Below, one piece after another: positions 1 to 64,000 of a stretch of DNA of 64,000 nucleotides. A model generated the notes under the pieces. It was not told the DNA's origin, made no database searches, and saw nothing but the letters and a program-made list of their open reading frames with translations. Origin of the DNA: Deltaproteobacteria bacterium (GTDB lineage Bacteria > Desulfobacterota > Desulfobacteria > Desulfobacterales > JAFDMD01); assembly GCA_019306065.1 (NCBI GenBank), contig JAFDMF010000007.1, positions 1-64,000 on the forward strand, given 5' to 3'. Position 1 is the first letter of the stretch, and each line of letters opens with the position of its first letter. The translations under genes were made by a program, and so were the position numbers.

Positions 1-324
1 GCTTTAAAGATACGCAAGCCGGAAATTTATAGATCATTAGGAAACCAAAATCTAAGCATTAAAGAAGCGAAAAATTTTTTGAGACAAATCGGTTTAGATA
101 AAAAAAATAAATTAACTTTCTATTGGTGGTTTAAGATTCTATATATAGGCGGTGGATTAAAAGAATCGGAGATAGCCTCAAATAGTAGTAAGGATATTTA
201 TGAAGAAGCAGGCTTTACAAGCGAAAACGATTTAGCTCAATTTAAAGCCAGACTGGGGTGGGACAGTGAATTCAGCTTTAAAACAATTTTTTCCAGAATT
301 GGAAAACTTTCCGCTTGGAATTAA
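1..324 (+). CDS. Unrecognised protein, C-terminal part (5' end outside window)
   Basis: The reading frame is open from the first base, so the TTG start at 79 given by the ORF track is probably internal to a longer gene entering from the left. About 107 codons are visible, ending in SRIGKLSAWN. The fragment is basic and aromatic in its middle part (a YWWF stretch). I do not recognise a family. Its stop lies 18 bp before the nucleotidyltransferase gene on the same strand, so the two are probably co-transcribed. Codon use is like its neighbours. Confidence 0.5.
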   Translation, partial: ALKIRKPEIYRSLGNQNLSIKEAKNFLRQIGLDKKNKLTFYWWFKILYIGGGLKESEIASNSSKDIYEEAGFTSENDLAQFKARLGWDSEFSFKTIFSRIGKLSAWN

Positions 325-342
325 CAAGGTTGCAAAAACAGT

Positions 343-663
343 TTGACCGAATTAAAAAATATCTTAACCGAGATAAAACCTTATAAGGCAATACTTTTCG
401 GTTCCTACGGATATGGCAAAATCAAAGATGACAGCGATATAGATTTAATAGTTGTGCTGAATAAAAAAGATTTACCGAAAAATTTTGACGAAAGAAGCAA
501 AAATTACTCATTTGTAAAAAAATATTTTAAATTTTTGAAACATAAAATCCCTATGGATTTAATTGTATATACAAAGCAGGAATGGGATAATTTTATAAAG
601 GCAGACAATTCTTTTACCAGAGAAATTTTGGAAAAAGGGGAATTTTTAAATTCGGAATCTTAA
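343..663 (+). CDS. Minimal nucleotidyltransferase domain protein (MNT type)
   Basis: This 106-residue protein carries the pol-beta nucleotidyltransferase signature: a GSYGYG turn followed by a DSDIDLIVVL segment at about residues 20-38, which supplies the two metal-binding Asp residues, and a later Asp in MDLIVYT near residue 75. It begins with TTG; an AAGG lies about 12 bases upstream and no in-frame ATG fits better. Such stand-alone MNT proteins usually pair with a HEPN protein as toxin-antitoxin or modify a partner by AMPylation. No HEPN gene is visible here, so the partner may be the truncated gene upstream, or this may be a solitary member. It lies 7 bp before mnmA on the same strand. 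Confidence 0.75.
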   Translation: MTELKNILTEIKPYKAILFGSYGYGKIKDDSDIDLIVVLNKKDLPKNFDERSKNYSFVKKYFKFLKHKIPMDLIVYTKQEWDNFIKADNSFTREILEKGEFLNSES

Positions 664-670
664 AACAAAA

Positions 671-1690
671 ATGAGCAATAAAACCGCAGTAGCAATAAGC
701 GGCGGGATAGATTCTTTAACCGCCGCTTTTTTGTTAAAAAAACAAAAAAAAGATATTTTCGGAATACATTTTTTAACAGGCTACGAAAAGAATAAAATCA
801 ATATCCGATATATTGAAGATATATTAAAAATCAAAGTCCATACAATAAATATAAAAGAGGAGTTTGATAAAAAAATAGTATTCTATTTTATAAAAGAGTA
901 TAAAAAAGGAAAAACCCCCAACCCCTGCCTTGTATGCAACCCGAAAATCAAATTCGGCGTTATTTTAAACAATGCAAAAAAATTCGGCGCTTCCTGCATT
1001 GCCACAGGACATTACGCGCGCGTTGAAAAGAATCTTAATAATAAATGCCGTCTTTTTGCAGGAAAAGACAAAGCAAAAGATCAATCCTATTTTTTGGCGT
1101 TTTTAAAACAAACTCAATTACAAGCGGCAGTTTTTCCATTGGCGGGTTATACAAAAGAGGAGGTTAAAAAAATAGCCGAAAAAAACAGGCTGATTTTAAA
1201 AGCCGAAAAAGAAAGTCAGGATATATGCTTTATAAAAAATAAAAAATATTCCGAATTTTTAAATATTACGCAAAAAACCGGAGAAATCTGTAACAACTGC
1301 GGCGAAATAATAGGAAAACATAACGGGCTTCATCTTTTTACCATAGGGCAAAGAAAAGGGATAAATATTCCGGCTCAAAAACCGTATTATGTATTAAAAA
1401 TAGATCCGAAAAATAACAGGCTTACCGTAGGATACAAAGAGAATCTTTTATCAAACCGATGTTTTGTAAAACAGATAAACATAATAAATTGCCCGGATAA
1501 TAACAATCCGTTTAACATAAAAGCAAAAATAAGATACAGGCATACTCCTGCCAAAGGAATACTTTATTTAACAGAGGATAAAAAAAGCGGAAAAATAATA
1601 TTTGCCTGCCCCCAGTCCGCAGTTACGCCGGGTCAGGGAGCGGTATTTTATGATGCGGATGAAGTTATAGGCGCCGGAATAATAGAATAG
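671..1690 (+). CDS. mnmA: tRNA-specific 2-thiouridylase MnmA
   Basis: MnmA activates U34 of tRNA Lys/Glu/Gln with ATP and inserts sulfur to give 2-thiouridine. The protein shows the PP-loop SGGIDS near the N-terminus (SGGVDS in most homologues), the PNPCLVCN segment with the first catalytic Cys near residue 100, ATGHYAR, KDQSYFL, and ESQDICFI with the second catalytic Cys near residue 200. The central and C-terminal domains are marked by FTIGQRKG and a beta-barrel tail. At 339 residues it is slightly short for the family but appears complete. It follows the MNT gene closely and converges on dctM with about 40 bp between them; I see no clear terminator hairpin there. Confidence 0.9.
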   Translation: MSNKTAVAISGGIDSLTAAFLLKKQKKDIFGIHFLTGYEKNKINIRYIEDILKIKVHTINIKEEFDKKIVFYFIKEYKKGKTPNPCLVCNPKIKFGVILNNAKKFGASCIATGHYARVEKNLNNKCRLFAGKDKAKDQSYFLAFLKQTQLQAAVFPLAGYTKEEVKKIAEKNRLILKAEKESQDICFIKNKKYSEFLNITQKTGEICNNCGEIIGKHNGLHLFTIGQRKGINIPAQKPYYVLKIDPKNNRLTVGYKENLLSNRCFVKQINIINCPDNNNPFNIKAKIRYRHTPAKGILYLTEDKKSGKIIFACPQSAVTPGQGAVFYDADEVIGAGIIE

Positions 1691-1731
1691 GGCAAACCCG
1701 CTAATTTTATATCTTAATTAATTATATTTTA

Positions 1732-3024
1732 TCAAACGGCTCCCATAAGTCTCGGTAAAAATAAAACAAGGTCCGGCATATAGGTTATTATAAACAGAAC
1801 AGCTATTTGTATTATTAAAAAAGGTATTACCGCTTTTGAAACATATATTATATTCCGCTTTGCAATTGCGCCCGTTATATATAAGCTTACTCCCATAGGC
1901 GGAGTGCAGTAGCCTATGGCAAGATTTACGGTTAATATAAGCCCGAAATGAAGCGGATCTATATTAAAAGCCGATAGCATAGGAAGACATACGGGACCTA
2001 ATATCATTGTAGCGGATATTATATCTATAAACATTCCCACTATTAAAAATAAAAAATTTATCACAAGCAGAAATATAGCGGGAGACTGTACTGTCTCCAA
2101 GACCGCTTCGGTAATTCTTCCGGGTATGTTGGAAAGGGTAAGATACCTGCCGAATGCAGTGGCGCAGGTTACTATTATTAACAAAGATGCGGAGGTTATG
2201 GCAGAATTTATTGTGATTTTTTTTATATCTTTTATTTTAATTGATTTGTGGATAAAAAATTCTACAAAAAAAGCATATACGCATGCAACTACAGCAGCTT
2301 CGTTTGCGGTAAATACTCCGGAAAATATTCCGCCGAATATTATAATAGGAAGCATTAAAGACCATGAGCTCTCTTTTAATATCTTTAAAACCTCTTTTGC
2401 GTTCGGAACCGGCTGACGAACTATTTTTTTATCTTTTCTGAAATAAAAATATGTATAAATAGATAATGCAAACATTATTAAAAAACCCGGAACAAAGCCT
2501 GAGGCAAAAAGCCCTTTTAAAGATACGTTGCTTATGGAGCTGTATAGTATCATTCCTATGCTCGGAGGAATTATTACTCCCAAATTAGGAGATGTAGTCA
2601 TTATTCCCAAAGTATATTTTTCAGGGTATCCGTTTTCTATTAAAGCAGGTATCATAAAACCGCCCAGAGCCACTACCGTTGCAACAGTTGAACCTGATAT
2701 TGCCCCGAAAAGTCCGCAGGCTATAACTCCCGCCATTCCAAGCCCTCCGGGCAGCCAGCTTACAAGCGAGTTTGCCACTTTTATAAGTTTTTCCACTATT
2801 GTTCCGGCAGTCATTATATTGCCGCACAAAATAAAAAACAGAACTACAACTAATGCAAAATTATCAAGCCCTCTAAAAAGGGTTTGAAAAAGAAGCAATA
2901 TAGGAAAATCGCTAAAACAAAAAAAACCGACAATCGAGGTGAAAAGCAGGCATAAAGCCACAGGTATATTTGTAGCCATACATCCTAATAAGATTAATAA
3001 TATAATCAGATCGCTTGTTTCCAT
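1732..3024 (-). CDS. dctM: TRAP transporter large permease, DctM family
   Basis: This 430-residue, very hydrophobic protein has about a dozen membrane segments, as expected for the large subunit of a tripartite ATP-independent periplasmic transporter, the part that carries the ion-coupled translocation path. Family-like glycine/proline-rich segments such as GLFGAISGSTVATVVALGG and SPNLGVIIPPS are visible. It starts 12 bp after dctQ and is the last gene of the minus-strand set arcC-ygeW-dctP-dctQ-dctM. The substrate cannot be read from the permease. Several ORFs on the opposite strand inside it are shadows. Confidence 0.92.
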   Translation of the reverse strand: METSDLIILLILLGCMATNIPVALCLLFTSIVGFFCFSDFPILLLFQTLFRGLDNFALVVVLFFILCGNIMTAGTIVEKLIKVANSLVSWLPGGLGMAGVIACGLFGAISGSTVATVVALGGFMIPALIENGYPEKYTLGIMTTSPNLGVIIPPSIGMILYSSISNVSLKGLFASGFVPGFLIMFALSIYTYFYFRKDKKIVRQPVPNAKEVLKILKESSWSLMLPIIIFGGIFSGVFTANEAAVVACVYAFFVEFFIHKSIKIKDIKKITINSAITSASLLIIVTCATAFGRYLTLSNIPGRITEAVLETVQSPAIFLLVINFLFLIVGMFIDIISATMILGPVCLPMLSAFNIDPLHFGLILTVNLAIGYCTPPMGVSLYITGAIAKRNIIYVSKAVIPFLIIQIAVLFIITYMPDLVLFLPRLMGAV

Positions 3025-3036
3025 TATGATTGCTCC

Positions 3037-3540
3037 TTATTTGTCGGTTTTATTCTCTTTTAATTTGATAATATCATAATAAAAAATAAGCAGAACGCGC
3101 AGCATCATCATTGCGCCTGTAATCGGCAGTATTGCAAAAAGGTATTTTAAGGGTATTTTCATTATGATAGAATGCTGATTTGTAATCGCTTGAAGCGCGG
3201 TTAATTTACAGCCGTAGATTATAAGAAGAACGGAAAATGTCAAAAGGGTAAGATTGCTGAAGAAGGTAAGCGGAATTTTAAATTTCGGAAAAATTTGCAC
3301 GGTAGCGTCAACTTTTATCATCATTTCTCTTCGTATTGCAGCGCTGCATCCTACGAAGGTGGTATATATTATCACGTCTCGGACGAGCTCTTCCGACCAT
3401 GCAAGGCAGTAATTGAATCCGTATCTTAAGACCACGTTTATAAAGAGAGCAAAAAGAGCTATCATTACCGTAATAAACAAAGTCCAATCCTCGAAAAACC
3501 CGAGCGCTTTATCTAAAGAGCGCGTTATTTTTTCAATCAT
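3037..3540 (-). CDS. dctQ: TRAP transporter small permease, DctQ family
   Basis: A 167-residue protein with four predicted membrane helices, the standard size and topology of DctQ. The segment CLAWSEELVRDVIIYTTFVG near the middle matches the conserved W-x-EE-x-x-R region of the family. It pairs with DctM to receive substrate from the periplasmic binding protein. It is separated from dctP by about 180 bp that holds an imperfect inverted repeat, and from dctM by 12 bp. Confidence 0.9.
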   Translation of the reverse strand: MIEKITRSLDKALGFFEDWTLFITVMIALFALFINVVLRYGFNYCLAWSEELVRDVIIYTTFVGCSAAIRREMMIKVDATVQIFPKFKIPLTFFSNLTLLTFSVLLIIYGCKLTALQAITNQHSIIMKIPLKYLFAILPITGAMMMLRVLLIFYYDIIKLKENKTDK

Positions 3541-3567
3541 ATTTTTTCCTTTTTCATAAGGATTTTT

Positions 3568-3600
3568 TTCCGCTTCCTTAATTTAATAAGAAAGCGGAAT
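3568..3600 (-). promoter_or_regulatory. Inverted repeat between dctP and dctQ (possible mRNA stem-loop)
   Basis: An imperfect hairpin TTCCGCTTCCTT / AAGAAAGCGGAA with an 8-base AT loop lies in the dctP-dctQ gap. In the sense (minus) direction no U-tract follows it, so a stabilising or processing stem-loop that lets the binding protein be made in excess is more likely than a full terminator. On the plus strand a T-run follows, so it could also end leftover rightward transcription. This is inference from sequence only. Confidence 0.35.
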
Positions 3601-3721
3601 TTTTTTTATTTCGGCGGGTTATATTCATTATGAGAATCGCTTGGTTGCCGTAAGTATTTCGAGGATTAAAATTTTTCTTCAACGCCGAAATTAAGCAAAA
3701 GAGGGCTTTTTTCTACGGAAA
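3601..3721. repeat. Partial copy of the dispersed intergenic palindromic repeat
   Basis: The stretch containing GTAAGTATTTCGAGGATTAAAATTT resembles the core of the 140 bp palindromic element described at 52837 (there AAAGTATTTCGAGGATTAAAATTTAAG). Only about half of the element is recognisable, so it looks like a decayed copy. Confidence 0.4.
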
Positions 3722-4822
3722 CTATTTATATCCCATGTATTGTTGCACTTCCAAAAGAAAATTTTCCGGTTTGTATGTATCTTCGGTATCTTTAGTCTTT
3801 TTAGGATAGATTTTATTTATTTGTTCCGCATATTTTTGATGAACTGCATCTCCTTTTTCTTTTAAAGCGGCAAGTTGCTCTTCCGGAAGCGATAAGAATT
3901 CTATTCCGTTTTCTTTTGCTTGATTTATCTGGACGATTTCCTGTTGTTTGGTTTTTTCTCTTATATCTTTACATACTTCCGAAACAACCTCTTTGAAGGT
4001 TTTTTGAAGATTCGGAGGCAGACTTTCAAACCATGCTTTGTTAAATATCCATATAAAAAGTCCTTGGGCATAGTTTAAATAGGTATAATATTTTGCCACC
4101 TCAAATTTTTTGGTAATATTGCAAACCGAAGGGGTATGATCAAGCCCTGTAATAACTCCTTGTTTTAAAGCCGTAGGAACGTCCGGCCATGGCATAACTA
4201 CCGGATTAAGATTCCATTGCGTATATAAAAGTTGATTTACTTCCGCTTCGGCAACTCTAAATTTTACCTTTTTTGCATCTTCTATTGATTTAATCGGCGT
4301 TGTAGTAGCCCATCCGTAGTTTCCGTATCCTGTAATATCAAGTCCTATTATTCCCTGATGCTCCATAGCTTGCATGTAATGATCGAATAGTTTGCCGCTG
4401 TTTACAAATTTATCAAGCTTTTCAAATGAATTAATTAAAAAAGGCAGATTGACAAGTCCAAATCGGGGACCTAAATTGGTAGCCGCAACCGAACTTACTC
4501 CCATACCTTGAATCGCTCCCATTTGAAGCATATTTAAAACTTCCACCTCTCCGCCAAGTATGCTCAACGGTTTATAATCAATATATATCTGACCGTTGGT
4601 TTTTTCCCAAAGCTTATCTCTTATGGCAAAGCCTGTGGAAACTCCAGTCAAAACAGGATGGGAAACATTGGAAACAATGCAGGTATATTTTGCTCCCGAA
4701 GGATCGAATTTCGGTTTCCATGTCTCTAATGGATTTGAATCTGCAGCAGTTGCAAAGGATGCGAAAAATATACAGCAAATAAAAGATATAGCCGTCATTA
4801 AAGATAATTTTTTCGCTTTCAT
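3722..4822 (-). CDS. dctP: TRAP transporter substrate-binding protein, DctP family
   Basis: Periplasmic solute receptor of the TRAP system, 366 residues. A clear Sec signal peptide is present (MKAK start, hydrophobic core, cleavage near FATA-ADS). The mature protein has the DctP-family segment VKFRVAE near residue 190; the Arg there usually clamps the substrate carboxylate, so an organic acid substrate is likely. The chain is full length. Because it sits between a carbamoyltransferase and the permeases, I infer that the substrate feeds the carbamoyl step, for example a ureido or carbamoyl-substituted acid. This is not proven by the sequence. Confidence 0.9.
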   Translation of the reverse strand: MKAKKLSLMTAISFICCIFFASFATAADSNPLETWKPKFDPSGAKYTCIVSNVSHPVLTGVSTGFAIRDKLWEKTNGQIYIDYKPLSILGGEVEVLNMLQMGAIQGMGVSSVAATNLGPRFGLVNLPFLINSFEKLDKFVNSGKLFDHYMQAMEHQGIIGLDITGYGNYGWATTTPIKSIEDAKKVKFRVAEAEVNQLLYTQWNLNPVVMPWPDVPTALKQGVITGLDHTPSVCNITKKFEVAKYYTYLNYAQGLFIWIFNKAWFESLPPNLQKTFKEVVSEVCKDIREKTKQQEIVQINQAKENGIEFLSLPEEQLAALKEKGDAVHQKYAEQINKIYPKKTKDTEDTYKPENFLLEVQQYMGYK

Positions 4823-5039
4823 TAAAAACCTCCTTTTTTTAAAAAGTTTAATCGGCAGCCTTTCGGCTTCCTGTTTTCCACAGAAAGTCTTTAAATTATT
4901 TTTTATAAATAAGCAACTTTAACATTTATATTATAATATATTTTTTGATTTAGAGGCGTTTTTATAACAGAGTTTCTATTTTTTATCGGCAACTATCATT
5001 AACTATCCGTATTCTCGCAGTATGCCGTTTCAGTCGGTT

Positions 5040-6242
5040 TTATCTTTGGCATATTCTTTTTTCGTCTTTTTTTATAAGGCTTGATATTGATTTTGCGGGG
5101 TTTTTAAATTTGCTTAAAAAGATCATAGCCGCAATTATATAAGGTTTATAACCTGCCTGTTGATATAACGGTATTTTATATCTGTCGAATACGGAAGCTT
5201 CAACTTCCCCTTTTTTGCAGGATACGCCGGTAATATCTGCAGGAAGGCAATGCATATATAAGGCTTTTCCTTTGTTTGTAAGTTTCATAAGTTTTTCGGA
5301 ACATTCCCAGTCTGTATGCTCTGCGTTTTGGGCAAGAAGCTCTTTTTCAAGGTTTTTTATAGCTTTAAAATCTCCTGCGCCGTAATAATCGGTTCTGTTT
5401 TTCATTGCTTCAAAAGGCGCCCAGCTTTTAGGGTAAACTATATCTGCATTTTCAAAAGCTTCTTCTATGTCGTTTGTTTTTTTTAAAGTTCCGCCAGATT
5501 TTGCGGCGTTATCGGCAGCTGTTTTTTCTACTTCCTGCATAACTTCGTATCCTTTGGGATGAGCAAGCGCAACCTCCATTCCGAAACGGGTCATAAGCCC
5601 TATTATTCCCTGAGGAACAGATAAGGGTTTGCCGTAAGAAGGGGAATATGCCCAAGTCATAGCTATTTTTTTACCTTTTAAGTTTTCTATTCCCCCAAAA
5701 GTATTTATAAGATGCATGGCGTCCGCCATTGATTGCGTGGGATGATCTATATCGCATTGAAGGTTTACAAGGGTTGGTCTTTGTTCCAAAATTCCTTTTT
5801 TGTATCCGTCGTCAACCGCTGTTGCCACCTCTTTCATATAAGCGTTTCCTTTGCCTATATACATATCGTCTCTTATGCCGATTATATCAGCCATAAAAGA
5901 CACCATGTTTGCGGTTTCTCTTACTGTTTCGCCGTGGGCTATTTGAGATTTGCCTTCGTCAAGGTCTGCAACCGCAAGCCCTAACAGGTTGCATGCGCTT
6001 GCAAAGCTGAATCTTGTTCTTGTGGAATTATCTCTGAAAATAGATATTCCGAGTCCGGAATCAAAAACCTTTGCCGAAATGTTATTTTTTCTTAACATAC
6101 TAAGCAGCCAAGCGGTTTTAAATACCGCGTCTATCTCATCATTTTTTTTATCCCATGTAAGCAGAAAATCGTTTAAATACATTTTTGAAGTATCAAGCGC
6201 TTCAAGTTGGTTTATAAGTTCTTCGGTTGAAATATTACTCAT
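5040..6242 (-). CDS. ygeW: Knotted carbamoyltransferase, YgeW-like
   Basis: A 400-residue aspartate/ornithine-carbamoyltransferase superfamily protein. Visible motifs are FRDNSTRTRFSF (the STRTR carbamoyl-phosphate loop), DIDHPTQSMAD (HPTQ) and YMHCLPADI (HCLP). Length and the TWAYSPSYGKPLSVPQG region fit the YgeW group rather than ArgF or PyrB. YgeW is a knotted carbamoyltransferase whose acceptor is not settled; in enterobacteria and uric-acid-degrading gut bacteria it lies among purine/allantoin and diaminopropionate genes. Here it lies 136 bp downstream of carbamate kinase and upstream of a TRAP transporter, suggesting that it runs in the phosphorolytic direction to make carbamoyl phosphate. 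It ends in a basic tail. Confidence 0.88.
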   Translation of the reverse strand: MSNISTEELINQLEALDTSKMYLNDFLLTWDKKNDEIDAVFKTAWLLSMLRKNNISAKVFDSGLGISIFRDNSTRTRFSFASACNLLGLAVADLDEGKSQIAHGETVRETANMVSFMADIIGIRDDMYIGKGNAYMKEVATAVDDGYKKGILEQRPTLVNLQCDIDHPTQSMADAMHLINTFGGIENLKGKKIAMTWAYSPSYGKPLSVPQGIIGLMTRFGMEVALAHPKGYEVMQEVEKTAADNAAKSGGTLKKTNDIEEAFENADIVYPKSWAPFEAMKNRTDYYGAGDFKAIKNLEKELLAQNAEHTDWECSEKLMKLTNKGKALYMHCLPADITGVSCKKGEVEASVFDRYKIPLYQQAGYKPYIIAAMIFLSKFKNPAKSISSLIKKDEKRICQR

Positions 6243-6378
6243 TAATCGCTCCTCGTTTGTGTTTAAATGTCTTTAGTAATGGTTTTATATTCGTTAGGAG
6301 ATGCCTGTTTTTGTGTAATCATTTTTTTGTTTTTATAAATATTTTGTTTCTACGGGACGTTTGAATCGGCAAGTCCCT

Positions 6379-7332
6379 TTATGGAGTTATTATTGTTCCG
6401 TAGCCGTTTTTTATGCCGGCGCTTAAATTTTCCGGCGAGGTAATAATAACCTTTTTTCCTCCGTTTTCTATAAAGTTTATTGCGGCTTCTATTTTAGGCA
6501 TCATACTACCTGCGGCAAAATGTCCTTCTTTTAGATATTTTTTTATTTGATGTAATTGAACATGCTCAAGCGGTTTTTCCTGTTTTTTGCGAAAATTAAT
6601 ATAAACATGGCTTATATCGGTAGAGATTATAAAAAGCTCCGCTTTTATTTCTGCGGCAAGCATTGAAGAGGTTAGGTCTTTATCCAATACGGCGTCAATC
6701 GGCTTTAAGCAGCCGTCCTCTTTTTTTATTACGGGTATTCCGCCGCCGCCGCATGCTATTACTATATAATTGTTTTTTATAAGATTTTTTATAGGGTCTA
6801 TCTCTATTATTCGGGCGGGCGCGGGCGATGCAACGATTCTTCTAAATCCTCTGCCGGAAGGGTCTTCGGCAAAGATCCAATCCCGATACCTCTTTTTTAA
6901 ATCTTCGGTCATTTCCGGCGTAAAAAAGGAGCCTATAGGTTTGGAAGGATTTAAAATTTTTTTATCCTTTTTATCTACCAATACTCTTGTAACTACTGTT
7001 GCGGTTTTTAAAGCTTCGCCTTTTAAGTTAAGCTGGTTTTCAAGAGCGGTTTGTATTTGAAATCCTATAGCTCCCTGTGTATCTGCAACGCAGCTTGAAA
7101 GCGGAACCTGATGCATTTTTGCATGCTCATAAGCTATTGCGGAGCGTCTTAAAATAAAGCCTACCTGAGGTCCGTTTCCGTGGCATATAACAAGTCTGTA
7201 ATTTTGTTTTACAATATCGGCAAGATGACGGCATGTTTCCATTAAAGATTGATATTGATCCTCTACGCTTGTATTTTGCGGATTGCGTATAAGAGAGTTG
7301 CCGCCTATTGCCGCGACTACTATTTTTTTCAT
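6379..7332 (-). CDS. arcC: Carbamate kinase
   Basis: Catalyses carbamoyl phosphate + ADP to carbamate + ATP. The 317-residue protein has the amino-acid-kinase fold motifs AIGGNSLI at the N-terminus, CHGNGPQVG near residue 50, the ADTQGAIGFQIQ segment and GGGGIPVI near residue 190, all typical of ArcC/YqeA. The start is supported by AGAGGA about 9 bases upstream of ATG. It is the first gene of the minus-strand set arcC-ygeW-dctPQM. No arcA (arginine deiminase) or arcB is seen, so this is not an ordinary arginine deiminase operon. A copy of the palindromic repeat directly abuts its 5' end. Confidence 0.94.
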   Translation of the reverse strand: MKKIVVAAIGGNSLIRNPQNTSVEDQYQSLMETCRHLADIVKQNYRLVICHGNGPQVGFILRRSAIAYEHAKMHQVPLSSCVADTQGAIGFQIQTALENQLNLKGEALKTATVVTRVLVDKKDKKILNPSKPIGSFFTPEMTEDLKKRYRDWIFAEDPSGRGFRRIVASPAPARIIEIDPIKNLIKNNYIVIACGGGGIPVIKKEDGCLKPIDAVLDKDLTSSMLAAEIKAELFIISTDISHVYINFRKKQEKPLEHVQLHQIKKYLKEGHFAAGSMMPKIEAAINFIENGGKKVIITSPENLSAGIKNGYGTIITP

Positions 7333-7348
7333 CTTATTTCCTCTGTTT

Positions 7349-7485
7349 AAATTTCGCCGTATAAATTTGTATTTTGCCCGTTTTAGGCGTTGGATAAAAA
7401 TTTTAATTCTCGCAACACTTTAAGTATTACTGCGGTTAAAATTTTTATCTGACTTGAACTCTACTTTGTTATCCGGCGGAATTTT
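7349..7485. repeat. Dispersed palindromic intergenic repeat, copy A
   Basis: Aligned by eye to copies at 12733, 13901 and (reverse strand) 52837. Shared blocks include TTTGCCCGTTTT, TGCGGTTAAAATTTTT and CTTTGTTATCCGGCG. Its left end lies 16 bp upstream of the arcC start, so it forms the arcC leader. Its right end reaches the 3' end of the CCA gene. The ends are complementary (AAATTTCGCCGTATAA against TTATCCGGCGGAATTT). Confidence 0.75.
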
Positions 7486-7502
7486 ATAATTCTTTTTTGT
7501 GA

Positions 7503-8825
7503 TTAACTGTTTTTAATAATGGGTGTTTCCTCTGATAAATATTTTTTTATATAATCAATTTCCTTTTTTTTGGTTTTAATATCTCCTTTGATTTTTGCCT
7601 CAAACAGCCGGTTTATAATTTCCGAAAAGATTGGTCCTGGCTTGATGCCTAATTTTATAATGTCGTTTCCGTTTGTTAGTATTTTTGTATTCTTTGCCTT
7701 TTTATAAATTTTAAAAATCTCTTCTCTTTTAACAGGGCTTTTTAAAGACGCCATCATATATAATATTAACTCGGTTTTGAAAACGGAAATTTTTCTATAT
7801 GCAGTTTTATTTTTTTCTATGTTTTTTAACAGGTTTTTTGCTTCTATCCGCAGGTCGCAAAAAAGTATTTTTTGATTATGCGGGATTTGAAAATATCGGC
7901 ATATATCTTCAGATGCCTCTTTGCCGCAATTATTGATTAAACCGATGAAATAGAGCGCCCATTCGGAATAATCGTTTTTTTTATACAATGAGATAACCTC
8001 CTTTATTCTGTTAAGAAAAGAGAGGGCGCCGGCGTTTGAAGCTATATCCGCATGTATGTTTTGCATTATTTTATACTCGAAAAGTTTTATTAAGGGCAAA
8101 ACAGGGTCTTTTTCTTTTAATATGTATTCTAATTCCGTAAAAAATCTTTTTCCGGAAAGACTGGCAAAGATATTTTTATCAACCGCCTCTTTTATAAGCT
8201 TTTGAGTATGCGGATCTATAGTAAAATTGAAGCGCGTCGCGAATTTTATTGCCCTTAATATTCTGGTAGGATCGTCTATAAAGCTTATATCGTGCAATAC
8301 TTTTACAGTTTTGTTTTTTATATCCTTTATGCCGGAATATATATCTGTTATTTCGCCGAAATTTTTCGGGCTTATGTTTATTAAAATTGTATTGATTGTA
8401 AAATCTCTTCTCATAACATCTTCGGATAATAAGCCGGCTTTTACTTGAGGCAGGGCAGCCGGCGCTTTATAATACTCGCTTCTTGCCGAAGCAATGTCTA
8501 TTTTTAAATTATCCGAAGTTATTAATGTTGCGGTGCCGAATTTTTTATGAGTTTTTAATTTCCAGCCTTTTGTTTCCGCAATTTTTTTTGCAAATTCCAT
8601 GCCGTTTTTTTCTATTACAATATCAATGTCGAAGTTTGGGGTATTTAAAAAAAGGTCTCGAACAAAACCTCCGGCAGCGTAAGCTTGGCAGCCGAATTGC
8701 TCGCTTGCTTTGCCTATTTCTTTTAATATGTTTAATATATTTTTCGGTATTGTTTTTATAATGTTATCTTTCAACTGAGGTCGTCCTGTTTCTATGTTGA
8801 TTATGCTTGAAAAGCTAGTTGTCAT
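7503..8825 (-). CDS. CCA-adding enzyme / poly(A) polymerase family tRNA nucleotidyltransferase
   Basis: A class II pol-beta nucleotidyltransferase, 440 residues. Motifs are AAGGFVRDLFL with NFDIDIVIE (catalytic DxD) at about residues 50-75, EDVMRRDFTINTI (template-arginine region) near residue 138, and DDPTRILRAIKFATRFNF near residue 185, followed by a helical C-terminal body. It adds or repairs the 3' CCA of tRNAs; A-adding only or CC-adding only specificity cannot be excluded. Some deltaproteobacterial homologues carry extra N-terminal DHH and CBS domains; this one lacks them. The last codons (EETPIIKNS) lie in a sequence that recurs at 14059 and 49684, so its C-terminal tail may be repeat-derived. 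It is divergent from the ferredoxin gene at 8887. Confidence 0.88.
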   Translation of the reverse strand: MTTSFSSIINIETGRPQLKDNIIKTIPKNILNILKEIGKASEQFGCQAYAAGGFVRDLFLNTPNFDIDIVIEKNGMEFAKKIAETKGWKLKTHKKFGTATLITSDNLKIDIASARSEYYKAPAALPQVKAGLLSEDVMRRDFTINTILINISPKNFGEITDIYSGIKDIKNKTVKVLHDISFIDDPTRILRAIKFATRFNFTIDPHTQKLIKEAVDKNIFASLSGKRFFTELEYILKEKDPVLPLIKLFEYKIMQNIHADIASNAGALSFLNRIKEVISLYKKNDYSEWALYFIGLINNCGKEASEDICRYFQIPHNQKILFCDLRIEAKNLLKNIEKNKTAYRKISVFKTELILYMMASLKSPVKREEIFKIYKKAKNTKILTNGNDIIKLGIKPGPIFSEIINRLFEAKIKGDIKTKKKEIDYIKKYLSEETPIIKNS

Positions 8826-8886
8826 ACTTTATTATACGCGATAGTTTTTATCCAGTTATAAAATAATTTTTTTAAAGGAGCAAAAC

Positions 8887-10167
8887 ATGGGACATATCGC
8901 CGTAAAAGATGTTTATGAAAAACTCGGAAACAAAATAGATTCCCTTTCTACAAGGGTTGCTTTAAATAAAACCTTTTATGAAATTTTAAAAGAGCTTTAT
9001 ACGGAAAAAGAGGCGGATTTTATTTGCAGGATGCCTTACGGGTTTTCGAGCCTAAAAAAAATAGTAAAAGTTGCCAAGTTTTCGGAAGCGGCTGTTAAAG
9101 AGAGGCTTGCATCCCTTTGTTCAAAAGGGCTTGTTATGGATATTCTATCAAGAGGTAAATTTTATTATATGCTCTCTCCTATGGTTGTAGGAATTTTTGA
9201 ATTTACGATGATGCGCACAGACGATAAGGTTGACTCTAAAAAGATGGCTTCTCTTTTTCACCGATATATGCTTGGAGACGATGAATTTTTCGCTAAAAAT
9301 TTTAAAAGCGGAGATAAAGCGGCTATTATGAGAACTCTGCCTTATGAAGAGGCTATAAAAAAAAATGACGGATATGTAGAGATTCTAAGCTATGAAAAAG
9401 CGAAAGATATTATAGAACAGGCAAAAAAGATTTCCGTAGGGCTTTGCTCTTGCAGGCATGAAAAACTGCATCTTGATAAAAAGGAATGCGACATTCCTTT
9501 AGATACTTGCACAAGTTTTAATAAGTCTGCGGATTTTTTGATAAGAAACAATTTCGCAAAAGAGCTTTCAAAAAGCGGGATGCTGGAAAAACTTGCTCAA
9601 TCAAAAGAAGCCGGGCTTGTATTAAATGCGGATAACGTTCAAAAAAGCGTAAATTATCTGTGTCATTGTTGTAAATGCTGCTGTAATCTTTTTTTGGCTA
9701 TCAATAAGCATGGAATTACCAATATTATTATGACCTCCAATTTTATTGCCCAAATAGACCCGTCTTCATGCGTTGGCTGCGGTTTATGCGCGGATGCCTG
9801 CCCTGTTAACGCTATATCTATGATTGAAGATAAAAACAGCAATGCCAAAAAAGACAGAAGACCGAAAATAGACAAAAAATTTTGTCTGGGCTGCGGAGTA
9901 TGCGGATTAAAATGCAAAACAGAGGCTATAAAATTGATTCCGCGGAAACAGCGGGTTATTACTCCCGAAGATGCTTTGGAAAAGACGCTGCTTCAATGTA
10001 TTGAAAGAGAAACTTTACAATATCAGCTTTTTGACGACCCTAACAGAATAACCCATAAATTTGCCAGAACATTTGTAGGGGCTTTTTTAAGGCTTTCGCC
10101 GGTAAAAAGAGCGCTTGTAAGCGGACGGCTTAAATCCGCTTTTTTAAACTTTGTTAAAAAAGGATAA
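8887..10167 (+). CDS. Winged-helix / dicluster [4Fe-4S] ferredoxin protein
   Basis: A 426-residue protein with an N-terminal region (about residues 30-110) that reads like a winged helix-turn-helix (VKERLASLCSKGLVMDI). A middle part has extra cysteines (GLCSCRHEK, then CHCCKCCC near residue 262). A bacterial ferredoxin module follows with two CxxCxxCxxxC/CP motifs: CVGCGLCADACP near residue 295 and CLGCGVCGLKC near residue 335. AAAGGAG sits just upstream of ATG. Such proteins are common hypothetical ferredoxins in sulfate- and iron-reducing Deltaproteobacteria. Whether it binds DNA or only carries electrons is not decided by sequence. It appears to be monocistronic, facing away from the CCA gene. 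Confidence 0.75.
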   Translation: MGHIAVKDVYEKLGNKIDSLSTRVALNKTFYEILKELYTEKEADFICRMPYGFSSLKKIVKVAKFSEAAVKERLASLCSKGLVMDILSRGKFYYMLSPMVVGIFEFTMMRTDDKVDSKKMASLFHRYMLGDDEFFAKNFKSGDKAAIMRTLPYEEAIKKNDGYVEILSYEKAKDIIEQAKKISVGLCSCRHEKLHLDKKECDIPLDTCTSFNKSADFLIRNNFAKELSKSGMLEKLAQSKEAGLVLNADNVQKSVNYLCHCCKCCCNLFLAINKHGITNIIMTSNFIAQIDPSSCVGCGLCADACPVNAISMIEDKNSNAKKDRRPKIDKKFCLGCGVCGLKCKTEAIKLIPRKQRVITPEDALEKTLLQCIERETLQYQLFDDPNRITHKFARTFVGAFLRLSPVKRALVSGRLKSAFLNFVKKG

Positions 10168-10288
10168 GGGGCGGTTTTTTAGTCTTAACTAACCATATTA
10201 ATTATAACTAAACGGTTTACTTATTGCTTAATAGGGCTTATATATTGGTTAAAAAATATTTTATAAAAAAATAAAAAAGAATTGCATT

Positions 10289-10437
10289 ATGACTGTTGCG
10301 GTTAGAATATCGAACGATTTGATAAAAAAAGCGGAATTAAGATCAAAAGTCGTAAAAAGGTCTTTATCCGGTTAGATTGAATATTGGGCAAAAATCGGAG
10401 AGAAAAAATTTTTGTAGAAGCAACGGCAGAATATAAT
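10289..10437 (+). pseudogene. ParD-like antitoxin relic
   Basis: From ATG 10289 the frame reads MTVAVRISNDLIKKAEL, then RSLSG, and stops at TAG 10373. Reading through gives IEYWAKIGE. That is the pattern of ParD-like type II antitoxins (RIS-DLI-A and a QIEYWA-IG segment), with the expected Gln codon replaced by a stop. A further frame break follows before a plausible end EATAEYN. No matching toxin gene is adjacent. This is a broken copy, not an expressed full-length protein. Confidence 0.6.
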
Positions 10438-10441
10438 TGAA

Positions 10442-10673
10442 TTAACATTCCGAAAGCAATTTAAAATATTGCTCTCTTGATATTTCGGCGGTTTTCATAT
10501 TGGCTTGTATAATGTTTTTATCGATTTCACCATACTCCGGTATAATGACGGGACGCAAAACTCCTTCTTTAACATAAGCTCTATGAGAGCCGTTTTGCCG
10601 CTCAAAAACAAAGCCCGCTTTTTATAAAAATACATTCAAGTTTTTTCCAATGTATTGGCGTTAAGCGAGGCAA
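10442..10673 (-). pseudogene. hicA: HicA-type mRNA interferase toxin, frameshifted
   Basis: Starting at TTG 10673, overlapping the hicB stop, the frame reads LPRLTPIHWKKLECIFIK. One extra A in an A-run near 10622 then shifts it to a quick stop. In the next frame it continues FERQNGSHRAYVKEG, VIIPEYGEIDK and a terminal EQYFKLLSEC. The G-S-H catalytic segment and the overall size of about 75 residues fit HicA double-stranded-RNA-binding toxins. The toxin therefore seems inactivated, unless the extra A is an assembly error. It is absent from the ORF track because of the break. Confidence 0.7.
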
Positions 10674-10999
10674 TGTTTTAAGCTTTTACTATCAGGAGAA
10701 AGAAGATGGAGCGGAATATTAATATAATCTTCTCTGTTTATTTGTTTTGTAGCTTTAGTATCGGCTTCAATAGGCGACGAATAACATTCAATGCCGCGCT
10801 GTTTAAGTGCTGCCTCTAGTACGCCTCGTTCGCAACAAGAAATTAAAAAAACAGTTAAAGCTTCATTTAAATTATTTTTTGCTTCTTCTTTGGTTTTGCC
10901 TTGGGTAAAAACGTCTAATATAGGACATGAAGCAATAAGCCATTTATCTTTTTTTTCTATTTTAACAGGAAGGCTGATCTCCATAGATATGTTAGGCAT
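10661..10999 (-). CDS. hicB: HicB-type antitoxin
   Basis: A 112-residue protein with the HicB N-terminal partial RNase-H-like fold: a hydrophobic strand, then WLIASCPILDVFTQGKTKEEAKNNLNEALTVFL, which matches the family pattern for CP-LDV-TQG-T-EEA-NL-EA. The C-terminal part is short. GGAG lies about 8 bases upstream of ATG. It overlaps the hicA relic by 13 bp, the reverse of the more usual toxin-first order but also common. A double inverted repeat just upstream is a good candidate for its autoregulatory operator. With hicA broken it may be a leftover or act on another toxin copy. Confidence 0.85.
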   Translation of the reverse strand: MPNISMEISLPVKIEKKDKWLIASCPILDVFTQGKTKEEAKNNLNEALTVFLISCCERGVLEAALKQRGIECYSSPIEADTKATKQINREDYINIPLHLLSPDSKSLKHCLA

Positions 11000-11029
11000 T
11001 TTTATCTCCGATTTTTATATGAATATAAT

Positions 11030-11062
11030 TTAGTTAAAAAACTAATTAGTTGAAAAACTAAC
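11030..11062 (-). promoter_or_regulatory. Tandem inverted-repeat operator upstream of hicB
   Basis: Two consecutive perfect palindromes are visible: TTAGTT-AAAA-AACTAA and TTAGTT-GAAA-AACTAA. They lie about 31 bp upstream of the hicB start. This is the geometry of the autoregulatory operators bound by HicB dimers in toxin-antitoxin operons. Protein binding is inferred. Confidence 0.6.
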
Positions 11063-11360
11063 ATAACTATCTACATATAAAAAAACATTATTGTCAATAT
11101 ATATATGTCGGCTATTCTATATATAAGCGTCAATATGTTGTGTTGAATAGCATTATATAATTATAAAAAATTATGTTACAAGCATTTTTTTGTCATTGAC
11201 GTCCCATTTGGAAAATAATTATATCATCAAAATAAAAAGAATTTTCAGCCTTATATTAATTCGTTTAAAGTAATATATTTTAAAAGCTCCTGTTTTTTAT
11301 TTTAAATTCTTCTTGAAAAATAAAATAAAATAAAATAATAAAGTTTCCTGTTTAAGTTAA
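11063..11360. other. AT-rich intergenic region upstream of tRNA-Val
   Basis: No ORF of note. It contains alternating TA runs near 11100, a possible sigma70 promoter at 11196-11224, and a short tandem run of AAAAT units near 11318-11338. Confidence 0.5.
11196..11224 (+). promoter_or_regulatory. Putative sigma70 promoter for tRNA-Val/serS
   Basis: TTGACG followed after 17 bases by TTATAT. It points toward the tRNA-Val gene about 135 bp downstream. Consensus match is moderate and other sites in this AT-rich stretch are possible. Confidence 0.35.
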
Positions 11361-11437
11361 AGGCGCGTAGCTCAGCTGGCAAGAGCGCTACCCCGACACG
11401 GTAGAGGTCGTTGGTTCAAGTCCAATCGCGCCTACCA
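11361..11437 (+). tRNA. tRNA-Val (anticodon GAC)
   Basis: A complete cloverleaf can be drawn: acceptor AGGCGCG/CGCGCCT, D arm GCTC/GAGC, anticodon stem CTACC/GGTAG with loop CCGACAC, T arm GTTGG TTCAAGT CCAAT, and encoded ACCA. The anticodon is GAC. It lies 30 bp upstream of the serS start and is probably co-transcribed with it. It is not in the ORF track. Confidence 0.95.
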
Positions 11438-11467
11438 AAAAATTTTATAATCATATCGGACAACCTC

Positions 11468-12751
11468 ATGTTAGACGTCAAAAATATAAGACAAAATTTT
11501 TCTTTAATTAAAAAAGGATTGGAAAACCGCAATGCGGATATTAACCTTGAAGAGCTTATTTTATCGGATGACAAACGAAAAGAGATTCTTTTTGAACTTG
11601 AAGAGCTCAGATATAAGCGAAATAGCGTATCTGACAAAATAGCGGAGTTAAAAAGAGCAAAAGCGGATGCCAATAGTCTTATTTTGGAAATGCGGGAAGT
11701 TTCGGCAAGAATTAAAACTTTGGAAAAGGATTTATCCGATACGGAAGCGGAGATTAATAAAAGGCTTATAGTTATTCCCAATATTCCCCATTCTTCCGCG
11801 CCGGTAGGAAAAAACGAGGCGGATAATAAGCTTGTAAAAAAGGAAGGGACGCCGAAAAATTTTGATTTTGAGCCGAAAGCCCATTGGGATATAGGAGAGG
11901 CTTTAAATATTTTGGATTTTGAAAGAGCGGCAAAAATAACAGGCGCAAGATTTCCTTTATATTACGGCGCAGGGGCAAGATTAGAAAGAGCCTTAATTAA
12001 CTTTATGTTAGATATTCATACAATCGAACATGGATATAAAGAGACGCTTCCTCCTTTTATAGTAAATAGAAACAGTATGACGGCAACAGGGCAGCTTCCG
12101 AAATTCGAAGAAGACCTTTTTAAAATTAAAGGAACCGATTATTTTCTTATTCCTACGGCGGAAGTTCCGGTAACCAACATTTATAATAACGAAATATTGG
12201 CAGAAGCAAATTTACCGATTTTACATACGGCATACACTCCTTGTTTTCGTTCCGAAGCGGGGGCTTACGGAAAGGATACGAGAGGACTTATAAGGCAGCA
12301 TCAGTTTAATAAAGTGGAGCTGGTAAAATTTGTAAAACCGGAAGATTCTTATGCCGAGTTAGAAACTCTTTTAAAAAATGCGGAAGAGATATTAAAAAGA
12401 TTAAAAATTCCTTACCGAGTTGTTACCCTTTGCACCGGAGATTTAGGGTTTTCCGCGGCAAAAACTTATGACATAGAAGTATGGATGCCAGCCCAAGGGG
12501 TTTACAGAGAAATATCTTCCTGCAGCAATTTCGAAGATTTTCAGGCAAGACGGGCAAATATAAGATTTAAAAGAGAAGGCAAAAAGAAAACCGAATTTAT
12601 TCATACCTTAAACGGCTCCGGGCTTGCGGTAGGAAGAACCTTTGCGGCAATACTTGAAAATTTTCAACAAGCAGACGGTTCCGTAACAATTCCGGAGGCG
12701 TTGGTCCCCTACATGAACGGCATTAAAAAAATCGGTTGCCTAACTTCGTAG
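11468..12751 (+). CDS. serS: Seryl-tRNA synthetase
   Basis: Class II synthetase charging tRNA-Ser. An N-terminal long coiled-coil tRNA-binding arm spans about residues 30-105. The catalytic core shows motif 2 ([21 protein letters not shown]) and motif 3 ([17 protein letters not shown]), followed by [14 protein letters not shown]. The ORF-track start at 11411 lies inside tRNA-Val; the ATG at 11468 ([11 protein letters not shown]) is the family-typical start and gives 427 residues. Unusually, the last codons (IGCLTS and the stop) fall inside a dispersed repeat copy that fills the space to ychF. Confidence 0.95.
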
Positions 12752-12874
12752 TTTGCCCGTTTGCGGCGTTGAAATTTTTTTTAATCCTCGAAATATTACA
12801 TATATTCCTGCGGTTAAAATTTTCGCAAGCCTTGAAAAAGAACAAACTACTTTTTTGCGTAACGGAATTATACG
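12733..12874. repeat. Dispersed palindromic intergenic repeat, copy D
   Basis: It contains GTAGTTTGCCCGTTT, AATCCTCGAAATATT, ATTCCTGCGGTTAAAATTTT, GCAAGCCTTGAAAA and GAACAAACTAC, aligning with the 13901 and reversed 52837 copies. It spans exactly the space between the convergent genes serS and ychF, and the serS stop codon TAG is part of it. Self-complementary ends (GTAGTTTG/CAAACTAC) would form a hairpin that might also serve as a terminator for both genes. Confidence 0.75.
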
Positions 12875-13887
12875 TTGAAACGGAAATTAATTATATCCCC
12901 GTCCGCCACAATATAAGTTTTTCCTTCAAGCCTTACTGTGCCGGCTTCTTTTGCTTTCGGATACCCGCCCGCTTTTATTAGATCGTTATAAGCGACAACT
13001 TCGGCGCGGATAAACCCTTTTTTAATATCCGAATGTATTACGTCCGCGGCGTCTAATGCGGATGTCCCTTTTTTTATAGTCCAAGCCCTAACCTCGTCTT
13101 TTCCTACGGTAAAAAAGGATATAAGACCAAGCAGATCGTAAGACTTTTTTATCACCCTATCCATAGCCAAATCGGATATGTTGAACTCTTTTAAAAATTC
13201 AAAAGCCTCTTTTTCCGGCATCTGCATTATTTCATGTTCTAATTTTCCTCTTAATACCATTGTGTCGTCATCTGTCTTCTCTGTAAAAGACGGAATATTT
13301 TCATCTTCATCGTCGTTGTTAAATAGTAAAAGTTTCGGCTTTGCGGTTAAAAAAGTAAAACCTCTTAATTGGCGAGCCGTTGCTATTTTCGTATTTTTTC
13401 GGATAGGTTTTTCCGCTTCCAAAAGTTGTAACGCCTCTTTTAATAAAGATAATTCCTGATTATCTATCTGCTTTCCTCTTTTTTTATCTGTGGCAATCCG
13501 TTCTATTCTTTTTTCTGCGGTAATAAAATCCGCAAGAGTCAATTCTTGTTCTAATGTTAAAACATCTTCGTAAGGGGATATTTTATCGTCTGCATAAGCT
13601 TTAAAATTTTTTATTACCTGAATAATAGCGTCGCAGTCTCTTATATTATTATATGCGGTATCCTTTTCCGTTGCGTTTTCCTGTTTTTTGGGAAGAAAAT
13701 ATTTAATCTGAGCATAAATGGTTTTTTGCGGTTCAAACATTGCGGATAATTTGTCTATTCTTTTATCCGGCACAGTTACGGTTTCTAACCTGTCTTCGTT
13801 TTTAAAACCGCTATCAAATTTTTTTGTAAGGGCTTCAAACACCGTTTTTTTGCCGGATAAAGGCAGTCCTATAATTCCGAGTTTCAT
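12868..13887 (-). CDS. ychF: YchF/OLA1-family Obg-like ATPase, divergent
   Basis: A TRAFAC-class P-loop NTPase of 339 residues. The Walker A segment is GLPLSGKKTVFEAL at residues 7-20 (GLPNVGKS in typical YchF). The middle part has a helical insertion with TLADFITAEKRIERI. The C-terminal TGS-like domain contains TVGKDEVRAWTIKKGTSALDAADVIHSDIKKGFIRAEV, which is diagnostic for YchF. The G-loop and nucleotide-specificity region (LLFNNDDED) differ from standard YchF, so this is a divergent paralogue. YchF proteins bind ATP and ribosomes and take part in stress responses. A repeat copy abuts its 5' end; RBS AGGGGG is present. Confidence 0.85.
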   Translation of the reverse strand: MKLGIIGLPLSGKKTVFEALTKKFDSGFKNEDRLETVTVPDKRIDKLSAMFEPQKTIYAQIKYFLPKKQENATEKDTAYNNIRDCDAIIQVIKNFKAYADDKISPYEDVLTLEQELTLADFITAEKRIERIATDKKRGKQIDNQELSLLKEALQLLEAEKPIRKNTKIATARQLRGFTFLTAKPKLLLFNNDDEDENIPSFTEKTDDDTMVLRGKLEHEIMQMPEKEAFEFLKEFNISDLAMDRVIKKSYDLLGLISFFTVGKDEVRAWTIKKGTSALDAADVIHSDIKKGFIRAEVVAYNDLIKAGGYPKAKEAGTVRLEGKTYIVADGDIINFRFNV

Positions 13888-13900
13888 ATTCCCCCTGTTT

Positions 13901-14045
13901 AAATTTTGCCGTATAATTTCGTAGTTTGCTCGTTTTCTGCGTTATGCTTAAATTTTAAACCGTTACTTATTATTAATAAGCCTGCGGTTAAAATTTTTGC
14001 ATGCCTTACAAACGAACAAACCACTTTGTTATCCGGCGAAATTTT
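13901..14045. repeat. Dispersed palindromic intergenic repeat, copy B
   Basis: It has complementary ends (AAATTTTGCCGTATAA against TTATCCGGCGAAATTT) and the shared internal blocks CGTTTTCTGCGTTATGCTTAAATTTTAA, CCTGCGGTTAAAATTTTTGCA and GAACAAACCACTTTGTTATCC. It ends 13 bp from the ychF start codon, as copy A does for arcC. The homology with copy A continues rightward to about 14090. Confidence 0.8.
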
Positions 14046-14256
14046 ATTATTATTTTTTACGATTAAATTTTTTAATAACGGGCGTTTCCTTTGTCCCTTT
14101 TAAAATTAATATAAAAGTTGTTTTAATTCTGTTTGTCAATATTAAAAACTTTTGATGTTTTTTACGCCTTCTTATAACTTGAAAATCGAACTATTATCGG
14201 ATAAGTATTTTTTTAACAAAAAAAATCAAACAATTTAAAAAGCCGGAAGTTTAACA
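14046..14256. other. Leader region of the defence module
   Basis: It contains the recurring segment ACGATTAAATTTTTTAATAACGGGCGTTTCCT (14059-14090), also seen at the 3' end of the CCA gene (7499) and at 49684. On the minus strand it could encode an ETPVIK-like tail, suggesting repeat or relic sequence. The rest is AT-rich with no clear promoter. Confidence 0.4.
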
Positions 14257-17200
14257 ATGAATACCGATTTATCATTTATTACAAACCAAGAAAACATAAG
14301 CCTTAAAAAAAGGTTTAGGGTTTTAATCAAAGATTCATTATTTTTCGATTCCCTTTCCGCATATTTTTATTCAAGCGGTTTTTACGCCGTATATCCGGCG
14401 CTTAAAAATACAAAAAAAATAAGAATTTTAATCGGCATAGGATCGGATAAAAAAACATTCGATATTATAGAAAAAGGAAATATCGATAAACGCCCTCTTC
14501 TTGATTTTTCTTTTGCGGAAACCAAAACAAAGTTTGAAAACCAAGTTAAAACCGAAATGGCAAACTCTGCAGATAATAAAAAAGTGGAAGAAGGAGTTTA
14601 TAAATTTATAGAATGGATAAAAAGCGGCAAACTACAAATTAAAGCCTATCCGTCCCGCAAACTGCATGCCAAACTATACATTATGACATTTAAAGAAGGG
14701 GACAGAGACGCGGGCAGAATTATTACCGGCTCCAGCAATTTTACCAAAAGCGGATTGAGCGATAATTTGGAATTTAACGTAGAGCTTAAAAACAGAAGCG
14801 ATTATGAATTTGCAAAAAAAAAGTTTGAAGAATTATGGCAAGACGCGGTTGACGTAAGCCAAAAATATATAGACACAATTAACGGCAAAACATGGCTTGC
14901 TAAAAACATTACCCCTTATACGCTATACTTAAAGTTTCTTTACGAATATTTTAAAGAAGACCTTAATTTAAGCGACCAAACTTATATACAATATATGCCT
15001 TTCGGTTTTAAAAAATTTGAATATCAACGGCAGGCAATTTTAAACGCAAAAAAAATAGTTTCGGAATACGGCGGAGTTTTTATCGCAGACGTGGTAGGTT
15101 TGGGAAAAACATATATTGCGACAATGCTATCATCGCAGCTTGCAGGAAGAACCCTTGTTATAGCTCCTCCGGCTCTTTTAAAAAAATCTAACCCCGGCTC
15201 TTGGTCCAACCTATTTTCTGATTTTAACGTTCCGGCAGATTTTGAATCCGCAGGCAAGCTTGATCATATCTTAAAAAGAGGAACAGGTAAATATTCAAAC
15301 ATAATAATAGACGAAGCTCATCGTTTTCGTAACGAATCTACCGCAACCTACGGAAAGCTTGCCGAGATATGCCGCGGCAAAAAAGTAATGTTGGTAACCG
15401 CAACCCCCTTAAACAATACCCCGAAAGACATTTTAAGCCTTATTAAACTGTTTCAAGATTCTAAAAAAAGCGGCATTATGGAGGCTCCGGATCTGGAATT
15501 ATTTTTTGGAAGATTAGAAAAAAAATTAAAAAATTTAGACAGAAAAAAAGATTATGACAAATATATAGACATAGTTAAGCAAAACGCAAAACAAATCCGA
15601 AACAAAGTATTAAAACATTTAATGGTGCGCAGAACAAGAAACGAAATAAAAAAATATTTTGCGGAGGATATAAAAAAACAGGGCTTAAAATTTCCCAAAG
15701 TAGAAAGACCGACACCTCTTTTTTATCAACTTAATAAAAAAGAGGATGAAATATTTAATAAAACCATAAAGCTAATTACGGATGATTTTAAATACGCCCG
15801 TTATATGCCGATGCTTTATTATCAAGGAAAAATAAATCAATTTGAAGCTCAATCGCAAAAAAACTTAGGGCGTTTTATGAAAGTTTTGTTAGTTAAAAGA
15901 TTAGAAAGCAGTTTTTTTGCGTTCCGCAATTCCATAGAAAGATTTATTAATTCTTATGAAATTTTTTTAAAGGAGTTTAAAAACGGCTATATTTATATAA
16001 GCAAAAAAGATACCGCTAAAATATTCGAGGCGTTGCAGCAAGATAATGACGAAGTAATTCAAAAATTAATAGATAAAGGCAGGGCGGAAAAATATGAGGC
16101 AAAAGATTTCAATAAAAAATTAAAAACAGATTTGGAATACGATCTTGCAATATTAAAAAATATAGAAGATCTTTGGCGACAAGTTAAAAGAGATCCGAAG
16201 TTGTTAAAATTTAAGGACGAACTTTTACAAAATAAAATTTTAAAGAAAAACCATATAATAATATTTACAGAATCAAAAGAAACCGCAGATTATCTTTATA
16301 AAAACATAAATAGCGCGGATATAGGCAAACCTCTTAAATTTACCGGAGAATCCGGCGAATCTATCCGCGAAAAAGTTTTGGAAAACTTTGACGCAAACGT
16401 CCGCGAGCAAAAAAACGACTACCGAATACTTATTTCAACCGAAGTTCTATCCGAAGGGGTAAACCTGCATCGCGCAAATACGGTTATAAATTACGATATC
16501 CCTTGGAACCCTACGCGGATGATGCAGCGAGCCGGCAGAATCAACCGAGTAGCCGCTCCGTTTAGCAAAATCTATACATTTAATTTTTTCCCTACGGCTC
16601 AGGCAAACAGCCAAATAGGATTAAAAGAGGCTGCAAAAGTAAAAATAAACGCTTTTTTAACCCTTTTGGGCGGAGACGCGGAACTTTTAACCGAAGGAGA
16701 GCCCATAGCCTCCCATCAGCTTTTTGACAAATTAATTTCAAAAACCGCGGTAGAATCAGAAAATGACGAAGAAAGCGAATTAAAATATCTGCATACAATC
16801 AAAGAAATTCGAGAAAACCAACCGGAATTTTTTGAAAAAATAAAAAAACTTCCGCCAAAAGCCCGCAGCGCAAAAAAAAACAAAGAAATTAAAGACGAGC
16901 TTATAACATATTTTAGATCCGGAAAACTTCAGAAATTTTTTATTGCCAACCCAAAAACAAAAGCAAAAGAGTTAGACTTTATAACCGCCGCAGGCGTCAT
17001 AAAAAGCCGGGCGGACGCAAAAACCGAAAAACTTCCCAAAAGAATATACGGACTGCTTAAAAAAAACAAAAACGCATTTAAAGAATCTACAACTCAGGAA
17101 ACAGACGCTCCGTTTGTTAAAAAAGGAGCGGGCAGCGCGGTAAGAATTATAAAAATTTTAAAAGCAACCCTTAAAATCGGCAAACAACTAACCGACGAGC

Positions 17201-17445
17201 AAACAGATTACCTTAAAAAACTTATAACCCGTCTTAACGAAGGCGGCATACCTAAACAGACCTGTAAAAACTGCCTACAAGAATTAAACAAGCTTAACAA
17301 AAATATTTTAAATCCATTAAAAACTTTGGAGGTTTTGCAAACAACTATACCGGATAAGTTTTTGGAAAAGCATTATACGGATCGAGAAAACGAAACTTCC
17401 GAAAAGCGCGAAATAATATTATCTTTATATTTAAGAGGAGAATAA
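14257..17445 (+). CDS. PLD-nuclease / SNF2-type helicase of a restriction or defence system
   Basis: A 1062-residue fusion. The N-terminal phospholipase-D-like nuclease domain has RKLHAKLYIM then ITGSSNFTKSGL at about residues 130-170 (the HxK...N active site). The SF2 SNF2-like helicase then shows ADVVGLGKTYIA (Walker A) near residue 280, IIIDEAHRFRN (DEAH) near 350, VTATPLNN, and the C-terminal RecA motifs ISTEVLSEGVNLHRA and MMQRAGRINR near residues 730-765. Similar PLD-helicases work next to DNA methyltransferases in DISARM-like or type I/III-like systems. The methyltransferase gene begins 3 bp downstream. Codon use resembles the host, so the module is not obviously recent. Confidence 0.85.
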   Translation: MNTDLSFITNQENISLKKRFRVLIKDSLFFDSLSAYFYSSGFYAVYPALKNTKKIRILIGIGSDKKTFDIIEKGNIDKRPLLDFSFAETKTKFENQVKTEMANSADNKKVEEGVYKFIEWIKSGKLQIKAYPSRKLHAKLYIMTFKEGDRDAGRIITGSSNFTKSGLSDNLEFNVELKNRSDYEFAKKKFEELWQDAVDVSQKYIDTINGKTWLAKNITPYTLYLKFLYEYFKEDLNLSDQTYIQYMPFGFKKFEYQRQAILNAKKIVSEYGGVFIADVVGLGKTYIATMLSSQLAGRTLVIAPPALLKKSNPGSWSNLFSDFNVPADFESAGKLDHILKRGTGKYSNIIIDEAHRFRNESTATYGKLAEICRGKKVMLVTATPLNNTPKDILSLIKLFQDSKKSGIMEAPDLELFFGRLEKKLKNLDRKKDYDKYIDIVKQNAKQIRNKVLKHLMVRRTRNEIKKYFAEDIKKQGLKFPKVERPTPLFYQLNKKEDEIFNKTIKLITDDFKYARYMPMLYYQGKINQFEAQSQKNLGRFMKVLLVKRLESSFFAFRNSIERFINSYEIFLKEFKNGYIYISKKDTAKIFEALQQDNDEVIQKLIDKGRAEKYEAKDFNKKLKTDLEYDLAILKNIEDLWRQVKRDPKLLKFKDELLQNKILKKNHIIIFTESKETADYLYKNINSADIGKPLKFTGESGESIREKVLENFDANVREQKNDYRILISTEVLSEGVNLHRANTVINYDIPWNPTRMMQRAGRINRVAAPFSKIYTFNFFPTAQANSQIGLKEAAKVKINAFLTLLGGDAELLTEGEPIASHQLFDKLISKTAVESENDEESELKYLHTIKEIRENQPEFFEKIKKLPPKARSAKKNKEIKDELITYFRSGKLQKFFIANPKTKAKELDFITAAGVIKSRADAKTEKLPKRIYGLLKKNKNAFKESTTQETDAPFVKKGAGSAVRIIKILKATLKIGKQLTDEQTDYLKKLITRLNEGGIPKQTCKNCLQELNKLNKNILNPLKTLEVLQTTIPDKFLEKHYTDRENETSEKREIILSLYLRGE

Positions 17446-17448
17446 ACA

Positions 17449-20400
17449 ATGGATAACGCCCAAGCAAAAAACATAATAAAAAAAACCTTTGAAGCGCCTT
17501 TTGATAAAGAGCGCTTTATATATTTTATAAAAAATTTTTTAAACAAAATAGACGAAACAAAGGCTTTTTCCATAAATTCCGAGTATATAAAAGATATGTT
17601 TAAAAGCGTAATTAACAGTTACGAACGCATAGCGACATATACTGCCCCGGACGATCAAAAAATAGACATATTGATAGTTAATCTACAAAAAAATCATTCA
17701 TTGGATCATGCCAGAACAGCCCAAAGAAACTTTGCGGGCAATTATCTTAAAAACAGAGGCGAAAAAGACGCGGGATTATTTGCCTTTGTCCCTCCCGATA
17801 AAAAAGACTGGCGTTTTTCTTTGGTTACAATCGATTATGAATTTAAAGAAACAAAAGCTAAAGAAACATTTACTCCCGCAAAAAGATACTCCTTCTTAGT
17901 AGGAGAAAACGAAGCGAGCCACACCGCCCAAAGCCGTTTGGTAAAAATATTTGCGCAAGACCAATCAAACCCTTCTCTTGCCGACCTTGAAGAAGCCTTT
18001 AACATAGAAAAAGTAACCGAAGAGTTTTTTTTACAATACAGAAAACTCTTTTTACAAGTTAAAGAGGCTCTCGATAAAATTGCCAAACAAAACCCAAACA
18101 TAAAAGCGGAGTTTGATAAAAAAAAGGTAGATACGGTTAATTTTGCAAAAAAACTTTTGGGGCAAATAATATTTTTATACTTCTTGCAAAAAAAAGGCTG
18201 GTTCGGGGTTGAGTTGGGCGAAAAATGGGGAACAGGCTCAAAACGGTTTTTGCGAGATATTTTTGAAAAAAAACATAAAAAAAATTACGACAACTTCTTT
18301 AACGACATATTAGAGCCCCTTTTTTACGAAGCCATTAGAACAGACCGAAGCCATGACGACCATTATTACAAGCTTTTCGACTGCAAAATACCATTTTTAA
18401 ACGGCGGATTATTCGACCCGATTTACGATTACGACTGGGTTAATACAGACATAAACCTCCCCGACTCTCTTTTTTCCAATAAAAACGAAGATAACCAAGG
18501 AAGCGGCATATTAGACATATTCGATCTATACAACTTTACCGTTCAAGAAGATCAGCCATTAGAAAAAGAGGTTGCAATAGATCCGGAACTTCTCGGCAAA
18601 GCTTACGAAAAGTTTAACGCGGTAAGGCGGGATAATTTTGAAGAGTTTAAACAGGCTTTAAAAAGCGGCAAAAAAGGGGACGAAAACAAATTTAATAAAA
18701 AATTCGGAGTATATTACACCCCGCGCGAAATAGTTCATTACATGTGCAGGCAAAGCCTAATAAATTATATTTACGCAGAAGCGAATAAAGCAAAACTTAT
18801 TCCGCCCCTTAAAAAACAGGAAATTAAAATATTAATAGAACAAGGAGAGTTTATATCCGAAAACGAGGTTGTCGCCGCCGAAAAACAGGAAAAAATAAAA
18901 AAAGGAGAACAACAAACATCCTCTTATAATTTCAAGCTCTCCCAATCTGTTAGAGATAACTCCAAAGCAATAGACAAATTACTTCAAAATATAAAAGTAT
19001 GCGACCCTGCAGTTGGCTCCGGGGCTTTTCCTGTAGGAATGATGAATGAAATAGTTGCCGCAAGAAAAGTTTTGGCTTTATCCGTAAAAAAAAAGGCTTT
19101 AAGCGATTACAATTTAAAACGCCAATGTATAGAACGCTCCCTTTACGGCGCGGATATAGACTCCGGCGCCGTAGAAATTGCAAAATTAAGACTATGGCTA
19201 TCTTTAATAGTTGACGAGCAAGATATAAAAAATATTAAGCCTCTGCCAAATTTGGATTATAAAATTGTATGCGGAAACTCTTTGTTAGGATTAAAAAAAG
19301 ACCTTTTAAATTACAAATTATTTGAAGAGATGGAACAATTAAAAGATAAGTTTTTTAACGAAACCAATCCTACTAAAAAAGATGAAGATAAAAATAAAAT
19401 TAATAATCTAATAAAGCAAATAAGCGGCGAAGATAAAGAATTTGATTTTAAGCTGTATTTTTCCGAAGTCTTTCGCGAAAAAAAAGGTTTTGATATAGTT
19501 ATTGCCAACCCGCCGTATGTATCTACAAAAGGAAGAGAAGAAACCGATAAAAAAGCTTTAAAAAAAGTGTATGAGTTCGTAGATGATTTATATAACCATT
19601 TTTATTTTAAAGCCGTAGAAATTGCTAATAACAATAAAGGGATAATTGCCTTTATATCTTCCAAAACATTTTGGACAATTCAAACCAAACATAATCTTCG
19701 CAACTTATTATTAAATAATAGAATAATAGAATTATACGATACTGCCAGCCCCTTTGAAGCAATGGTTGATACCTGCATAGCAATCTTTCAAAAAGATGCC
19801 GCTAAAGATTATACTTTAACAGTAAAAGACGGTAAAAAAAATTTGCTTAATCCTAAAACATATAAGCTTGATGGCAATATTTATAAAAACGCTTCTAACA
19901 ACGTATTTTTTATCCCGGATAATTTTAATATAGCCGTTTATAACAAATATAATTCTTATGTTAAAAAATTAATGAATAAATGGTGGGATAATATAAAAAC
20001 AAGCAGAAAAATAAAACAATGTAAAACGGAATTAGATAAATACAGAAAATTGTTAAAACCCGGAGATATAACTTTGCTTGGGCTTATTACGGAAGGCGGA
20101 CAAGGGCTTGCAACCGCAAATAACGGAAAATATATAGGCGTATTAGATAAAACCAAAGGAGCGGAAAACATAAAAAAAACCCGTCCTCAAAAACTGTTGC
20201 AAGCCGTTCTATCTCAAAACATTGCCGAACTTAATCTTATTAAAACCAAACGGGACGCTCAAGATTATTTGGAAACCCTTAACGAATTTAAGGAGCGCAA
20301 ATTATTTGACAGCCTTAAAGAAAAATACGGAAGAGATATTTTCGGGCAGGGATATTTATACAAGATTGTATCGAAAAATGAAATTGCCGACGTAAACAGC

Positions 20401-21039
20401 CTATCCGATAAAGAAAAGAAAAAAGGAATTTGCGGAAACAAAACCTTTGTTCCTTATGATAAAGGGGATAAATACGGCAACCGATGGTATTTAAAAACCC
20501 CTTATTATATTAATTGGAGCAAAGAAAACGTTAAATATTTATATGATAATTCGGGTAAAAAAGGGATAGGTATGCCTGTAGTTAGAAACCCCGATTATTA
20601 CTTTAGAGAAGGTTTTTGTTGGACAGATGTTAATTCTACCTATCTTAAATCAAGAATTAAAGAAAACGGCGTTTATGATGTTTTGAGTATGAGTTTATTT
20701 TCAATGTTAAATGCCGTTCCGAGTTGGTATATAGTTTCTTTAATAAATTCTCAATTGATTAGTGAATACGTTGATAATTTTATAAACAGCACAAGCCATT
20801 TTCAAATTAATGATGCTCGTCAACTGCCGATAATCATTCCAAACGAAAAACAGCTTCAAAATTTTGAGGTTATCTTTAATCAAGCCTATGAAACAAAGAA
20901 AAAAGAGTTTTCCAAACATATTACAAATAAAGAAGCCGAAAAACTATTAGAAGATATACAGAAAAAAATAGATAAAATGGTTTATAAACTTTACCGGCTT
21001 ACCGAACAGGAGATAAAAATAATAAAACTTGCAAAATAG
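17449..21039 (+). CDS. Large Eco57I/type IIG-like adenine DNA methyltransferase
   Basis: A 1196-residue protein. The N-terminal 170 residues contain an ARTAQRNFAGNYLK segment typical of this group and may be a nuclease or dimerisation part. The N6-adenine methyltransferase core shows FGVYYTPREIVHYMC, motif I VCDPAVGSGAFPVGM near residue 520, a second substrate loop GADIDSGAVEIAKLRLW, and motif IV DIVIANPPYVS near residue 685. The C-terminal 400 residues form a target-recognition region and end in VYKLYRLTEQEIKII, a tail shared with the 57900 gene. GAGG precedes its ATG and it lies 3 bp after the helicase, so the two are translationally linked. Confidence 0.88.
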   Translation: MDNAQAKNIIKKTFEAPFDKERFIYFIKNFLNKIDETKAFSINSEYIKDMFKSVINSYERIATYTAPDDQKIDILIVNLQKNHSLDHARTAQRNFAGNYLKNRGEKDAGLFAFVPPDKKDWRFSLVTIDYEFKETKAKETFTPAKRYSFLVGENEASHTAQSRLVKIFAQDQSNPSLADLEEAFNIEKVTEEFFLQYRKLFLQVKEALDKIAKQNPNIKAEFDKKKVDTVNFAKKLLGQIIFLYFLQKKGWFGVELGEKWGTGSKRFLRDIFEKKHKKNYDNFFNDILEPLFYEAIRTDRSHDDHYYKLFDCKIPFLNGGLFDPIYDYDWVNTDINLPDSLFSNKNEDNQGSGILDIFDLYNFTVQEDQPLEKEVAIDPELLGKAYEKFNAVRRDNFEEFKQALKSGKKGDENKFNKKFGVYYTPREIVHYMCRQSLINYIYAEANKAKLIPPLKKQEIKILIEQGEFISENEVVAAEKQEKIKKGEQQTSSYNFKLSQSVRDNSKAIDKLLQNIKVCDPAVGSGAFPVGMMNEIVAARKVLALSVKKKALSDYNLKRQCIERSLYGADIDSGAVEIAKLRLWLSLIVDEQDIKNIKPLPNLDYKIVCGNSLLGLKKDLLNYKLFEEMEQLKDKFFNETNPTKKDEDKNKINNLIKQISGEDKEFDFKLYFSEVFREKKGFDIVIANPPYVSTKGREETDKKALKKVYEFVDDLYNHFYFKAVEIANNNKGIIAFISSKTFWTIQTKHNLRNLLLNNRIIELYDTASPFEAMVDTCIAIFQKDAAKDYTLTVKDGKKNLLNPKTYKLDGNIYKNASNNVFFIPDNFNIAVYNKYNSYVKKLMNKWWDNIKTSRKIKQCKTELDKYRKLLKPGDITLLGLITEGGQGLATANNGKYIGVLDKTKGAENIKKTRPQKLLQAVLSQNIAELNLIKTKRDAQDYLETLNEFKERKLFDSLKEKYGRDIFGQGYLYKIVSKNEIADVNSLSDKEKKKGICGNKTFVPYDKGDKYGNRWYLKTPYYINWSKENVKYLYDNSGKKGIGMPVVRNPDYYFREGFCWTDVNSTYLKSRIKENGVYDVLSMSLFSMLNAVPSWYIVSLINSQLISEYVDNFINSTSHFQINDARQLPIIIPNEKQLQNFEVIFNQAYETKKKEFSKHITNKEAEKLLEDIQKKIDKMVYKLYRLTEQEIKIIKLAK

Positions 21040-21276
21040 GCGGACGTCAATTCCGGCGCGACGCCTTTAGGGTATAGGTAACGTCCTTTGGGTCAAAGGC
21101 AACGTTATTTAAGTCATAATGCGGTTTTTTCAAGTTAAGACCCATTACAAATAATAAATGTAAACATTTTATTACAAATAAAAATTTCAACCGCAAAAAA
21201 AAAACCTTTTTATTTGAAAACCATAAAAAAAATATATAAACTCCAACATTATTAAAACTCTTTATAAAAAAAAATA
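21040..21276. other. Noncoding spacer between methyltransferase and rhuM
   Basis: It contains imperfect short repeats around GGTAACGTCCTTTGGG and GGCAACGTTATTTAAG. No ORF or convincing promoter was found. Confidence 0.4.
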
Positions 21277-22326
21277 ATGAAAAAAACAGACAAACAAATT
21301 ACAATACAAAATAATAGCGCCGAATTCTTACTTTATACCTCCCCGAATAAAGAGGTAAAAGTAGAAGTTCTTTTGCGCAATCAAACCATATGGTTAAATC
21401 AAAAGCAAATAGCAAAGCTATTCGGGGTAAATGTTCCCGCCATTTCAAAACACTTAAAAAATATTTTTGACGAAGGGGAGCTACAAAGAAAAGCAACTGT
21501 TTCCAAAATGGAAACAGTTCGAAAAGAAGGAAAAAAAGAAGTTTCCAGAAATATGGAGTTTTATAATCTCGATGCCATTCTTTCGGTAGGTTATAGAGTT
21601 AATTCGCGCGAAGCTACAATGTTTAGAATATGGGCGACCAAAACCTTAAAAGAATACATTATAAAAGGTTTTGCAATAGACGACCAAAGACTTAAAAACG
21701 GAGCCTATTTCGGACAAGATTATTTTAAAGAATTACTTGAAACAGTCCGCTCTATCAGAGCAAGCGAAAGAAGAGTCTATCAGCAAATTACCGATATTTT
21801 TGCGGAATGCTCTATAGATTATGATCCGAAATCCGAAATTACCAAAATTTTTTACGCAATGGTGCAAAATAAATTTCATTTTGCCATTGCGGGAAAAACC
21901 GCGGCAGAGATAATTTATGATAATACAGATCAAAACAAACCTTTTATGGGGCTTACAACTTGGAAGAATGCCCCGAAAGGAAGAATTTTAAAACTGGATA
22001 CGGTTATTGCAAAAAATTATCTGAAAGAAGATGAAATTGAAAAGCTTGAAAGAGCCATTTCCGGGTATTTCGATTATATTGAAAGACTTATTGAAAACAG
22101 AATATCCTTTACAATGGAGAAGCTGGCGGAATCGGTTAATAAGTTTTTAGAGTTTAACGAATATAAAATTTTAGACGGAAAAGGAAAGCTTTCTAATAAG
22201 CGGGCAAAACAGAAAGCATCTTTAGAATATGAGGAATTTAATAAAACCCAAAAAATAGAATCAGACTTTGACAAAGAAATAAAAAAAATTTTAAAAGCAA
22301 ATAGCAAAAAAATAACAAAACATTAA
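21277..22326 (+). CDS. RhuM-family protein
   Basis: A 349-residue member of the RhuM (virulence RhuM) family. An N-terminal winged-helix-like segment, QTIWLNQKQIAKLFGVN, leads into AISKHLKNIFDEGEL. The family core follows with RNMEFYNLDAILSVGYRVNS and FRIWATKTLKEYIIKGFAID. The C-terminal half is helical and basic. RhuM genes are recurrent passengers in restriction-modification and defence islands; their molecular role is not established. It is separated from the methyltransferase by 237 bp and from argG by only 15 bp. The argG start has its own GGAG, so linkage to argG may be accidental. Confidence 0.85.
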   Translation: MKKTDKQITIQNNSAEFLLYTSPNKEVKVEVLLRNQTIWLNQKQIAKLFGVNVPAISKHLKNIFDEGELQRKATVSKMETVRKEGKKEVSRNMEFYNLDAILSVGYRVNSREATMFRIWATKTLKEYIIKGFAIDDQRLKNGAYFGQDYFKELLETVRSIRASERRVYQQITDIFAECSIDYDPKSEITKIFYAMVQNKFHFAIAGKTAAEIIYDNTDQNKPFMGLTTWKNAPKGRILKLDTVIAKNYLKEDEIEKLERAISGYFDYIERLIENRISFTMEKLAESVNKFLEFNEYKILDGKGKLSNKRAKQKASLEYEEFNKTQKIESDFDKEIKKILKANSKKITKH

Positions 22327-22341
22327 TATATAGGAGAATAA

Positions 22342-23553
22342 ATGAAAGAGGAAATAAATAAAGTCGTGCTTGCATACAGCGGCGGGCTTGATACCTCGGT
22401 AATAGCCCATTGGATTAAAACCAACTACAAATGCGAAGTAATATGCTTTTGCGCGGATCTGGGGCAGGGAGGAGAAGAATTAAGCGGATTAGAAGAAAAA
22501 GCGTTGGCGTCCGGCGCGAGCAAACTATACATAAGAGACCTTACAGAGGAATTTATAAAAGATTTTATATTCCCTACTATGCGCGCGGGCGCGGTTTATG
22601 AAAGAGATTATTTGTTAGGAACATCCTTTGCTAGACCTCTTATTTCAAAACATATGGTTGATATAGCGGCAAAAGAAGGAGCCGATGCAATAGCTCACGG
22701 AGCAACGGGAAAAGGCAACGATCAAGTACGGTTTGAAGTAAGCGTAATGGCTTTAAACCCTCAATTAAAAACAATCGCCCCATGGAGAGAATGGAATATA
22801 AAAGGGCGCGAAGATGCTTTGGCTTACGCTTTAAAACATAACATCCCCGTTACTCAGACAAAAAAAGATTTATACAGCAGAGATAAAAATATCTTCCATT
22901 TAAGTCATGAAGGCGGCATACTGGAAAATACATGGGCAGAACCGGAAGAAACTATGTTTCAGCTTTCAAACTCTCCGGAAAATGCGCCAAACAGCCCGAT
23001 TTATATTGAAATCGGCTTTGAAAAAGGAGACCCTGTAAGCATAAACGGCAAAAAAACCGATCCCGTCCGGCTTTTTACGCAACTTAATAAAATAGGCGGA
23101 GAACATGGAATAGGCAGAACAGATATAGTGGAAAACCGACTTGTAGGAATGAAAAGCCGCGGGGTTTATGAAACTCCGGCAGGAACAATCCTGTTAAAAG
23201 CGCATCAGGCATTAGAAAGCATCACATTAGATAAACATACAATCCAGTATAAAGACATATTGGCTTTGCAGTATGCAAAGCTTGTTTACGAAGGACTTTG
23301 GTTTACAAGACTTCGCAAATCTTTAGATGCTTTTTTTGACGTTACGCAGCAAAATGTTACCGGAACAGTCCGCATCAAACTGTATAAAGGCAATATAATA
23401 ATAGTAGGGCGTAAAAGCGAAAAAAGCCTTTATCATTCCGGTTACGCATCTTTTGAAAAAGAGGATGTTTATAATCAAAAAGATGCGGAAGGATTCATAT
23501 CTTTATTCGGGCTTCCTTTAAAGGTTGAGGCTTTGATAAATAAAGCAAAATAA
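22342..23553 (+). CDS. argG: Argininosuccinate synthase
   Basis: Condenses citrulline and aspartate with ATP, the penultimate step of arginine synthesis. The 403-residue sequence carries the PP-loop [14 protein letters not shown] near residue 12, [11 protein letters not shown] near residue 93, [15 protein letters not shown] near residue 117 and [11 protein letters not shown], all diagnostic. The start is supported by TAGGAG 6 bases upstream. The chain is complete. It is the first core gene after the defence module. Confidence 0.96.
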
Positions 23554-23560
23554 AAAAAAC

Positions 23561-23590
23561 TTGACTTCGGATAATACTCAATATATTGTA
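23561..23590 (+). promoter_or_regulatory. Putative promoter upstream of zapB-like/zapA
   Basis: TTGACT, 7 bases after the argG stop, is followed by an AT-rich TATATTGTATAAA region in about the right place for a -10. It lies 45-70 bp before the zapB-like gene. Confidence 0.4.
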
Positions 23591-23634
23591 TAAATTCTTA
23601 AATATATAAAAAATAAAATAATATAGGTGATACT

Positions 23635-23874
23635 TTGGATACCGATTTTATATTAAAACAATTTGAAGAAATAGAACAAAAGGTTCAAAAACTGATAGAT
23701 GATATAAAACGATTAGAAGAAATAAAGCTGGAACTTGAATATAAAATTGAGGCTGTGGAAAAGGATCTGCAGGAAAAAATTTCGGCTGAAAGCCGTTATA
23801 TTGAAGAAAGAGAACTGATAGGTTTGAAAATAGGCGACGTTTTGGAAAAACTTGATACTATATCTATATCTTGA
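23635..23874 (+). CDS. ZapB-like coiled-coil cell-division protein
   Basis: A 79-residue, almost fully helical, acidic/basic heptad protein (FEEIEQKVQKLIDDIKRLEE and onwards). It starts with TTG, with TAGGTGA upstream. Its place directly before zapA suggests a ZapB-type FtsZ-ring accessory protein. Coiled coils carry little family information, so the name rests mainly on context. Confidence 0.65.
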   Translation: MDTDFILKQFEEIEQKVQKLIDDIKRLEEIKLELEYKIEAVEKDLQEKISAESRYIEERELIGLKIGDVLEKLDTISIS

Positions 23875-23919
23875 AGTTAATTTAATTTCCAACTGGCGTA
23901 AAAAGGGTAATGAAAAAAG

Positions 23920-24207
23920 TTGGAACAATTTATTACGATAGAACTTTTAGGACAAAAAAGTATTTATGCTGTGGATATTGAAGTATCCGAAGCTTATAAA
24001 ATAGTGGATTGCCTGATAAAAGAGGTTACAAAAGTGGAAAGGCAGGTTACAAAAAGACATAGCAGTCTATCAATATTAACCATAGCCGCTTTAAATATAA
24101 CGGAAGAATATTTAAATTTAAAAAAAAGACATAACGAACTTTTTTATCAAATTTCCGAAAGTTCCGCCGAATTGTTAAAAAAACTGAACGAGCATGACAA
24201 ACTCTAA
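23920..24207 (+). CDS. zapA: Cell-division protein ZapA
   Basis: A 95-residue protein with the ZapA arrangement: a short N-terminal beta part (ITIELLGQKSIYAVD) followed by a long helix, with the internal LTIAALNITEEYLNLKK matching the ZapA pattern for the aliphatic-A-LNI-EE region. ZapA cross-links FtsZ filaments. It starts with TTG, with AAAAGGG 13 bases upstream; the nearby ATG at 23910 is in another frame. A 6S RNA follows directly, a conserved order in many Proteobacteria. Confidence 0.8.
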   Translation: MEQFITIELLGQKSIYAVDIEVSEAYKIVDCLIKEVTKVERQVTKRHSSLSILTIAALNITEEYLNLKKRHNELFYQISESSAELLKKLNEHDKL

Positions 24208-24208
24208 A

Positions 24209-24394
24209 ATTCCCCTGCTGTGCCCGTGATTGCAGAATATATTTTGAACCAATATCATAATATTAGGGCAACTTCACTGGTTTTGGTGCGCAAGTTCCGA
24301 TTTTACGGAAAAGCCTAAAGAAGCTATAAGAACGCCCGCCTTTGAACACAAGGTTCAAAGAGTTCTCTCAACACGGCATTTATGCGGGGGAATC
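24209..24394 (+). ncRNA. ssrS: 6S RNA
   Basis: A 250 bp gap between zapA and rny holds a sequence whose ends pair: ATTCCCCTGCTGTGCCCGTG near 24210 against CACGGCATTTATGCGGGGGAAT near 24372-24392. It has a central unpaired region and an inner hairpin (TTTGAACACAAGGTTCAAAG). Length of about 185 nt and position downstream of zapA fit 6S RNA, the open-promoter mimic that binds sigma70-RNA polymerase. A T-rich stretch (CCTCTTTTTTTACC) follows and may end transcription. Boundaries are approximate. Confidence 0.75.
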
Positions 24395-24458
24395 CTCTTT
24401 TTTTACCCTTTTCACATCTCTTTTTCTTTCATCATAGTCCGGCAAAAAAGGAAAAATA

Positions 24459-26024
24459 ATGGATAAATATATACTATTGTCATTTTTAATAGGCTTATGC
24501 TTTGCAGGATGCGGAATTGCTTTTTGGCTTAAAGGAAAAATTTTGGCAAAAAGGTTTGGCGCCGCAGAAACTCAAGCGTTCGAGATTGTAGAACGGGCAA
24601 AAATAAAAGCGGAAAACTTTTTAAAAGAGGCTGAACTAGAAGCTAAAGACAGGCTTATTAAGCTTAAAAGCGATTTTGATACCGAAACAAAAGAGACCGG
24701 AGCAGAGCTTGAAAAACAGGAGAGACATCTGTTTCAAAAAGAGGAGAAACTTGATAAAAAAATTGAACAAATAGAAGAAAAAGCGTTATCCTTAACCCGC
24801 AGGGAGCATTCTTTAAAAAATAAAGAAAAAGAGATAGAAAAAAATGAAAAAAGCGCGTTAAGCATAGTAGAAGAGCAGGAAAAAAAGTTAGAAACAATAG
24901 CCGGCATGACATTTCGGGAAGCAAAAGAGTTTTTGCTTAAAAGTATGGAAAACGAGGCAAAATACGAAAGCGTAAAATTTCTTAAACAAATAGAAGCAGA
25001 AACAAAAGAGGCTGCGGATAAAAAAGCAAAAGAGATAATAGCTACCGCAATACAAAGATATGCAGGCGATTATGTGTCTCAAAGAACCGTATCTGTAGTA
25101 GGGCTGCCTAATGATGAAATGAAAGGAAGAATAATAGGTAGAGAAGGGCGCAACATACGCTCATTAGAGGCGGCTACAGGGATAGACTTTGTAATAGACG
25201 ATACTCCTGAAGCGGTTGTGCTTTCCGGATTTAATCCTGTAAGAAGAGAGGTGGCAAGACTTTCTTTGGAGGCTCTTATAGCAGACGGAAGAATTCATCC
25301 CGGACGAATAGAAGAGGTAGTAAAAAAAGCCGAAGAAGAGGTTGAGCAAATCATTAAAGAAGCCGGCGAACAAGCGGTTTTTGATCTGGGAATACACGGA
25401 ATTCATAAGGAACTTATAAAATATTTGGGCAGATTGAAATTCAGAACAAGTTATGCTCAAAACGTTTTACAGCATTCCATAGAGGTAGGCTCATTATCCG
25501 GGGTTATTGCATCAGAGCTGGGGCTTAATCCGAAATTGGCGAAACGTATTGGGCTTTTACATGATATAGGAAAAAGCATAGACAGAGAGGTTGAAGGAAC
25601 CCATGCTTTAATCGGAGCGAGACTGGCAAAAAAAAGCGGAGAAAAATCGATTGTAATAAACGCTATAGCAGCTCATCACGAAGAAACGCCTGTTTCTTCG
25701 GTTTATGACTGGATTGTTCAGGCTGCGGACAGCATATCCGGCGCGAGACCGGGAGCAAGAAAAGAGATTATAGAAAATTATATAAAAAGACTTGAAGATC
25801 TGGAAGGCATAGCAAATTCTTTTGACGGAATATCCAATTCTTATGCCGTTCAAGCAGGAAGAGAATTAAGAGTGCTTGTAGAAAGCGGCAACAAATCGGA
25901 CGAAGACGCATTTTTATTAAGCAAAGAGATTGTAAAAAAGATTGAAGAAACAATGACATTTCCGGGGCAGATAAAGGTTATGGTTATAAGGGAGACAAGA
26001 GCCATAGAATATGCCAATAAATAA
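24459..26024 (+). CDS. rny: Ribonuclease Y
   Basis: Membrane-anchored endoribonuclease starting mRNA decay. The 521-residue protein has an N-terminal membrane helix (residues 4-25), a long coiled coil (about 30-200), a KH domain with MKGRIIGREGRNIRSLEAATGID near residue 225, and an HD domain with LQHSIEVGSLSG and LLHDIGKSIDRE near residues 335-375. It ends in RETRAIEYANK, the typical C-terminus. Length is standard. It follows the 6S RNA and precedes tyrS, an order known from Deltaproteobacteria. Confidence 0.96.
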   Translation: MDKYILLSFLIGLCFAGCGIAFWLKGKILAKRFGAAETQAFEIVERAKIKAENFLKEAELEAKDRLIKLKSDFDTETKETGAELEKQERHLFQKEEKLDKKIEQIEEKALSLTRREHSLKNKEKEIEKNEKSALSIVEEQEKKLETIAGMTFREAKEFLLKSMENEAKYESVKFLKQIEAETKEAADKKAKEIIATAIQRYAGDYVSQRTVSVVGLPNDEMKGRIIGREGRNIRSLEAATGIDFVIDDTPEAVVLSGFNPVRREVARLSLEALIADGRIHPGRIEEVVKKAEEEVEQIIKEAGEQAVFDLGIHGIHKELIKYLGRLKFRTSYAQNVLQHSIEVGSLSGVIASELGLNPKLAKRIGLLHDIGKSIDREVEGTHALIGARLAKKSGEKSIVINAIAAHHEETPVSSVYDWIVQAADSISGARPGARKEIIENYIKRLEDLEGIANSFDGISNSYAVQAGRELRVLVESGNKSDEDAFLLSKEIVKKIEETMTFPGQIKVMVIRETRAIEYANK

Positions 26025-26119
26025 AACCCGTTGCTACAGGAACTAATTGTTTTTTTAAAAGTTTGCTTTTACTTAATTTTAAGCGTTGGATAAAAGTCTT
26101 ACCCCCTCGAAATAATAAA

Positions 26120-26160
26120 GGGATTTTTCGCTTTGTTCGAAATTTAAACAAGGACGTAGA
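26120..26160. repeat. Partial copy of the TTTCTCGCTTTGCTCGAAAT repeat
   Basis: GGGATTTTTCGCTTTGTTCGAAAT resembles the cores at 29961, 51002 and 49796. Only one arm is present. It lies between rny and tyrS. Confidence 0.45.
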
Positions 26161-26164
26161 ATAA

Positions 26165-27457
26165 ATGAGTATATTGGAAATATTGCATCAAAGAGGCTTT
26201 ATAGAACAAACAACCCATCAAAAAGAGCTGGAAGATTATATTAATCAAGGCTCCGCTACCTGTTATATAGGTTTTGACCCTACGGCTTCAAGCCTTCACG
26301 TAGGAAGCCTTGTTCCTATTATGGCGCTTGCTCATTTCCAGCGTTGCGGACATAAACCTATAGCATTGGTAGGCGGAGGGACAGGCTTAATAGGAGATCC
26401 GAGCGGAAAAACCGAAACCAGAAAACTTTTGACAAAAGAAAAAATAAAAGAAAACAGCGCGGGATTAAAAAAACAGCTTACAAAATTTATAGATTTTACA
26501 AATGACAAAGCCCTTCTTTTAAACAACGAAAAATGGCTTACAGATTTAAAATATGTAGATTTTCTTAGAGATATAGGAAAACATTTTTCAATAAACAGAA
26601 TGATCAAAGCGGAAAGCTATAGAAGCCGTCTTGATTCCGAAGACGGACTTAATTTTATAGAATTTAATTATATGCTTCTTCAAGCTTACGATTTTTTAAA
26701 GCTTTTTGAAAGCAATAACTGCAAAATCCAGATGGGCGGCTCCGATCAATGGGGGAACATAGTCGCAGGAATAGATCTTATAAGAAGAATACATCAAAAA
26801 AACAGTTTCGGAATCACATTTCCTCTTCTTATTACAAGCAGCGGTAAAAAAATGGGTAAAACCGAAAGCGGAACCGTATGGCTTGATCCGGATAAAACAT
26901 CTCCTTATCAATATTATCAATTCTGGATAAATACAGACGACAGAGACTTAAAACGATTTATAGCGCTGTTTACCTTTTTGCCTATGGAAGAGATAGAAAT
27001 AATAGACAGCCGCGCGGACTCTCAATTAAACGAGGCAAAAGCGGTTTTGGCTTATGAAGCCGCCAAAATAGCGCATGGAAAGCAAGAAGCGGATAAAGCC
27101 TTTTTTGCGGCTTCCGGTATTTTCGGAGAAAAAATAATTTCGAGATCCTTTTTCCCTTCAAGCTGCATACCAAGAAAGATAAAAAAAACAGAGGATTCTT
27201 TGCCGACATCTTTAATAGAAAAAGAAAAATTTCAGGAAGGGTTGCCTGTTTTTAAACTCTTTTGCATTGCGGGTTTAACAACATCTAACGGCGAAGCAAA
27301 AAGACTTATAAAACAGGGCGGCGCGTATATAAACGGAAATCGGATAACAGACGACCAATACATAGCGACTACGACAGACTTTAAAAATAACATCCTATTG
27401 TTAAGAGCCGGTAAAAAACGATACCATAAAATAATTATTGCTCGGCAGCCTGATTAG
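26165..27457 (+). CDS. tyrS: Tyrosyl-tRNA synthetase
   Basis: Class I synthetase, 430 residues. Features are YIGFDPTASSLHVGSLVPI (HIGH-equivalent) near residue 37, GLIGDPSGK, QMGGSDQWGNI near residue 190 and KKMGKTESG (KMSKS loop) near residue 230. The C-terminal S4-like RNA-binding segment is FCIAGLTTSNGEAKRLIKQGGAYING. Its 3' end overlaps the convergent small Cys-rich gene by 23 bp. Confidence 0.96.
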   Translation: MSILEILHQRGFIEQTTHQKELEDYINQGSATCYIGFDPTASSLHVGSLVPIMALAHFQRCGHKPIALVGGGTGLIGDPSGKTETRKLLTKEKIKENSAGLKKQLTKFIDFTNDKALLLNNEKWLTDLKYVDFLRDIGKHFSINRMIKAESYRSRLDSEDGLNFIEFNYMLLQAYDFLKLFESNNCKIQMGGSDQWGNIVAGIDLIRRIHQKNSFGITFPLLITSSGKKMGKTESGTVWLDPDKTSPYQYYQFWINTDDRDLKRFIALFTFLPMEEIEIIDSRADSQLNEAKAVLAYEAAKIAHGKQEADKAFFAASGIFGEKIISRSFFPSSCIPRKIKKTEDSLPTSLIEKEKFQEGLPVFKLFCIAGLTTSNGEAKRLIKQGGAYINGNRITDDQYIATTTDFKNNILLLRAGKKRYHKIIIARQPD

Positions 27458-27596
27458 AATCCGAATCCTTTTTTTTGGTTTTGGTTTTTTTAAGACATAT
27501 CTTGTCTTTTTTTACGAATGCGCAGAGTTTAGGGTTATAATACTCTTTACAGTTCGAAGGATTATATAACGGACATTCCGGATATTTCTCAGACAT
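27435..27596 (-). CDS. Small Cys-rich protein (53 aa)
   Basis: Too short for the ORF track. The minus-strand frame begins MSEKYPECPLYNPSNCKEYY and continues PKLCAFVKKDKICLKK, ending in a polar tail. Four Cys are spaced as in a small metal-binding knot (C-x7-C, then C-x8-C). Codon use looks host-like and no other gene occupies 27458-27596. Function unknown. It overlaps the end of tyrS tail to tail. Confidence 0.55.
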   Translation of the reverse strand: MSEKYPECPLYNPSNCKEYYNPKLCAFVKKDKICLKKTKTKKKDSDSNQAAEQ

Positions 27597-27793
27597 TTAT
27601 AATTTTTCCCTATTTAGTTTATGTAAAAAAGCCAAAATTAAGCAAAAGAAATCTTTTTTATCCATAAGCTATTTAAAAAATAAAATATTTATTATCTTAT
27701 AATAACAATAATATAATATATAACATAAAATAAATGATATTACAATATGTTATTAAATCGACTGTAAACAGATAAAATCAAAATTATAAAAAT

Positions 27794-28447
27794 ATGAAAA
27801 AACGGCTTCTTATCCTAACAATTATATCTTGGTTTTTGTTATTTTCCTGCGCTTTTAATAACTCTGTTAAAAAAAAACGAGCCGAAGCCTTAAAAAATCT
27901 CGGTATAGCATACATGGCGGGCGGATATTACGAAAAATCTTTTGAAAAATTTACGGCGGCTCAAAAACTCAACAAAAAAGATTTCGTAATATACAATTGT
28001 CTGGGGCTGGTATACATGGCAAAGAAAGATTATAATTTTGCCATAAAAAATTTCCAAAAAGCTATAAAATTAAATCCCGAATATTTTGAAGCAAAAAACA
28101 ATCTCGGAACCGCTTACGCAAATATAAAAGATTGGGATAAAGCGATAGAAGCCTTTAAAACAATTAAAAAAAATTCTTCCTATAAAACATATCATTATCC
28201 GCTTACAAACATAGGCTGGGCATATTACAATAAAAAAGAGTATAAAAAGGCGGCGCTATATTATAAAGAGGCTTTAAAAATTTTTCCTGATTTTATAAAG
28301 GCGTTATACGGACTCGGAAAAACTTACATTGCAATAGGGGAATATAAAAACTCGGAAAAGCTTTTTAAAAAGGCGATTGCCATAGCCCCTTCAAGCGGTA
28401 TTGCAAAAAAGGCGGAAAAAGAATTGAAAAAAGCGCTTCGGTTTTAA
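27794..28447 (+). CDS. TPR-repeat lipoprotein
   Basis: A 217-residue protein with a type II signal peptide (lipobox LLFSC, Cys19) and about five tetratricopeptide repeats. Examples are GIAYMAGGYYEKSFEKFTAA, FAIKNFQKAIKLNP and GLGKTYIAIGEYKNSEKLFK. It is probably anchored to a membrane facing the periplasm. The pattern is like PilF/PilW type IV pilus pilotins or generic TPR scaffolds; no pilus genes are nearby. It ends just before the hydF remnants. Confidence 0.75.
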   Translation: MKKRLLILTIISWFLLFSCAFNNSVKKKRAEALKNLGIAYMAGGYYEKSFEKFTAAQKLNKKDFVIYNCLGLVYMAKKDYNFAIKNFQKAIKLNPEYFEAKNNLGTAYANIKDWDKAIEAFKTIKKNSSYKTYHYPLTNIGWAYYNKKEYKKAALYYKEALKIFPDFIKALYGLGKTYIAIGEYKNSEKLFKKAIAIAPSSGIAKKAEKELKKALRF

Positions 28448-28448
28448 A

Positions 28449-28508
28449 ATGAATATAAACGGCATATTGGAAAAAATAGATAACGGACAAAGAGATCTTT
28501 TTATATAA
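28449..28508 (+). pseudogene. Possible hydG C-terminal relic
   Basis: A 19-codon frame, MNINGILEKIDNGQRDLFI, ends 6 bp before hydF. To my memory the C-terminus of the radical-SAM maturase HydG has a similar K-I--G-RDL ending, and hydG is often directly upstream of hydF. It may be the last piece left after a deletion, or chance. A small leader peptide is the alternative. Confidence 0.3.
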
Positions 28509-28514
28509 AAAATT

Positions 28515-29793
28515 ATGGATACCGATAAGATGGCAGTATTAACGGAACGAGATCATATAGGAATATTCGGCAGAATGAATGCCGGTAAAAGTAGCATAAT
28601 CAATTTATTAACTCAACAGGAGACATCTATAGTAGATTCTACTCCAGGAACAACCGCTGATACAAAAATAGCTTTACAAGAGATACACGGCATAGGTCCG
28701 GTAAAACTATTCGATACTGCTGGAATAGACGAAACAAATATACTCGGAGATAAAAAACGAAAAAGGGCGCTATCCGATTTAAAAGAATGCGATCTTATAC
28801 TACTTGTAATAAATCCTGCAAAAAGTAATTTTTCTGCCGAAAAAAAGATTATAAACCAAGTAATAGAACATAATAAACAGATACTTATAATATACAACCT
28901 TTTTAATTCGGAAGATAAAAACAACCTTAATAAAATAGAAAAAGAGATTTCCGCCATAAAATATTGTAAAAAAATAAACTTATCCGCCATAGATGAAAAA
29001 TTTCGGCAGCCTCTTATAGATTTTATCATACAAAATTTTGAATCAAAAAATCAAAAAATTCCGCTGCTACCCTTTCTTGTTAAAAACGATTATTATATAT
29101 TGGTAAATACCTATAGATGAAGAAACTCCGCCGGGCAGATATTTACGTCCGCAAGCAATGGTTCAAGAATACATTACCCGCAATTGGGCTTATCCTGTAG
29201 CTTTTAGATTAAATCTTAACAAAGCAAGAAGCGGTAATCTCCAAGCTATGGATAAAGAAAAAGAACGCTTTTTAAACCTTGTCAACTCATTTGCCGAGCC
29301 TCCTAAAGCTATAATAACCGATTCGCAAGCTATGGACATTATGTGGAGATGGGTTCCGGACAATATAAACCTTACAACCTTTTCAATAATAATGATAAAT
29401 TATATGAGTCGAGGACGCCTTAATCTGTTTGTAAAAGGATTAGAAGCCTTTAAAAGATTAAAAGAAGAGGATAAAATATTGATTGTCGAAGCCTGCAACC
29501 ATTCCCGCATAGCAGAGGACATAGGAACGGTTCAGATACCGAATTATCTGCAAAAAAGAATACCGGGCATAACAATAGAACACAACTTCGGAAGAGAGTT
29601 TTATGACAACGACCGCATAAAAGAGTATAAACTAATAATCCATTGCGGCGGCTGTATGATAACTTCGCAAAAACTTTCCGCAAGAATCAGAGACCTTATA
29701 AATATAGGGGTTCCTTTTACAAATTATGGATTGGTTTTATCGTATATGCAGGGCGAAGAAGCGTTAAAAAAGGTTTTAAAAATATGGGAATAG
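28515..29793 (+). pseudogene. hydF: [FeFe]-hydrogenase maturation GTPase HydF, frameshifted
   Basis: HydF is the scaffold on which the hydrogenase 2Fe subcluster is assembled. ORF 28515-29120 gives the GTPase domain: GRMNAGKSSIINLL (G1), a PGTT switch and DTAG (G3). ORF 29158-29793 gives the dimerisation and FeS domain with the ligand set ACNH ... IHCGGC (the CxH...HCxxC pattern of HydF). The two frames join at 29108-29112: losing one base in ...AATAC|CCTATAGAT would restore NTPIDEETPPGRY, the expected linking sequence. All else looks intact, so this is either a recent inactivation or an assembly error. No hydA, hydE or complete hydG lies in this window. Confidence 0.85.
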
Positions 29794-29996
29794 TTCGTTT
29801 CGCATTTTTTAATGCAAAACTTGTCAAAAATTATTTCATCCCGGATAATATCTGCTACGCAAATAAGCTTTGAACATATCAGAATCCAATATAAGCAGAT
29901 AAAAGCCCAATGACTAAAAATATTTTAGACACAAAAAAGGATGATTATGAAAACAATCAAGGGATTTCTCGCTTTGCTCGAAATGACATGAAAAAA
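29794..29996. repeat. Repeat-rich spacer before tRNA-Gln
   Basis: It holds one copy of CCAATGACTAA...TTTTAGACACAAAAAAGGATGATTAT (29907-29948; second copy at 46681-46717) and a GGGATTTCTCGCTTTGCTCGAAATGACA core (29961-29989). A segment TGCTACGCAAATAAGCTTTGAACATAT resembles 38882-38908. No gene is seen. Confidence 0.55.
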
Positions 29997-30070
29997 TGGC
30001 TGAGGGACCAGGATTCGAACCTGGATTAACGGAACCAGAACCCGTCGTCCTACCGTTAGACGATCCCCCA
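29997..30070 (-). tRNA. tRNA-Gln (anticodon CTG)
   Basis: On the minus strand a full cloverleaf is readable: acceptor TGGGGGA/TCCCTCA, D arm GTCT/GGAC, anticodon stem ACGGG/TCCGT with loop TTCTGGT, T arm CCAGG TTCGAAT CCTGG, and encoded GCCA. The anticodon CTG reads Gln CAG codons. Confidence 0.93.
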
Positions 30071-30282
30071 TTATCTTAAAAACGACTGCTCTTGGTTACA
30101 TAAAGGATTAAAAACAGTCAAGTAAAATTAATACCCCCGTCCTTTTATTTTGTGTGCCTTCTATTCTTTAGGCATAAAGTCCGCTTCATAACAAAGTTTT
30201 GTTCGATTTTAAGGCATCCGAAAATACCCGTTGCTCGACAAGACAGGATAAAACGAGCAAAGCGCGAAGTTATACGGCGGGC
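30071..30282. other. Spacer with degenerate repeat arms
   Basis: It contains CCGCTTCATAACAAAGTTTTGTTCGATTTTAAGGC, which resembles one arm of the 140 bp palindrome, and CGAGCAAAGCGCGAAG, which resembles the second repeat family. No gene is seen. Confidence 0.35.
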
Positions 30283-31098
30283 TTAAAATTTTAAAAAAGC
30301 TAATATACCTATAATCCAGCAGTAAGGAGCAAAATAGTAGAATTTTCCTTTGTTAACTATTTTCATAAGAAAAACAAGGGCTATATATCCTGATACAAAA
30401 GCGGCAAAAGAGCCTGCGGCAATCATTTTAAAAGGAAGCATCTGATAATTAAAATTTGTTAAGCTTACTATTTGCGCTCCCAGTATTGCGGGTATCGATA
30501 ATAAGAAAGAGAATTCAGCGCATACTTCCGGTTTTATTCCCAGAAAAAGTCCGGCGGATATTGTCGAGCCTGATCGTGAAATGCCTGGTATAACCGCAAG
30601 CCCTTGAGCGGTTCCTATTAAAAGCGCTTTTTTAAAACCAAATTTTTCAATATCGGACTTATTATTTTTAATATATTTTGTAAGCCATAATATAACTCCG
30701 GTTATTATTAACATTATGCCGGTTATTTTAACCGAGCCGAACAGCTTTTGAACTGTAGAGCCTAATAAAAGCCCTATAATAGCAGTTGGAACGGATGCCG
30801 CAATAATTAAAAGAAGAAGTTTTATATCCGATTCCTTTAAAGCTTGGGAAAGTTTGCGTTTAAAGATTAATTTTATAAGTTTAAAGAAGCTTTTTATAAG
30901 TTTGCGTATTTTAGGCATGAAAAATATGATAATAGCTATAAGAGTTCCGAAATGAAGCGCCGTGTCAAATATAAAATCCGAGTCGCCGGATGTTTGTAAA
31001 AGATTTTGAAATATTACAAGATGCCCGGAGCTGCTTATAGGCAAAAATTCGGTTAAGCCTTGAATTATGCCGAGTATAACGGCTTTTAGTAGGGTCAT
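30283..31098 (-). CDS. uppP: Undecaprenyl-diphosphatase UppP/BacA
   Basis: Recycles undecaprenyl pyrophosphate for peptidoglycan synthesis. The 271-residue membrane protein has the two family signatures: GIIQGLTEFLPISSSGHLV at residues 11-29, and GTAQGLAVIPGISRSGSTISAGL near residue 160. About eight membrane helices. Monocistronic, minus strand. Confidence 0.95.
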   Translation of the reverse strand: MTLLKAVILGIIQGLTEFLPISSSGHLVIFQNLLQTSGDSDFIFDTALHFGTLIAIIIFFMPKIRKLIKSFFKLIKLIFKRKLSQALKESDIKLLLLIIAASVPTAIIGLLLGSTVQKLFGSVKITGIMLIITGVILWLTKYIKNNKSDIEKFGFKKALLIGTAQGLAVIPGISRSGSTISAGLFLGIKPEVCAEFSFLLSIPAILGAQIVSLTNFNYQMLPFKMIAAGSFAAFVSGYIALVFLMKIVNKGKFYYFAPYCWIIGILAFLKF

Positions 31099-31256
31099 TT
31101 TTTATCCCTTTTGTTTATTTTTTATACTATTAACGGCATCGATAGCAATTTGTTACTTTTTTGTCTTTTATGAAAAGTTTAAATCGGAGATATGCTACGT
31201 TATAGAAAATCTTGCAAGGAAAAAATGTATAATTGTCAATTATAAAGGAATGTGCT

Positions 31257-31338
31257 ATGAATAATCTCTAATTAGGCGATTGCCTTGTCGTTTTACTGAA
31301 TAATATTGAATCGGAAGCAGTTGACCTGTCTATTTAAC
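31257..31338 (+). pseudogene. N-terminal fossil of a DNA methyltransferase
   Basis: Behind an AAAGGA the frame reads MNNL-stop-LGDCLVVLLNNIESEAVDLSI-stop. This matches the conserved start of DPPY-type (beta-class) DNA methyltransferases, which run LxxGDCLEVLKxIxSESVDLI just before the catalytic DPPY. It is broken by two stops and goes no further. It lies directly upstream of the complete restriction-modification gene at 31356, suggesting earlier replacement of one system by another. Confidence 0.5.
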
Positions 31339-31355
31339 AAACAAAGAAATCAAAA

Positions 31356-33614
31356 ATGAAATCAAAAAACTTTATAGAAAGAGATATAGAAAATTTACTT
31401 GAACAACAACTATTAAAAAATAGTTGGGAGATAAATTTTCGAAATAAAAATAAAAATGTTTATCATCAACAAGCAAGAACAGAAGAAGAGAATAATAAAC
31501 TATTGGGATTAAAACCTGATTTCTGCTTATATATTGATAGAAATTCAAGCTGCCCTGAAATAATTATTGAAACTAAAAAGCCGAATATGAATTTGGCAAA
31601 GACCAAAGCGCAAGCGCTAAATTATGCGAAAATTTTAAATTCAAAAATAATTATCTTATTTGATGGGATTCAGACAAAAAGTTATTGGGTTGATAATGGA
31701 GAAGATTTATTAGAAAATGGACTTAAAGTAAATTCGATCAAAGATAAAAAATTTTACGGCAAATTTTTGTCAATAAATTCAAATCACTATATTGATACTA
31801 ATATTTCTATTAATTCAAAAGAAGAATTAATTGCAGTATTTGCTTTTACGAATCAAAAATTACGAAAAGCAGGCATTACAAAAGGAATGGAAAGATTTTT
31901 TGAATTTTCAAATCTTTTATTTCTGAAATTAATATCTGAAAAAAATGATATTGTATCCGAATCTATTCCGGAATATATTAAGTGGGAGAGTTACAAAAAC
32001 AAAGTAGGCGACGAATTATTAAGCTATATAAATAATACCGTGATACCCGCTTTAGAAAAAATATTCAATAGACAGAATGAAGAAACATTATTTTCAAAAT
32101 TAATAATTCAAGATGCCGTTGCTTTAAAACAAATCATAGATAAATTAGATAAACTAAATTTAAATGGTATAAAAACAGATATTAAGGGCGACGCTTTTGA
32201 ATATTTTATCCAAAAATATAATACGTCAAATAATGATTTAGGCGAATATTTTACGCCAAGACACATCGTAAATTTTTTAGTCCAACTTGCAGCCCCCAAA
32301 TATAGCGAAAAAATATATGATCCGTTTTGTGGTACGGGAGGCATATTAATATCTACCTTTAATTATGTTAAAGATATGTTAAAAGAAAATGGTTATCTCA
32401 CGGATTCGGTTTTAAAAGATTTAAAAGAAAATACGGTTTTTGGCAGTGAAATATCATCAAATGCAAGAATTGCAAAAATGAATATGATTTTAACCGGCGA
32501 TGGTCATAGTAATATCAATCAGAAAGATACTTTACTAAACCCGATTAAAGAGGAATTTGATATTGTTATCACAAATATACCTTTCAATTTAGAAGGCACT
32601 GCCCGAGATTTATATTCGCTTTTAAGTGATAACGGCAACTCGCAATCACTACAACATATTATAAATTCTTTAAATAAAAAAATAACATCAAGAGCTTATG
32701 TCATTGTTCCTGAAGCCGTACTTAATAATAAAGAATTAAAAAATTTTAGAAAATATCTAATAGACAACAGCTTATTAAAGCAAATTATATCTTTACCGGC
32801 AGGAATATTTTTACCATATACCGAAGCAAAATCTTCAATATTAATCTTGCAAGGCTTCAATAATAAAAAAATAGATGCTATTAAGTATGCAAGAATTAAA
32901 AATGACGGTTTTACTTTAACCCAAAGAAGAAGAAAAATAACTAATAAAGTAAACGATTTAGAAGAATATCTTTTTGATAATTCTTATGCTACTTATGAAA
33001 TTAAAACTCATAAAATAATTAATGACACTAATTATTCTTTTATATGGTTTAAATATTTTAATGAAATACCTGAAAACCACATTTTATTAAAACAAATATT
33101 AAAAGAGGAAAGAATTAAAAACATTAATTCATATGAAACAGTTACAGTTACTAAACATAATTTTTATGGGATAATAAGCGGAGAGGAGTATTGGGGCGAT
33201 TCATTTATATCGGTAACATCTGAAACGAATGAAGATTACAAAGTTTTGAACAAAAAATCAATAGCATATAACCCATCTCGAGCAAATACAGGGTCAATAG
33301 GTATTAATTTAACAAAAAAGAATGTGGCTGTTAGTAAAATGTATGTTACATTTAAAGTAGCAGACAAAAATTTTTTACCCGAATATGTATTTTTATGTTT
33401 AAAAAGTCAAGAAGGTATTCAAAATATTAAAGATAGATCTTTTGGATCTGTTAGACAATCTATAAGATTTGATGATTTATGTACTATTGCTATTCCAAAC
33501 ATATCTAAAATTGAACAAACAAAGCTTGTAAATATAGCAAATAAAAAATATCAAGACTACATAAAATACAAACAAGAATTGAGCCTGTTCGATATAAAAA
33601 AAAATATTTTATAA
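31356..33614 (+). CDS. Single-chain restriction-modification protein (HsdR-N nuclease + HsdM-like methylase + specificity region)
   Basis: 752 residues. The N-terminal 150 residues carry a PD-(D/E)xK nuclease of the HsdR-N type: LKPDFCLYID ... EIIIETKKPN. The middle is an N6-adenine methylase: LGEYFTPRHIVNFLV near residue 295, motif I YDPFCGTGGILIS near 325, and motif IV as DIVITNIPFN near 410 (NIPF instead of the usual NPPF). The last 200 residues look like half of a type I specificity subunit. The order R-M-S in one chain is that of type IIG/BcgI-like enzymes. Codon use is more AT-rich than the neighbours and it interrupts a core minus-strand region, both signs of transfer. Confidence 0.85.
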   Translation: MKSKNFIERDIENLLEQQLLKNSWEINFRNKNKNVYHQQARTEEENNKLLGLKPDFCLYIDRNSSCPEIIIETKKPNMNLAKTKAQALNYAKILNSKIIILFDGIQTKSYWVDNGEDLLENGLKVNSIKDKKFYGKFLSINSNHYIDTNISINSKEELIAVFAFTNQKLRKAGITKGMERFFEFSNLLFLKLISEKNDIVSESIPEYIKWESYKNKVGDELLSYINNTVIPALEKIFNRQNEETLFSKLIIQDAVALKQIIDKLDKLNLNGIKTDIKGDAFEYFIQKYNTSNNDLGEYFTPRHIVNFLVQLAAPKYSEKIYDPFCGTGGILISTFNYVKDMLKENGYLTDSVLKDLKENTVFGSEISSNARIAKMNMILTGDGHSNINQKDTLLNPIKEEFDIVITNIPFNLEGTARDLYSLLSDNGNSQSLQHIINSLNKKITSRAYVIVPEAVLNNKELKNFRKYLIDNSLLKQIISLPAGIFLPYTEAKSSILILQGFNNKKIDAIKYARIKNDGFTLTQRRRKITNKVNDLEEYLFDNSYATYEIKTHKIINDTNYSFIWFKYFNEIPENHILLKQILKEERIKNINSYETVTVTKHNFYGIISGEEYWGDSFISVTSETNEDYKVLNKKSIAYNPSRANTGSIGINLTKKNVAVSKMYVTFKVADKNFLPEYVFLCLKSQEGIQNIKDRSFGSVRQSIRFDDLCTIAIPNISKIEQTKLVNIANKKYQDYIKYKQELSLFDIKKNIL

Positions 33615-33679
33615 GAAATAAAAAATAGATAGCAAATTTAAAAAGGCAAAGTCTAAAGGTAGACAAAAAACTATAAGAT

Positions 33680-34909
33680 TTATTTATATTTTCTGATTAA
33701 ATCATTTTCAAAAGCCTCTGTTTTTGTTAGTATAAAAGCGATTTGATTCGGCTGAGCACAAGGCGTTTCCATCATATCTTCGTCATAAACCGCTTCAATA
33801 GTATCTTGCGCAGGGGGGCTTAATTTTTTGAGTATTTCTATTTTATTTCCTTTTTCTATTTTATTGCGGGCTTCTATTTTTGTTAAATATAACTCGGTTA
33901 TATTATTTTTTTCAGACTGTTTTATAACTTTTCCCGCAAAAATTTTATTATCTTTAAAGGTTGTTTTAAAATAGTTTTGTTGCGGATAACCGAAATAAAA
34001 GCCTGTGCAGTATCCTCTGGCATTTATGGAATCAAGCTCCTTTTTTTGCCAGTCTTGCGCTTTGTAGTTTGAAGGATTGTTATAATAAGCGTTTAAAGCG
34101 CTTTTGTATGTGTTAACAACCGTTGCAAGATAATGTATTCCTTTCATTCTGCCTTCTATTTTTAAGGAGTTTATTTTCGCGTTTATCATTTCCGGTATAT
34201 GCTCTATCATACAAAGGTCTTTTGAATTGAATATGTATGAGCCTCGTTTATCTTCGTATATTTTCATTATATCTTGGGGGCGAAGTTCTTCGGTAAGATA
34301 ATATTTCCATCTGCATGGATGGGCGCATTCGCCTCGGTTGGCGTCTCTTTGGGATAGAAAAGCGCTTAAAAGGCAGCGTCCGGAATAGGATATACACATT
34401 GAGCCGTGAACAAAGGCTTCTATTTCAATTTGAGATTTTGTAGATATTTCTTTTATTTCAGCTATAGAAAGCTCTCTTGCTGCGTTTACTCTGGTTATGC
34501 CGAATTTTTTCCAAAACAGGGCGCTTTTGTAGTTTGTGGTGTTTGCCTGGGTGGAAAGATGAAGCGGTATATCCTGTATTAATTCTAAAGCGGCGGATAA
34601 TATGCCGGTATCTGCTATTATAAGCGCGTCCGGTTTTATTTCGTTCAGATTTTTCAGATATTTTTCTATCTCTTTTTGTTCGAAATTTTTTGAGTATATG
34701 TTGCAGGCAATATATACTTTTACATTTTTTTGACGCGCAAATTTAACCGCTTTATCTATTTCTTCTATGGTAAAGTTTTTGGAAAAGTTTCTTAAAGAAA
34801 ATTTTTTTCCTCCCAAATATACCGCATCTGCTCCGTAATGAATTGCTATTTGAAGTTTTTCAAAATCTCCGACAGGCGCCAAAAGTTCCGCTTTTTTTTT
34901 ATCTGACAT
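33680..34909 (-). CDS. U32-family peptidase-like protein (TrhP/RlhA/YegQ group)
   Basis: 409 residues. Starts with ELLAPVGDFEKLQIAIHYGADAVYLG, the U32 hallmark, and contains EAFVHGSMCISYSGRCLLSAF and NRGECAHPCRWKY with the conserved cysteines, then SLKIEGRMKG. Members once called collagenase-like peptidases are now linked to RNA hydroxylation (TrhP for tRNA U34, RlhA for 23S rRNA) with an iron-sulfur cluster. Which target applies here is not clear. It starts 3 bp after the preceding acidic protein gene and closes the nnr-tsaE-lysC operon. Confidence 0.88.
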   Translation of the reverse strand: MSDKKKAELLAPVGDFEKLQIAIHYGADAVYLGGKKFSLRNFSKNFTIEEIDKAVKFARQKNVKVYIACNIYSKNFEQKEIEKYLKNLNEIKPDALIIADTGILSAALELIQDIPLHLSTQANTTNYKSALFWKKFGITRVNAARELSIAEIKEISTKSQIEIEAFVHGSMCISYSGRCLLSAFLSQRDANRGECAHPCRWKYYLTEELRPQDIMKIYEDKRGSYIFNSKDLCMIEHIPEMINAKINSLKIEGRMKGIHYLATVVNTYKSALNAYYNNPSNYKAQDWQKKELDSINARGYCTGFYFGYPQQNYFKTTFKDNKIFAGKVIKQSEKNNITELYLTKIEARNKIEKGNKIEILKKLSPPAQDTIEAVYDEDMMETPCAQPNQIAFILTKTEAFENDLIRKYK

Positions 34910-34912
34910 TTT

Positions 34913-35431
34913 TTATATATCATTTTCTGTGACGCCGGGTTTTTCTATATCATCTTCGGCTATTTTTATCCCGGAAGATACGTTTATATTATCTCCGTCT
35001 TGCAGAAGTTCGTCTATATTTACATTTTCGTCTATATCGTCTCTGTCTATATTTTCTTCTATTATGTTTATAAATTCGCCGTCGTCGTCTGTGGTTTTAG
35101 ATGCGGTTTTGTTATCTTCATGCTCCTCTTCTTCGGCTTTTTGTATGTAATCTTTATCATTTATAAGTATTTTTTCGAAATTTTTATTTTCGGAAGCCAT
35201 GTGTATTATTGTATCGGCTATTGCGGCGGTTGTTTTATAAGGGGGGAAGAATTTTGGGTTTCTTAAAGCTTCTATAACAGCCTTTTTTCCTTTCGGAAGA
35301 TCTTTTATAATAATGTTAGGGTATTGGTTTGTAGTAAGGGTAAAAAACTCCTCTTTGTTAAGTTCTCCCAATGCTTCGAGGGTTACGTTTTTTGTTTTGT
35401 TATTTATTGTTATTATATATTTCTCTTTCAC
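34913..35431 (-). CDS. Acidic protein of unknown function (172 aa)
   Basis: The N-terminal 90 residues look folded (KYIITINNKTKNVTLEAL ... PNIIIKDLPKGKKAVIEAL), with FFPPYKTTAAIADTI in the middle. The C-terminal half is a low-complexity, Asp/Glu-rich tail (DDDGEFINIIEENIDRDDID). I do not recognise a family. Located between lysC and the U32 gene on the same strand with 49 bp and 3 bp spacers, so co-expressed. Several ORFs on the opposite strand here are shadows of the repetitive acidic codons. Confidence 0.7.
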   Translation of the reverse strand: MKEKYIITINNKTKNVTLEALGELNKEEFFTLTTNQYPNIIIKDLPKGKKAVIEALRNPKFFPPYKTTAAIADTIIHMASENKNFEKILINDKDYIQKAEEEEHEDNKTASKTTDDDGEFINIIEENIDRDDIDENVNIDELLQDGDNINVSSGIKIAEDDIEKPGVTENDI

Positions 35432-35480
35432 TATTTCTCCTTATATGATTATCCTGCATTTTTTCTGTTCTTTTTTTATT

Positions 35481-36770
35481 TTAAGATTTCGCCGTTATTT
35501 TCGGCGCTGTTTTTTTGCCTCCGTAATATAAGGAGACGTTGGATTTATCGTTGTCAAGATTAAAAGCGGTATGCAGAGTTCGGACAGCAAGTTCCGCATA
35601 TTTTGCCTCTATTAAACAGGAGATTCTTATTTCGGAAGTGGATACTATTATTATGTTTATGTTTTCTTGGGCAAGAGCCGAAAACATTGTGGAAGCGATT
35701 CCTGAATGGCTTTTCATTCCTACTCCTGTAACTGAAACTCTGGCGATGTTTTTATCGCCTACAACCTCTTGGGATGCTATTTTTTTTACTACCTTTTCGG
35801 ATAGCTCAAAGGCTTTTTTAAAGTCTGATATAGGAACCGTAAAGCTTATATCTGTTTGTTGGTCTTTAAGGGAATTTTGAACGATCATATCCACTATAAT
35901 GTTAGCCTCCGCTATAGGTTTGAATATTTTCGCCGCTATTCCGGGCGTATCCGGCACTTTTTTAAAGGTGATTAACGCCTCGTTTTTACTGGATGTTATT
36001 CCTGCTACTACCATTTTTTCGGTAATTAGATTCTCTTCTAAAACCACCGTTCCCTCCTTATCGTTAAAAGATGATCGGACATGTAAGGCAACATTATATT
36101 TTTTTGCAAATTCTACGGATCTTGTTTGAAGCACTTTTGCTCCTATGCTTGCCATTTCAAGCATTTCTTCATAAGATATTTCTTTGAGTTTTCTTGCTTT
36201 GGAACATATATTGGGGTCCGCCGTAAATACGCCTTCAACGTCTGTGTATATTTCGCATTTATCCGCTTTTATTGCTGCGGCTACCGCAACCGCAGAGGTG
36301 TCTGATCCGCCTCTTCCCAGCGTAGTAATGTTTTGATGTTGGTCGCATCCCTGAAAACCAGCTATAATTACTATTTTTTTTTGACCCAGAAGTTTTTTTA
36401 TATTATCGGAATCTATATCTGCAATTCGGGCGCTTCCGAAAAAGCTGTCTGTATGGATTTTAACCTGATGCCCCAGAAGTGAAGCCGACGGATAACCGAT
36501 GCTTTCTAATGTCATAGCAAGGAGCGCTACTGTGGACTGTTCGCCTGTGGCAAGCAGGACGTCGAGCTCTCTTTTATTTACCGAGTGCGATATTCGGTTT
36601 GCAAGTTCGATAAATCTGTCCGTTTCTCCTGCCATTGCGGAAAGAACCACAACTATGTCATTTCCCCGATCGAATGTTTTGGCCGCTCGTCTTGCTACCT
36701 CTTTTATTCTTTCGAGATTAGCAACCGAAGTGCCTCCGTATTTCTGAACAATTAATGCCATTTTTTCCAT
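35481..36770 (-). CDS. lysC: Aspartate kinase
   Basis: Phosphorylates aspartate, the first step to lysine, methionine and threonine. 429 residues: IVQKYGGTSVANLERIKEVA near the N-terminus, VVVLSAMAGETDR, TTLGRGGSDTSAVAVAAA near residue 155 and TDVEGVFTADP near 180, then two ACT domains for feedback control (from about 265). The ORF start MEKM overlaps the end of tsaE; the family-typical start MALIVQKYGG is three codons in. Both share the GGGGC upstream, so the first codon is uncertain by three residues. Confidence 0.95.
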   Translation of the reverse strand: MEKMALIVQKYGGTSVANLERIKEVARRAAKTFDRGNDIVVVLSAMAGETDRFIELANRISHSVNKRELDVLLATGEQSTVALLAMTLESIGYPSASLLGHQVKIHTDSFFGSARIADIDSDNIKKLLGQKKIVIIAGFQGCDQHQNITTLGRGGSDTSAVAVAAAIKADKCEIYTDVEGVFTADPNICSKARKLKEISYEEMLEMASIGAKVLQTRSVEFAKKYNVALHVRSSFNDKEGTVVLEENLITEKMVVAGITSSKNEALITFKKVPDTPGIAAKIFKPIAEANIIVDMIVQNSLKDQQTDISFTVPISDFKKAFELSEKVVKKIASQEVVGDKNIARVSVTGVGMKSHSGIASTMFSALAQENINIIIVSTSEIRISCLIEAKYAELAVRTLHTAFNLDNDKSNVSLYYGGKKTAPKITAKS

Positions 36771-37191
36771 GCCCCGTAAAACTGATAATTCGCAAATTAT
36801 CTGAAATTATTTTAAATTTTACTTCAAGATAATCAGAAAAAAAATTTTCTCCGAGTCTTTCCGCCCATTCTATGGCTATTATGCTTTTATGATCAAACAC
36901 TTCATAAAAGCCTATGTTTTCAAGATCATTTTTATCTTCTATTCTATACAAGTCAATATGAAAAAGATTTGTTTTACTCGGATATTCGTTTATCAGGGTA
37001 TAGGTGGGGCTTGTTATATAATGTTTTTCGGGTATTAAAAGTCCTTTTCCTATTCCCTGCACAAAAGCGGTTTTACCGCTTCCGAGTTTTCCGTATAAAC
37101 ATATTATTGAACCGCGGGCGATTTTTTCGCCTATAAATTTTCCTATTAAGCGTGTTTTTTCGATATTTTCGGACTTAATTGAGCAGTTCAT
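36718..37191 (-). CDS. tsaE: tRNA t6A synthesis ATPase TsaE
   Basis: 157 residues with YGKLGSGKTAFVQGI (Walker A) near residue 35, the SPTYTLINEY segment near 65, HIDLYRIED (Walker B region) near 80, and IAIEWAERLGE near 108, all diagnostic of TsaE/YjeE. It powers threonylcarbamoyl transfer to A37 of ANN-decoding tRNAs with TsaB and TsaD, which are not in this window. Its end overlaps lysC by 53 bp. Confidence 0.94.
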   Translation of the reverse strand: MNCSIKSENIEKTRLIGKFIGEKIARGSIICLYGKLGSGKTAFVQGIGKGLLIPEKHYITSPTYTLINEYPSKTNLFHIDLYRIEDKNDLENIGFYEVFDHKSIIAIEWAERLGENFFSDYLEVKFKIISDNLRIISFTGHGKNGINCSEIRRHFGC

Positions 37192-37239
37192 ATTTTTTAT
37201 AATTATACTTTTTTACGTCTAAATTTTAGTTATGGTTTT

Positions 37240-38802
37240 TCATATATTTAATCTGTGTTCTAATTTTTTTATTTCATAAGGAAGAGCCTCTATAATATCG
37301 GAAGCTATAAGCCCTACAAAGCCTTTTTTGCAGGCTGCAGCGTCTCCTGCTGCTCCGTGCATATATACTCCCATAATCGCGCTTATGTCCGGCGTATATC
37401 CTTGAGATATAAATCCTGCTATTATTCCTGTTAAAACGTCTCCGGTTCCGCCTGAAGCCATCCCTTGATTTCCGGTAGAGTTTATAAATACCGAGCCGTT
37501 CGGCATAGCTATTACTGTTCCTGCCCCTTTTAATATTAGTATTGCGTTGTATTTTCCTGCAAAATTTTTTGCCGCGTTTATTTTGTCTTTGCAAACATAA
37601 CTTGTATCTTTTTTTATAAGTCTTGCCATCTCTTTTGGATGGGGGGTAAGTATAAGTGGCGCTTTTGCCTTTTTTAATACTTCCGGGTTTCCGGATATAG
37701 CGTTTAAAGCGTCTGCGTCAATTACCATAGGAAGCGTAGCATCCTCTATTAATCTGTATATAAGCTTCTTTGTATTATTTTCGGTTCCAAGTCCGGGTCC
37801 TATTGCTATGCAGTTCTTACCTTTAAGAAGTTTTTTTATTATATTAAATGTATTGGCTTTTATAGTTTTTTTTGAAGTTTCCGGCAAAGGGTATGTCATG
37901 GCTTCGGTTACGCAGGATTCGACGATCGGGTTTATGCTTTTAGGAATCGCTATTGTAACAAGTCCCGTTCCGCTTCTTACCGCCGCTTTTGCCGTAAGTA
38001 TTGCCGCTCCTGTTTTGCCTGCCGAACCTGCTATTACAAGAAGATGTCCGCAATCTCCTTTATGAGTATCCGGCTCTTTTTGTAAAAATTTTGATTTTAT
38101 ATAATCTGCCGTTATAAGTTGCGTTTTAAGGGATGCTTTTTTAATGATATGAGGCGGAATGCCAATGTCTGCGACTTTAAGTTTTCCCGTATATTTTGCT
38201 CCAGGGTAAAGTTTTTGTCCTGTTTTTGCCAGCCCGAAGGCAACGGTATAATCTGCTATTATAGATGTTCCATTCGGCAATCCGGTATCGGAGTTTAATC
38301 CTGATGATATGTCTATTGCAAAGATAGGTTTTTTAAGGCTGTTTATATATTCTATTACATTTTTAATATGTTCTTTTACTTGGTATTTAAGTCCTGTTCC
38401 GAGTATCGCGTCTATCCATATATCTGCCGTATCCATTATCTTTTTATGATTATTGAATTTTTCGGGAGTATCCGCAATTATCGTCGGTATATTTAACGGT
38501 TGAAGAAGTTTTAGATTGTCTTTTGCTTCCCCTTTTATTTTTTTCGGGTTTGAAAATAAAAACAGGGTAACGTCGCAGCCGTAAGCATTAAGGCATCGGG
38601 CAATAACAAAGCCGTCTCCTCCGTTATTTCCTGCGCCTGCGGCTACGGCAATTTTTTTATTTAAGCTTTTTTCAAAGGTTTTGGCAAATATTTTTGCGGC
38701 TTCTCTTCCCGCGTTTTCCATAAGAATTCTTCCTGGTATTCCGAATTCTTCTATTGTGGTTTTATCTATTAATCGCATTTGCTCTGCGCTTACAAGATAC
38801 AT
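37240..38802 (-). CDS. nnr: Bifunctional NAD(P)HX epimerase / ADP-dependent dehydratase
   Basis: Repairs hydrated NAD(P)H. 520 residues. The N-terminal epimerase domain (1-215) has GRILMENAGREAAKIF and AVAAGAGNNGGDGFVIARCL. The C-terminal ribokinase-like dehydratase has GDCGHLLVIAGSAGKTGAAILTAKAA near residue 248, PLILTPHPKEMARL near 390 and NQGMASGGTGDVLTGIIAGF near 460. Two-domain length is standard. First gene of the minus-strand set nnr-tsaE-lysC-hypothetical-U32. Confidence 0.95.
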   Translation of the reverse strand: MYLVSAEQMRLIDKTTIEEFGIPGRILMENAGREAAKIFAKTFEKSLNKKIAVAAGAGNNGGDGFVIARCLNAYGCDVTLFLFSNPKKIKGEAKDNLKLLQPLNIPTIIADTPEKFNNHKKIMDTADIWIDAILGTGLKYQVKEHIKNVIEYINSLKKPIFAIDISSGLNSDTGLPNGTSIIADYTVAFGLAKTGQKLYPGAKYTGKLKVADIGIPPHIIKKASLKTQLITADYIKSKFLQKEPDTHKGDCGHLLVIAGSAGKTGAAILTAKAAVRSGTGLVTIAIPKSINPIVESCVTEAMTYPLPETSKKTIKANTFNIIKKLLKGKNCIAIGPGLGTENNTKKLIYRLIEDATLPMVIDADALNAISGNPEVLKKAKAPLILTPHPKEMARLIKKDTSYVCKDKINAAKNFAGKYNAILILKGAGTVIAMPNGSVFINSTGNQGMASGGTGDVLTGIIAGFISQGYTPDISAIMGVYMHGAAGDAAACKKGFVGLIASDIIEALPYEIKKLEHRLNI

Positions 38803-38933
38803 TTTTTCTCCGCTTAAAAATTTTTAAAATGGTTATATTTGGTTAAGAGATGTTCAAGTTTGTTTCCTCATCGATAAGAGCTGCTACGCAAAAAAATTTT
38901 GAACATCTTCGGCAAAGTTAATGCCATAAAAAA
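38803..38933. repeat. Short inverted repeat (AGATGTTCAA...TTGAACATCT)
   Basis: Arms at 38848-38857 and 38899-38908 are perfectly complementary and flank CTGCTACGCAAA. A similar right half lies at 29849-29878 and a left half near 47630. It separates the phosphatase gene from nnr and may work as a hairpin, but no T-run supports a terminator. Confidence 0.45.
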
Positions 38934-39641
38934 CTATAAGTTAAGTATGTTTTTAAGATATTCTTCTAATTTTTCAATGGAAGCAAGGTTTTTTTTAATT
39001 TTAAGGTTTGTTTTAAGTCTGCCTACGGTAATTATATTTCCTGCTTTTTCAAATAACGGTATATCGTTTTCTCCGTTTCCGAAAGCATAAACATTTTCTT
39101 TTTTTATATTAAAAAATTTCATTATTTTTTCAAGAGATTTACCTTTACTAACTTTTGCAGGAATAAACTCTACGCAGTCGCAATGAAAATATGTTGTTAT
39201 CTCTTTATGCCGAATGTAGGTTTTTGCTTTGTTATGGATTGATTCGATATTTTTTATATTATTAGGAAATATTGTAAGATTAATATGGTTTTGCTGAAAT
39301 CTGATTTTATTTTTGTATTCTGTAGTAAAATCGGTTTTTATTTTTAAAAACAGGTTTTGCAGTTTTTCGGATTTTTTGTATCTGTAATATTCGTTAGGAG
39401 GAAAATGAGCGTTCAATCTGATTATAGCGCCATTTTCCGCTATTATTACTGTGTCTTTTAATTTAAGAGCGCGGCAAAAGCCGGTTATGTATTCTACAGA
39501 TTTACCGGATGCAAAAGATAGGTGATGGTTTTTTATTATTTTTTTTAATATTGTTTTCATACCAAAACTTACGATTCCGTTGGTTTCGCGTATGGTTCCG
39601 TCTATATCGAAAACAAATAATTTTTGGTGTTTTTTTTTAAT
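38934..39641 (-). CDS. HAD-superfamily phosphatase (Cof/sucrose-phosphatase-like), apparent ATT start
   Basis: The ORF track starts at ATG 39560, but the catalytic HAD motif lies upstream in the same frame: KLFVFDIDGTIRETNG. The first possible start is ATT at 39641, 5 bases after an AGAGGA; no ATG, GTG or TTG is available in that frame before a stop. The extended protein has 235 residues with motif I DIDGT, motif II SFASGKS, motif III Lys (VSKGKSLEKIMK) and motif IV FGNGENDIPLF, so it is a complete type IIB HAD phosphatase acting on a sugar or similar phosphate. Either a rare ATT start is used, or an indel in the nine-A run hides the real start. Confidence 0.75.
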   Translation of the reverse strand: MKKKHQKLFVFDIDGTIRETNGIVSFGMKTILKKIIKNHHLSFASGKSVEYITGFCRALKLKDTVIIAENGAIIRLNAHFPPNEYYRYKKSEKLQNLFLKIKTDFTTEYKNKIRFQQNHINLTIFPNNIKNIESIHNKAKTYIRHKEITTYFHCDCVEFIPAKVSKGKSLEKIMKFFNIKKENVYAFGNGENDIPLFEKAGNIITVGRLKTNLKIKKNLASIEKLEEYLKNILNL

Positions 39642-39791
39642 TGTTATCCTCTGTTTATAATTAAGATACAGAGATACAAAGTTGCAACGCCTCTGCCGTC
39701 TTGTTACAAAAAAACTTTGAGCCGCTTTTTTATAATCATTTTTTTTTGTGTTTAACTATTTAACTAATGTTGCGGCTGCCGTTATAGTAAA

Positions 39792-39971
39792 TTATTTTTT
39801 CGGACGAGGCGGCGGCGCCGGCGGCGGCGGTCTATTGCTTATCGGCGGCGGCGGCGGATTAACTCCTCTTATTCCTTGTCTCGGATCAACGGCAACGGGA
39901 GGAGACTCGTTGCGCCCGCGCTCTATTCTTCTACCGCTATCCCGCTTTAAATTTAATATTTTTTCAAACAT
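39792..39971 (-). CDS. Small proline-rich protein, partner of the DUF6338 gene
   Basis: 59 residues from ATG 39971, 13 bp after the DUF6338 stop with AGGG upstream. It has a basic N-terminus (MFEKILNLKRDSGRRIERGR) and a proline-rich C-terminus (NPPPPPISNRPPPP and APPPRPKK). The ORF-track start at 40031 is unlikely because it lies inside the upstream gene. The plus-strand Gly-rich ORF 39748-40038 is its mirror image. Proline stretches would need EF-P to translate. Function unknown. Confidence 0.55.
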   Translation of the reverse strand: MFEKILNLKRDSGRRIERGRNESPPVAVDPRQGIRGVNPPPPPISNRPPPPAPPPRPKK

Positions 39972-39984
39972 TTTATTTTTCCCT

Positions 39985-40581
39985 TTATTTTTCCATAAAT
40001 TCGACCAATTCCACCTCTTTAACGTCAACAAGTATTGATTTTACGCCTGTGATTTCAATTTCCTTATTATTATCATCAAGCCATAAAGGCTGTTCAATGA
40101 TAAAATGCCCCTTTTCAGGATCAGAAGGCCACTCGGTTGGCCAGCCATAAAGACGCTTTCCGTCTTTAAAATGAAGAACAATATAGGTTATATACTCTTC
40201 ATCATAAAAAGTGCCATACCATGTCGAAAAGTATGAAGTTTTTTTTGTAATACCCCATTTCCTTAATTTTTTATGAATTTTATCATTATTAATTAAGTAA
40301 GAAAAGGTTAAGCCTAATAAAATCGCGATAATTATAGACCAAATTAATTCGGAATTTGTATTCCATTCTAATAACGTCCCTATATTGCCTATAAAAACAA
40401 ATATACTTTTAACGCCATAAACCAAAGCCTGAATAAATATGGTAAAAATAAGAGCCTGCACAGTTCTTTCAAACGGGGATTGTTTCGGAAACGGCGTTAA
40501 GCTGTAAAATATTGAAGCCGATATGAACCCGGGTATAAGATAGCTAAGTAACTTTATAACGTCTATAGATAAAGTTTCCAT
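39985..40581 (-). CDS. DUF6338-like membrane protein
   Basis: 198 residues. Three membrane helices are visible at about residues 8-28, 40-66 and 78-98, beginning with KLLSYLIPGFISASIFYSL. The cytosolic C-terminal half carries WYGTFYDEEYITYIVLHFKDG and RLYGWPTEWPSDPEKGHF, which matches my memory of the DUF6338 family. The role is unknown. It is an accessory gene inserted between purB and the phosphatase, paired with the proline-rich gene. Confidence 0.65.
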   Translation of the reverse strand: METLSIDVIKLLSYLIPGFISASIFYSLTPFPKQSPFERTVQALIFTIFIQALVYGVKSIFVFIGNIGTLLEWNTNSELIWSIIIAILLGLTFSYLINNDKIHKKLRKWGITKKTSYFSTWYGTFYDEEYITYIVLHFKDGKRLYGWPTEWPSDPEKGHFIIEQPLWLDDNNKEIEITGVKSILVDVKEVELVEFMEK

Positions 40582-40639
40582 TTAATAATCTGCTCTTTAT
40601 ATTTTTATTTGTTTTAAAATTAATGTCAAGTCGTTTAAT

Positions 40640-42028
40640 TTAGGATGTTTTTTTATATTTTTCAAAATAGTTTTCCGTAAGCGCTACGGCAAGTCCGGTA
40701 TATAAAGTAGGGGTTAGCGCTTTAAGTTTTTTTTTTACCTGTTCCGGCGTTTTTTGAAGTCTATCTATAAAGGAATCAAGCTCCTCTTTTGTAACTTTTT
40801 TGCCTCTTGTAAGTTCTTTTAGCTTTTCGTAAGGAGCCTCTTCGTTGAATACTCTCATAGCGGTTTGGATTGGCTCCGCGAGAAGTTCTATGTTGTTTGT
40901 AAGGTCTTGTTGTATTATTTTGAAGTTCGGCTTGATTTTATCAAGTCCTTTTAATACGCTTTTTATTCCTATTATAAAGTATCCGAATATGGCGCCTATG
41001 TTTCTTAAAGCCGTGCTGTCTGTCAGGTCTCTTTGAAAACGGGAATTTAATAGTTTTACTGCAAGATGTTCGGCAATAGATATGCAGATTCCCATGTTTC
41101 CTTCGCTGTTTTCAAAATCTATCGGGTTTATTTTATGCGGCATTGTAGACGAGCCTGTTTCTTTTTCAATAAGCTTTTGTTTAAAATATCCGAAAGATAT
41201 ATAACCCCACATGTCCCTGTCAATATCTATTATTATTGAAGATGCTCTTGTTATAGAATGAAGGATTTCGGATATGTAATTGTAGCAGTTGATTTGGGTT
41301 GTATAAAGAGTCGATTTTACAAACAGATATTCGGATATAAATTTTTCGGATGCTTTTATCCAGTCTATATTAGGAAATACAAAATTATGAGCGTTATAGT
41401 TGCCGGAGGCGCCGTTAAATTTGGCGCAGGGTTTTATGTTGTCTAAAACTTTTAATTCTTCATTTATTTTGAATGCAAAATTAATGAATTCTTTGCCTAT
41501 GGTGGTAGGGCTTGCGGGCTGTCCGTGCGTTCTTGAAAGCATGGGGATTCTTTGATAATACTCGGCAATCCATTCTATTTTTGAAATAAGGCTTTCCAAA
41601 TGTTTTTTTGCAACATTTTTTCCTTTTTTTATCATTATTGCATAAGAGGCGTTATTTATATCTTCGGAGGTGCATCCGAAATGGATCCATTCTTTAAGCT
41701 TTAAAAGCCCTGCGGCTTTAAGACGTTCTTTTATATAATATTCAACCGCTTTTACGTCGTGGTTTGTTTTTGCTTCTATTGTTTTGATGCGTTTGGCGGC
41801 TTTTATATCAAAATCGTCGGATATTTCTTGTATGGTTTTTATCTCCGAATCCGAAATATCAAAGTTTATAAGTTTTAATTCTTTAATTATAAATTGAAGC
41901 CAGCTTATTTCTACAAATACTCTTTGTTCTATTAATCCGTATTCGGAAAAAATATTTTGTAATTCTTCTACGATTTTTTCGTATCTGCCGTCTAATACCG
42001 ATAATGCTTTTAAATTTATTTGTTTCAT
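40640..42028 (-). CDS. purB: Adenylosuccinate lyase
   Basis: Cleaves SAICAR and adenylosuccinate in purine synthesis. 462 residues, E. coli-type subfamily: NLKALSVLDGRYEKIV at the start, TNHDVKAVEYYIKERL near residue 88, HFGCTSEDINNASYA near 117, SRTHGQPASPTTIGKE near 165 and the fumarase-superfamily signature GSSTMPHKINPIDFENSEGN near 290. Complete. Confidence 0.96.
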   Translation of the reverse strand: MKQINLKALSVLDGRYEKIVEELQNIFSEYGLIEQRVFVEISWLQFIIKELKLINFDISDSEIKTIQEISDDFDIKAAKRIKTIEAKTNHDVKAVEYYIKERLKAAGLLKLKEWIHFGCTSEDINNASYAIMIKKGKNVAKKHLESLISKIEWIAEYYQRIPMLSRTHGQPASPTTIGKEFINFAFKINEELKVLDNIKPCAKFNGASGNYNAHNFVFPNIDWIKASEKFISEYLFVKSTLYTTQINCYNYISEILHSITRASSIIIDIDRDMWGYISFGYFKQKLIEKETGSSTMPHKINPIDFENSEGNMGICISIAEHLAVKLLNSRFQRDLTDSTALRNIGAIFGYFIIGIKSVLKGLDKIKPNFKIIQQDLTNNIELLAEPIQTAMRVFNEEAPYEKLKELTRGKKVTKEELDSFIDRLQKTPEQVKKKLKALTPTLYTGLAVALTENYFEKYKKTS

Positions 42029-42339
42029 TATGTTTATAATCCCGTTGGGTTATATATTTTTTTTGCGTTTTAATTTTAGTTAAGTATGTTGCGGTTAATC
42101 AAGATACAAAGTTTATTTTTACAGGTCAATCTTTAATATTTTTGCAATGTCATAGACGGATAAAATGAAATTTATAAAAGGGTATCGGTTGACATTTTAA
42201 ATAAAGAATTATTATAAGAAAAGCTTCATAAAAATAATAAAATGATTTTTTGCTTTGCTTGACAAGATATGATGGCAGTTTTTTTGCCATGTAATGTCAA
42301 TATTAAAAAAAAATAATCACAAAAAAGGAAGGTAACGCA
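42029..42339. other. Intergenic region between purB and the DUF4395 gene
   Basis: It contains a good promoter candidate (42189-42218) and a decayed palindrome, TTTGCTTTGCTTGACA...GCAGTTTTTTTGCCATGTAATGTCA (42250-42299), of the second repeat family. No gene is seen. Confidence 0.5.
42189..42218 (+). promoter_or_regulatory. Putative sigma70 promoter for the DUF4395 gene
   Basis: A perfect -35 TTGACA followed after 17 bases by TTATAA (or after 18 by TATAAG). It points toward the gene 120 bp downstream. Confidence 0.5.
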
Positions 42340-42768
42340 ATGAAACAAGCCTGCCCCATATCTGTTGAAAGAGTAGATGAAAATGTTGTTAGAATCAATG
42401 CAACGTTGACAGTTTTATCTCTTATAATATTTTTATTTACGCCGTATAAATGGATTATTTTTGTATTGGGAGCCGATTTTGTAATAAGAGGTTTTTTAAA
42501 TAAAAAATATAGCTTTTACAGCGCAATAAGCAAGGCAATAGTTTCGCTTTTTAATGCAAAAGCTGCGCCGACAAATGCCGGACCTAAAATTTTTGCCGCA
42601 AAAATAGGGACTCTTTTTTGCGGTATTCTGATTATATGCGGTATTTTGAATTTGCAAAGCATAATTTTTGTTATAGGCATTATATTTATGTTTTTTGCTT
42701 TTCTGGAAGCCGCGTTCGGATTCTGCCTTGCATGCAGGATATATCCTTTTATACACAGAGATAAATAA
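42340..42768 (+). CDS. DUF4395-family membrane protein
   Basis: 142 residues. It begins with CPISVERVDENVVRINA, the family signature (CP...VD--V-RINA), followed by helices at about 25-55, 85-105 and 110-130 and a FCLACRIYP tail with two Cys. AAGGAAGG lies 11 bases upstream of ATG. The conserved Cys residues suggest a thiol role, perhaps with thioredoxin-like partners; this is inference. It converges with mscS. Confidence 0.85.
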   Translation: MKQACPISVERVDENVVRINATLTVLSLIIFLFTPYKWIIFVLGADFVIRGFLNKKYSFYSAISKAIVSLFNAKAAPTNAGPKIFAAKIGTLFCGILIICGILNLQSIIFVIGIIFMFFAFLEAAFGFCLACRIYPFIHRDK

Positions 42769-42868
42769 AAAAGCCCGCTGCATAACAAGGCTTGCCGCTT
42801 ATTTTCTGCGTTACAAAGTATTGATATGTTCTTAATGCGTAAGCTTTATATAAAAACAGGATACGCTC

Positions 42869-43747
42869 TTACTTACTTAAAGCGGTTTGGCTTTCAAAAG
42901 AGGAGCGCAGATGTAAATCTCTTTGCGGAAAAGGAATTTCTATATCAAGTTCTCTGAATTTTTTTACAATTTCAAAATGCAAAGAGGAAAGAGCGGAGTA
43001 ATAAAGAGTATGAGCCTCTACCCATGCGTAAAGTTTAAAATCCAAAGAGGATTCGCCCAAATTTAAAAAAAGAACAAGCGGAGCGGGGGCGTTTAAAACG
43101 TATTTGTTTTGACGGGCTATTTCCACAAGGGTTTTTTCTACCAAATCTACGTCCGAAGAATAGGAAACCCCTACTACAACATCTACTCTTACCCGCTTAT
43201 CAAGATGAGACCAATTTAATACATGCGATTCTATAAAATAGGAATTCGGAATAATAATAGTTCTTTCTCCGAGCGTCTGCACAGTTGTAGCCCTAATTTT
43301 TATATCCGTTACTATTCCTTCCAGACCTCCTACGGTTACTCTATCGCCCACCTTTATAGGTCTTTCAAAAAGCATAATAATACCGGAGATAAAATTAGAC
43401 GTGATATTTCTGAGCCCGAAACCTATACCTACCGATAAAAATCCGAACATAACCGCTATGCCGGTTATGCTTATGCCTACAAATTGAAGCGAAAAAAGAA
43501 AAGAAAGAATTAGCAGACTATATTTCATAACTCTTGTAATGGAAAAATGAAGCCCCTTATCAATAGACAGATGAGATAATATTTTTTTTGCTATAAATCG
43601 GACAAAAAGTTTGGAACTTATAAATAATAAGATAAAAACGCCAAAAAATATTAATATAGATAAAGGAGTTATTATAGTTCCGCCTAACATCGTAAGCTTA
43701 ACGTTAATAATTTTTTTTATAAAATCTATTAGTTGATTTAATTCCAT
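42869..43747 (-). CDS. mscS: Small-conductance mechanosensitive channel, MscS family
   Basis: 292 residues. N-terminal membrane helices, then the pore-lining third helix with GFLSVGIGFGLRNITSNFISGIIML near residue 100 and the beta domain FERPIKVGDRVTVGGLEGIVTDIKIRATTV, followed by RTIIIPNSYFIESHVLNWS. The C-terminal alpha/beta domain closes with EIPFPQRDLHLRS. It releases solutes on hypo-osmotic shock. Divergent from trxA. Confidence 0.94.
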   Translation of the reverse strand: MELNQLIDFIKKIINVKLTMLGGTIITPLSILIFFGVFILLFISSKLFVRFIAKKILSHLSIDKGLHFSITRVMKYSLLILSFLFSLQFVGISITGIAVMFGFLSVGIGFGLRNITSNFISGIIMLFERPIKVGDRVTVGGLEGIVTDIKIRATTVQTLGERTIIIPNSYFIESHVLNWSHLDKRVRVDVVVGVSYSSDVDLVEKTLVEIARQNKYVLNAPAPLVLFLNLGESSLDFKLYAWVEAHTLYYSALSSLHFEIVKKFRELDIEIPFPQRDLHLRSSFESQTALSK

Positions 43748-44311
43748 TATATTTTCCCAAGTTAAGTTCTATATAAATCGCGTTTTCTATCGGGTTATTA
43801 TAATAAGGCGTTATTTTTTAAAATCCGAAAAAATTGTAAAGCTTAACCGCTTCTTTTAAGTTTGCAAAAGTATCAGGCCTCATAATTAAATAGCCTTTTT
43901 TAACGGCTATGTCAATTATAGAAGAAAAATACAAAGGAGGAAAGATACAAAGGAAGAGAAGGAAAGAAAGATACAAAGTTTTGTTCCGTTTTTTAATTAT
44001 TTCAGCGCGGATTATAACTATTACAGAGAGCATATTGCATTAAAAACCGATTTTCCCTTCAGCCTTTTGCATCTTTCCTCCTCTGTATCTTCGTATCTTT
44101 TCTCTTCCTCTTTTCCTGTTCTCCTTTGTATCTCTGTATTGACAAGCCAACCATCTCTTATTATATTAAGTCAAATTTTTCGGAAAAAAATAACAAAGAG
44201 ATTTATCGCTTCGCTTGACAGAACATTCGGCAATTTTTTTTGCCATTTCGGCAGGCGCAGAGCGGCGAGGAGAAATTTTTTAATTAAAATATAAACAAAG
44301 GAAACTATATT
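43748..44311. other. Divergent intergenic region with repeats and a possible gene relic
   Basis: It holds two purine/pyrimidine-rich stretches with recurrent GATACAAAG/CTTTGTATC units (43930-43985 and 44080-44140) and a copy of the second palindromic family (about 44200-44282: GAGATTTATCGCTTCGCTTGACAG ... GGCGCAGAGCGGCGAGGAGAAA). On the minus strand a coding-like tail, KKGYLIMRPDTFANLKEAVK, ends at 43818; it may be the end of a lost gene. The listed ORFs 43818-44033 and 44067-44294 are otherwise repeat sequence. Confidence 0.45.
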
Positions 44312-44638
44312 ATGGGAAAAGATATTATAGAAATAAACGACGACAACTTTGAAGCTGAAATTTTAAAGTCTGATAAGCCGGTTTTAGTGGATTTTTGGGC
44401 GCCTTGGTGCGGACCTTGCAGAGCAATAGGTCCTATAGTGGAAGAGCTTGCCGAAGTTTACGGAGATAAAGTAAAATTTGCCAAATGCAACGTTGACGAC
44501 AGCCCAATAACCCCTTCAAAATACGGAATTCAAGCAATTCCTACCTTAATATTTTTTAAAGACGGAAAAAATGATTTGCCTATTACCGGAGTTGTTCCGA
44601 AAACCGAGTTAGAAAACAAGATAAAAGAGTTGTTATAG
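44312..44638 (+). CDS. trxA: Thioredoxin
   Basis: 108 residues with the WAPWCGPCRAIGP active site (Cys33 and Cys36), DFWAPW strand and the cis-Pro segment QAIPTLIFF. Reduces protein disulfides using electrons from TrxB, whose gene follows 10 bp downstream. GGAAAC near -12. First gene of the trxA-trxB-bamD-rpmB set. Confidence 0.95.
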   Translation: MGKDIIEINDDNFEAEILKSDKPVLVDFWAPWCGPCRAIGPIVEELAEVYGDKVKFAKCNVDDSPITPSKYGIQAIPTLIFFKDGKNDLPITGVVPKTELENKIKELL

Positions 44639-44648
44639 GATTAAAACA

Positions 44649-45584
44649 ATGAAAATAAAACCGGATTACGATCTTGTTATAATAGGCGGAGGACCTGCCG
44701 GATTAACAGCCGGTATATATGCTATGCGGGCAAAGTTGAACTGTATTCTTATAGAAAAAAAGATTCCCGGTGGTTTGGCGCTTATTACTGATTGGGTAGA
44801 AAACTATCCCGGATTTCCGGAGGGAATATCAGGAGCGGATTTAACCGATAAGTTTATAGAACAGGCAAAGCGTTTTGGTTTAAAAATAGAAAACGAAGCG
44901 GCGGAGGCAATATGGCTTGACGACGGTTTAAAAAAGATTAAAACCGATCAAAGACTTATAACTGCGGCGTCTGTTATTATAACTGCGGGAACATCTCCAA
45001 AAAAACTCGGAATAGAAGGGGAAACCTTATTTTACGGAAAAGGGGTTTCTACTTGCGCAACCTGCGACGGATTTTTTTACAGAGATAAGATAGTAGCCGC
45101 TATAGGCGGAGGAGACAGCGCGGTTCAGGAAAGCCTATTTTTAACTAAATTTGTTAAAAAAGTTTGGCTTATTCATAGACGCGACAGTTTAAGAGCGGCA
45201 AAAATTTTGCAGGAAAGAGCATTTAAAAATGATAAAATAGAAATATTGTGGGACTGTATTCCGAAAAAAATATCCGGCAGAAACGCGGTTGAAGAACTTA
45301 CCATTCAAAATGTTAAAACAGAGGAAATAAAAGATTTGTCTATAGACGGCTGCTTTATTTTTGCAGGCACAAACCCGAATACCGGCTTTTTGGGCGATCT
45401 TGTTAAAACAGACGAAAACGGATTTGTTTATACCGATAATAACATGGGAACCTCCGTAAAAGGATTATTTTGCGCGGGCGACGCAAGAAAAACCCCTTTA
45501 CGTCAAATAGTAACTGCAACGGGAGATGCTGCAATAGCGGTTGCAGGAGCGGAGAAGTATATTGAAAATTTTTATGAAAAATAA
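44649..45584 (+). CDS. trxB: Thioredoxin reductase
   Basis: 311-residue flavoprotein: FAD-binding VIIGGGPAGLTAGIYAMRAKL at the N-terminus, the redox-active CATCDGFF near residue 140, NAD(P)-binding GGGDSAVQESLFL with IHRRDSLRAA, and GLFCAGDARKTPLRQIVTATGDAAIA at the C-terminus. Transfers electrons from NADPH to thioredoxin. Overlaps bamD by 11 bp. Confidence 0.95.
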   Translation: MKIKPDYDLVIIGGGPAGLTAGIYAMRAKLNCILIEKKIPGGLALITDWVENYPGFPEGISGADLTDKFIEQAKRFGLKIENEAAEAIWLDDGLKKIKTDQRLITAASVIITAGTSPKKLGIEGETLFYGKGVSTCATCDGFFYRDKIVAAIGGGDSAVQESLFLTKFVKKVWLIHRRDSLRAAKILQERAFKNDKIEILWDCIPKKISGRNAVEELTIQNVKTEEIKDLSIDGCFIFAGTNPNTGFLGDLVKTDENGFVYTDNNMGTSVKGLFCAGDARKTPLRQIVTATGDAAIAVAGAEKYIENFYEK

Positions 45585-46266
45585 TAAATTTGTGGTTATT
45601 ATTTTTGCCAGCTTAATATTATGTTTAGGCTGCAAGAAAATCAATTTCAACCTCTTTGGCGGTGATGAATACGATAAAATGGCGTCTGAATTAATTTACG
45701 ATGGAATGGAGAATTACAAAGCGGGAGATTATAAAGACGCGCTTGAAAATTTTCAAAAATTACAAGATATGTATCCATTTAATAAGTATGCGATACTTGC
45801 CGAATTAAAAGAGGCGGATTCTTATTATCAGCTTGGAAAATATAATGATGCCGTAATGGTTTATGAAGAGTTTGAAACCCTTCATCCCCAAAATGATGTC
45901 ATACCTTATGTGGCGTATCAGCAGGGGCTCTGCTATTTTGAACAAATAAAAACTCCTGACAGGGAACAAACCTCCTCTTATAAGGCTATTGAAGTTTTTG
46001 AAAGAGTAAAAGCGGATTACCCTAATACCGAGTATGCAAAAAAGGCGGACAAAATGATGATGCAATGCCTTAAAAGCATTGCGGCACATGAATTATATGT
46101 TGGCAAATTCTATTTTAAAGCTAAAGATTATAAAGCCGCATTAAGCCGCTTAAAAAGAGTGGTTATGAAGTTTCCGGACATGGGAACACATCACGAGGCA
46201 ATGCAGTATATAACCGAATCCGAAAATCAACTTAAAAATAAAGATAATAAAAAGGAGCAGAAATAA
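45574..46266 (+). CDS. bamD: Outer-membrane assembly lipoprotein BamD
   Basis: The ATG at 45574 is chosen because it begins a proper type II signal peptide (MKNNKFVVIIFASLILCLGC, lipidated Cys20); the ORF-track TTG start would add 11 residues before it. The 230-residue protein has five TPR-like repeats: DGMENYKAGDYKDALENFQK, EADSYYQLGKYNDAVMVYEE, and RLKRVVMKFPDMG at the end. As part of the BAM complex it inserts outer-membrane beta-barrels, which shows a Gram-negative, diderm host. It overlaps trxB and precedes rpmB by 3 bp. Confidence 0.88.
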   Translation: MKNNKFVVIIFASLILCLGCKKINFNLFGGDEYDKMASELIYDGMENYKAGDYKDALENFQKLQDMYPFNKYAILAELKEADSYYQLGKYNDAVMVYEEFETLHPQNDVIPYVAYQQGLCYFEQIKTPDREQTSSYKAIEVFERVKADYPNTEYAKKADKMMMQCLKSIAAHELYVGKFYFKAKDYKAALSRLKRVVMKFPDMGTHHEAMQYITESENQLKNKDNKKEQK

Positions 46267-46269
46267 AAA

Positions 46270-46464
46270 ATGTCAAAAGAATGCGCAATATGCGGTAAAA
46301 AACATAAATCCGGCAATAACGTAAGCCACGCTCATAATATAACAAAACGCCGTTTTAATCCGAATTTGCAAAGCGTTAAAGCCCGCTTGGATAACGGGCA
46401 GGTAAAAAAAATATTAGCCTGCACAAACTGTATAAAGTCCGGCAGGGTTATAAAATCTGTATAA
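46270..46464 (+). CDS. rpmB: Ribosomal protein L28
   Basis: 64 residues: [34 protein letters not shown], then [12 protein letters not shown]. The two CxxC pairs make this the zinc-binding form. Length is standard. It ends the operon before a strong terminator. Confidence 0.95.
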
Positions 46465-46466
46465 CA

Positions 46467-46508
46467 AAAAGCTTTGCATAACTTTGTATTTTGTTATGCA
46501 AAGCTTTT
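46467..46508 (+). terminator. Rho-independent terminator after rpmB
   Basis: A perfect 16 bp stem, AAAAGCTTTGCATAAC / GTTATGCAAAGCTTTT, with a 10-base loop, starts 2 bp after the rpmB stop. The TTTT at the stem end serves as the U-tract. It could act in both directions. Confidence 0.8.
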
Positions 46509-46787
46509 AATCGAATTATAAACAAAAGATATAGACGCAAAAAGGAATGATTGTTAAAATATTCCGTACCTAACGGCGCGAAGGATTTTTTTCTATAAAT
46601 ATTTAAGCCCTAACTGGGTTTGTAATATTAGGCTAATTTAAAAGTCCCGTAAGGGCGAAATATTATAAACATAAGAAACGCCAATGACTAATATTAGACA
46701 CAACAAGGGATGATTATAAAAAAGTATTTCGAGAATTACAATTTATTTGACGCAGAAATTGAGCAAAGGAAACATTTTTTATCAAAA
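46509..46787. repeat. Repeat-bearing spacer between rpmB and truA
   Basis: It contains CCAATGACTAATATTAGACACAACAAGGGATGATTAT (46681-46717), a second copy of the element at 29907, and TATTTCGAGAATTACAATTTATTTGACGCAGAAATTGAGCAAA, which resembles a decayed arm of the 140 bp family. No gene is seen. Confidence 0.45.
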
Positions 46788-47528
46788 TTAATAAAAAACC
46801 TTCATTAAAAACAACCCTTTTGCAGAAGCGGTTTTTCCTGCAAGACTTCTATTTTTTGATTTTAAAATTTTTTTGAAATTTTCCGGCGTTCTTTTACCCA
46901 AACCTACTTCAATAAGGGTTCCTACAATGTTTCGGACCATATATCTTAAAAAACCGTCCGCTTCTAATTGAAAAATAATATATCCGCCAGCCTCTTGATA
47001 TATATCCATATTTAAAATAGTTCTTATACTGTTTTGTTTGGGGCTTCCGGCTCCTTCAAACGCGCTGAAATCGTAAGTCCCTATTATAAAATTTAAGGCT
47101 TCTTTCATTTTAGTAAAATCTAACCTATTTTTTATATGCAAGCAATAGTTTCTGTTTATCGCGCAGCGGATAGGTTTGTTTAATACTCTGTAATGATAAA
47201 TTTTAGATTTTGCGCTGTACCTGGCGTGAAATTTATCATGTTCAATGCTGCATTGGAGAATAGCAATATCGTTTGGTAAAAGGGCGTTTAAACCTTTTTG
47301 CAAAGCTTTGCATTCTAATTTTGTATCGGAAAAAAATGACGCGGTTTGTCCGTAAGAATGAACGCCCGCATCTGTTCTTCCTGCTCCGTCTATGGTTATA
47401 TTCTTGCCGGTTATTATTTTTAAAACTTTTTCAATTTTTTCTTGAATTGTTTTTGCAGACTTTTGTTTTTGCCAACCGTTATACAAAGTTCCGTCGTATT
47501 CTATTATTATTTTAAAGTTTTTTTTCAT
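46788..47528 (-). CDS. truA: tRNA pseudouridine(38-40) synthase TruA
   Basis: The core shows IEYDGTLYNGWQKQKSAKTIQ at the N-terminus, DGAGRTDAGVHSYGQTASF (catalytic Asp) near residue 50, and HARYSAKSKIYHYRV. The tail has LRYMVRNIVGTLIEVG. I chose the Met giving MKKNFKIIIEYDG; the ORF track begins eight codons earlier (47552) and no ribosome-binding site clearly decides between them. Confidence 0.92.
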   Translation of the reverse strand: MKKNFKIIIEYDGTLYNGWQKQKSAKTIQEKIEKVLKIITGKNITIDGAGRTDAGVHSYGQTASFFSDTKLECKALQKGLNALLPNDIAILQCSIEHDKFHARYSAKSKIYHYRVLNKPIRCAINRNYCLHIKNRLDFTKMKEALNFIIGTYDFSAFEGAGSPKQNSIRTILNMDIYQEAGGYIIFQLEADGFLRYMVRNIVGTLIEVGLGKRTPENFKKILKSKNRSLAGKTASAKGLFLMKVFY

Positions 47529-47781
47529 TCGCATTATAATTTTTATTATCAATTTTTTTTTGTTTATATTCTTGTTATGAGATTTCTCCTCGCTTCGTTC
47601 GTCGATCTGTTTATATTCGGTTTTTGGAGATATTCAAGTTTGTTTTGCTCCGCTTTTTGCTTATCGCTTCGGATTTCTGACTGCGTTTTACGCAAAATAT
47701 GAAAACTTGAGCTATGCTCTCAAATCATATCTTGCGATTAAAAACCGTGTTTCTTTATCCCTTTGCCTCTTTGTATCTCTG
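47529..47781. other. Spacer between uvrC and truA with repeat fragments
   Basis: It contains GAGATTTCTCCTCGCTTCGTTCGTCGA (second palindromic family), a GATATTCAAGTTTG arm like that at 38848, and a CTTTGCCTCTTTGTATCTCTGTTAC stretch of the GATACAAAG type. No independent gene. Confidence 0.45.
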
Positions 47782-49614
47782 TTACTTTATTACTCTATCG
47801 CTCAAAGCTGTTTTGATGCGACTTGCGGCTTCTTGATTGATTTTTAAAACTTTTTGTATATCTTGCGTATCTGCGTTTTTAATTTTTTTTACGCTTTTAT
47901 AATGTTTTAAAAGTAGCGCTTTTCTTTTTTTTCCTATTCCGTATATGTTGTCTAATTGTGAGGTTATGGTTTTCCGTTTTCTTAGATTTCTATGGAATGA
48001 AACTGTAAATCTGTGAGCTTCGTCTCTTATTTGCTGTAAAAAGGATAGGGTTTGTTTGTTGGCGCCAAAGTTTACAGGATTTGCTTTTAGATGTTTGTAT
48101 ATTTTATCTTCGATTTCTCCTTTTGCTTCATCTTTTTTTGCAATTCCTATAACTTGAAATTTATTTTTTATTCCGAGTTGTTCAAGGACTGATATTGCTG
48201 TGTTTAGCTGCCCTTTTCCGCCGTCTAATATTAGCAGATCCGGAAGTGTCTTTTTGTTTTTTTGCGGTAAAAATCTTCTTTTTAATACTTCTGCCATGTA
48301 TGCGCAATCGTTGTTTTCTTTTGTTTTTATTTTATATTTTCTGTAAGCCTTTTTTTCCTGTTTTCCGTTTATAAAAACTACCATAGCAGATACGGGGTTT
48401 GTTCCTGATGTGTTGGAGTTGTCGAAGCATTCTATTCTGTTGGGTATGTTGTTTATTTTAAGTATTTCTTTTAATTTTATGAGGTTGTTTGTTATGTTTT
48501 TGTTTGAGGCAAGTTTTTGTTGTAAGATGTTCTCGGCATTTGTAACGGCTGTTTTTATAAGTCCTGCTTTATCTCCTTTTTTGTAGCATAATATTTTAAC
48601 TTTTTTTTGTTTAAATTTAAAAAGGAGTTGTTCATTTGATTTTTTATCTTTTATATTTGCAGGTATTAATATTTGTTTTGGAATGAATGGCTCTTTTTCG
48701 TAATATTGTCTTATAAAGGAGGATAGAATTTCCTGTTTTTGATATATGGTGTTGTTGAATTCAAAATGTTTTGTTCCTACAAGCCTGCCGGCTCTTATGT
48801 AGAGTATGTTTATTATGTATAATTGGTGGTTTCCGGCTATTCCTATAACGTCTCTGTCTATTAGATCGGTATTTGATATTAGTTGTTTTTCTAATGTTTT
48901 TTCTATTGCAAATTTTTTATCTCTTAATTTCACGGCTTTTTCGTATTTTTTTAATTGCGCGGCTTTTTGCATATCAGAGGTTATTTTTTTTATAAGTTCG
49001 GGCGTTTTGCCTTTTAAAAATAGTATGGTTTCTTTGATTATGTTGTGGTATTCTACTACCGAAATTCTGTTTTGGCACGGGGCAAAACAGATGTTCATCT
49101 GAAAGTTTAAGCAGGCTCTTTTTCTAATTTCTATTTTTTTTGATCTGCATTTTCTTAATTTGAAGTTTTTATCTATAAATTTTAATGTCCGCTTTACTGC
49201 AGAACCGGATGCAAAGGGTCCGAAGTATATGGCGCCGTCTTTTTCTATTTTTCTTGCTATTGCAAGCCGGGGCCATTTATCTTTAATGTTTAATTTTAGG
49301 CATGGGTAGCGTTTGTCGTCTTTTAATATTACGTTATATTTTGGTTGATGGCGTTTGATTAGGTTTGATTCTAATATTAATGCTTCCTGTTCGGTTTTTG
49401 TAATGATAACTTCAAAATCGGATGTTTTGTTTATGAGCAGTTTTGTTTTGATTTCCTGTTTTGTCGAATTGTTAAAATATGAGTATAATCTTTTTTTTAA
49501 GTTTAAAGCTTTGCCTATATATATTATAATCCCTTTTTTATCTTTCATTAGATAAACGCCGGATGAATCTGATATGTTTTTTAATTTTTCGGTTATGTTG
49601 TTTGAAGCTTTCAC
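47782..49614 (-). CDS. uvrC: Excinuclease ABC subunit C
   Basis: 610 residues. N-terminal GIY-YIG nuclease: SGVYLMKDKKGIIIYIGKAL at residues 18-37. A cluster with CLNFQMNICFAPCQ near residue 170; UVR motif region near 200-235; RNase-H-like C-terminal nuclease with RIECFDNSNTSGTNPVSAMV and PDLLILDGGKGQL; terminal helix-hairpin-helix (NIYGIGKKRKALLLKH). Makes both incisions in nucleotide-excision repair with UvrAB. Complete. Confidence 0.95.
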   Translation of the reverse strand: MKASNNITEKLKNISDSSGVYLMKDKKGIIIYIGKALNLKKRLYSYFNNSTKQEIKTKLLINKTSDFEVIITKTEQEALILESNLIKRHQPKYNVILKDDKRYPCLKLNIKDKWPRLAIARKIEKDGAIYFGPFASGSAVKRTLKFIDKNFKLRKCRSKKIEIRKRACLNFQMNICFAPCQNRISVVEYHNIIKETILFLKGKTPELIKKITSDMQKAAQLKKYEKAVKLRDKKFAIEKTLEKQLISNTDLIDRDVIGIAGNHQLYIINILYIRAGRLVGTKHFEFNNTIYQKQEILSSFIRQYYEKEPFIPKQILIPANIKDKKSNEQLLFKFKQKKVKILCYKKGDKAGLIKTAVTNAENILQQKLASNKNITNNLIKLKEILKINNIPNRIECFDNSNTSGTNPVSAMVVFINGKQEKKAYRKYKIKTKENNDCAYMAEVLKRRFLPQKNKKTLPDLLILDGGKGQLNTAISVLEQLGIKNKFQVIGIAKKDEAKGEIEDKIYKHLKANPVNFGANKQTLSFLQQIRDEAHRFTVSFHRNLRKRKTITSQLDNIYGIGKKRKALLLKHYKSVKKIKNADTQDIQKVLKINQEAASRIKTALSDRVIK

Positions 49615-49683
49615 TTTTTTGATGGTTATTTTTTAGCAATCTCTTCCAATAATTTTTTTATATCTTCGAGCAATTTTACTTTT

Positions 49684-49825
49684 GTGTTTAACTATCTTTA
49701 ATAGCGGATGTTTCCTGTGTTTATATTCTTATTATGAGATTTTTTTTCGTTACGCTCGTTGACATCACACGATAAAAAAATTTTCTTTCTGTCATTTTGA
49801 GCAAAGCGAGAAATCCCTTGATTAT
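49684..49825. repeat. Repeat cluster upstream of uvrC
   Basis: GTGTTTAACTATCTTTAATAGCGGATGTTTCCT (49684-49716) repeats the segment at 7499 and 14059. It is followed by an inverted pair GAGATTTTTTTTCGTTACGCTCGTTGACA and TGTCATTTTGAGCAAAGCGAGAAATC (49736-49816) of the second palindromic family. Confidence 0.55.
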
Positions 49826-49848
49826 TTCCTTTGCCTCTGTCCCCCTAT

Positions 49849-50598
49849 TTATTTTATAGAAACCAGATTAGATGCGAGTTCGCATGCAAACTCGCATGCT
49901 GTTTTTCTTGCGGATATAAAGTTGTTATCCGTAAATCCGGGTTTCCATTTAAATGTATATAGCTCGTCTGATACTGTTAGTAAGGAGCATACTTTAATGT
50001 TTTTAAATTTTCCTGTAGAAAAAAGAGCGGAGGTTTCCATTTCTACCGCTGCCGCGCCTTTTTTTTGATAATTTTTTACTTTTGTTATTGTTTCTCTGTA
50101 TATTGCGTCTGCCGTCCATATATCTGTTTTATGATATTTTTTTCCGTTTTTGATTAATAGTTTTTCAAGGCTTTGTAGAAGGCTGGTGTCTGGAAAGGAG
50201 ATTTGTTTTGCGCCGTAATCTTTAGAGATTCCTTCATCTATGAATGCGGATTTGGGTAAAATGATGTCTCCTATTTTTATGTTTTCGGATATTGAACCGC
50301 ACCATCCGATAAATATTATTTGTTTTACTCCGTATAAGATTAATTGTTCTAAAAGCATAACTGCATAAGGAGCGCCTACAAAGGGGCCGGTTACGGATAT
50401 GTTTTTAAATTCTTCGGTTCCTATGTGAATTCCGCTTATATCAAAATTTTTTTTTTTCGATATATCCGCTTTTAATATTTTGCATACTGTGTAAAGATCC
50501 GGATAGGTTGCAGTCATTAAAGCGGCAGAGGCAAGTTTTGTGATGTTTCTGCTTTTTACCGGATATACTATGGGGTTATCGAAATTTTCGGGATTCAT
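49849..50598 (-). CDS. Nucleoside phosphorylase (PNP/UDP family)
   Basis: 249 residues of the purine/uridine phosphorylase superfamily: VTGPFVGAPYAVMLLEQL near residue 72, IIFIGWCGSISENIKIGDIILP near residue 95, and GAAAVEMETSALFSTGKF near residue 188, where the E-M-E segment binds ribose. The substrate (uridine, inosine, methylthioadenosine or other) is not clear from motifs. It starts 22 bp after an 84-residue gene on the same strand and may belong to purine salvage. Confidence 0.85.
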   Translation of the reverse strand: MNPENFDNPIVYPVKSRNITKLASAALMTATYPDLYTVCKILKADISKKKNFDISGIHIGTEEFKNISVTGPFVGAPYAVMLLEQLILYGVKQIIFIGWCGSISENIKIGDIILPKSAFIDEGISKDYGAKQISFPDTSLLQSLEKLLIKNGKKYHKTDIWTADAIYRETITKVKNYQKKGAAAVEMETSALFSTGKFKNIKVCSLLTVSDELYTFKWKPGFTDNNFISARKTACEFACELASNLVSIK

Positions 50599-50620
50599 TT
50601 TTAATTTATCCGTTTTTTTA

Positions 50621-50875
50621 TTATTCGATTGAGGTTTGAGCGGTTATTTCTTCTTTTATTCCATCTATAATATCGTAAAGCCATAGTATATCTTCTACTG
50701 TAAGTCTGCCTGCTTTTAAAAAGCTTATTTGGTCGCTGTTTTTTTTTTTAGCCGCTCTGGGTCCTATTTGAACTTTTGCTTCTCCGCCAGCGTATTTGTT
50801 GATAGAGATTATAAGTCCAGTTTCTTTGCATTCCCATTTTTTTATTATTTTATCTTTTGAAGCGTCAAAGGGCAT
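50621..50875 (-). CDS. Conserved-looking small protein (84 aa)
   Basis: The sequence has WECKETGLIISINKYAGGEAKVQIGPR, a beta-like part, and SFLKAGRLTVEDILWLYDIIDGI, a helix. The strand-strand-helix layout recalls PC4-like single-strand-binding proteins, but I cannot support that name. AAGGAGAAAAAAAATG gives a good ribosome-binding site. It is probably co-transcribed with the phosphorylase. Confidence 0.65.
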   Translation of the reverse strand: MPFDASKDKIIKKWECKETGLIISINKYAGGEAKVQIGPRAAKKKNSDQISFLKAGRLTVEDILWLYDIIDGIKEEITAQTSIE

Positions 50876-51001
50876 TTTTTTTCTCCTTTTAATTTATAAT
50901 TAAGATAGAAGCCATATCGTATCAGCTTGTATTGTGCGATTTTTGTAAACTCGTATGAAATAACTCACTGTGTCCCCCATTGAAAAGGGTGAAATAATAA
51001 A

Positions 51002-51109
51002 GGAATTTCTCGCTTTGCTCGAAATGACAAATTTTTTATTTGGGCAGATGTTTTATCAAAAAGCCTTTTTTCGCTATGTCATTTCGACGAGCGCAGCGAG
51101 GAGAAATCT
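51002..51109. repeat. Palindromic intergenic repeat, second family (full copy)
   Basis: GGAATTTCTCGCTTTGCTCGAAATGACA at 51002-51029 and TGTCATTTCGACGAGCGCAGCGAGGAGAAATC near 51077-51108 form inverted ends around a 47 bp centre. Single or degenerate arms occur at 26120, 29961, 42250, 44200, 47580 and 49736. This is the clearest complete copy. Confidence 0.65.
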
Positions 51110-51166
51110 CATAATGAAAATATAACGATACGAAATAAACGGATATATATGTAAAGTCAATATGAT

Positions 51167-51697
51167 TTAATATAAAGGGGGTAATTTGTTTGCTTGGCGT
51201 TCTAAATTGATCATTTTTTTTTTTAATTCGGAGCCTCCGCCGAATTTGCCTACGGAGCCGTCTGTTTTGATTACTCTATGACAAGGGATGATTATAGGAA
51301 AAGGATTTGTTGCCATAGCGCCTCCCGTAGCGCGCGAAGCTTTCGGATTGTTTGCTGCTTCCGATAAGTCTCTGTAAGAGCAGACTTCGGCAAAGGGGAT
51401 TTCCGCTGTTTTTAAAAGAATTTTTTTGTAAAAAGGGGGATGGTTGTTTAAATCAAGTATGTCCCGATCTATTTGTATGGGGCATCCGTTATTAAAATAG
51501 TTTTTAATTGCAAAAGCGATTTTTTTTGCGTCCGTATTTTTTTTATCTTCAATGGAAGAGGCTGTGGAAAGGATTTTTTCTTTGATTGTTTTGAGTTTTT
51601 TTTCGGGCAATAAAACTTTTTTAAGAATAAAAGGGTTTTTTGTAAAGATGACTGCGCAGTATCCGTAAGATGTGTTTATAATAAGATGGTAAAGCAT
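51167..51697 (-). CDS. ogt: Methylated-DNA--protein-cysteine methyltransferase
   Basis: Removes alkyl groups from O6-methylguanine to its own Cys. 176 residues with IPFAEVCSYRDLSEAANNPKASRATGGAM (helix-turn-helix with arginine finger) and the active site IIIPCHRVIKTDGSVGKFGGG near residue 140. The N-terminal part is divergent. Located after the ferredoxin gene on the same strand. Confidence 0.93.
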   Translation of the reverse strand: MLYHLIINTSYGYCAVIFTKNPFILKKVLLPEKKLKTIKEKILSTASSIEDKKNTDAKKIAFAIKNYFNNGCPIQIDRDILDLNNHPPFYKKILLKTAEIPFAEVCSYRDLSEAANNPKASRATGGAMATNPFPIIIPCHRVIKTDGSVGKFGGGSELKKKMINLERQANKLPPLY

Positions 51698-51801
51698 AAT
51701 GTTATGAAACGGTTTTTAATTAAATATTCTTAGATAAAATGACCGATAAATATCGGCGGAATAAAAATGCCCCGCCGATATTTACGGATAACTCGGATGA
51801 A

Positions 51802-51990
51802 TTAAGTCTCTTCTACCGTGATAGCGTTAGATTCGCAAACCTCTATGCAGCTTTCACAGCCAAGACATTCTTCTGCATTTACAGGAACCGATTTTTCATC
51901 CTGCATTTCAAAGACTTCTACGGGACATACGTCAACGCATTCTTCGCAGCCTTCGCATTTATTGGCATCTACTATTGGATTAAAAGCCAT
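51802..51990 (-). CDS. 2[4Fe-4S] ferredoxin
   Basis: 62 residues from ATG 51990 (MAFNPIVDANK). The AAAGGAGAG directly upstream favours this start over the ORF-track ATG at 52008, which lies before that site. Two cluster motifs are complete: CEGCEECVDVCP and CLGCESCIEVCE. An acidic low-potential electron carrier. It follows the CBS gene. Confidence 0.92.
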   Translation of the reverse strand: MAFNPIVDANKCEGCEECVDVCPVEVFEMQDEKSVPVNAEECLGCESCIEVCESNAITVEET

Positions 51991-52040
51991 TTTTTTCTCT
52001 CCTTTCACTTTTTTTTATAAAGATAAAAATATATAAAAAT

Positions 52041-52607
52041 TTAAATTTCGCACGTCTCTATCATAGAGCATATTTTTTTAAAAACATCGGTTAATCTTAA
52101 TATTCCGACTATTTTATTATTTTTTTCAGCCGAAGTTACAAGAACCGCATGATGTTTTCCCATTAAAAAATGTTGTATCCCATGATCTAATGTTCTGTCT
52201 TCTTTTATATACTCTCCCTCGGAGGGGGTATACATAAAATCTTTTATTTTTTTAGACGAAGCTTTTTTACAAATATCATCCAAGGGTTTATTCCAAAGAT
52301 CATATTCCATAAGTATTGACTTTAAAAAACCTGCGTCAAAATATCCGCCGGATGCTTTTGCAATTTCTTTTTCGTTTTCAATATATTTAGGCTCTAATGC
52401 CTTTAATATGTCGAACTGACTTAATTTGCCAACGACTTCTCCCGTATTGTTTAATACAAGAATTGATCTGAAAGCATATCTGTTTTTAGTATAAAAATTT
52501 TGGGCTGATTTTAATTCTATAACCGCTTCAAAAAGAGTGGCGTCTTCCGAAACGGTAGCATACTCGGATACAGATATCATTAAATCTTTTACATAATAGT
52601 TTTTCAT
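52041..52607 (-). CDS. CBS-domain pair protein
   Basis: 188 residues with two CBS modules: VKDLMISVSEYATVSEDATLFEAVIEL at the start with SILVLNNTGEVVGKLSQFDIL, and a second with IKDFMYTPSEGEYIKEDRTL, HHAVLVTSAEKNNKIVGILRLTDVF. Such stand-alone pairs bind adenine nucleotides and act as energy sensors. The partner is unknown; neighbours are ferredoxin and ogt. Confidence 0.85.
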   Translation of the reverse strand: MKNYYVKDLMISVSEYATVSEDATLFEAVIELKSAQNFYTKNRYAFRSILVLNNTGEVVGKLSQFDILKALEPKYIENEKEIAKASGGYFDAGFLKSILMEYDLWNKPLDDICKKASSKKIKDFMYTPSEGEYIKEDRTLDHGIQHFLMGKHHAVLVTSAEKNNKIVGILRLTDVFKKICSMIETCEI

Positions 52608-52836
52608 TCAATCCTCCGTTAATCTTATTATAAGGATTATTTACAAAAAGTTTCCATTATATTAATTGAAAACTCTCGTCAAGTTATATTATCGTTAAGA
52701 GAGGATGAGAGATACAACGGAGGAGAGTAATATTTATAAAAAAAGGCTTGCGAGTTATGATTATATGCTTTAAGGTTTAACAAAAATAAGCCTTTTAAGC
52801 GTTGGATAAAAATTTTAATCACAAAAAAGAATGATG

Positions 52837-52979
52837 AAAGTTTGCGGGATAACAAAGCGGTTTGTTCGTTTTCAAGGCTTGCAAAAATTTTAACCGCAGG
52901 AATACTAAAGTATTTCGAGGATTAAAATTTAAGCATAACGCAGAAAACGGGCAAACCGCTTTGTTATCCTGCAAACTTT
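52837..52979. repeat. Dispersed palindromic intergenic repeat, copy C (best preserved)
   Basis: The ends form a 28 bp inverted repeat with one mismatch: AAAGTTTGCGGGATAACAAA at 52837 (continuing GCGGTTTG) against CAAACCGCTTTGTTATCCTG (continuing CAAACTTT) up to 52979. Inner parts are also complementary down to a central AATACTAAAGTATT, so the 143 nt would fold into one long hairpin. Read on the minus strand it aligns with copies A, B and D. Its right end lies 16 bp before the HAD gene start. Confidence 0.85.
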
Positions 52980-52995
52980 AAATATAGGAAAAGAT

Positions 52996-53613
52996 ATGAA
53001 TAATATAAAGGTAGTAACTTTTGATTGCGACGGCGTTCTTTTTGATACCAAAGACGTAAATCGTATGTATTATAATAAAGTGTTGGAATACATGGGGATG
53101 CCTCCGCTTACCGGCGAACAAACGGATTTTGCTCATATACAAACGGCGAGCGCAGTGCTTAGATTTTTTTTTAAAGATGACAAAAGCTATAACAAAGCGG
53201 AAGCTTTCAGAACATCTATGGATTATACCCCTTTTGTCGAATATATGAAAATAGAGCCATACCTTAAAACCCTTTTGAACAAATTAAAGCCGAAATATAA
53301 GCTTGCAATAGCAACGAATAGAACAAATACAATGCCTACGGCGCTTAAAGAATTCGGGCTTGAGCAGTATTTTGATTATGTAGTATGCGCGTTAGACGTA
53401 AAAAATCCGAAACCGGATCCGGAACAGCTTTATAAAATAATTGATTTTTTTAAAGTTAAACCAAAGCAGATAATTTATATAGGAGACGCCGTAACAGATG
53501 AAAAAGCCTCTTATGCGGCAGGGGTTCCTTTTGTAGCTTATGATAATAAAAAGCTTAAAGCCGATTTTTATATAAACGGATTGGAAGAGGTAGAAAAGAT
53601 TTTAAAGATATAA
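52996..53613 (+). CDS. HAD-superfamily hydrolase (phosphoglycolate-phosphatase-like)
   Basis: 205 residues: DCDGVLFDTKDVNR (motif I, catalytic Asp) at residues 10-23, a helical cap, LAIATNRTNTMPTAL (motif II Thr), KNPKPDPEQLYKII (motif III Lys) and YIGDAVTDEKASYAAG (motif IV). TAGGAAAAG precedes ATG. Substrate uncertain. The gene follows a repeat copy whose hairpin would lie in its leader. Confidence 0.88.
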   Translation: MNNIKVVTFDCDGVLFDTKDVNRMYYNKVLEYMGMPPLTGEQTDFAHIQTASAVLRFFFKDDKSYNKAEAFRTSMDYTPFVEYMKIEPYLKTLLNKLKPKYKLAIATNRTNTMPTALKEFGLEQYFDYVVCALDVKNPKPDPEQLYKIIDFFKVKPKQIIYIGDAVTDEKASYAAGVPFVAYDNKKLKADFYINGLEEVEKILKI

Positions 53614-53614
53614 T

Positions 53615-53821
53615 TCACTGATTGCCAAGTCCGTTTTGAGCTCCGCAATCCGGGCAGCGCCAAGTAATTCCGTTGCAAGAGACGCCCCAAAAGTTTTCTT
53701 CCATGCAGGTTTGACACATTGCAAAACCGCATCTGCAGCGCCAGTAAAAAATATCCTCTTTTTTACAACAGCTGCAAAACTGCGGTTTGTTTATTTTACG
53801 CTTTTGTCTGTAAGAGCTCAT
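53615..53821 (-). CDS. Small zinc-ribbon protein (68 aa)
   Basis: Ten Cys in pairs: FCSCCKKED, WRCRCGFAMCQTCMEEN, then GITWRCPDCGAQNG. It looks like two treble-clef or ribbon zinc sites. Basic N-terminus. It begins 3 bp after rluB/rsuA on the same strand and is probably co-translated. Function unknown. Confidence 0.7.
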   Translation of the reverse strand: MSSYRQKRKINKPQFCSCCKKEDIFYWRCRCGFAMCQTCMEENFWGVSCNGITWRCPDCGAQNGLGNQ

Positions 53822-53824
53822 TTT

Positions 53825-54517
53825 TCAAATCAAATTTTTTATCTCATTTTTTGTAAGATAACGCCAGCTGCCTTCTTGAAGCCCGTTTAACAAAATATTG
53901 GCAAATCTGATACGTTTTAACTTAACAACTTTGTATCCGAGCGCGTCCGCCATTCTTCTTATTTGACGATTTCTGCCTTCTTTTAAAGTTATAGAAAAAG
54001 AATTGTTCGAAATTTTTTCGGTTTTTGCTTCTCTTGTTTTAACTCCGTTAATTACAACCCCTTTTTCCATTTTTAAAAGATGAAAGTTCGTAATAGGTTT
54101 TTTTACGGTTACTTCATATTCTTTTTCGTGATCAAAAGAGGGGTGTAAAAGCCGATGATGAATAGAACCGTCGTTAGTGAAAAGAATAAGTCCGCAGGAA
54201 TCTTTATCAAGCCTTCCGACCGGGAATATCCGTTCTTTAATTTTGATAAGATCCAAAACGGTTTTGCCTCGTTTATCTTTACAGGCAGATATATAACCGT
54301 CAGGCTTATTTAAAGCGAGATATAACATTTTTTTTGTAATAACCGCCGGCATCCCTTTATATTCAACCTTGTCTTTATCTACTTCTACCTTAACTCCCAA
54401 TTTTGAAACAACAGCGCCGTTGATTTTTACAAATCCATTTAATATATCTTTTTCCGCCTCCCTTCTGGAGCATATTCCTGCTTGCGAAAGATATTTTTGA
54501 AGACGCGTTAAAGGCAT
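53825..54517 (-). CDS. 16S/23S rRNA pseudouridine synthase, RsuA/RluB family
   Basis: 230 residues. N-terminal S4 domain (LQKYLSQAGICSRREAEKDI), then LALNKPDGYISACKDKRGKTVLDL, FPVGRLDKDSCGLILFTNDG (catalytic Asp near residue 103) and EGRNRQIRRMADALGYKV. Family assignment is firm; whether it is RluB, RluE or RsuA is not clear. Confidence 0.92.
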   Translation of the reverse strand: MPLTRLQKYLSQAGICSRREAEKDILNGFVKINGAVVSKLGVKVEVDKDKVEYKGMPAVITKKMLYLALNKPDGYISACKDKRGKTVLDLIKIKERIFPVGRLDKDSCGLILFTNDGSIHHRLLHPSFDHEKEYEVTVKKPITNFHLLKMEKGVVINGVKTREAKTEKISNNSFSITLKEGRNRQIRRMADALGYKVVKLKRIRFANILLNGLQEGSWRYLTKNEIKNLI

Positions 54518-54848
54518 AATTTTTTTGTGTTAACCGAAACTATTTTTCAAACTTTTGTTCGGTTTTTTTAATTTAGAATAATATTTTTTTAAAAAACTTA
54601 TCGCGCAGATTATTAATTATTTCGTCCGTTATTAACTCCGTTTTTTATAGGCGTTTATTTGCGCAAAAAATATCATTTGCAAGCTTTAATTACAATAAAT
54701 AATTTAACGGGCAAAAGGAAAGAGGAAACAAGAGATTTTTCCGTTTTAAAATCTATGCTTGTTTATTTGTTATTATATTAATAATAAGCCTAAAAAGAGC
54801 GGAAGAGATAACAGGCTATTATTATCTGATATATTAAGAGGAATTATA
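54518..54848. other. AT-rich region between rluB/rsuA and the helicase
   Basis: It includes a hairpin AACCGAA ... TTCGGTTTTTTT (54532-54569) that would terminate rightward transcription. No gene. The upstream extension of the helicase ORF to 54759 lies in this region and is not supported. Confidence 0.4.
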
Positions 54849-57839
54849 ATGGAACAAAAATATAAAAAGTGGCTAACTTATTGGAAGAAGAGTTTATCCG
54901 ATTCATTAAAAGTTGATTTGGATATTGAGAAACTACGGCATTTTGAAATTGAAAATTTTAAAATGGAAACGCAAAATATATCCGAGCTTGAAAAAGTAAA
55001 TAGATTAATTGAGATTGAAGAAAGCCGAATAAATAAAAAAAGAGGAATTACATATAAAAAAAGCGAACATTGGTTGCGGATTAATGAAATTGAAATATTT
55101 ATCTCGCCAATAAAGATTAAACCGCTGCCGGAGAACTTAGTTTATTTAAAAGATAAAGAGCCGAAGTTTCCTTTTTGGTTTTCCGCTCGAATAGATAGAA
55201 AAGGGAAACTGAAAGCGCCCGAAGAAATATTTCCTTTGTTTCAAAGAAAATATTTGGAACCTTTGGCGGACGAAAAAACGGAATTTATTTTCGCAATGGC
55301 GGAAAATATAGACAAAGCCGCTACAATCGGTAAAGAAACGTATGAAGACTACTTAGATTATATAAACTATGTAAAAAATGTTTTTAATAAAGCGGTTAAT
55401 CAAGAGATCGAAAGCTATAAATACAAGGGATATGAAACGATTGAAAACGGGATTATATTATTGCCAAACGAAGAGATAAATGCGGGCGTTAGCATAATTA
55501 AACTTTATGAAAAAATTTTAAAAAAAAAGAGCCTGCCCGAATTATTAAAGACATTTATAACCCTTGATAACCGCAAACCGAACCCTCCGCTTGCGGTTTC
55601 CGATTTTATTAACGTTAATCCGTTGCACTTAGGGCAAATGGGAGATGAGTTTCCGCTTTCAATATCTCAACGAAAAAGCCTTTATACCTATTTACAGTCT
55701 AATGACAAAGTATTTGCCGTTAACGGTCCGCCCGGAACCGGAAAAACCACATTATTACAAAGTATTGTTGCAAATAAATTTGTAGAAAGCGCAATCAAAG
55801 GCGATAAGGCGCCTATAATCCTTGCTTGTTCAACCAATAATCAAGCAGTTACAAATATTATCGACAGTTTTTTAAAATCTAATACAAAAGAGGGAAAGCT
55901 TATGGGTAGATGGCTGCCTAAAGTCAGCGGTTACGCTACTTATTTGCCCGCAAGCGGAAAATTGGAAGCCGCGTTAAAAGGAATTAATTATAAAAAGCTG
56001 GATGGAGGCGGATTATTCGATAAAGTTGAAAACAGTTTATATCTGAATAAGGCAAAAGAATTTTTTATTGAGCAATGTTCAAATTATTTGGGAATACAAG
56101 TTTCTAATATTGCCGACGGAATCAAGAGACTTCAAAAAGAAATAGTTGAAGTTCAATCAATTTTCAAAGAAGCTCCTTTAATATGGAATCAATATTTAAA
56201 TGCCGAAAAATTATTTTTTACCGATTATGCTAATAAAGAATTAAAAGTTAAGCGATACTATTTTAAAAATTTTTTAAATGAGGATGCTTTTAGTATAGAT
56301 ATTTCTAAGTTAAAGATTTTGGAAGATAAAATCATATCATATTTTAAAAACGAGCCGTTATTTAGAAAACTGTTCTGTTTTTTCGGCTTTAAATCTTCAT
56401 TAAAAACCAGAGCCTCCGAAATTAGAATATTATTAAGAGATTCTTTAATAAAAGAAACAAACGGATTTGTTTTTATGCAGTATGCAATACTTGAAAAGAT
56501 TGATTCCAAAATAAAAACGGCAAAAAACATATTGGAAGCAATTGTAAAATGGAAAGAATGGAAAATAGACAATTCAATTATCGGAAATCCGCATAGAACC
56601 AAAAAGGAGTATCGGGATTTTGAGCAGTTAAAAATAAAAAATAATTCCGAACCGAATTGCTTTTACGAAGAATTGGACGTTTCGCTTCGCCATAAAGCAT
56701 TTCAACTTGCAACACACTTTTGGGAAGGAAAATATTTGTTAAAGCTTGAAGCCGATTTGCAAGTTGATAATTGCGATCCCCAAAAACAAGGAGAAGATAC
56801 GGTAAAAAATAGATGGCAAAGACAAGCAATGCTTACGCCTTGTTTTGTAGGCACTTTTTATATGGCGCCGAGGTTCTTTAGTTCCTTTAAGTTTTTACAG
56901 ACAGGAGAAGACGGAAGAAATATTTTTGACAATCCTCCTTTGTTTGATTTTATTGACTTGTTAATTGTAGATGAAGCCGGACAAGTTTCGCCGGAAATAG
57001 GAGTCGCTACTTTTTCGCTTGCCAAACAAGCCATAGTTGTAGGAGACGTAAAACAGATAGAGCCTGTTTGGAACATTACAAACAAAATAGATATAGGCAA
57101 CCTTAGAAAGCGCGAACTAATTAAAGATTATAAGGATTTAATTTATGAGAAATCGTTTGACCCGAAAGGATTTCTCGCTTCTACCGGAAGCATAATGCAA
57201 ATGGCGCAAAACGCTTCTAATTTTAAAGAAAACGGAATAATCGAAAAAGGGCTGCTACTCGTTGAACATAGACGTTGTTTTAATGAAATAATAAATTATT
57301 GTAATGTATTGGCTTATAATAAACAGTTAATACCGCTAAGAGGAAAAGCGCCGAAGAATCTACTTTTTCCGCCTATGTACTGCATTCATGTTCAAGGAAA
57401 TTCTACCGTTTCAAATACAAGCCGATACAATTTAAACGAGGTTAAAGCAATAGCAGCTTGGTTATTAAACAATAAAAAGGCAATAGAGACAAAATACGGG
57501 AAACTTGAGGATGCCGTCGGGATAATTACCCCTTTTGTAGGTCAAAAAAACAGCCTGATATATGCTTTGAAAAAAGCCGGCTTTGACGTTTATATATTAA
57601 AGTTAGGAACAGTTCACGCCCTGCAAGGAGCGGAAAGACCGATCATATTATTTTCGGCGGTTTATGGCAAAGGAGATTCCGGCGTTATGTTTTTTGACAG
57701 AGATAACAAACCGAACATGCTAAATGTTGCGGTTTCAAGAGCCAAAGATAATTTTATTATATTTGCAAATACCGAAATATTAGATAAAAACGCAAGTACC
57801 CCTTCCGGTATTTTGGCAAAACATTTAACATATAAATAA
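54849..57839 (+). CDS. SF1 (Upf1/DNA2-like) helicase of a defence module
   Basis: 996 residues from ATG 54849, chosen because AGAGGA lies just upstream; the ORF track starts 30 codons earlier without such a site. Motifs are VNGPPGTGKTTLLQSIVANK (Walker A) near residue 300, LLIVDEAGQVSPEIG (DEAG) near 705, IVVGDVKQIEPV (motif III), LVEHRRCFNEIINYCN (IV), LGTVHALQGAERPII (V) and LNVAVSRAKDNF (VI). The N-terminal 280 residues are unfamiliar. The type IIG methylase gene follows after 60 bp. It probably unwinds or translocates on nucleic acid in a restriction-like system. Confidence 0.85.
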   Translation: MEQKYKKWLTYWKKSLSDSLKVDLDIEKLRHFEIENFKMETQNISELEKVNRLIEIEESRINKKRGITYKKSEHWLRINEIEIFISPIKIKPLPENLVYLKDKEPKFPFWFSARIDRKGKLKAPEEIFPLFQRKYLEPLADEKTEFIFAMAENIDKAATIGKETYEDYLDYINYVKNVFNKAVNQEIESYKYKGYETIENGIILLPNEEINAGVSIIKLYEKILKKKSLPELLKTFITLDNRKPNPPLAVSDFINVNPLHLGQMGDEFPLSISQRKSLYTYLQSNDKVFAVNGPPGTGKTTLLQSIVANKFVESAIKGDKAPIILACSTNNQAVTNIIDSFLKSNTKEGKLMGRWLPKVSGYATYLPASGKLEAALKGINYKKLDGGGLFDKVENSLYLNKAKEFFIEQCSNYLGIQVSNIADGIKRLQKEIVEVQSIFKEAPLIWNQYLNAEKLFFTDYANKELKVKRYYFKNFLNEDAFSIDISKLKILEDKIISYFKNEPLFRKLFCFFGFKSSLKTRASEIRILLRDSLIKETNGFVFMQYAILEKIDSKIKTAKNILEAIVKWKEWKIDNSIIGNPHRTKKEYRDFEQLKIKNNSEPNCFYEELDVSLRHKAFQLATHFWEGKYLLKLEADLQVDNCDPQKQGEDTVKNRWQRQAMLTPCFVGTFYMAPRFFSSFKFLQTGEDGRNIFDNPPLFDFIDLLIVDEAGQVSPEIGVATFSLAKQAIVVGDVKQIEPVWNITNKIDIGNLRKRELIKDYKDLIYEKSFDPKGFLASTGSIMQMAQNASNFKENGIIEKGLLLVEHRRCFNEIINYCNVLAYNKQLIPLRGKAPKNLLFPPMYCIHVQGNSTVSNTSRYNLNEVKAIAAWLLNNKKAIETKYGKLEDAVGIITPFVGQKNSLIYALKKAGFDVYILKLGTVHALQGAERPIILFSAVYGKGDSGVMFFDRDNKPNMLNVAVSRAKDNFIIFANTEILDKNASTPSGILAKHLTYK

Positions 57840-57899
57840 AAAGTTTGATAATTATTGTCCGTCCTTTTATCTGGCGGAATAAGAATACTTAAATAAAAA

Positions 57900-60800
57900 A
57901 TGAAAATAAAAAAAGTAAAACCGAGAAAGGCGCTTAACAAAGCCTTTTTAAAAGTAAAACCAAGCAGGATTGAAATTGAAAGTTTCAAAGCCAATCTTAT
58001 CCGGTTAATAGACAGAATAAACGAAGCGGAAACAGAAGAGTTTCATAAAAACCTCATTTCGGATTTTTTAAAAGACGCCTACTACAAACAAAACCATTTT
58101 ATAAACGCCAAAGGACGAAACGATCTTGTAATTTGTAACGGAAACAAGCCGGATAGTTCGGTCGGCGTAATTTTTGAAGTAAAAAATCCCGCCAATAAAA
58201 GCGAAATGATTACAACCGAAAAGCTATGCGCAAAGGCTTTTTACGAATTAACGCTTTATTATTTACGAGAGCGGATTACTTATAACAATATTGAAATAAA
58301 ACATTTAATTATTACAAACATCAACGAATGGTTCATTTTTGACGCTGCGCTGTTTGAACGCCTGTTTGCTCAAAACAAAAATTTTGTAAAACAATTTAAA
58401 GAGTTTGAGGGCGGACGTTTGACGGACATTACAACCGATTTTTTTTACAAACAAATTGCGGCGACGTTTATTAGAAACATTGAAACAGAAATTGAATTTG
58501 CCTACTTTAATCTTATGCAATATCAAAAGCCGCTTCGCAATACAGACAAAGCGGACGATAACAAGCTAATTGCATTGTTTAAACTACTTTCGCCGGAACA
58601 CCTTTTAAAACTTCCGTTTGCAAACGACAGCAACAGCCTCGATAAAAGCTTCTATGCAGAGTTATTACATATTATAGGTTTGGCGGAAACCAAAAAAAAA
58701 GGGAAAAAACTGATTGAAAGAAACAAAAAAGGCAAAAGAAATTCGGCAACCATTTTAGAAAGCGCCATAATGCAGCTTGACAGCTTAGATAAAATAAGCC
58801 GATTAGATTATCCAAACCAATTTGGCGACGCACAACAAGAGCGCTTATTTAATATAGGGCTTGAATTAAGCATTACTTGGATAAACAGAATCTTATTTTT
58901 AAAATTATTAGAAGCCCAGCTTATCGCTTATCATAAAGGGGACAAATCTTACGCGTTTCTTAACTTAAACAAAATAAAAAATTATGACGACCTCAACAGT
59001 TTGTTTTTTGAAGTATTGGCAAAAAAGAATGACCAAAGAAACCAAGACGTAAAAACAGCGTTTGAAAAAATACCCTATTTAAACAGTTCCCTTTTCGAAC
59101 CGACGGAACTTGAGCAGGCAACCTTATTTATAAGCAACCTAAAAGATGATAAAACAATTCCGATCATTTCAACAACCGTTTTAAAAGATAATAAAGGCAA
59201 AAAGCGAGCGGGCGGTTTATTAACTTTAGAATACTTATTTAAGTTCTTAGACGCTTACGACTTTGCAAGCGAAGGTTCCGAAGCAATTGACGAAGATAAC
59301 AAAACCCTTATAAACGCTTCGGTTCTTGGTTTGATATTTGAAAAAATAAACGGTTACAAAGACGGTTCCTTTTTTACTCCCGGTTTTATCACAATGTATA
59401 TGTGCCGCGAAACCGTTCGGAAAACCGTAATACAAAAATTTAACCAAACAAAAAAATGGAATTGCAAAAACCTCAATCAACTTTACAATAAAATTAAAGA
59501 CATCAAAGAAGCAAACAACATTATAAACGACATAAAAATATGCGACCCCGCCGTAGGCTCCGGACACTTTTTGGTTTCTGCTCTAAACGAAATAATTGCC
59601 GTAAAAAACGACTTAAACATTTTGCAAGACAGCGCGGGCAGGCGGCTTAAAGAGTATAATGTAGAAGTAGTAAATGACGAATTAATTATAACCGATGAAG
59701 ACGGAGAATTATTTGAGTATAACTATAAAAACAAAGAGAGCCAACGCATACAAGAAACCCTTTTTTATGAAAAGAAAACCATAATTGAAAACTGCCTTTT
59801 TGGAGCGGACATCAATCCCAATTCCGTAAAAATATGCCGTTTGCGTTTATGGATAGAACTATTAAAAAACGCTTACTACAAAAACGACGACGAGTTAGAA
59901 ACCCTGCCCAACATCGATATCAACATAAAATGCGGAAACTCATTAGTAAGCCGTTTTGCCATCGATACCGATTTAAGCAGAGCATTAAGAAAAAGCAAAT
60001 GGAATATTGAGACTTACAAAATAGCGGTTGCCGCTTACCGTAATGCAGACAATAAAGAGCAAAAGCGAGAGAAGGAAAAGCTGATTAATGAAATTAAAGA
60101 AGATTTTAGAGCGGAAATTTCATCAAACGACCCGAAAGTAAAAAGATTGAAAAAACTTAACGGCGATTTGCTTCTTGAAATGAGCAGAGGGAAACTTTTT
60201 GAAATGAGCAAAGAGGATGAAGAGGATTTTAACGAAAGAGTCGCGAAAATTACCGAAAAAAAAGAAAGGTTAAAAGCCGAAATTGAGGCGATAAGATCTA
60301 ATAAAATTTTTGATAACGCTTTTGAGTGGCGTTTTGAGTTTCCGGAAGTTTTAAATGATAACGGAGATTTTATAGGCTTTGATATAGTTATCGGCAACCC
60401 GCCGTATATCAGAGTTCAGGAATTGGAATGTCAATTAATAGATTATTATAAGGCTAATTTTCAAGTTGCTTTAAAACGAATTGATATTTCAATAATATTC
60501 ATAGAACTTTCCAAAAAACTTTTAAAAGAAAAGGGGTTTGCAACCTATATTACCTCAAATCAATTTCTTACGACTGAATATGGTTTTGCAATTCGAAAGT
60601 TCTTGAAAGAAGATTATAGGGTTTTTAAAATAATTAATTTTGGTGATTTGCCAGTATTTGAAGAAGCATTAACCTATGTAAGTATATTTCAGTTTCAAAA
60701 GGACAAACCTGATGACTTGGAGTATTACAAGGTTAATAAACTAGAAGAAGCTAAGATATTTAATTATCAAACAGAATTAATTGACTTCAAAAAACTTACT

Positions 60801-61658
60801 ACAGATAATTGGATTTTATCCTCAAACCAGAATATAAGACTAATTGATAAACTTAAGGGGTTTTCAACTTTAAAAGAATTCGGTAAATCTTGGGCGGGTC
60901 TTATTACTGGAATGGATAAATATCTAATGTTTGATAAAAAAGATATTGAAAAATACGGATTTGAAAATGAAGTTATTCTACCAGTTATTAGGGCAAATGA
61001 CTGTTCTAAATACTATTGTAATGCACCAACAAAACACGTAATTTATCCTTATAAATTTGAAAACGGAAAAACCATTTTATTAAAAGAAAAAGAATTGCGA
61101 ATAAAGTATCCAATTGCATATAAATATTTGGTTAGAAATAAAAGTGAACTTCTGAAAAGAAAAGATAGCCGAAAGTTGTTCGCAGATAAAGAAGGATGGT
61201 TTTCACTTACTAGATTTGGACAAAAAAGTATTTATAATCAGTTGAAAATTGTATCGCCAGGGGAAGTAAAGGATCATAAGTTTTGTATTGACAGATCGGG
61301 AGCAGGCTTTAGTTGTGCAAGAGTTTTTGCAATTACAATTAGTAATGATGAATTGAACATAAATTTTGTTTTAGCAATTTTAAATTCATTAGTTACTAAA
61401 TTTTTTATTCAAAGTAGAGCATCTCTTAAAGCAGGAGGTTATTATTCATATTCATCTAATGTTCTAAATCAAGTGCCAATCAAGAAGATTTCAACTAAAG
61501 AGCAGCAGCTATTTATTGACTTGGTTCAAAAAATTGATGAACAAAAAAAACTCGGCAAAGATTGCACAGTATTAGAAGACCAAATAGACCAACTCGTTTA
61601 CAAACTTTACAATCTTACGGAAGAGGAAATAAAAATTATAGAAAACAGCGTTAAATAA
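57900..61658 (+). CDS. Type IIG-like restriction/methyltransferase (Eco57I class)
   Basis: 1252 residues. An N-terminal nuclease-like part has GRNDLVICNG ... VGVIFEVKNPANKSEM (a D...ExK pattern) at about residues 80-105. The methylase core shows GSFFTPGFITMYMCRE near 490, motif I ICDPAVGSGHFLVSAL near 545, GADINPNSVKICRLRLW and motif IV DIVIGNPPYIRV near 830. The C-terminal recognition region follows; from about 60430 onward base and codon use become more AT-rich than in the first two thirds, as if this part had been exchanged. It ends VYKLYNLTEEEIKII, the tail shared with the 17449 gene. Confidence 0.87.
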   Translation: MKIKKVKPRKALNKAFLKVKPSRIEIESFKANLIRLIDRINEAETEEFHKNLISDFLKDAYYKQNHFINAKGRNDLVICNGNKPDSSVGVIFEVKNPANKSEMITTEKLCAKAFYELTLYYLRERITYNNIEIKHLIITNINEWFIFDAALFERLFAQNKNFVKQFKEFEGGRLTDITTDFFYKQIAATFIRNIETEIEFAYFNLMQYQKPLRNTDKADDNKLIALFKLLSPEHLLKLPFANDSNSLDKSFYAELLHIIGLAETKKKGKKLIERNKKGKRNSATILESAIMQLDSLDKISRLDYPNQFGDAQQERLFNIGLELSITWINRILFLKLLEAQLIAYHKGDKSYAFLNLNKIKNYDDLNSLFFEVLAKKNDQRNQDVKTAFEKIPYLNSSLFEPTELEQATLFISNLKDDKTIPIISTTVLKDNKGKKRAGGLLTLEYLFKFLDAYDFASEGSEAIDEDNKTLINASVLGLIFEKINGYKDGSFFTPGFITMYMCRETVRKTVIQKFNQTKKWNCKNLNQLYNKIKDIKEANNIINDIKICDPAVGSGHFLVSALNEIIAVKNDLNILQDSAGRRLKEYNVEVVNDELIITDEDGELFEYNYKNKESQRIQETLFYEKKTIIENCLFGADINPNSVKICRLRLWIELLKNAYYKNDDELETLPNIDINIKCGNSLVSRFAIDTDLSRALRKSKWNIETYKIAVAAYRNADNKEQKREKEKLINEIKEDFRAEISSNDPKVKRLKKLNGDLLLEMSRGKLFEMSKEDEEDFNERVAKITEKKERLKAEIEAIRSNKIFDNAFEWRFEFPEVLNDNGDFIGFDIVIGNPPYIRVQELECQLIDYYKANFQVALKRIDISIIFIELSKKLLKEKGFATYITSNQFLTTEYGFAIRKFLKEDYRVFKIINFGDLPVFEEALTYVSIFQFQKDKPDDLEYYKVNKLEEAKIFNYQTELIDFKKLTTDNWILSSNQNIRLIDKLKGFSTLKEFGKSWAGLITGMDKYLMFDKKDIEKYGFENEVILPVIRANDCSKYYCNAPTKHVIYPYKFENGKTILLKEKELRIKYPIAYKYLVRNKSELLKRKDSRKLFADKEGWFSLTRFGQKSIYNQLKIVSPGEVKDHKFCIDRSGAGFSCARVFAITISNDELNINFVLAILNSLVTKFFIQSRASLKAGGYYSYSSNVLNQVPIKKISTKEQQLFIDLVQKIDEQKKLGKDCTVLEDQIDQLVYKLYNLTEEEIKIIENSVK

Positions 61659-61664
61659 GCGTAA

Positions 61665-61754
61665 TGCAAACCAAATCTACAAACAAAGCAAAGGGTAATT
61701 TACGCTCCCTTTATATTTCATCCTTTAAACAAGCCGTTTTAACCTTCAAATGAT
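61665..61754 (+). CDS. Very short ORF downstream of the type IIG gene (29 aa)
   Basis: MQTKSTNKAKGNLRSLYISS and nine more residues, 6 bp after the methylase stop. Its stop overlaps the start of the next short ORF (ATGA). Host-like codons, but too short to assign; it may be a relic. Confidence 0.25.
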
Positions 61755-61849
61755 CAATATCAACGATGACATTACTCATTTCAACGATGAAATTGCCAAA
61801 GTAAGCTTCGGCATTGTTCGGACCCCGATTTATTATGATAAGTTATGAT
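61751..61849 (+). CDS. Very short ORF overlapping the previous one (32 aa)
   Basis: Begins at ATGA and contains HFNDEIAKVSFGIVRTPIYY. The 4-base stop/start overlap suggests coupling, if real. No family recognised; it may be the remains of a decayed gene. Confidence 0.25.
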
Positions 61850-62275
61850 TAAAATTTTAATAAAATTTTTTGCAGGTTTGTTAGTCTGCCCATTGCATTT
61901 TTTTATAAACCAATTTTTACTCTTGACTAAATTCTTTTTTTATAATTTATACGCCCTTTACATTTAAAATTGGGGATTGGATTTTTTACAATAACTAATT
62001 TGTAAAATTTTAATCATAAAATACGGATTTGCAGGTTTTGTTTTCCGTATTTTTGCAACTTAAATATTGATATTATAATGAAGATGAAATTTTTAATAAT
62101 AAAACTTCCGAATAAGCTTAACTAATGCGCGCTTTACTGCCTGCGCTTATGTTTTAAGTTGCGGGTTTTCAGTTCCTGACAAAACAGATTTCATTATGCC
62201 TCCTTTTTTAAAAGATATATCGGGGGATAATTATTTTATTATTGGCTATAATAGGATAGAAAAGAGAAACAATTT
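61850..62275. other. Long noncoding region upstream of fusA
   Basis: AT-rich, with TTTTTTATAATTTATACGCCC near 61938 and a TATAAT at 62247-62252 that could be the fusA -10, although no good -35 sits 17 bp before it. No gene, tRNA or clear repeat is seen. Confidence 0.4.
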
Positions 62276-64000
62276 ATGAAAAACGAGATTCAAAAAGTAA
62301 GAAATATCGGTATAAGCGCTCATATTGATTCCGGCAAAACAACTCTTACGGAGCGGATTCTTTTTTATACCGACAGAATTCATACAATTCACGATGTAAA
62401 AGGCAAAGACGGCGTAGGCGCTACTATGGATTCTATGGAGCTTGAAAAAGAACGCGGCATTACAATCGCATCCGCGGCTACTTACTGCCAGTGGAGCGGT
62501 CATGAGATTAATATAATAGATACTCCCGGACATGTGGATTTTACAATAGAGGTTGAAAGGGCTTTACGGGTTTTAGACGGCGCAATCCTTGTTTTGTGCG
62601 CCGTAGGCGGAGTTCAGTCTCAATCAATTACCGTAGATCAGCAGATGAAAAGGTATAAGGCGCCTTGTATTGCATTTATTAACAAATGCGACAGAAGCGG
62701 AGCCTCGCCTTTTAGAGCAATAAAGCAGCTGAAAGAAAAATTAGGGCATAATGCGGTTGCTTTGCAAATACCTATAGGGCTTGAAGCTGATTTTAAAGGG
62801 GTTATGGATCTTGTAAAGATGAAGGCGATATATTTTGAAGGCTCAAACGGCGAAGAGGTTAAGATAGAAGACATACCGGATAATCTTGTTGCAGAAGCAG
62901 AAGCAAAAAGGGAAGAGCTTATTGACGCGGCGTCTATTTTTTCGGACCCGCTTACCGAAGCAGCGCTTGAAGACAGAGTAACGGAAACTCTTTTAATAGA
63001 CGCCGTAAGAATAGGAACCTTGCGTCGCGAATTAACTCCAGTTTTGCTCGGTTCCGCATATAAAAACAAAGGAGTTCAGCCTTTGCTTGACGCTGTAGGT
63101 TATTATCTGCCGTCTCCTGACGAAGTTAAAAACGAAGCGTTGGATATGGATAATGACGAGATGTCGATAGAGCTTAAAGCGGATATAAACGAGCCTTTGG
63201 CAGCTTACGCTTTTAAACTTGAAGACGGAAGATACGGACAGCTTACCTATGTTCGGGTTTATCAGGGCAAGCTTGCAAAAGGAGATACCGTATTTAATAT
63301 AAGAGTAGGCAAAAAGGTTAAAATAGGCAGACTTGTAAAGCTTCACGCAAATCAGATGGAGGATGTTGAAGCTATAAATGCAGGACATATAGGCGCATTG
63401 TTTGGAATAGAATGCTCTTCCGGCGACACATTTGTTTCTCTCGGCTCAAATTTTTCTATGACTTCGATGTTTGTTCCCGATCCTGTAATTTCTCTTGCTA
63501 TTTTTGCTAAAGATAACAAAAACCAGATTAACATGTCCAAAGCTTTAAACAGATTTACAAAAGAAGACCCTACTTTTAAAACCTTTATAAATCAGGATAC
63601 AAACGAAACCATTATAGAGGGTATGGGCGAGCTTCATCTTGAAGTATACATCGAAAGAATGCGCAGAGAATACGGAGCGGAAATAGATACGGGCAAACCG
63701 CAGGTTGCATATAAAGAAACAATTACCAGAAAAGCGGTATTTAATTATGTTCATAAAAAACAGACCGGCGGAGCTGGGCAGTTCGGAAGAATTGCAGGAT
63801 GGATAGAGCCTGTAACGGACGAAGATTTTGTTTTTGAAAATAAGATAAAAGGCGGAGCAATACCTATTCAGTTTATACCTGCATGCGAAAAAGGTTTTAG
63901 AGAGTCTATAAAAAAAGGACCAAAACATAAATTTCCGGTTACAGGCATAAAAATAGTAGTAAACGACGGCGCTTCTCATGCGGTGGATTCCAGCGAAATG
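62276..64000 (+). CDS. fusA: Elongation factor G, spd-EFG1/mitochondrial-like type (3' end outside window)
   Basis: Open from ATG 62276 to the window end (575 codons), so missing from the ORF track; its minus-strand shadows are listed there instead. G1 [14 protein letters not shown] at residues 15-28, then [28 protein letters not shown] (G3) and INKCDRSG (G4), followed by domain II and III sequence ([18 protein letters not shown]). The DSGKTT loop (DAGKTT in ordinary EF-G) and the [15 protein letters not shown] stretch resemble mitochondrial EF-G1 and its bacterial spd-EFG1 relatives. Translocates tRNA-mRNA on the ribosome with GTP. Confidence 0.93.

Follow-up and report, generated by a model that had tools for sequence, protein, structure and literature searches.

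The imperfect palindrome at positions 52837-52982 (plus strand) of the DNA analysed here, a stretch of 64,000 nucleotides called the window, belongs to a MITE family of unusual build, which combines a structured core, exchangeable ends, a spread across the phylum and, in one genus, a rule of placement at gene edges. The best explanation, in which we place considerable confidence, is that of a structured core with IS-type ends that would be moved in trans, would exchange its ends on rare occasions and would have become fixed at gene edges in the window's genus. A first reading made from the letters of the window alone (hereafter the sequence-only reading) had described a palindromic family of about 140 bp with at least four good copies. 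The family is confirmed and turns out to be much larger than described.

The hairpin and its copies

The copy taken as reference scores 172 bits with our covariance model, and is followed, 13 nt beyond its right end, by the ATG (52996) of a HAD-family gene. Its terminal stem pairs a left arm of 37 nt (52837-52873) with a right arm (52943-52979) to which it is 92% complementary; the outer 28 bp of this stem are the terminal inverted repeats with one mismatch previously noticed. Between the arms, the inner part of the conserved core (52874-52942) reads AAGGC..AATTTTAACCGCAGGAATAC..GTATTTCGAGGATTAAAATTT..CATAACGC and includes a conserved asymmetric internal loop. The three other good copies, announced at 7349, 12733 and 13901 in the opposite orientation, are indeed all on the minus strand, with 102-150 bits. 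The copy at 13898-14044 (150 bits) has its right end 10 nt upstream of the start of ychF (12868-13887, minus), and the one at 7346-7484 (102 bits) ends 13 nt upstream of the start of an amino-acid kinase gene, arcC (6379-7332, minus). The vicinity to a start codon proposed for three of the four copies is thus borne out, the ATG following the element after 10-13 nt. The fourth (12725-12870, minus, 105 bits) fills the convergent gap between serS, which ends at 12751, and ychF, which ends at 12868, and holds both stop codons rather than preceding a start. Gene starts and positions throughout this work come from our own hexamer-based gene caller.

Decayed copies had been suspected near 30180, 3601 and 46720. 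The first is clear (30176-30288, plus, 51 bits): it lacks part of the core and overlaps the stop of the converging bacA (30283-31098, minus). The second is weak (3580-3726, plus, 22 bits, E 0.02), its right half being plain by eye with a AGTTTCCGTAGAAAA-type end. The third stands only as a right-half fragment, AAGTATTTCGAGAATTACAATTTATTTGACGCAGAAATTGAGCAAAG, readable by eye at about 46722-46768 (plus) and missed by the covariance model. The window also contains a core-less terminal hairpin at 46463-46509 (minus, 32 bits), AAAGCTTTGCATAAC...GTTATGCAAAGCTTT.

In the genome from which the window was taken (G000; 1.97 Mb in 47 contigs), blastn returned 51 matches, the best other copies being 81-93% identical. 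The covariance-model search of the whole genome that had been suggested as a check, with a model built from 28 copies, gave 129 rows with E-values down to 2e-34. Since the palindrome also matches the reverse strand, these rows collapse to about 80 loci. The elements are short, about 142-147 bp, with paired ends in every class, and a typical copy contains no called gene. Two pairs stand head to tail in tandem (G000:C37:2166-2458 and G000:C5:649-945; L191 and L202).

The core is not limited to this genome. Within the order, 38 of the 58 genomes searched matched the covariance model, almost every one from a different family; under stricter filters, so did 62 of 395 genomes across the phylum. Its exact pattern occurs in at least 113 stretches of the named genome collection; among the matches listed, those with names are MAGs of Desulfobacterales, Desulfobacteraceae and "Deltaproteobacteria", apart from a few assigned just to Proteobacteria or Pseudomonadota. 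A search of plasmids, phages and viral contigs gave no match. Rfam contains no family above its gathering threshold for the element, which drew just generic sub-threshold hairpin matches, and the core was not described in the publications that we searched by sequence and by topic. To judge from Rfam and these publications, the hairpin family seems undescribed.

Other features of the window deserve a mention. A second dispersed repeat, AAATAATAAAGGGATTTCTCGCTTTGCTCGAAATGACA, is found in both orientations with 74-92% identity at 26110-26147, 29951-29988, 42232-42269, 44188-44225, 49790-49828 and 50991-51029. A third repeat, GCGAGGAGAAATCTCATAATGAAAATATAAACAAAGGAAA, is intergenic and likewise has a Shine-Dalgarno-like stretch at its end; it lies at 44265-44313, 47564-47605, 49711-49762 and 51084-51125. 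A fourth, with GCTACGCAAATAAGCTTTGAACAT, occupies 29822-29877 and 38851-38906 and is also found near elements elsewhere in G000. The Rfam search placed a 6S RNA at 24209-24394 (90.5 bits).

Terminal repeats, target duplications and insertion sequences

Outside the window's genus, one conserved core is associated with different ends, which form at least four classes of terminal inverted repeats (TIRs). In these other genera, a perfect target duplication of 5 bp was counted in 22 of 34 cases for the GAGACC class, against 0.7 expected from shuffled flanks. Duplications of 4 bp were counted, again relative to shuffled flanks, in 7 of 11 cases for GAGCCA (0.7 expected), 6 of 12 for AGTGTCC (0.9 expected) and 8 of 9 for AGTGCCC (2.0 expected). 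Rarer ends, with few copies each, include GGGTATCTCTAAAAATTGC, GAGGCTGTGTCACAAATG, GGCTGTTACAAAATGG, AGTTCC..GTAGAAA and AGGGTGTCTTGAAAAATT. Whatever the TIR class, the total length is typically near 142-147 bp. The proposed search for flanking duplications therefore had a divided outcome, positive for four TIR classes in other genera and negative in the own genome, where none was found around start-facing copies and the likeness of left and right flanks was 7.59 versus 7.585 in shuffled sequence. A duplication of the Shine-Dalgarno region upon insertion, suspected from one pair of filled and empty sites, was dropped on the same figures.

Two intact IS from relatives carry such ends. The first (L238, genome G023) is 1,677 bp long, with AGTGTCC ends and a 4-bp AGAT duplication; its transposase frame of about 470 codons scores 443 bits with ISNCY (cut-off 325), and its right end agrees with the AGTGTCC class over the first 11 or so bases only. 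The second (L268, genome G003) measures 1,289 bp; its ends are GGGTTTCTCTAATAATTGCC / GGGCACCTCTAAAAATCAC, its duplication is TTAA and its transposase reaches 281 bits with IS5 (cut-off 140). A MITE copy of the same genome (L076) has a GGGTATCTCTAAAAATTGC end. For the GAGACC class, the ends match those published for ISNme1, an IS5-family element of Neisseria, GAGACCTTTGCAAAA (PMC4596501), and the link of this class to an IS rests on that Neisseria element. Judging from these matches, at least two IS families would supply ends for one core. Given that two TIR types match ISNCY and IS5 elements and that GAGACC matches ISNme1, the one core would have used several transposase families.

Pairing of TIR matches in eight genomes found no IS with exact GAGACC ends; the candidate pairs turned out to be neighbouring MITEs or a core-less hairpin. 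The gene beside an apparent end at L083 did not resemble a transposase, and the abundant DDE transposon of genome G051 was set aside because its CAGTAGTGTCCGG ends are related but not matching. In G000, profile searches with DDE_Tnp_1 and DUF772 gave no match, and the window's genus contains no intact IS partner among the transposase families tested. The sharing of ends with an IS that is expected of a MITE is thus found in relatives (ISNCY for L238, IS5 for L268) and not inside the own genome. The element family is probably now immobile in the window's genus. Altogether, the TIRs, the class-specific target duplications, the high intergenic copy number, the lack of coding capacity and the TIRs common to intact IS in relatives support the MITE reading that the form of the repeat had suggested.

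We also asked how often the ends have changed. When the TIR classes were mapped on a tree of the core (106 columns, weak support, few supported branches), 4 changes were counted, 3 being the minimum. TIR class follows the core tree, and frequent end swapping was rejected; the exchange of ends is, as far as this tree allows one to read it, a rare event that is then inherited.

Hairpins of about 36-47 bp with nothing but the two ends are present in other genomes (L263, L114, L084 and L278), and one of them, L263, has a CTGAT duplication. Another lies in G000, at an orthologous site where a sister species has the full element. This suggests that core-less forms could have arisen by loss of the core across the hairpin.

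Gene-edge position and complementary arms

In the window's genus, the two ends of the element behave differently. We call an end tight when a start is no more than 20 bp away or a stop no more than 6 bp, overlaps being counted as well. Right ends are tight to a gene in 62 of 82 cases in G000 and 49 of 56 in the sister genomes G001 and G002 (111/138 in total), against 13 of 81 and 3 of 54, respectively, for left ends (16/135). Uniform placement in the same intergenic gaps would give 26.8 +/- 3.8 tight right ends, where 106 of 130 are observed, with 15 for left ends. About half of the right ends face a start and half a stop. Where a copy faces a stop, the codon is usually found 1-6 or 18 bp within the element, which therefore supplies the gene's stop. 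The constant position reported by the sequence-only reading is thus real and genus-wide, except that about half of the copies abut a stop and not a start. The gene-edge rule was rejected for other genera (right 13/64, left 2/64).

For many copies, G001 or G002 has an element at the orthologous site, beside neighbouring proteins that are about 73-95% identical; the HAD and arcC sites of the window are among those occupied in sister species. One site that is empty in G002 is filled in G000 (L336 versus L197), and this start site, the one clear comparison of its kind, points to an insertion that cost little of the DNA around it. A conserved left flank, RTTATTAAAAAAATTTAATCACAAAAAAGAATGATG, precedes the reference copy (52793-52836) and many others, mainly start-facing ones, and could be a promoter, an extra module or an older repeat. 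One gene is flanked on each side by an element with its right end towards the gene, and this holds in both species (L310 in G001, 1998-2871; L220 in G000, 1015-1600). Several contigs of G001 and G002 stop shortly past an element, and near-identical copies probably break these assemblies.

The pairing of the two arms is maintained as the sequence changes. Two-sided compensatory changes are seen in 26 of 46 pairs; 92.2% of the cells are paired versus 81.3% in shuffles, and 144 cells are changed on both sides versus 48.8. None of 500 shuffles reached the observed covariation by any of the three measures, and sliding the partner column by one base reduced pairing to only 41-46%. Neither an absence of further copies nor alignments resembling shuffled sequence, the two outcomes that would have spoken against the family, was thus encountered. 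In seven orthologous pairs of elements, 52 base pairs were changed on both sides, 49 of them being still paired, and 36 on one side.

Read in one orientation, the element consists of the outer stem, an ACAAAG segment, the stem TTTGTTCGTTTT/AAAACGGGCAAA, AAGGC..AATTTTAACCGCAGGAATAC, a small loop and GTATTTCGAGGATTAAAATTT..CATAACGC. The outer stem is the most variable part, with 65% column identity, yet it is 84% paired. The asymmetric internal-loop bases (GCAGG on one side, TCGA and a bulged A on the other) are 86-100% conserved, above the paired outer stem, so that the structure is not merely evolving towards a perfect palindrome. The stem TTTGTTCGTTTT/AAAACGGGCAAA has two conserved U-G positions, read on the forward strand. 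Extra segments lie within one arm at L104, L151, L170, L095, L080, L125 and L147. One such segment, CCTGCCCAGTTAAATCCGTATTTTATATTTAACCGGGG, occurs at three loci; another, CGAAGTCTCCGCTTATCTG, is in the left arm of some copies and, as a near complement, in the right arm of another.

What keeps the arms complementary could be a DNA process only, arm-to-arm correction or gene conversion, without any function, the gene-edge position then reflecting one-sided loss of DNA beside the right end or a target preference. Mismatches without strand bias would fit this idea, as would the core-less hairpins, which resemble precise loss across the hairpin, and the inner variants of orthologous copies, which differ block-wise on both arms as if exchanged. 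These block-wise differences suggest that, besides selection, copying from one arm to the other or recombination among copies is at work. Orthologous copies may have been partly overwritten by recombination with other copies, so that two-sided change is no proof of selection on each copy. However, correction of the arms should erase the asymmetric loops, which are nearly invariant, and the one clear filled and empty start site shows little flanking loss. We regard a DNA process acting by itself as possible, although short of probable.

Alternatively, the element could act as a structured RNA, either a leader or a terminator hairpin working in cis, with selection on its RNA fold. Supporting this idea, right ends lie a few bases before starts or overlap stops throughout the genus, changes at orthologous sites are two-sided, U-G pairs are kept at two core positions on the forward strand and the internal-loop bases hardly vary. 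Selection on an RNA should favour G-U over A-C on the transcribed strand. However, the two mismatches are equally frequent, with 108 G-U versus 103 A-C in start-facing copies and 89 versus 80 in stop-facing ones, and a strand-specific leader RNA is thus not supported as the reason for the pairing. Moreover, the element stands in both orientations relative to transcription, no gene-edge rule holds outside the genus (13/64) and Rfam has no such family. We consequently find selection on an RNA fold rather doubtful. Transcription as a leader hairpin, which the sequence-only reading had inferred from the constant position, loses its support with the equally common stop-facing copies and the mismatches without RNA-strand bias.

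It is very improbable that we are dealing with a REPIN-like element moved by a Y1 (RAYT) transposase. High-copy intergenic hairpins would be expected of such a system and G000 has a single Y1_Tnp match (G000:C14:96579-96902, L347), but this match is interrupted by one TAA stop codon, and target duplications with inverted ends fit DDE transposases and not Y1. Finally, chance similarity of AT-rich palindromes, which the 34% G+C of the window might bring to mind, is refuted by the E-values, by a covariation that no shuffle attains and by the presence of the core in dozens of families.

A persistent core and its relation to known systems

The long quasi-palindrome combines an inner core, conserved and with asymmetric loops that hardly vary, with outer ends of about 14-20 bp that copy the TIRs of resident IS. 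We propose that each of these IS (ISNCY and IS5 in the two cases at hand) would provide in trans a transposase that recognises such ends, moves the element and leaves its own typical duplication. In rare events, the core would gain a new pair of ends and thereby change transposase. In a single hairpin, the second arm could follow a change in the first, either by copying or by selection for a match, and the arms would stay complementary. In the window's genus, the family has grown to about 80 copies, now probably immobile and inherited at fixed sites. There, the right end stays flush against the starts or stops of genes, and mRNAs would carry the hairpin at their 5' or 3' edge; once transcribed, it may affect mRNA ends.

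MITEs are usually read as remnants of one IS with an internal deletion. Here, one interior carries the ends of different IS families, with their own duplication lengths; what seems to persist is therefore the interior, while the ends would be replaceable. A bolder view, which we put forward tentatively, would be that of a selfish core, spread through the phylum and tied to no single transposon, that switches ends to the available IS by arm copying and that, in at least one lineage, has become a standard hairpin at the edges of dozens of genes. The way in which a non-autonomous element changes transposase becomes testable, and the gene-edge rule with its orthologous sites provides a natural experiment on mobile hairpins becoming fixed parts of transcripts.

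Parallels can be drawn with several known systems. REPINs are also dispersed extragenic hairpins, but need a Y1 transposase, of which G000 has only a broken one. The attC sites of integrons are imperfect palindromes adjoining gene ends with conserved unpaired bases, as are the present elements; the latter differ in being dispersed in both orientations, in having moved with target duplications and in forming no cassette array. The Correia end is absent from the present TIR classes (GAGACC, GAGCCA, AGTGTCC, AGTGCCC and others). Correia/NEMIS elements are likewise intergenic MITEs near genes with long complementary ends, and their transcripts are cut by RNase III (PMC10969869). They differ by other TIRs and another target duplication.

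ERIC elements resemble the family in length, imperfect palindromy, intergenic location, lineage-wide presence and high copy number (PMC10969869). The earlier likening to ERIC holds as an analogy and goes no further: there is no sequence similarity (blastn against 5,426 genomes of E. coli, a carrier of ERIC, gave no match), the hosts are others, and several TIR classes with duplications belong to the present family. The IS5-derived MITEs (such as BrickBuilt and MITE464/PgRS of P. gingivalis and ATR of Neisseria) are also short, non-coding and intergenic, with IS-like TIRs. The ends of ISNme1 and of BrickBuilt, GAGACCTTTGCA(AAA) (PMC4596501), resemble the GAGACC class described here. However, those MITEs have similar ends and unrelated interiors, whereas the present family has a single interior that bears the ends of different IS families across a phylum.
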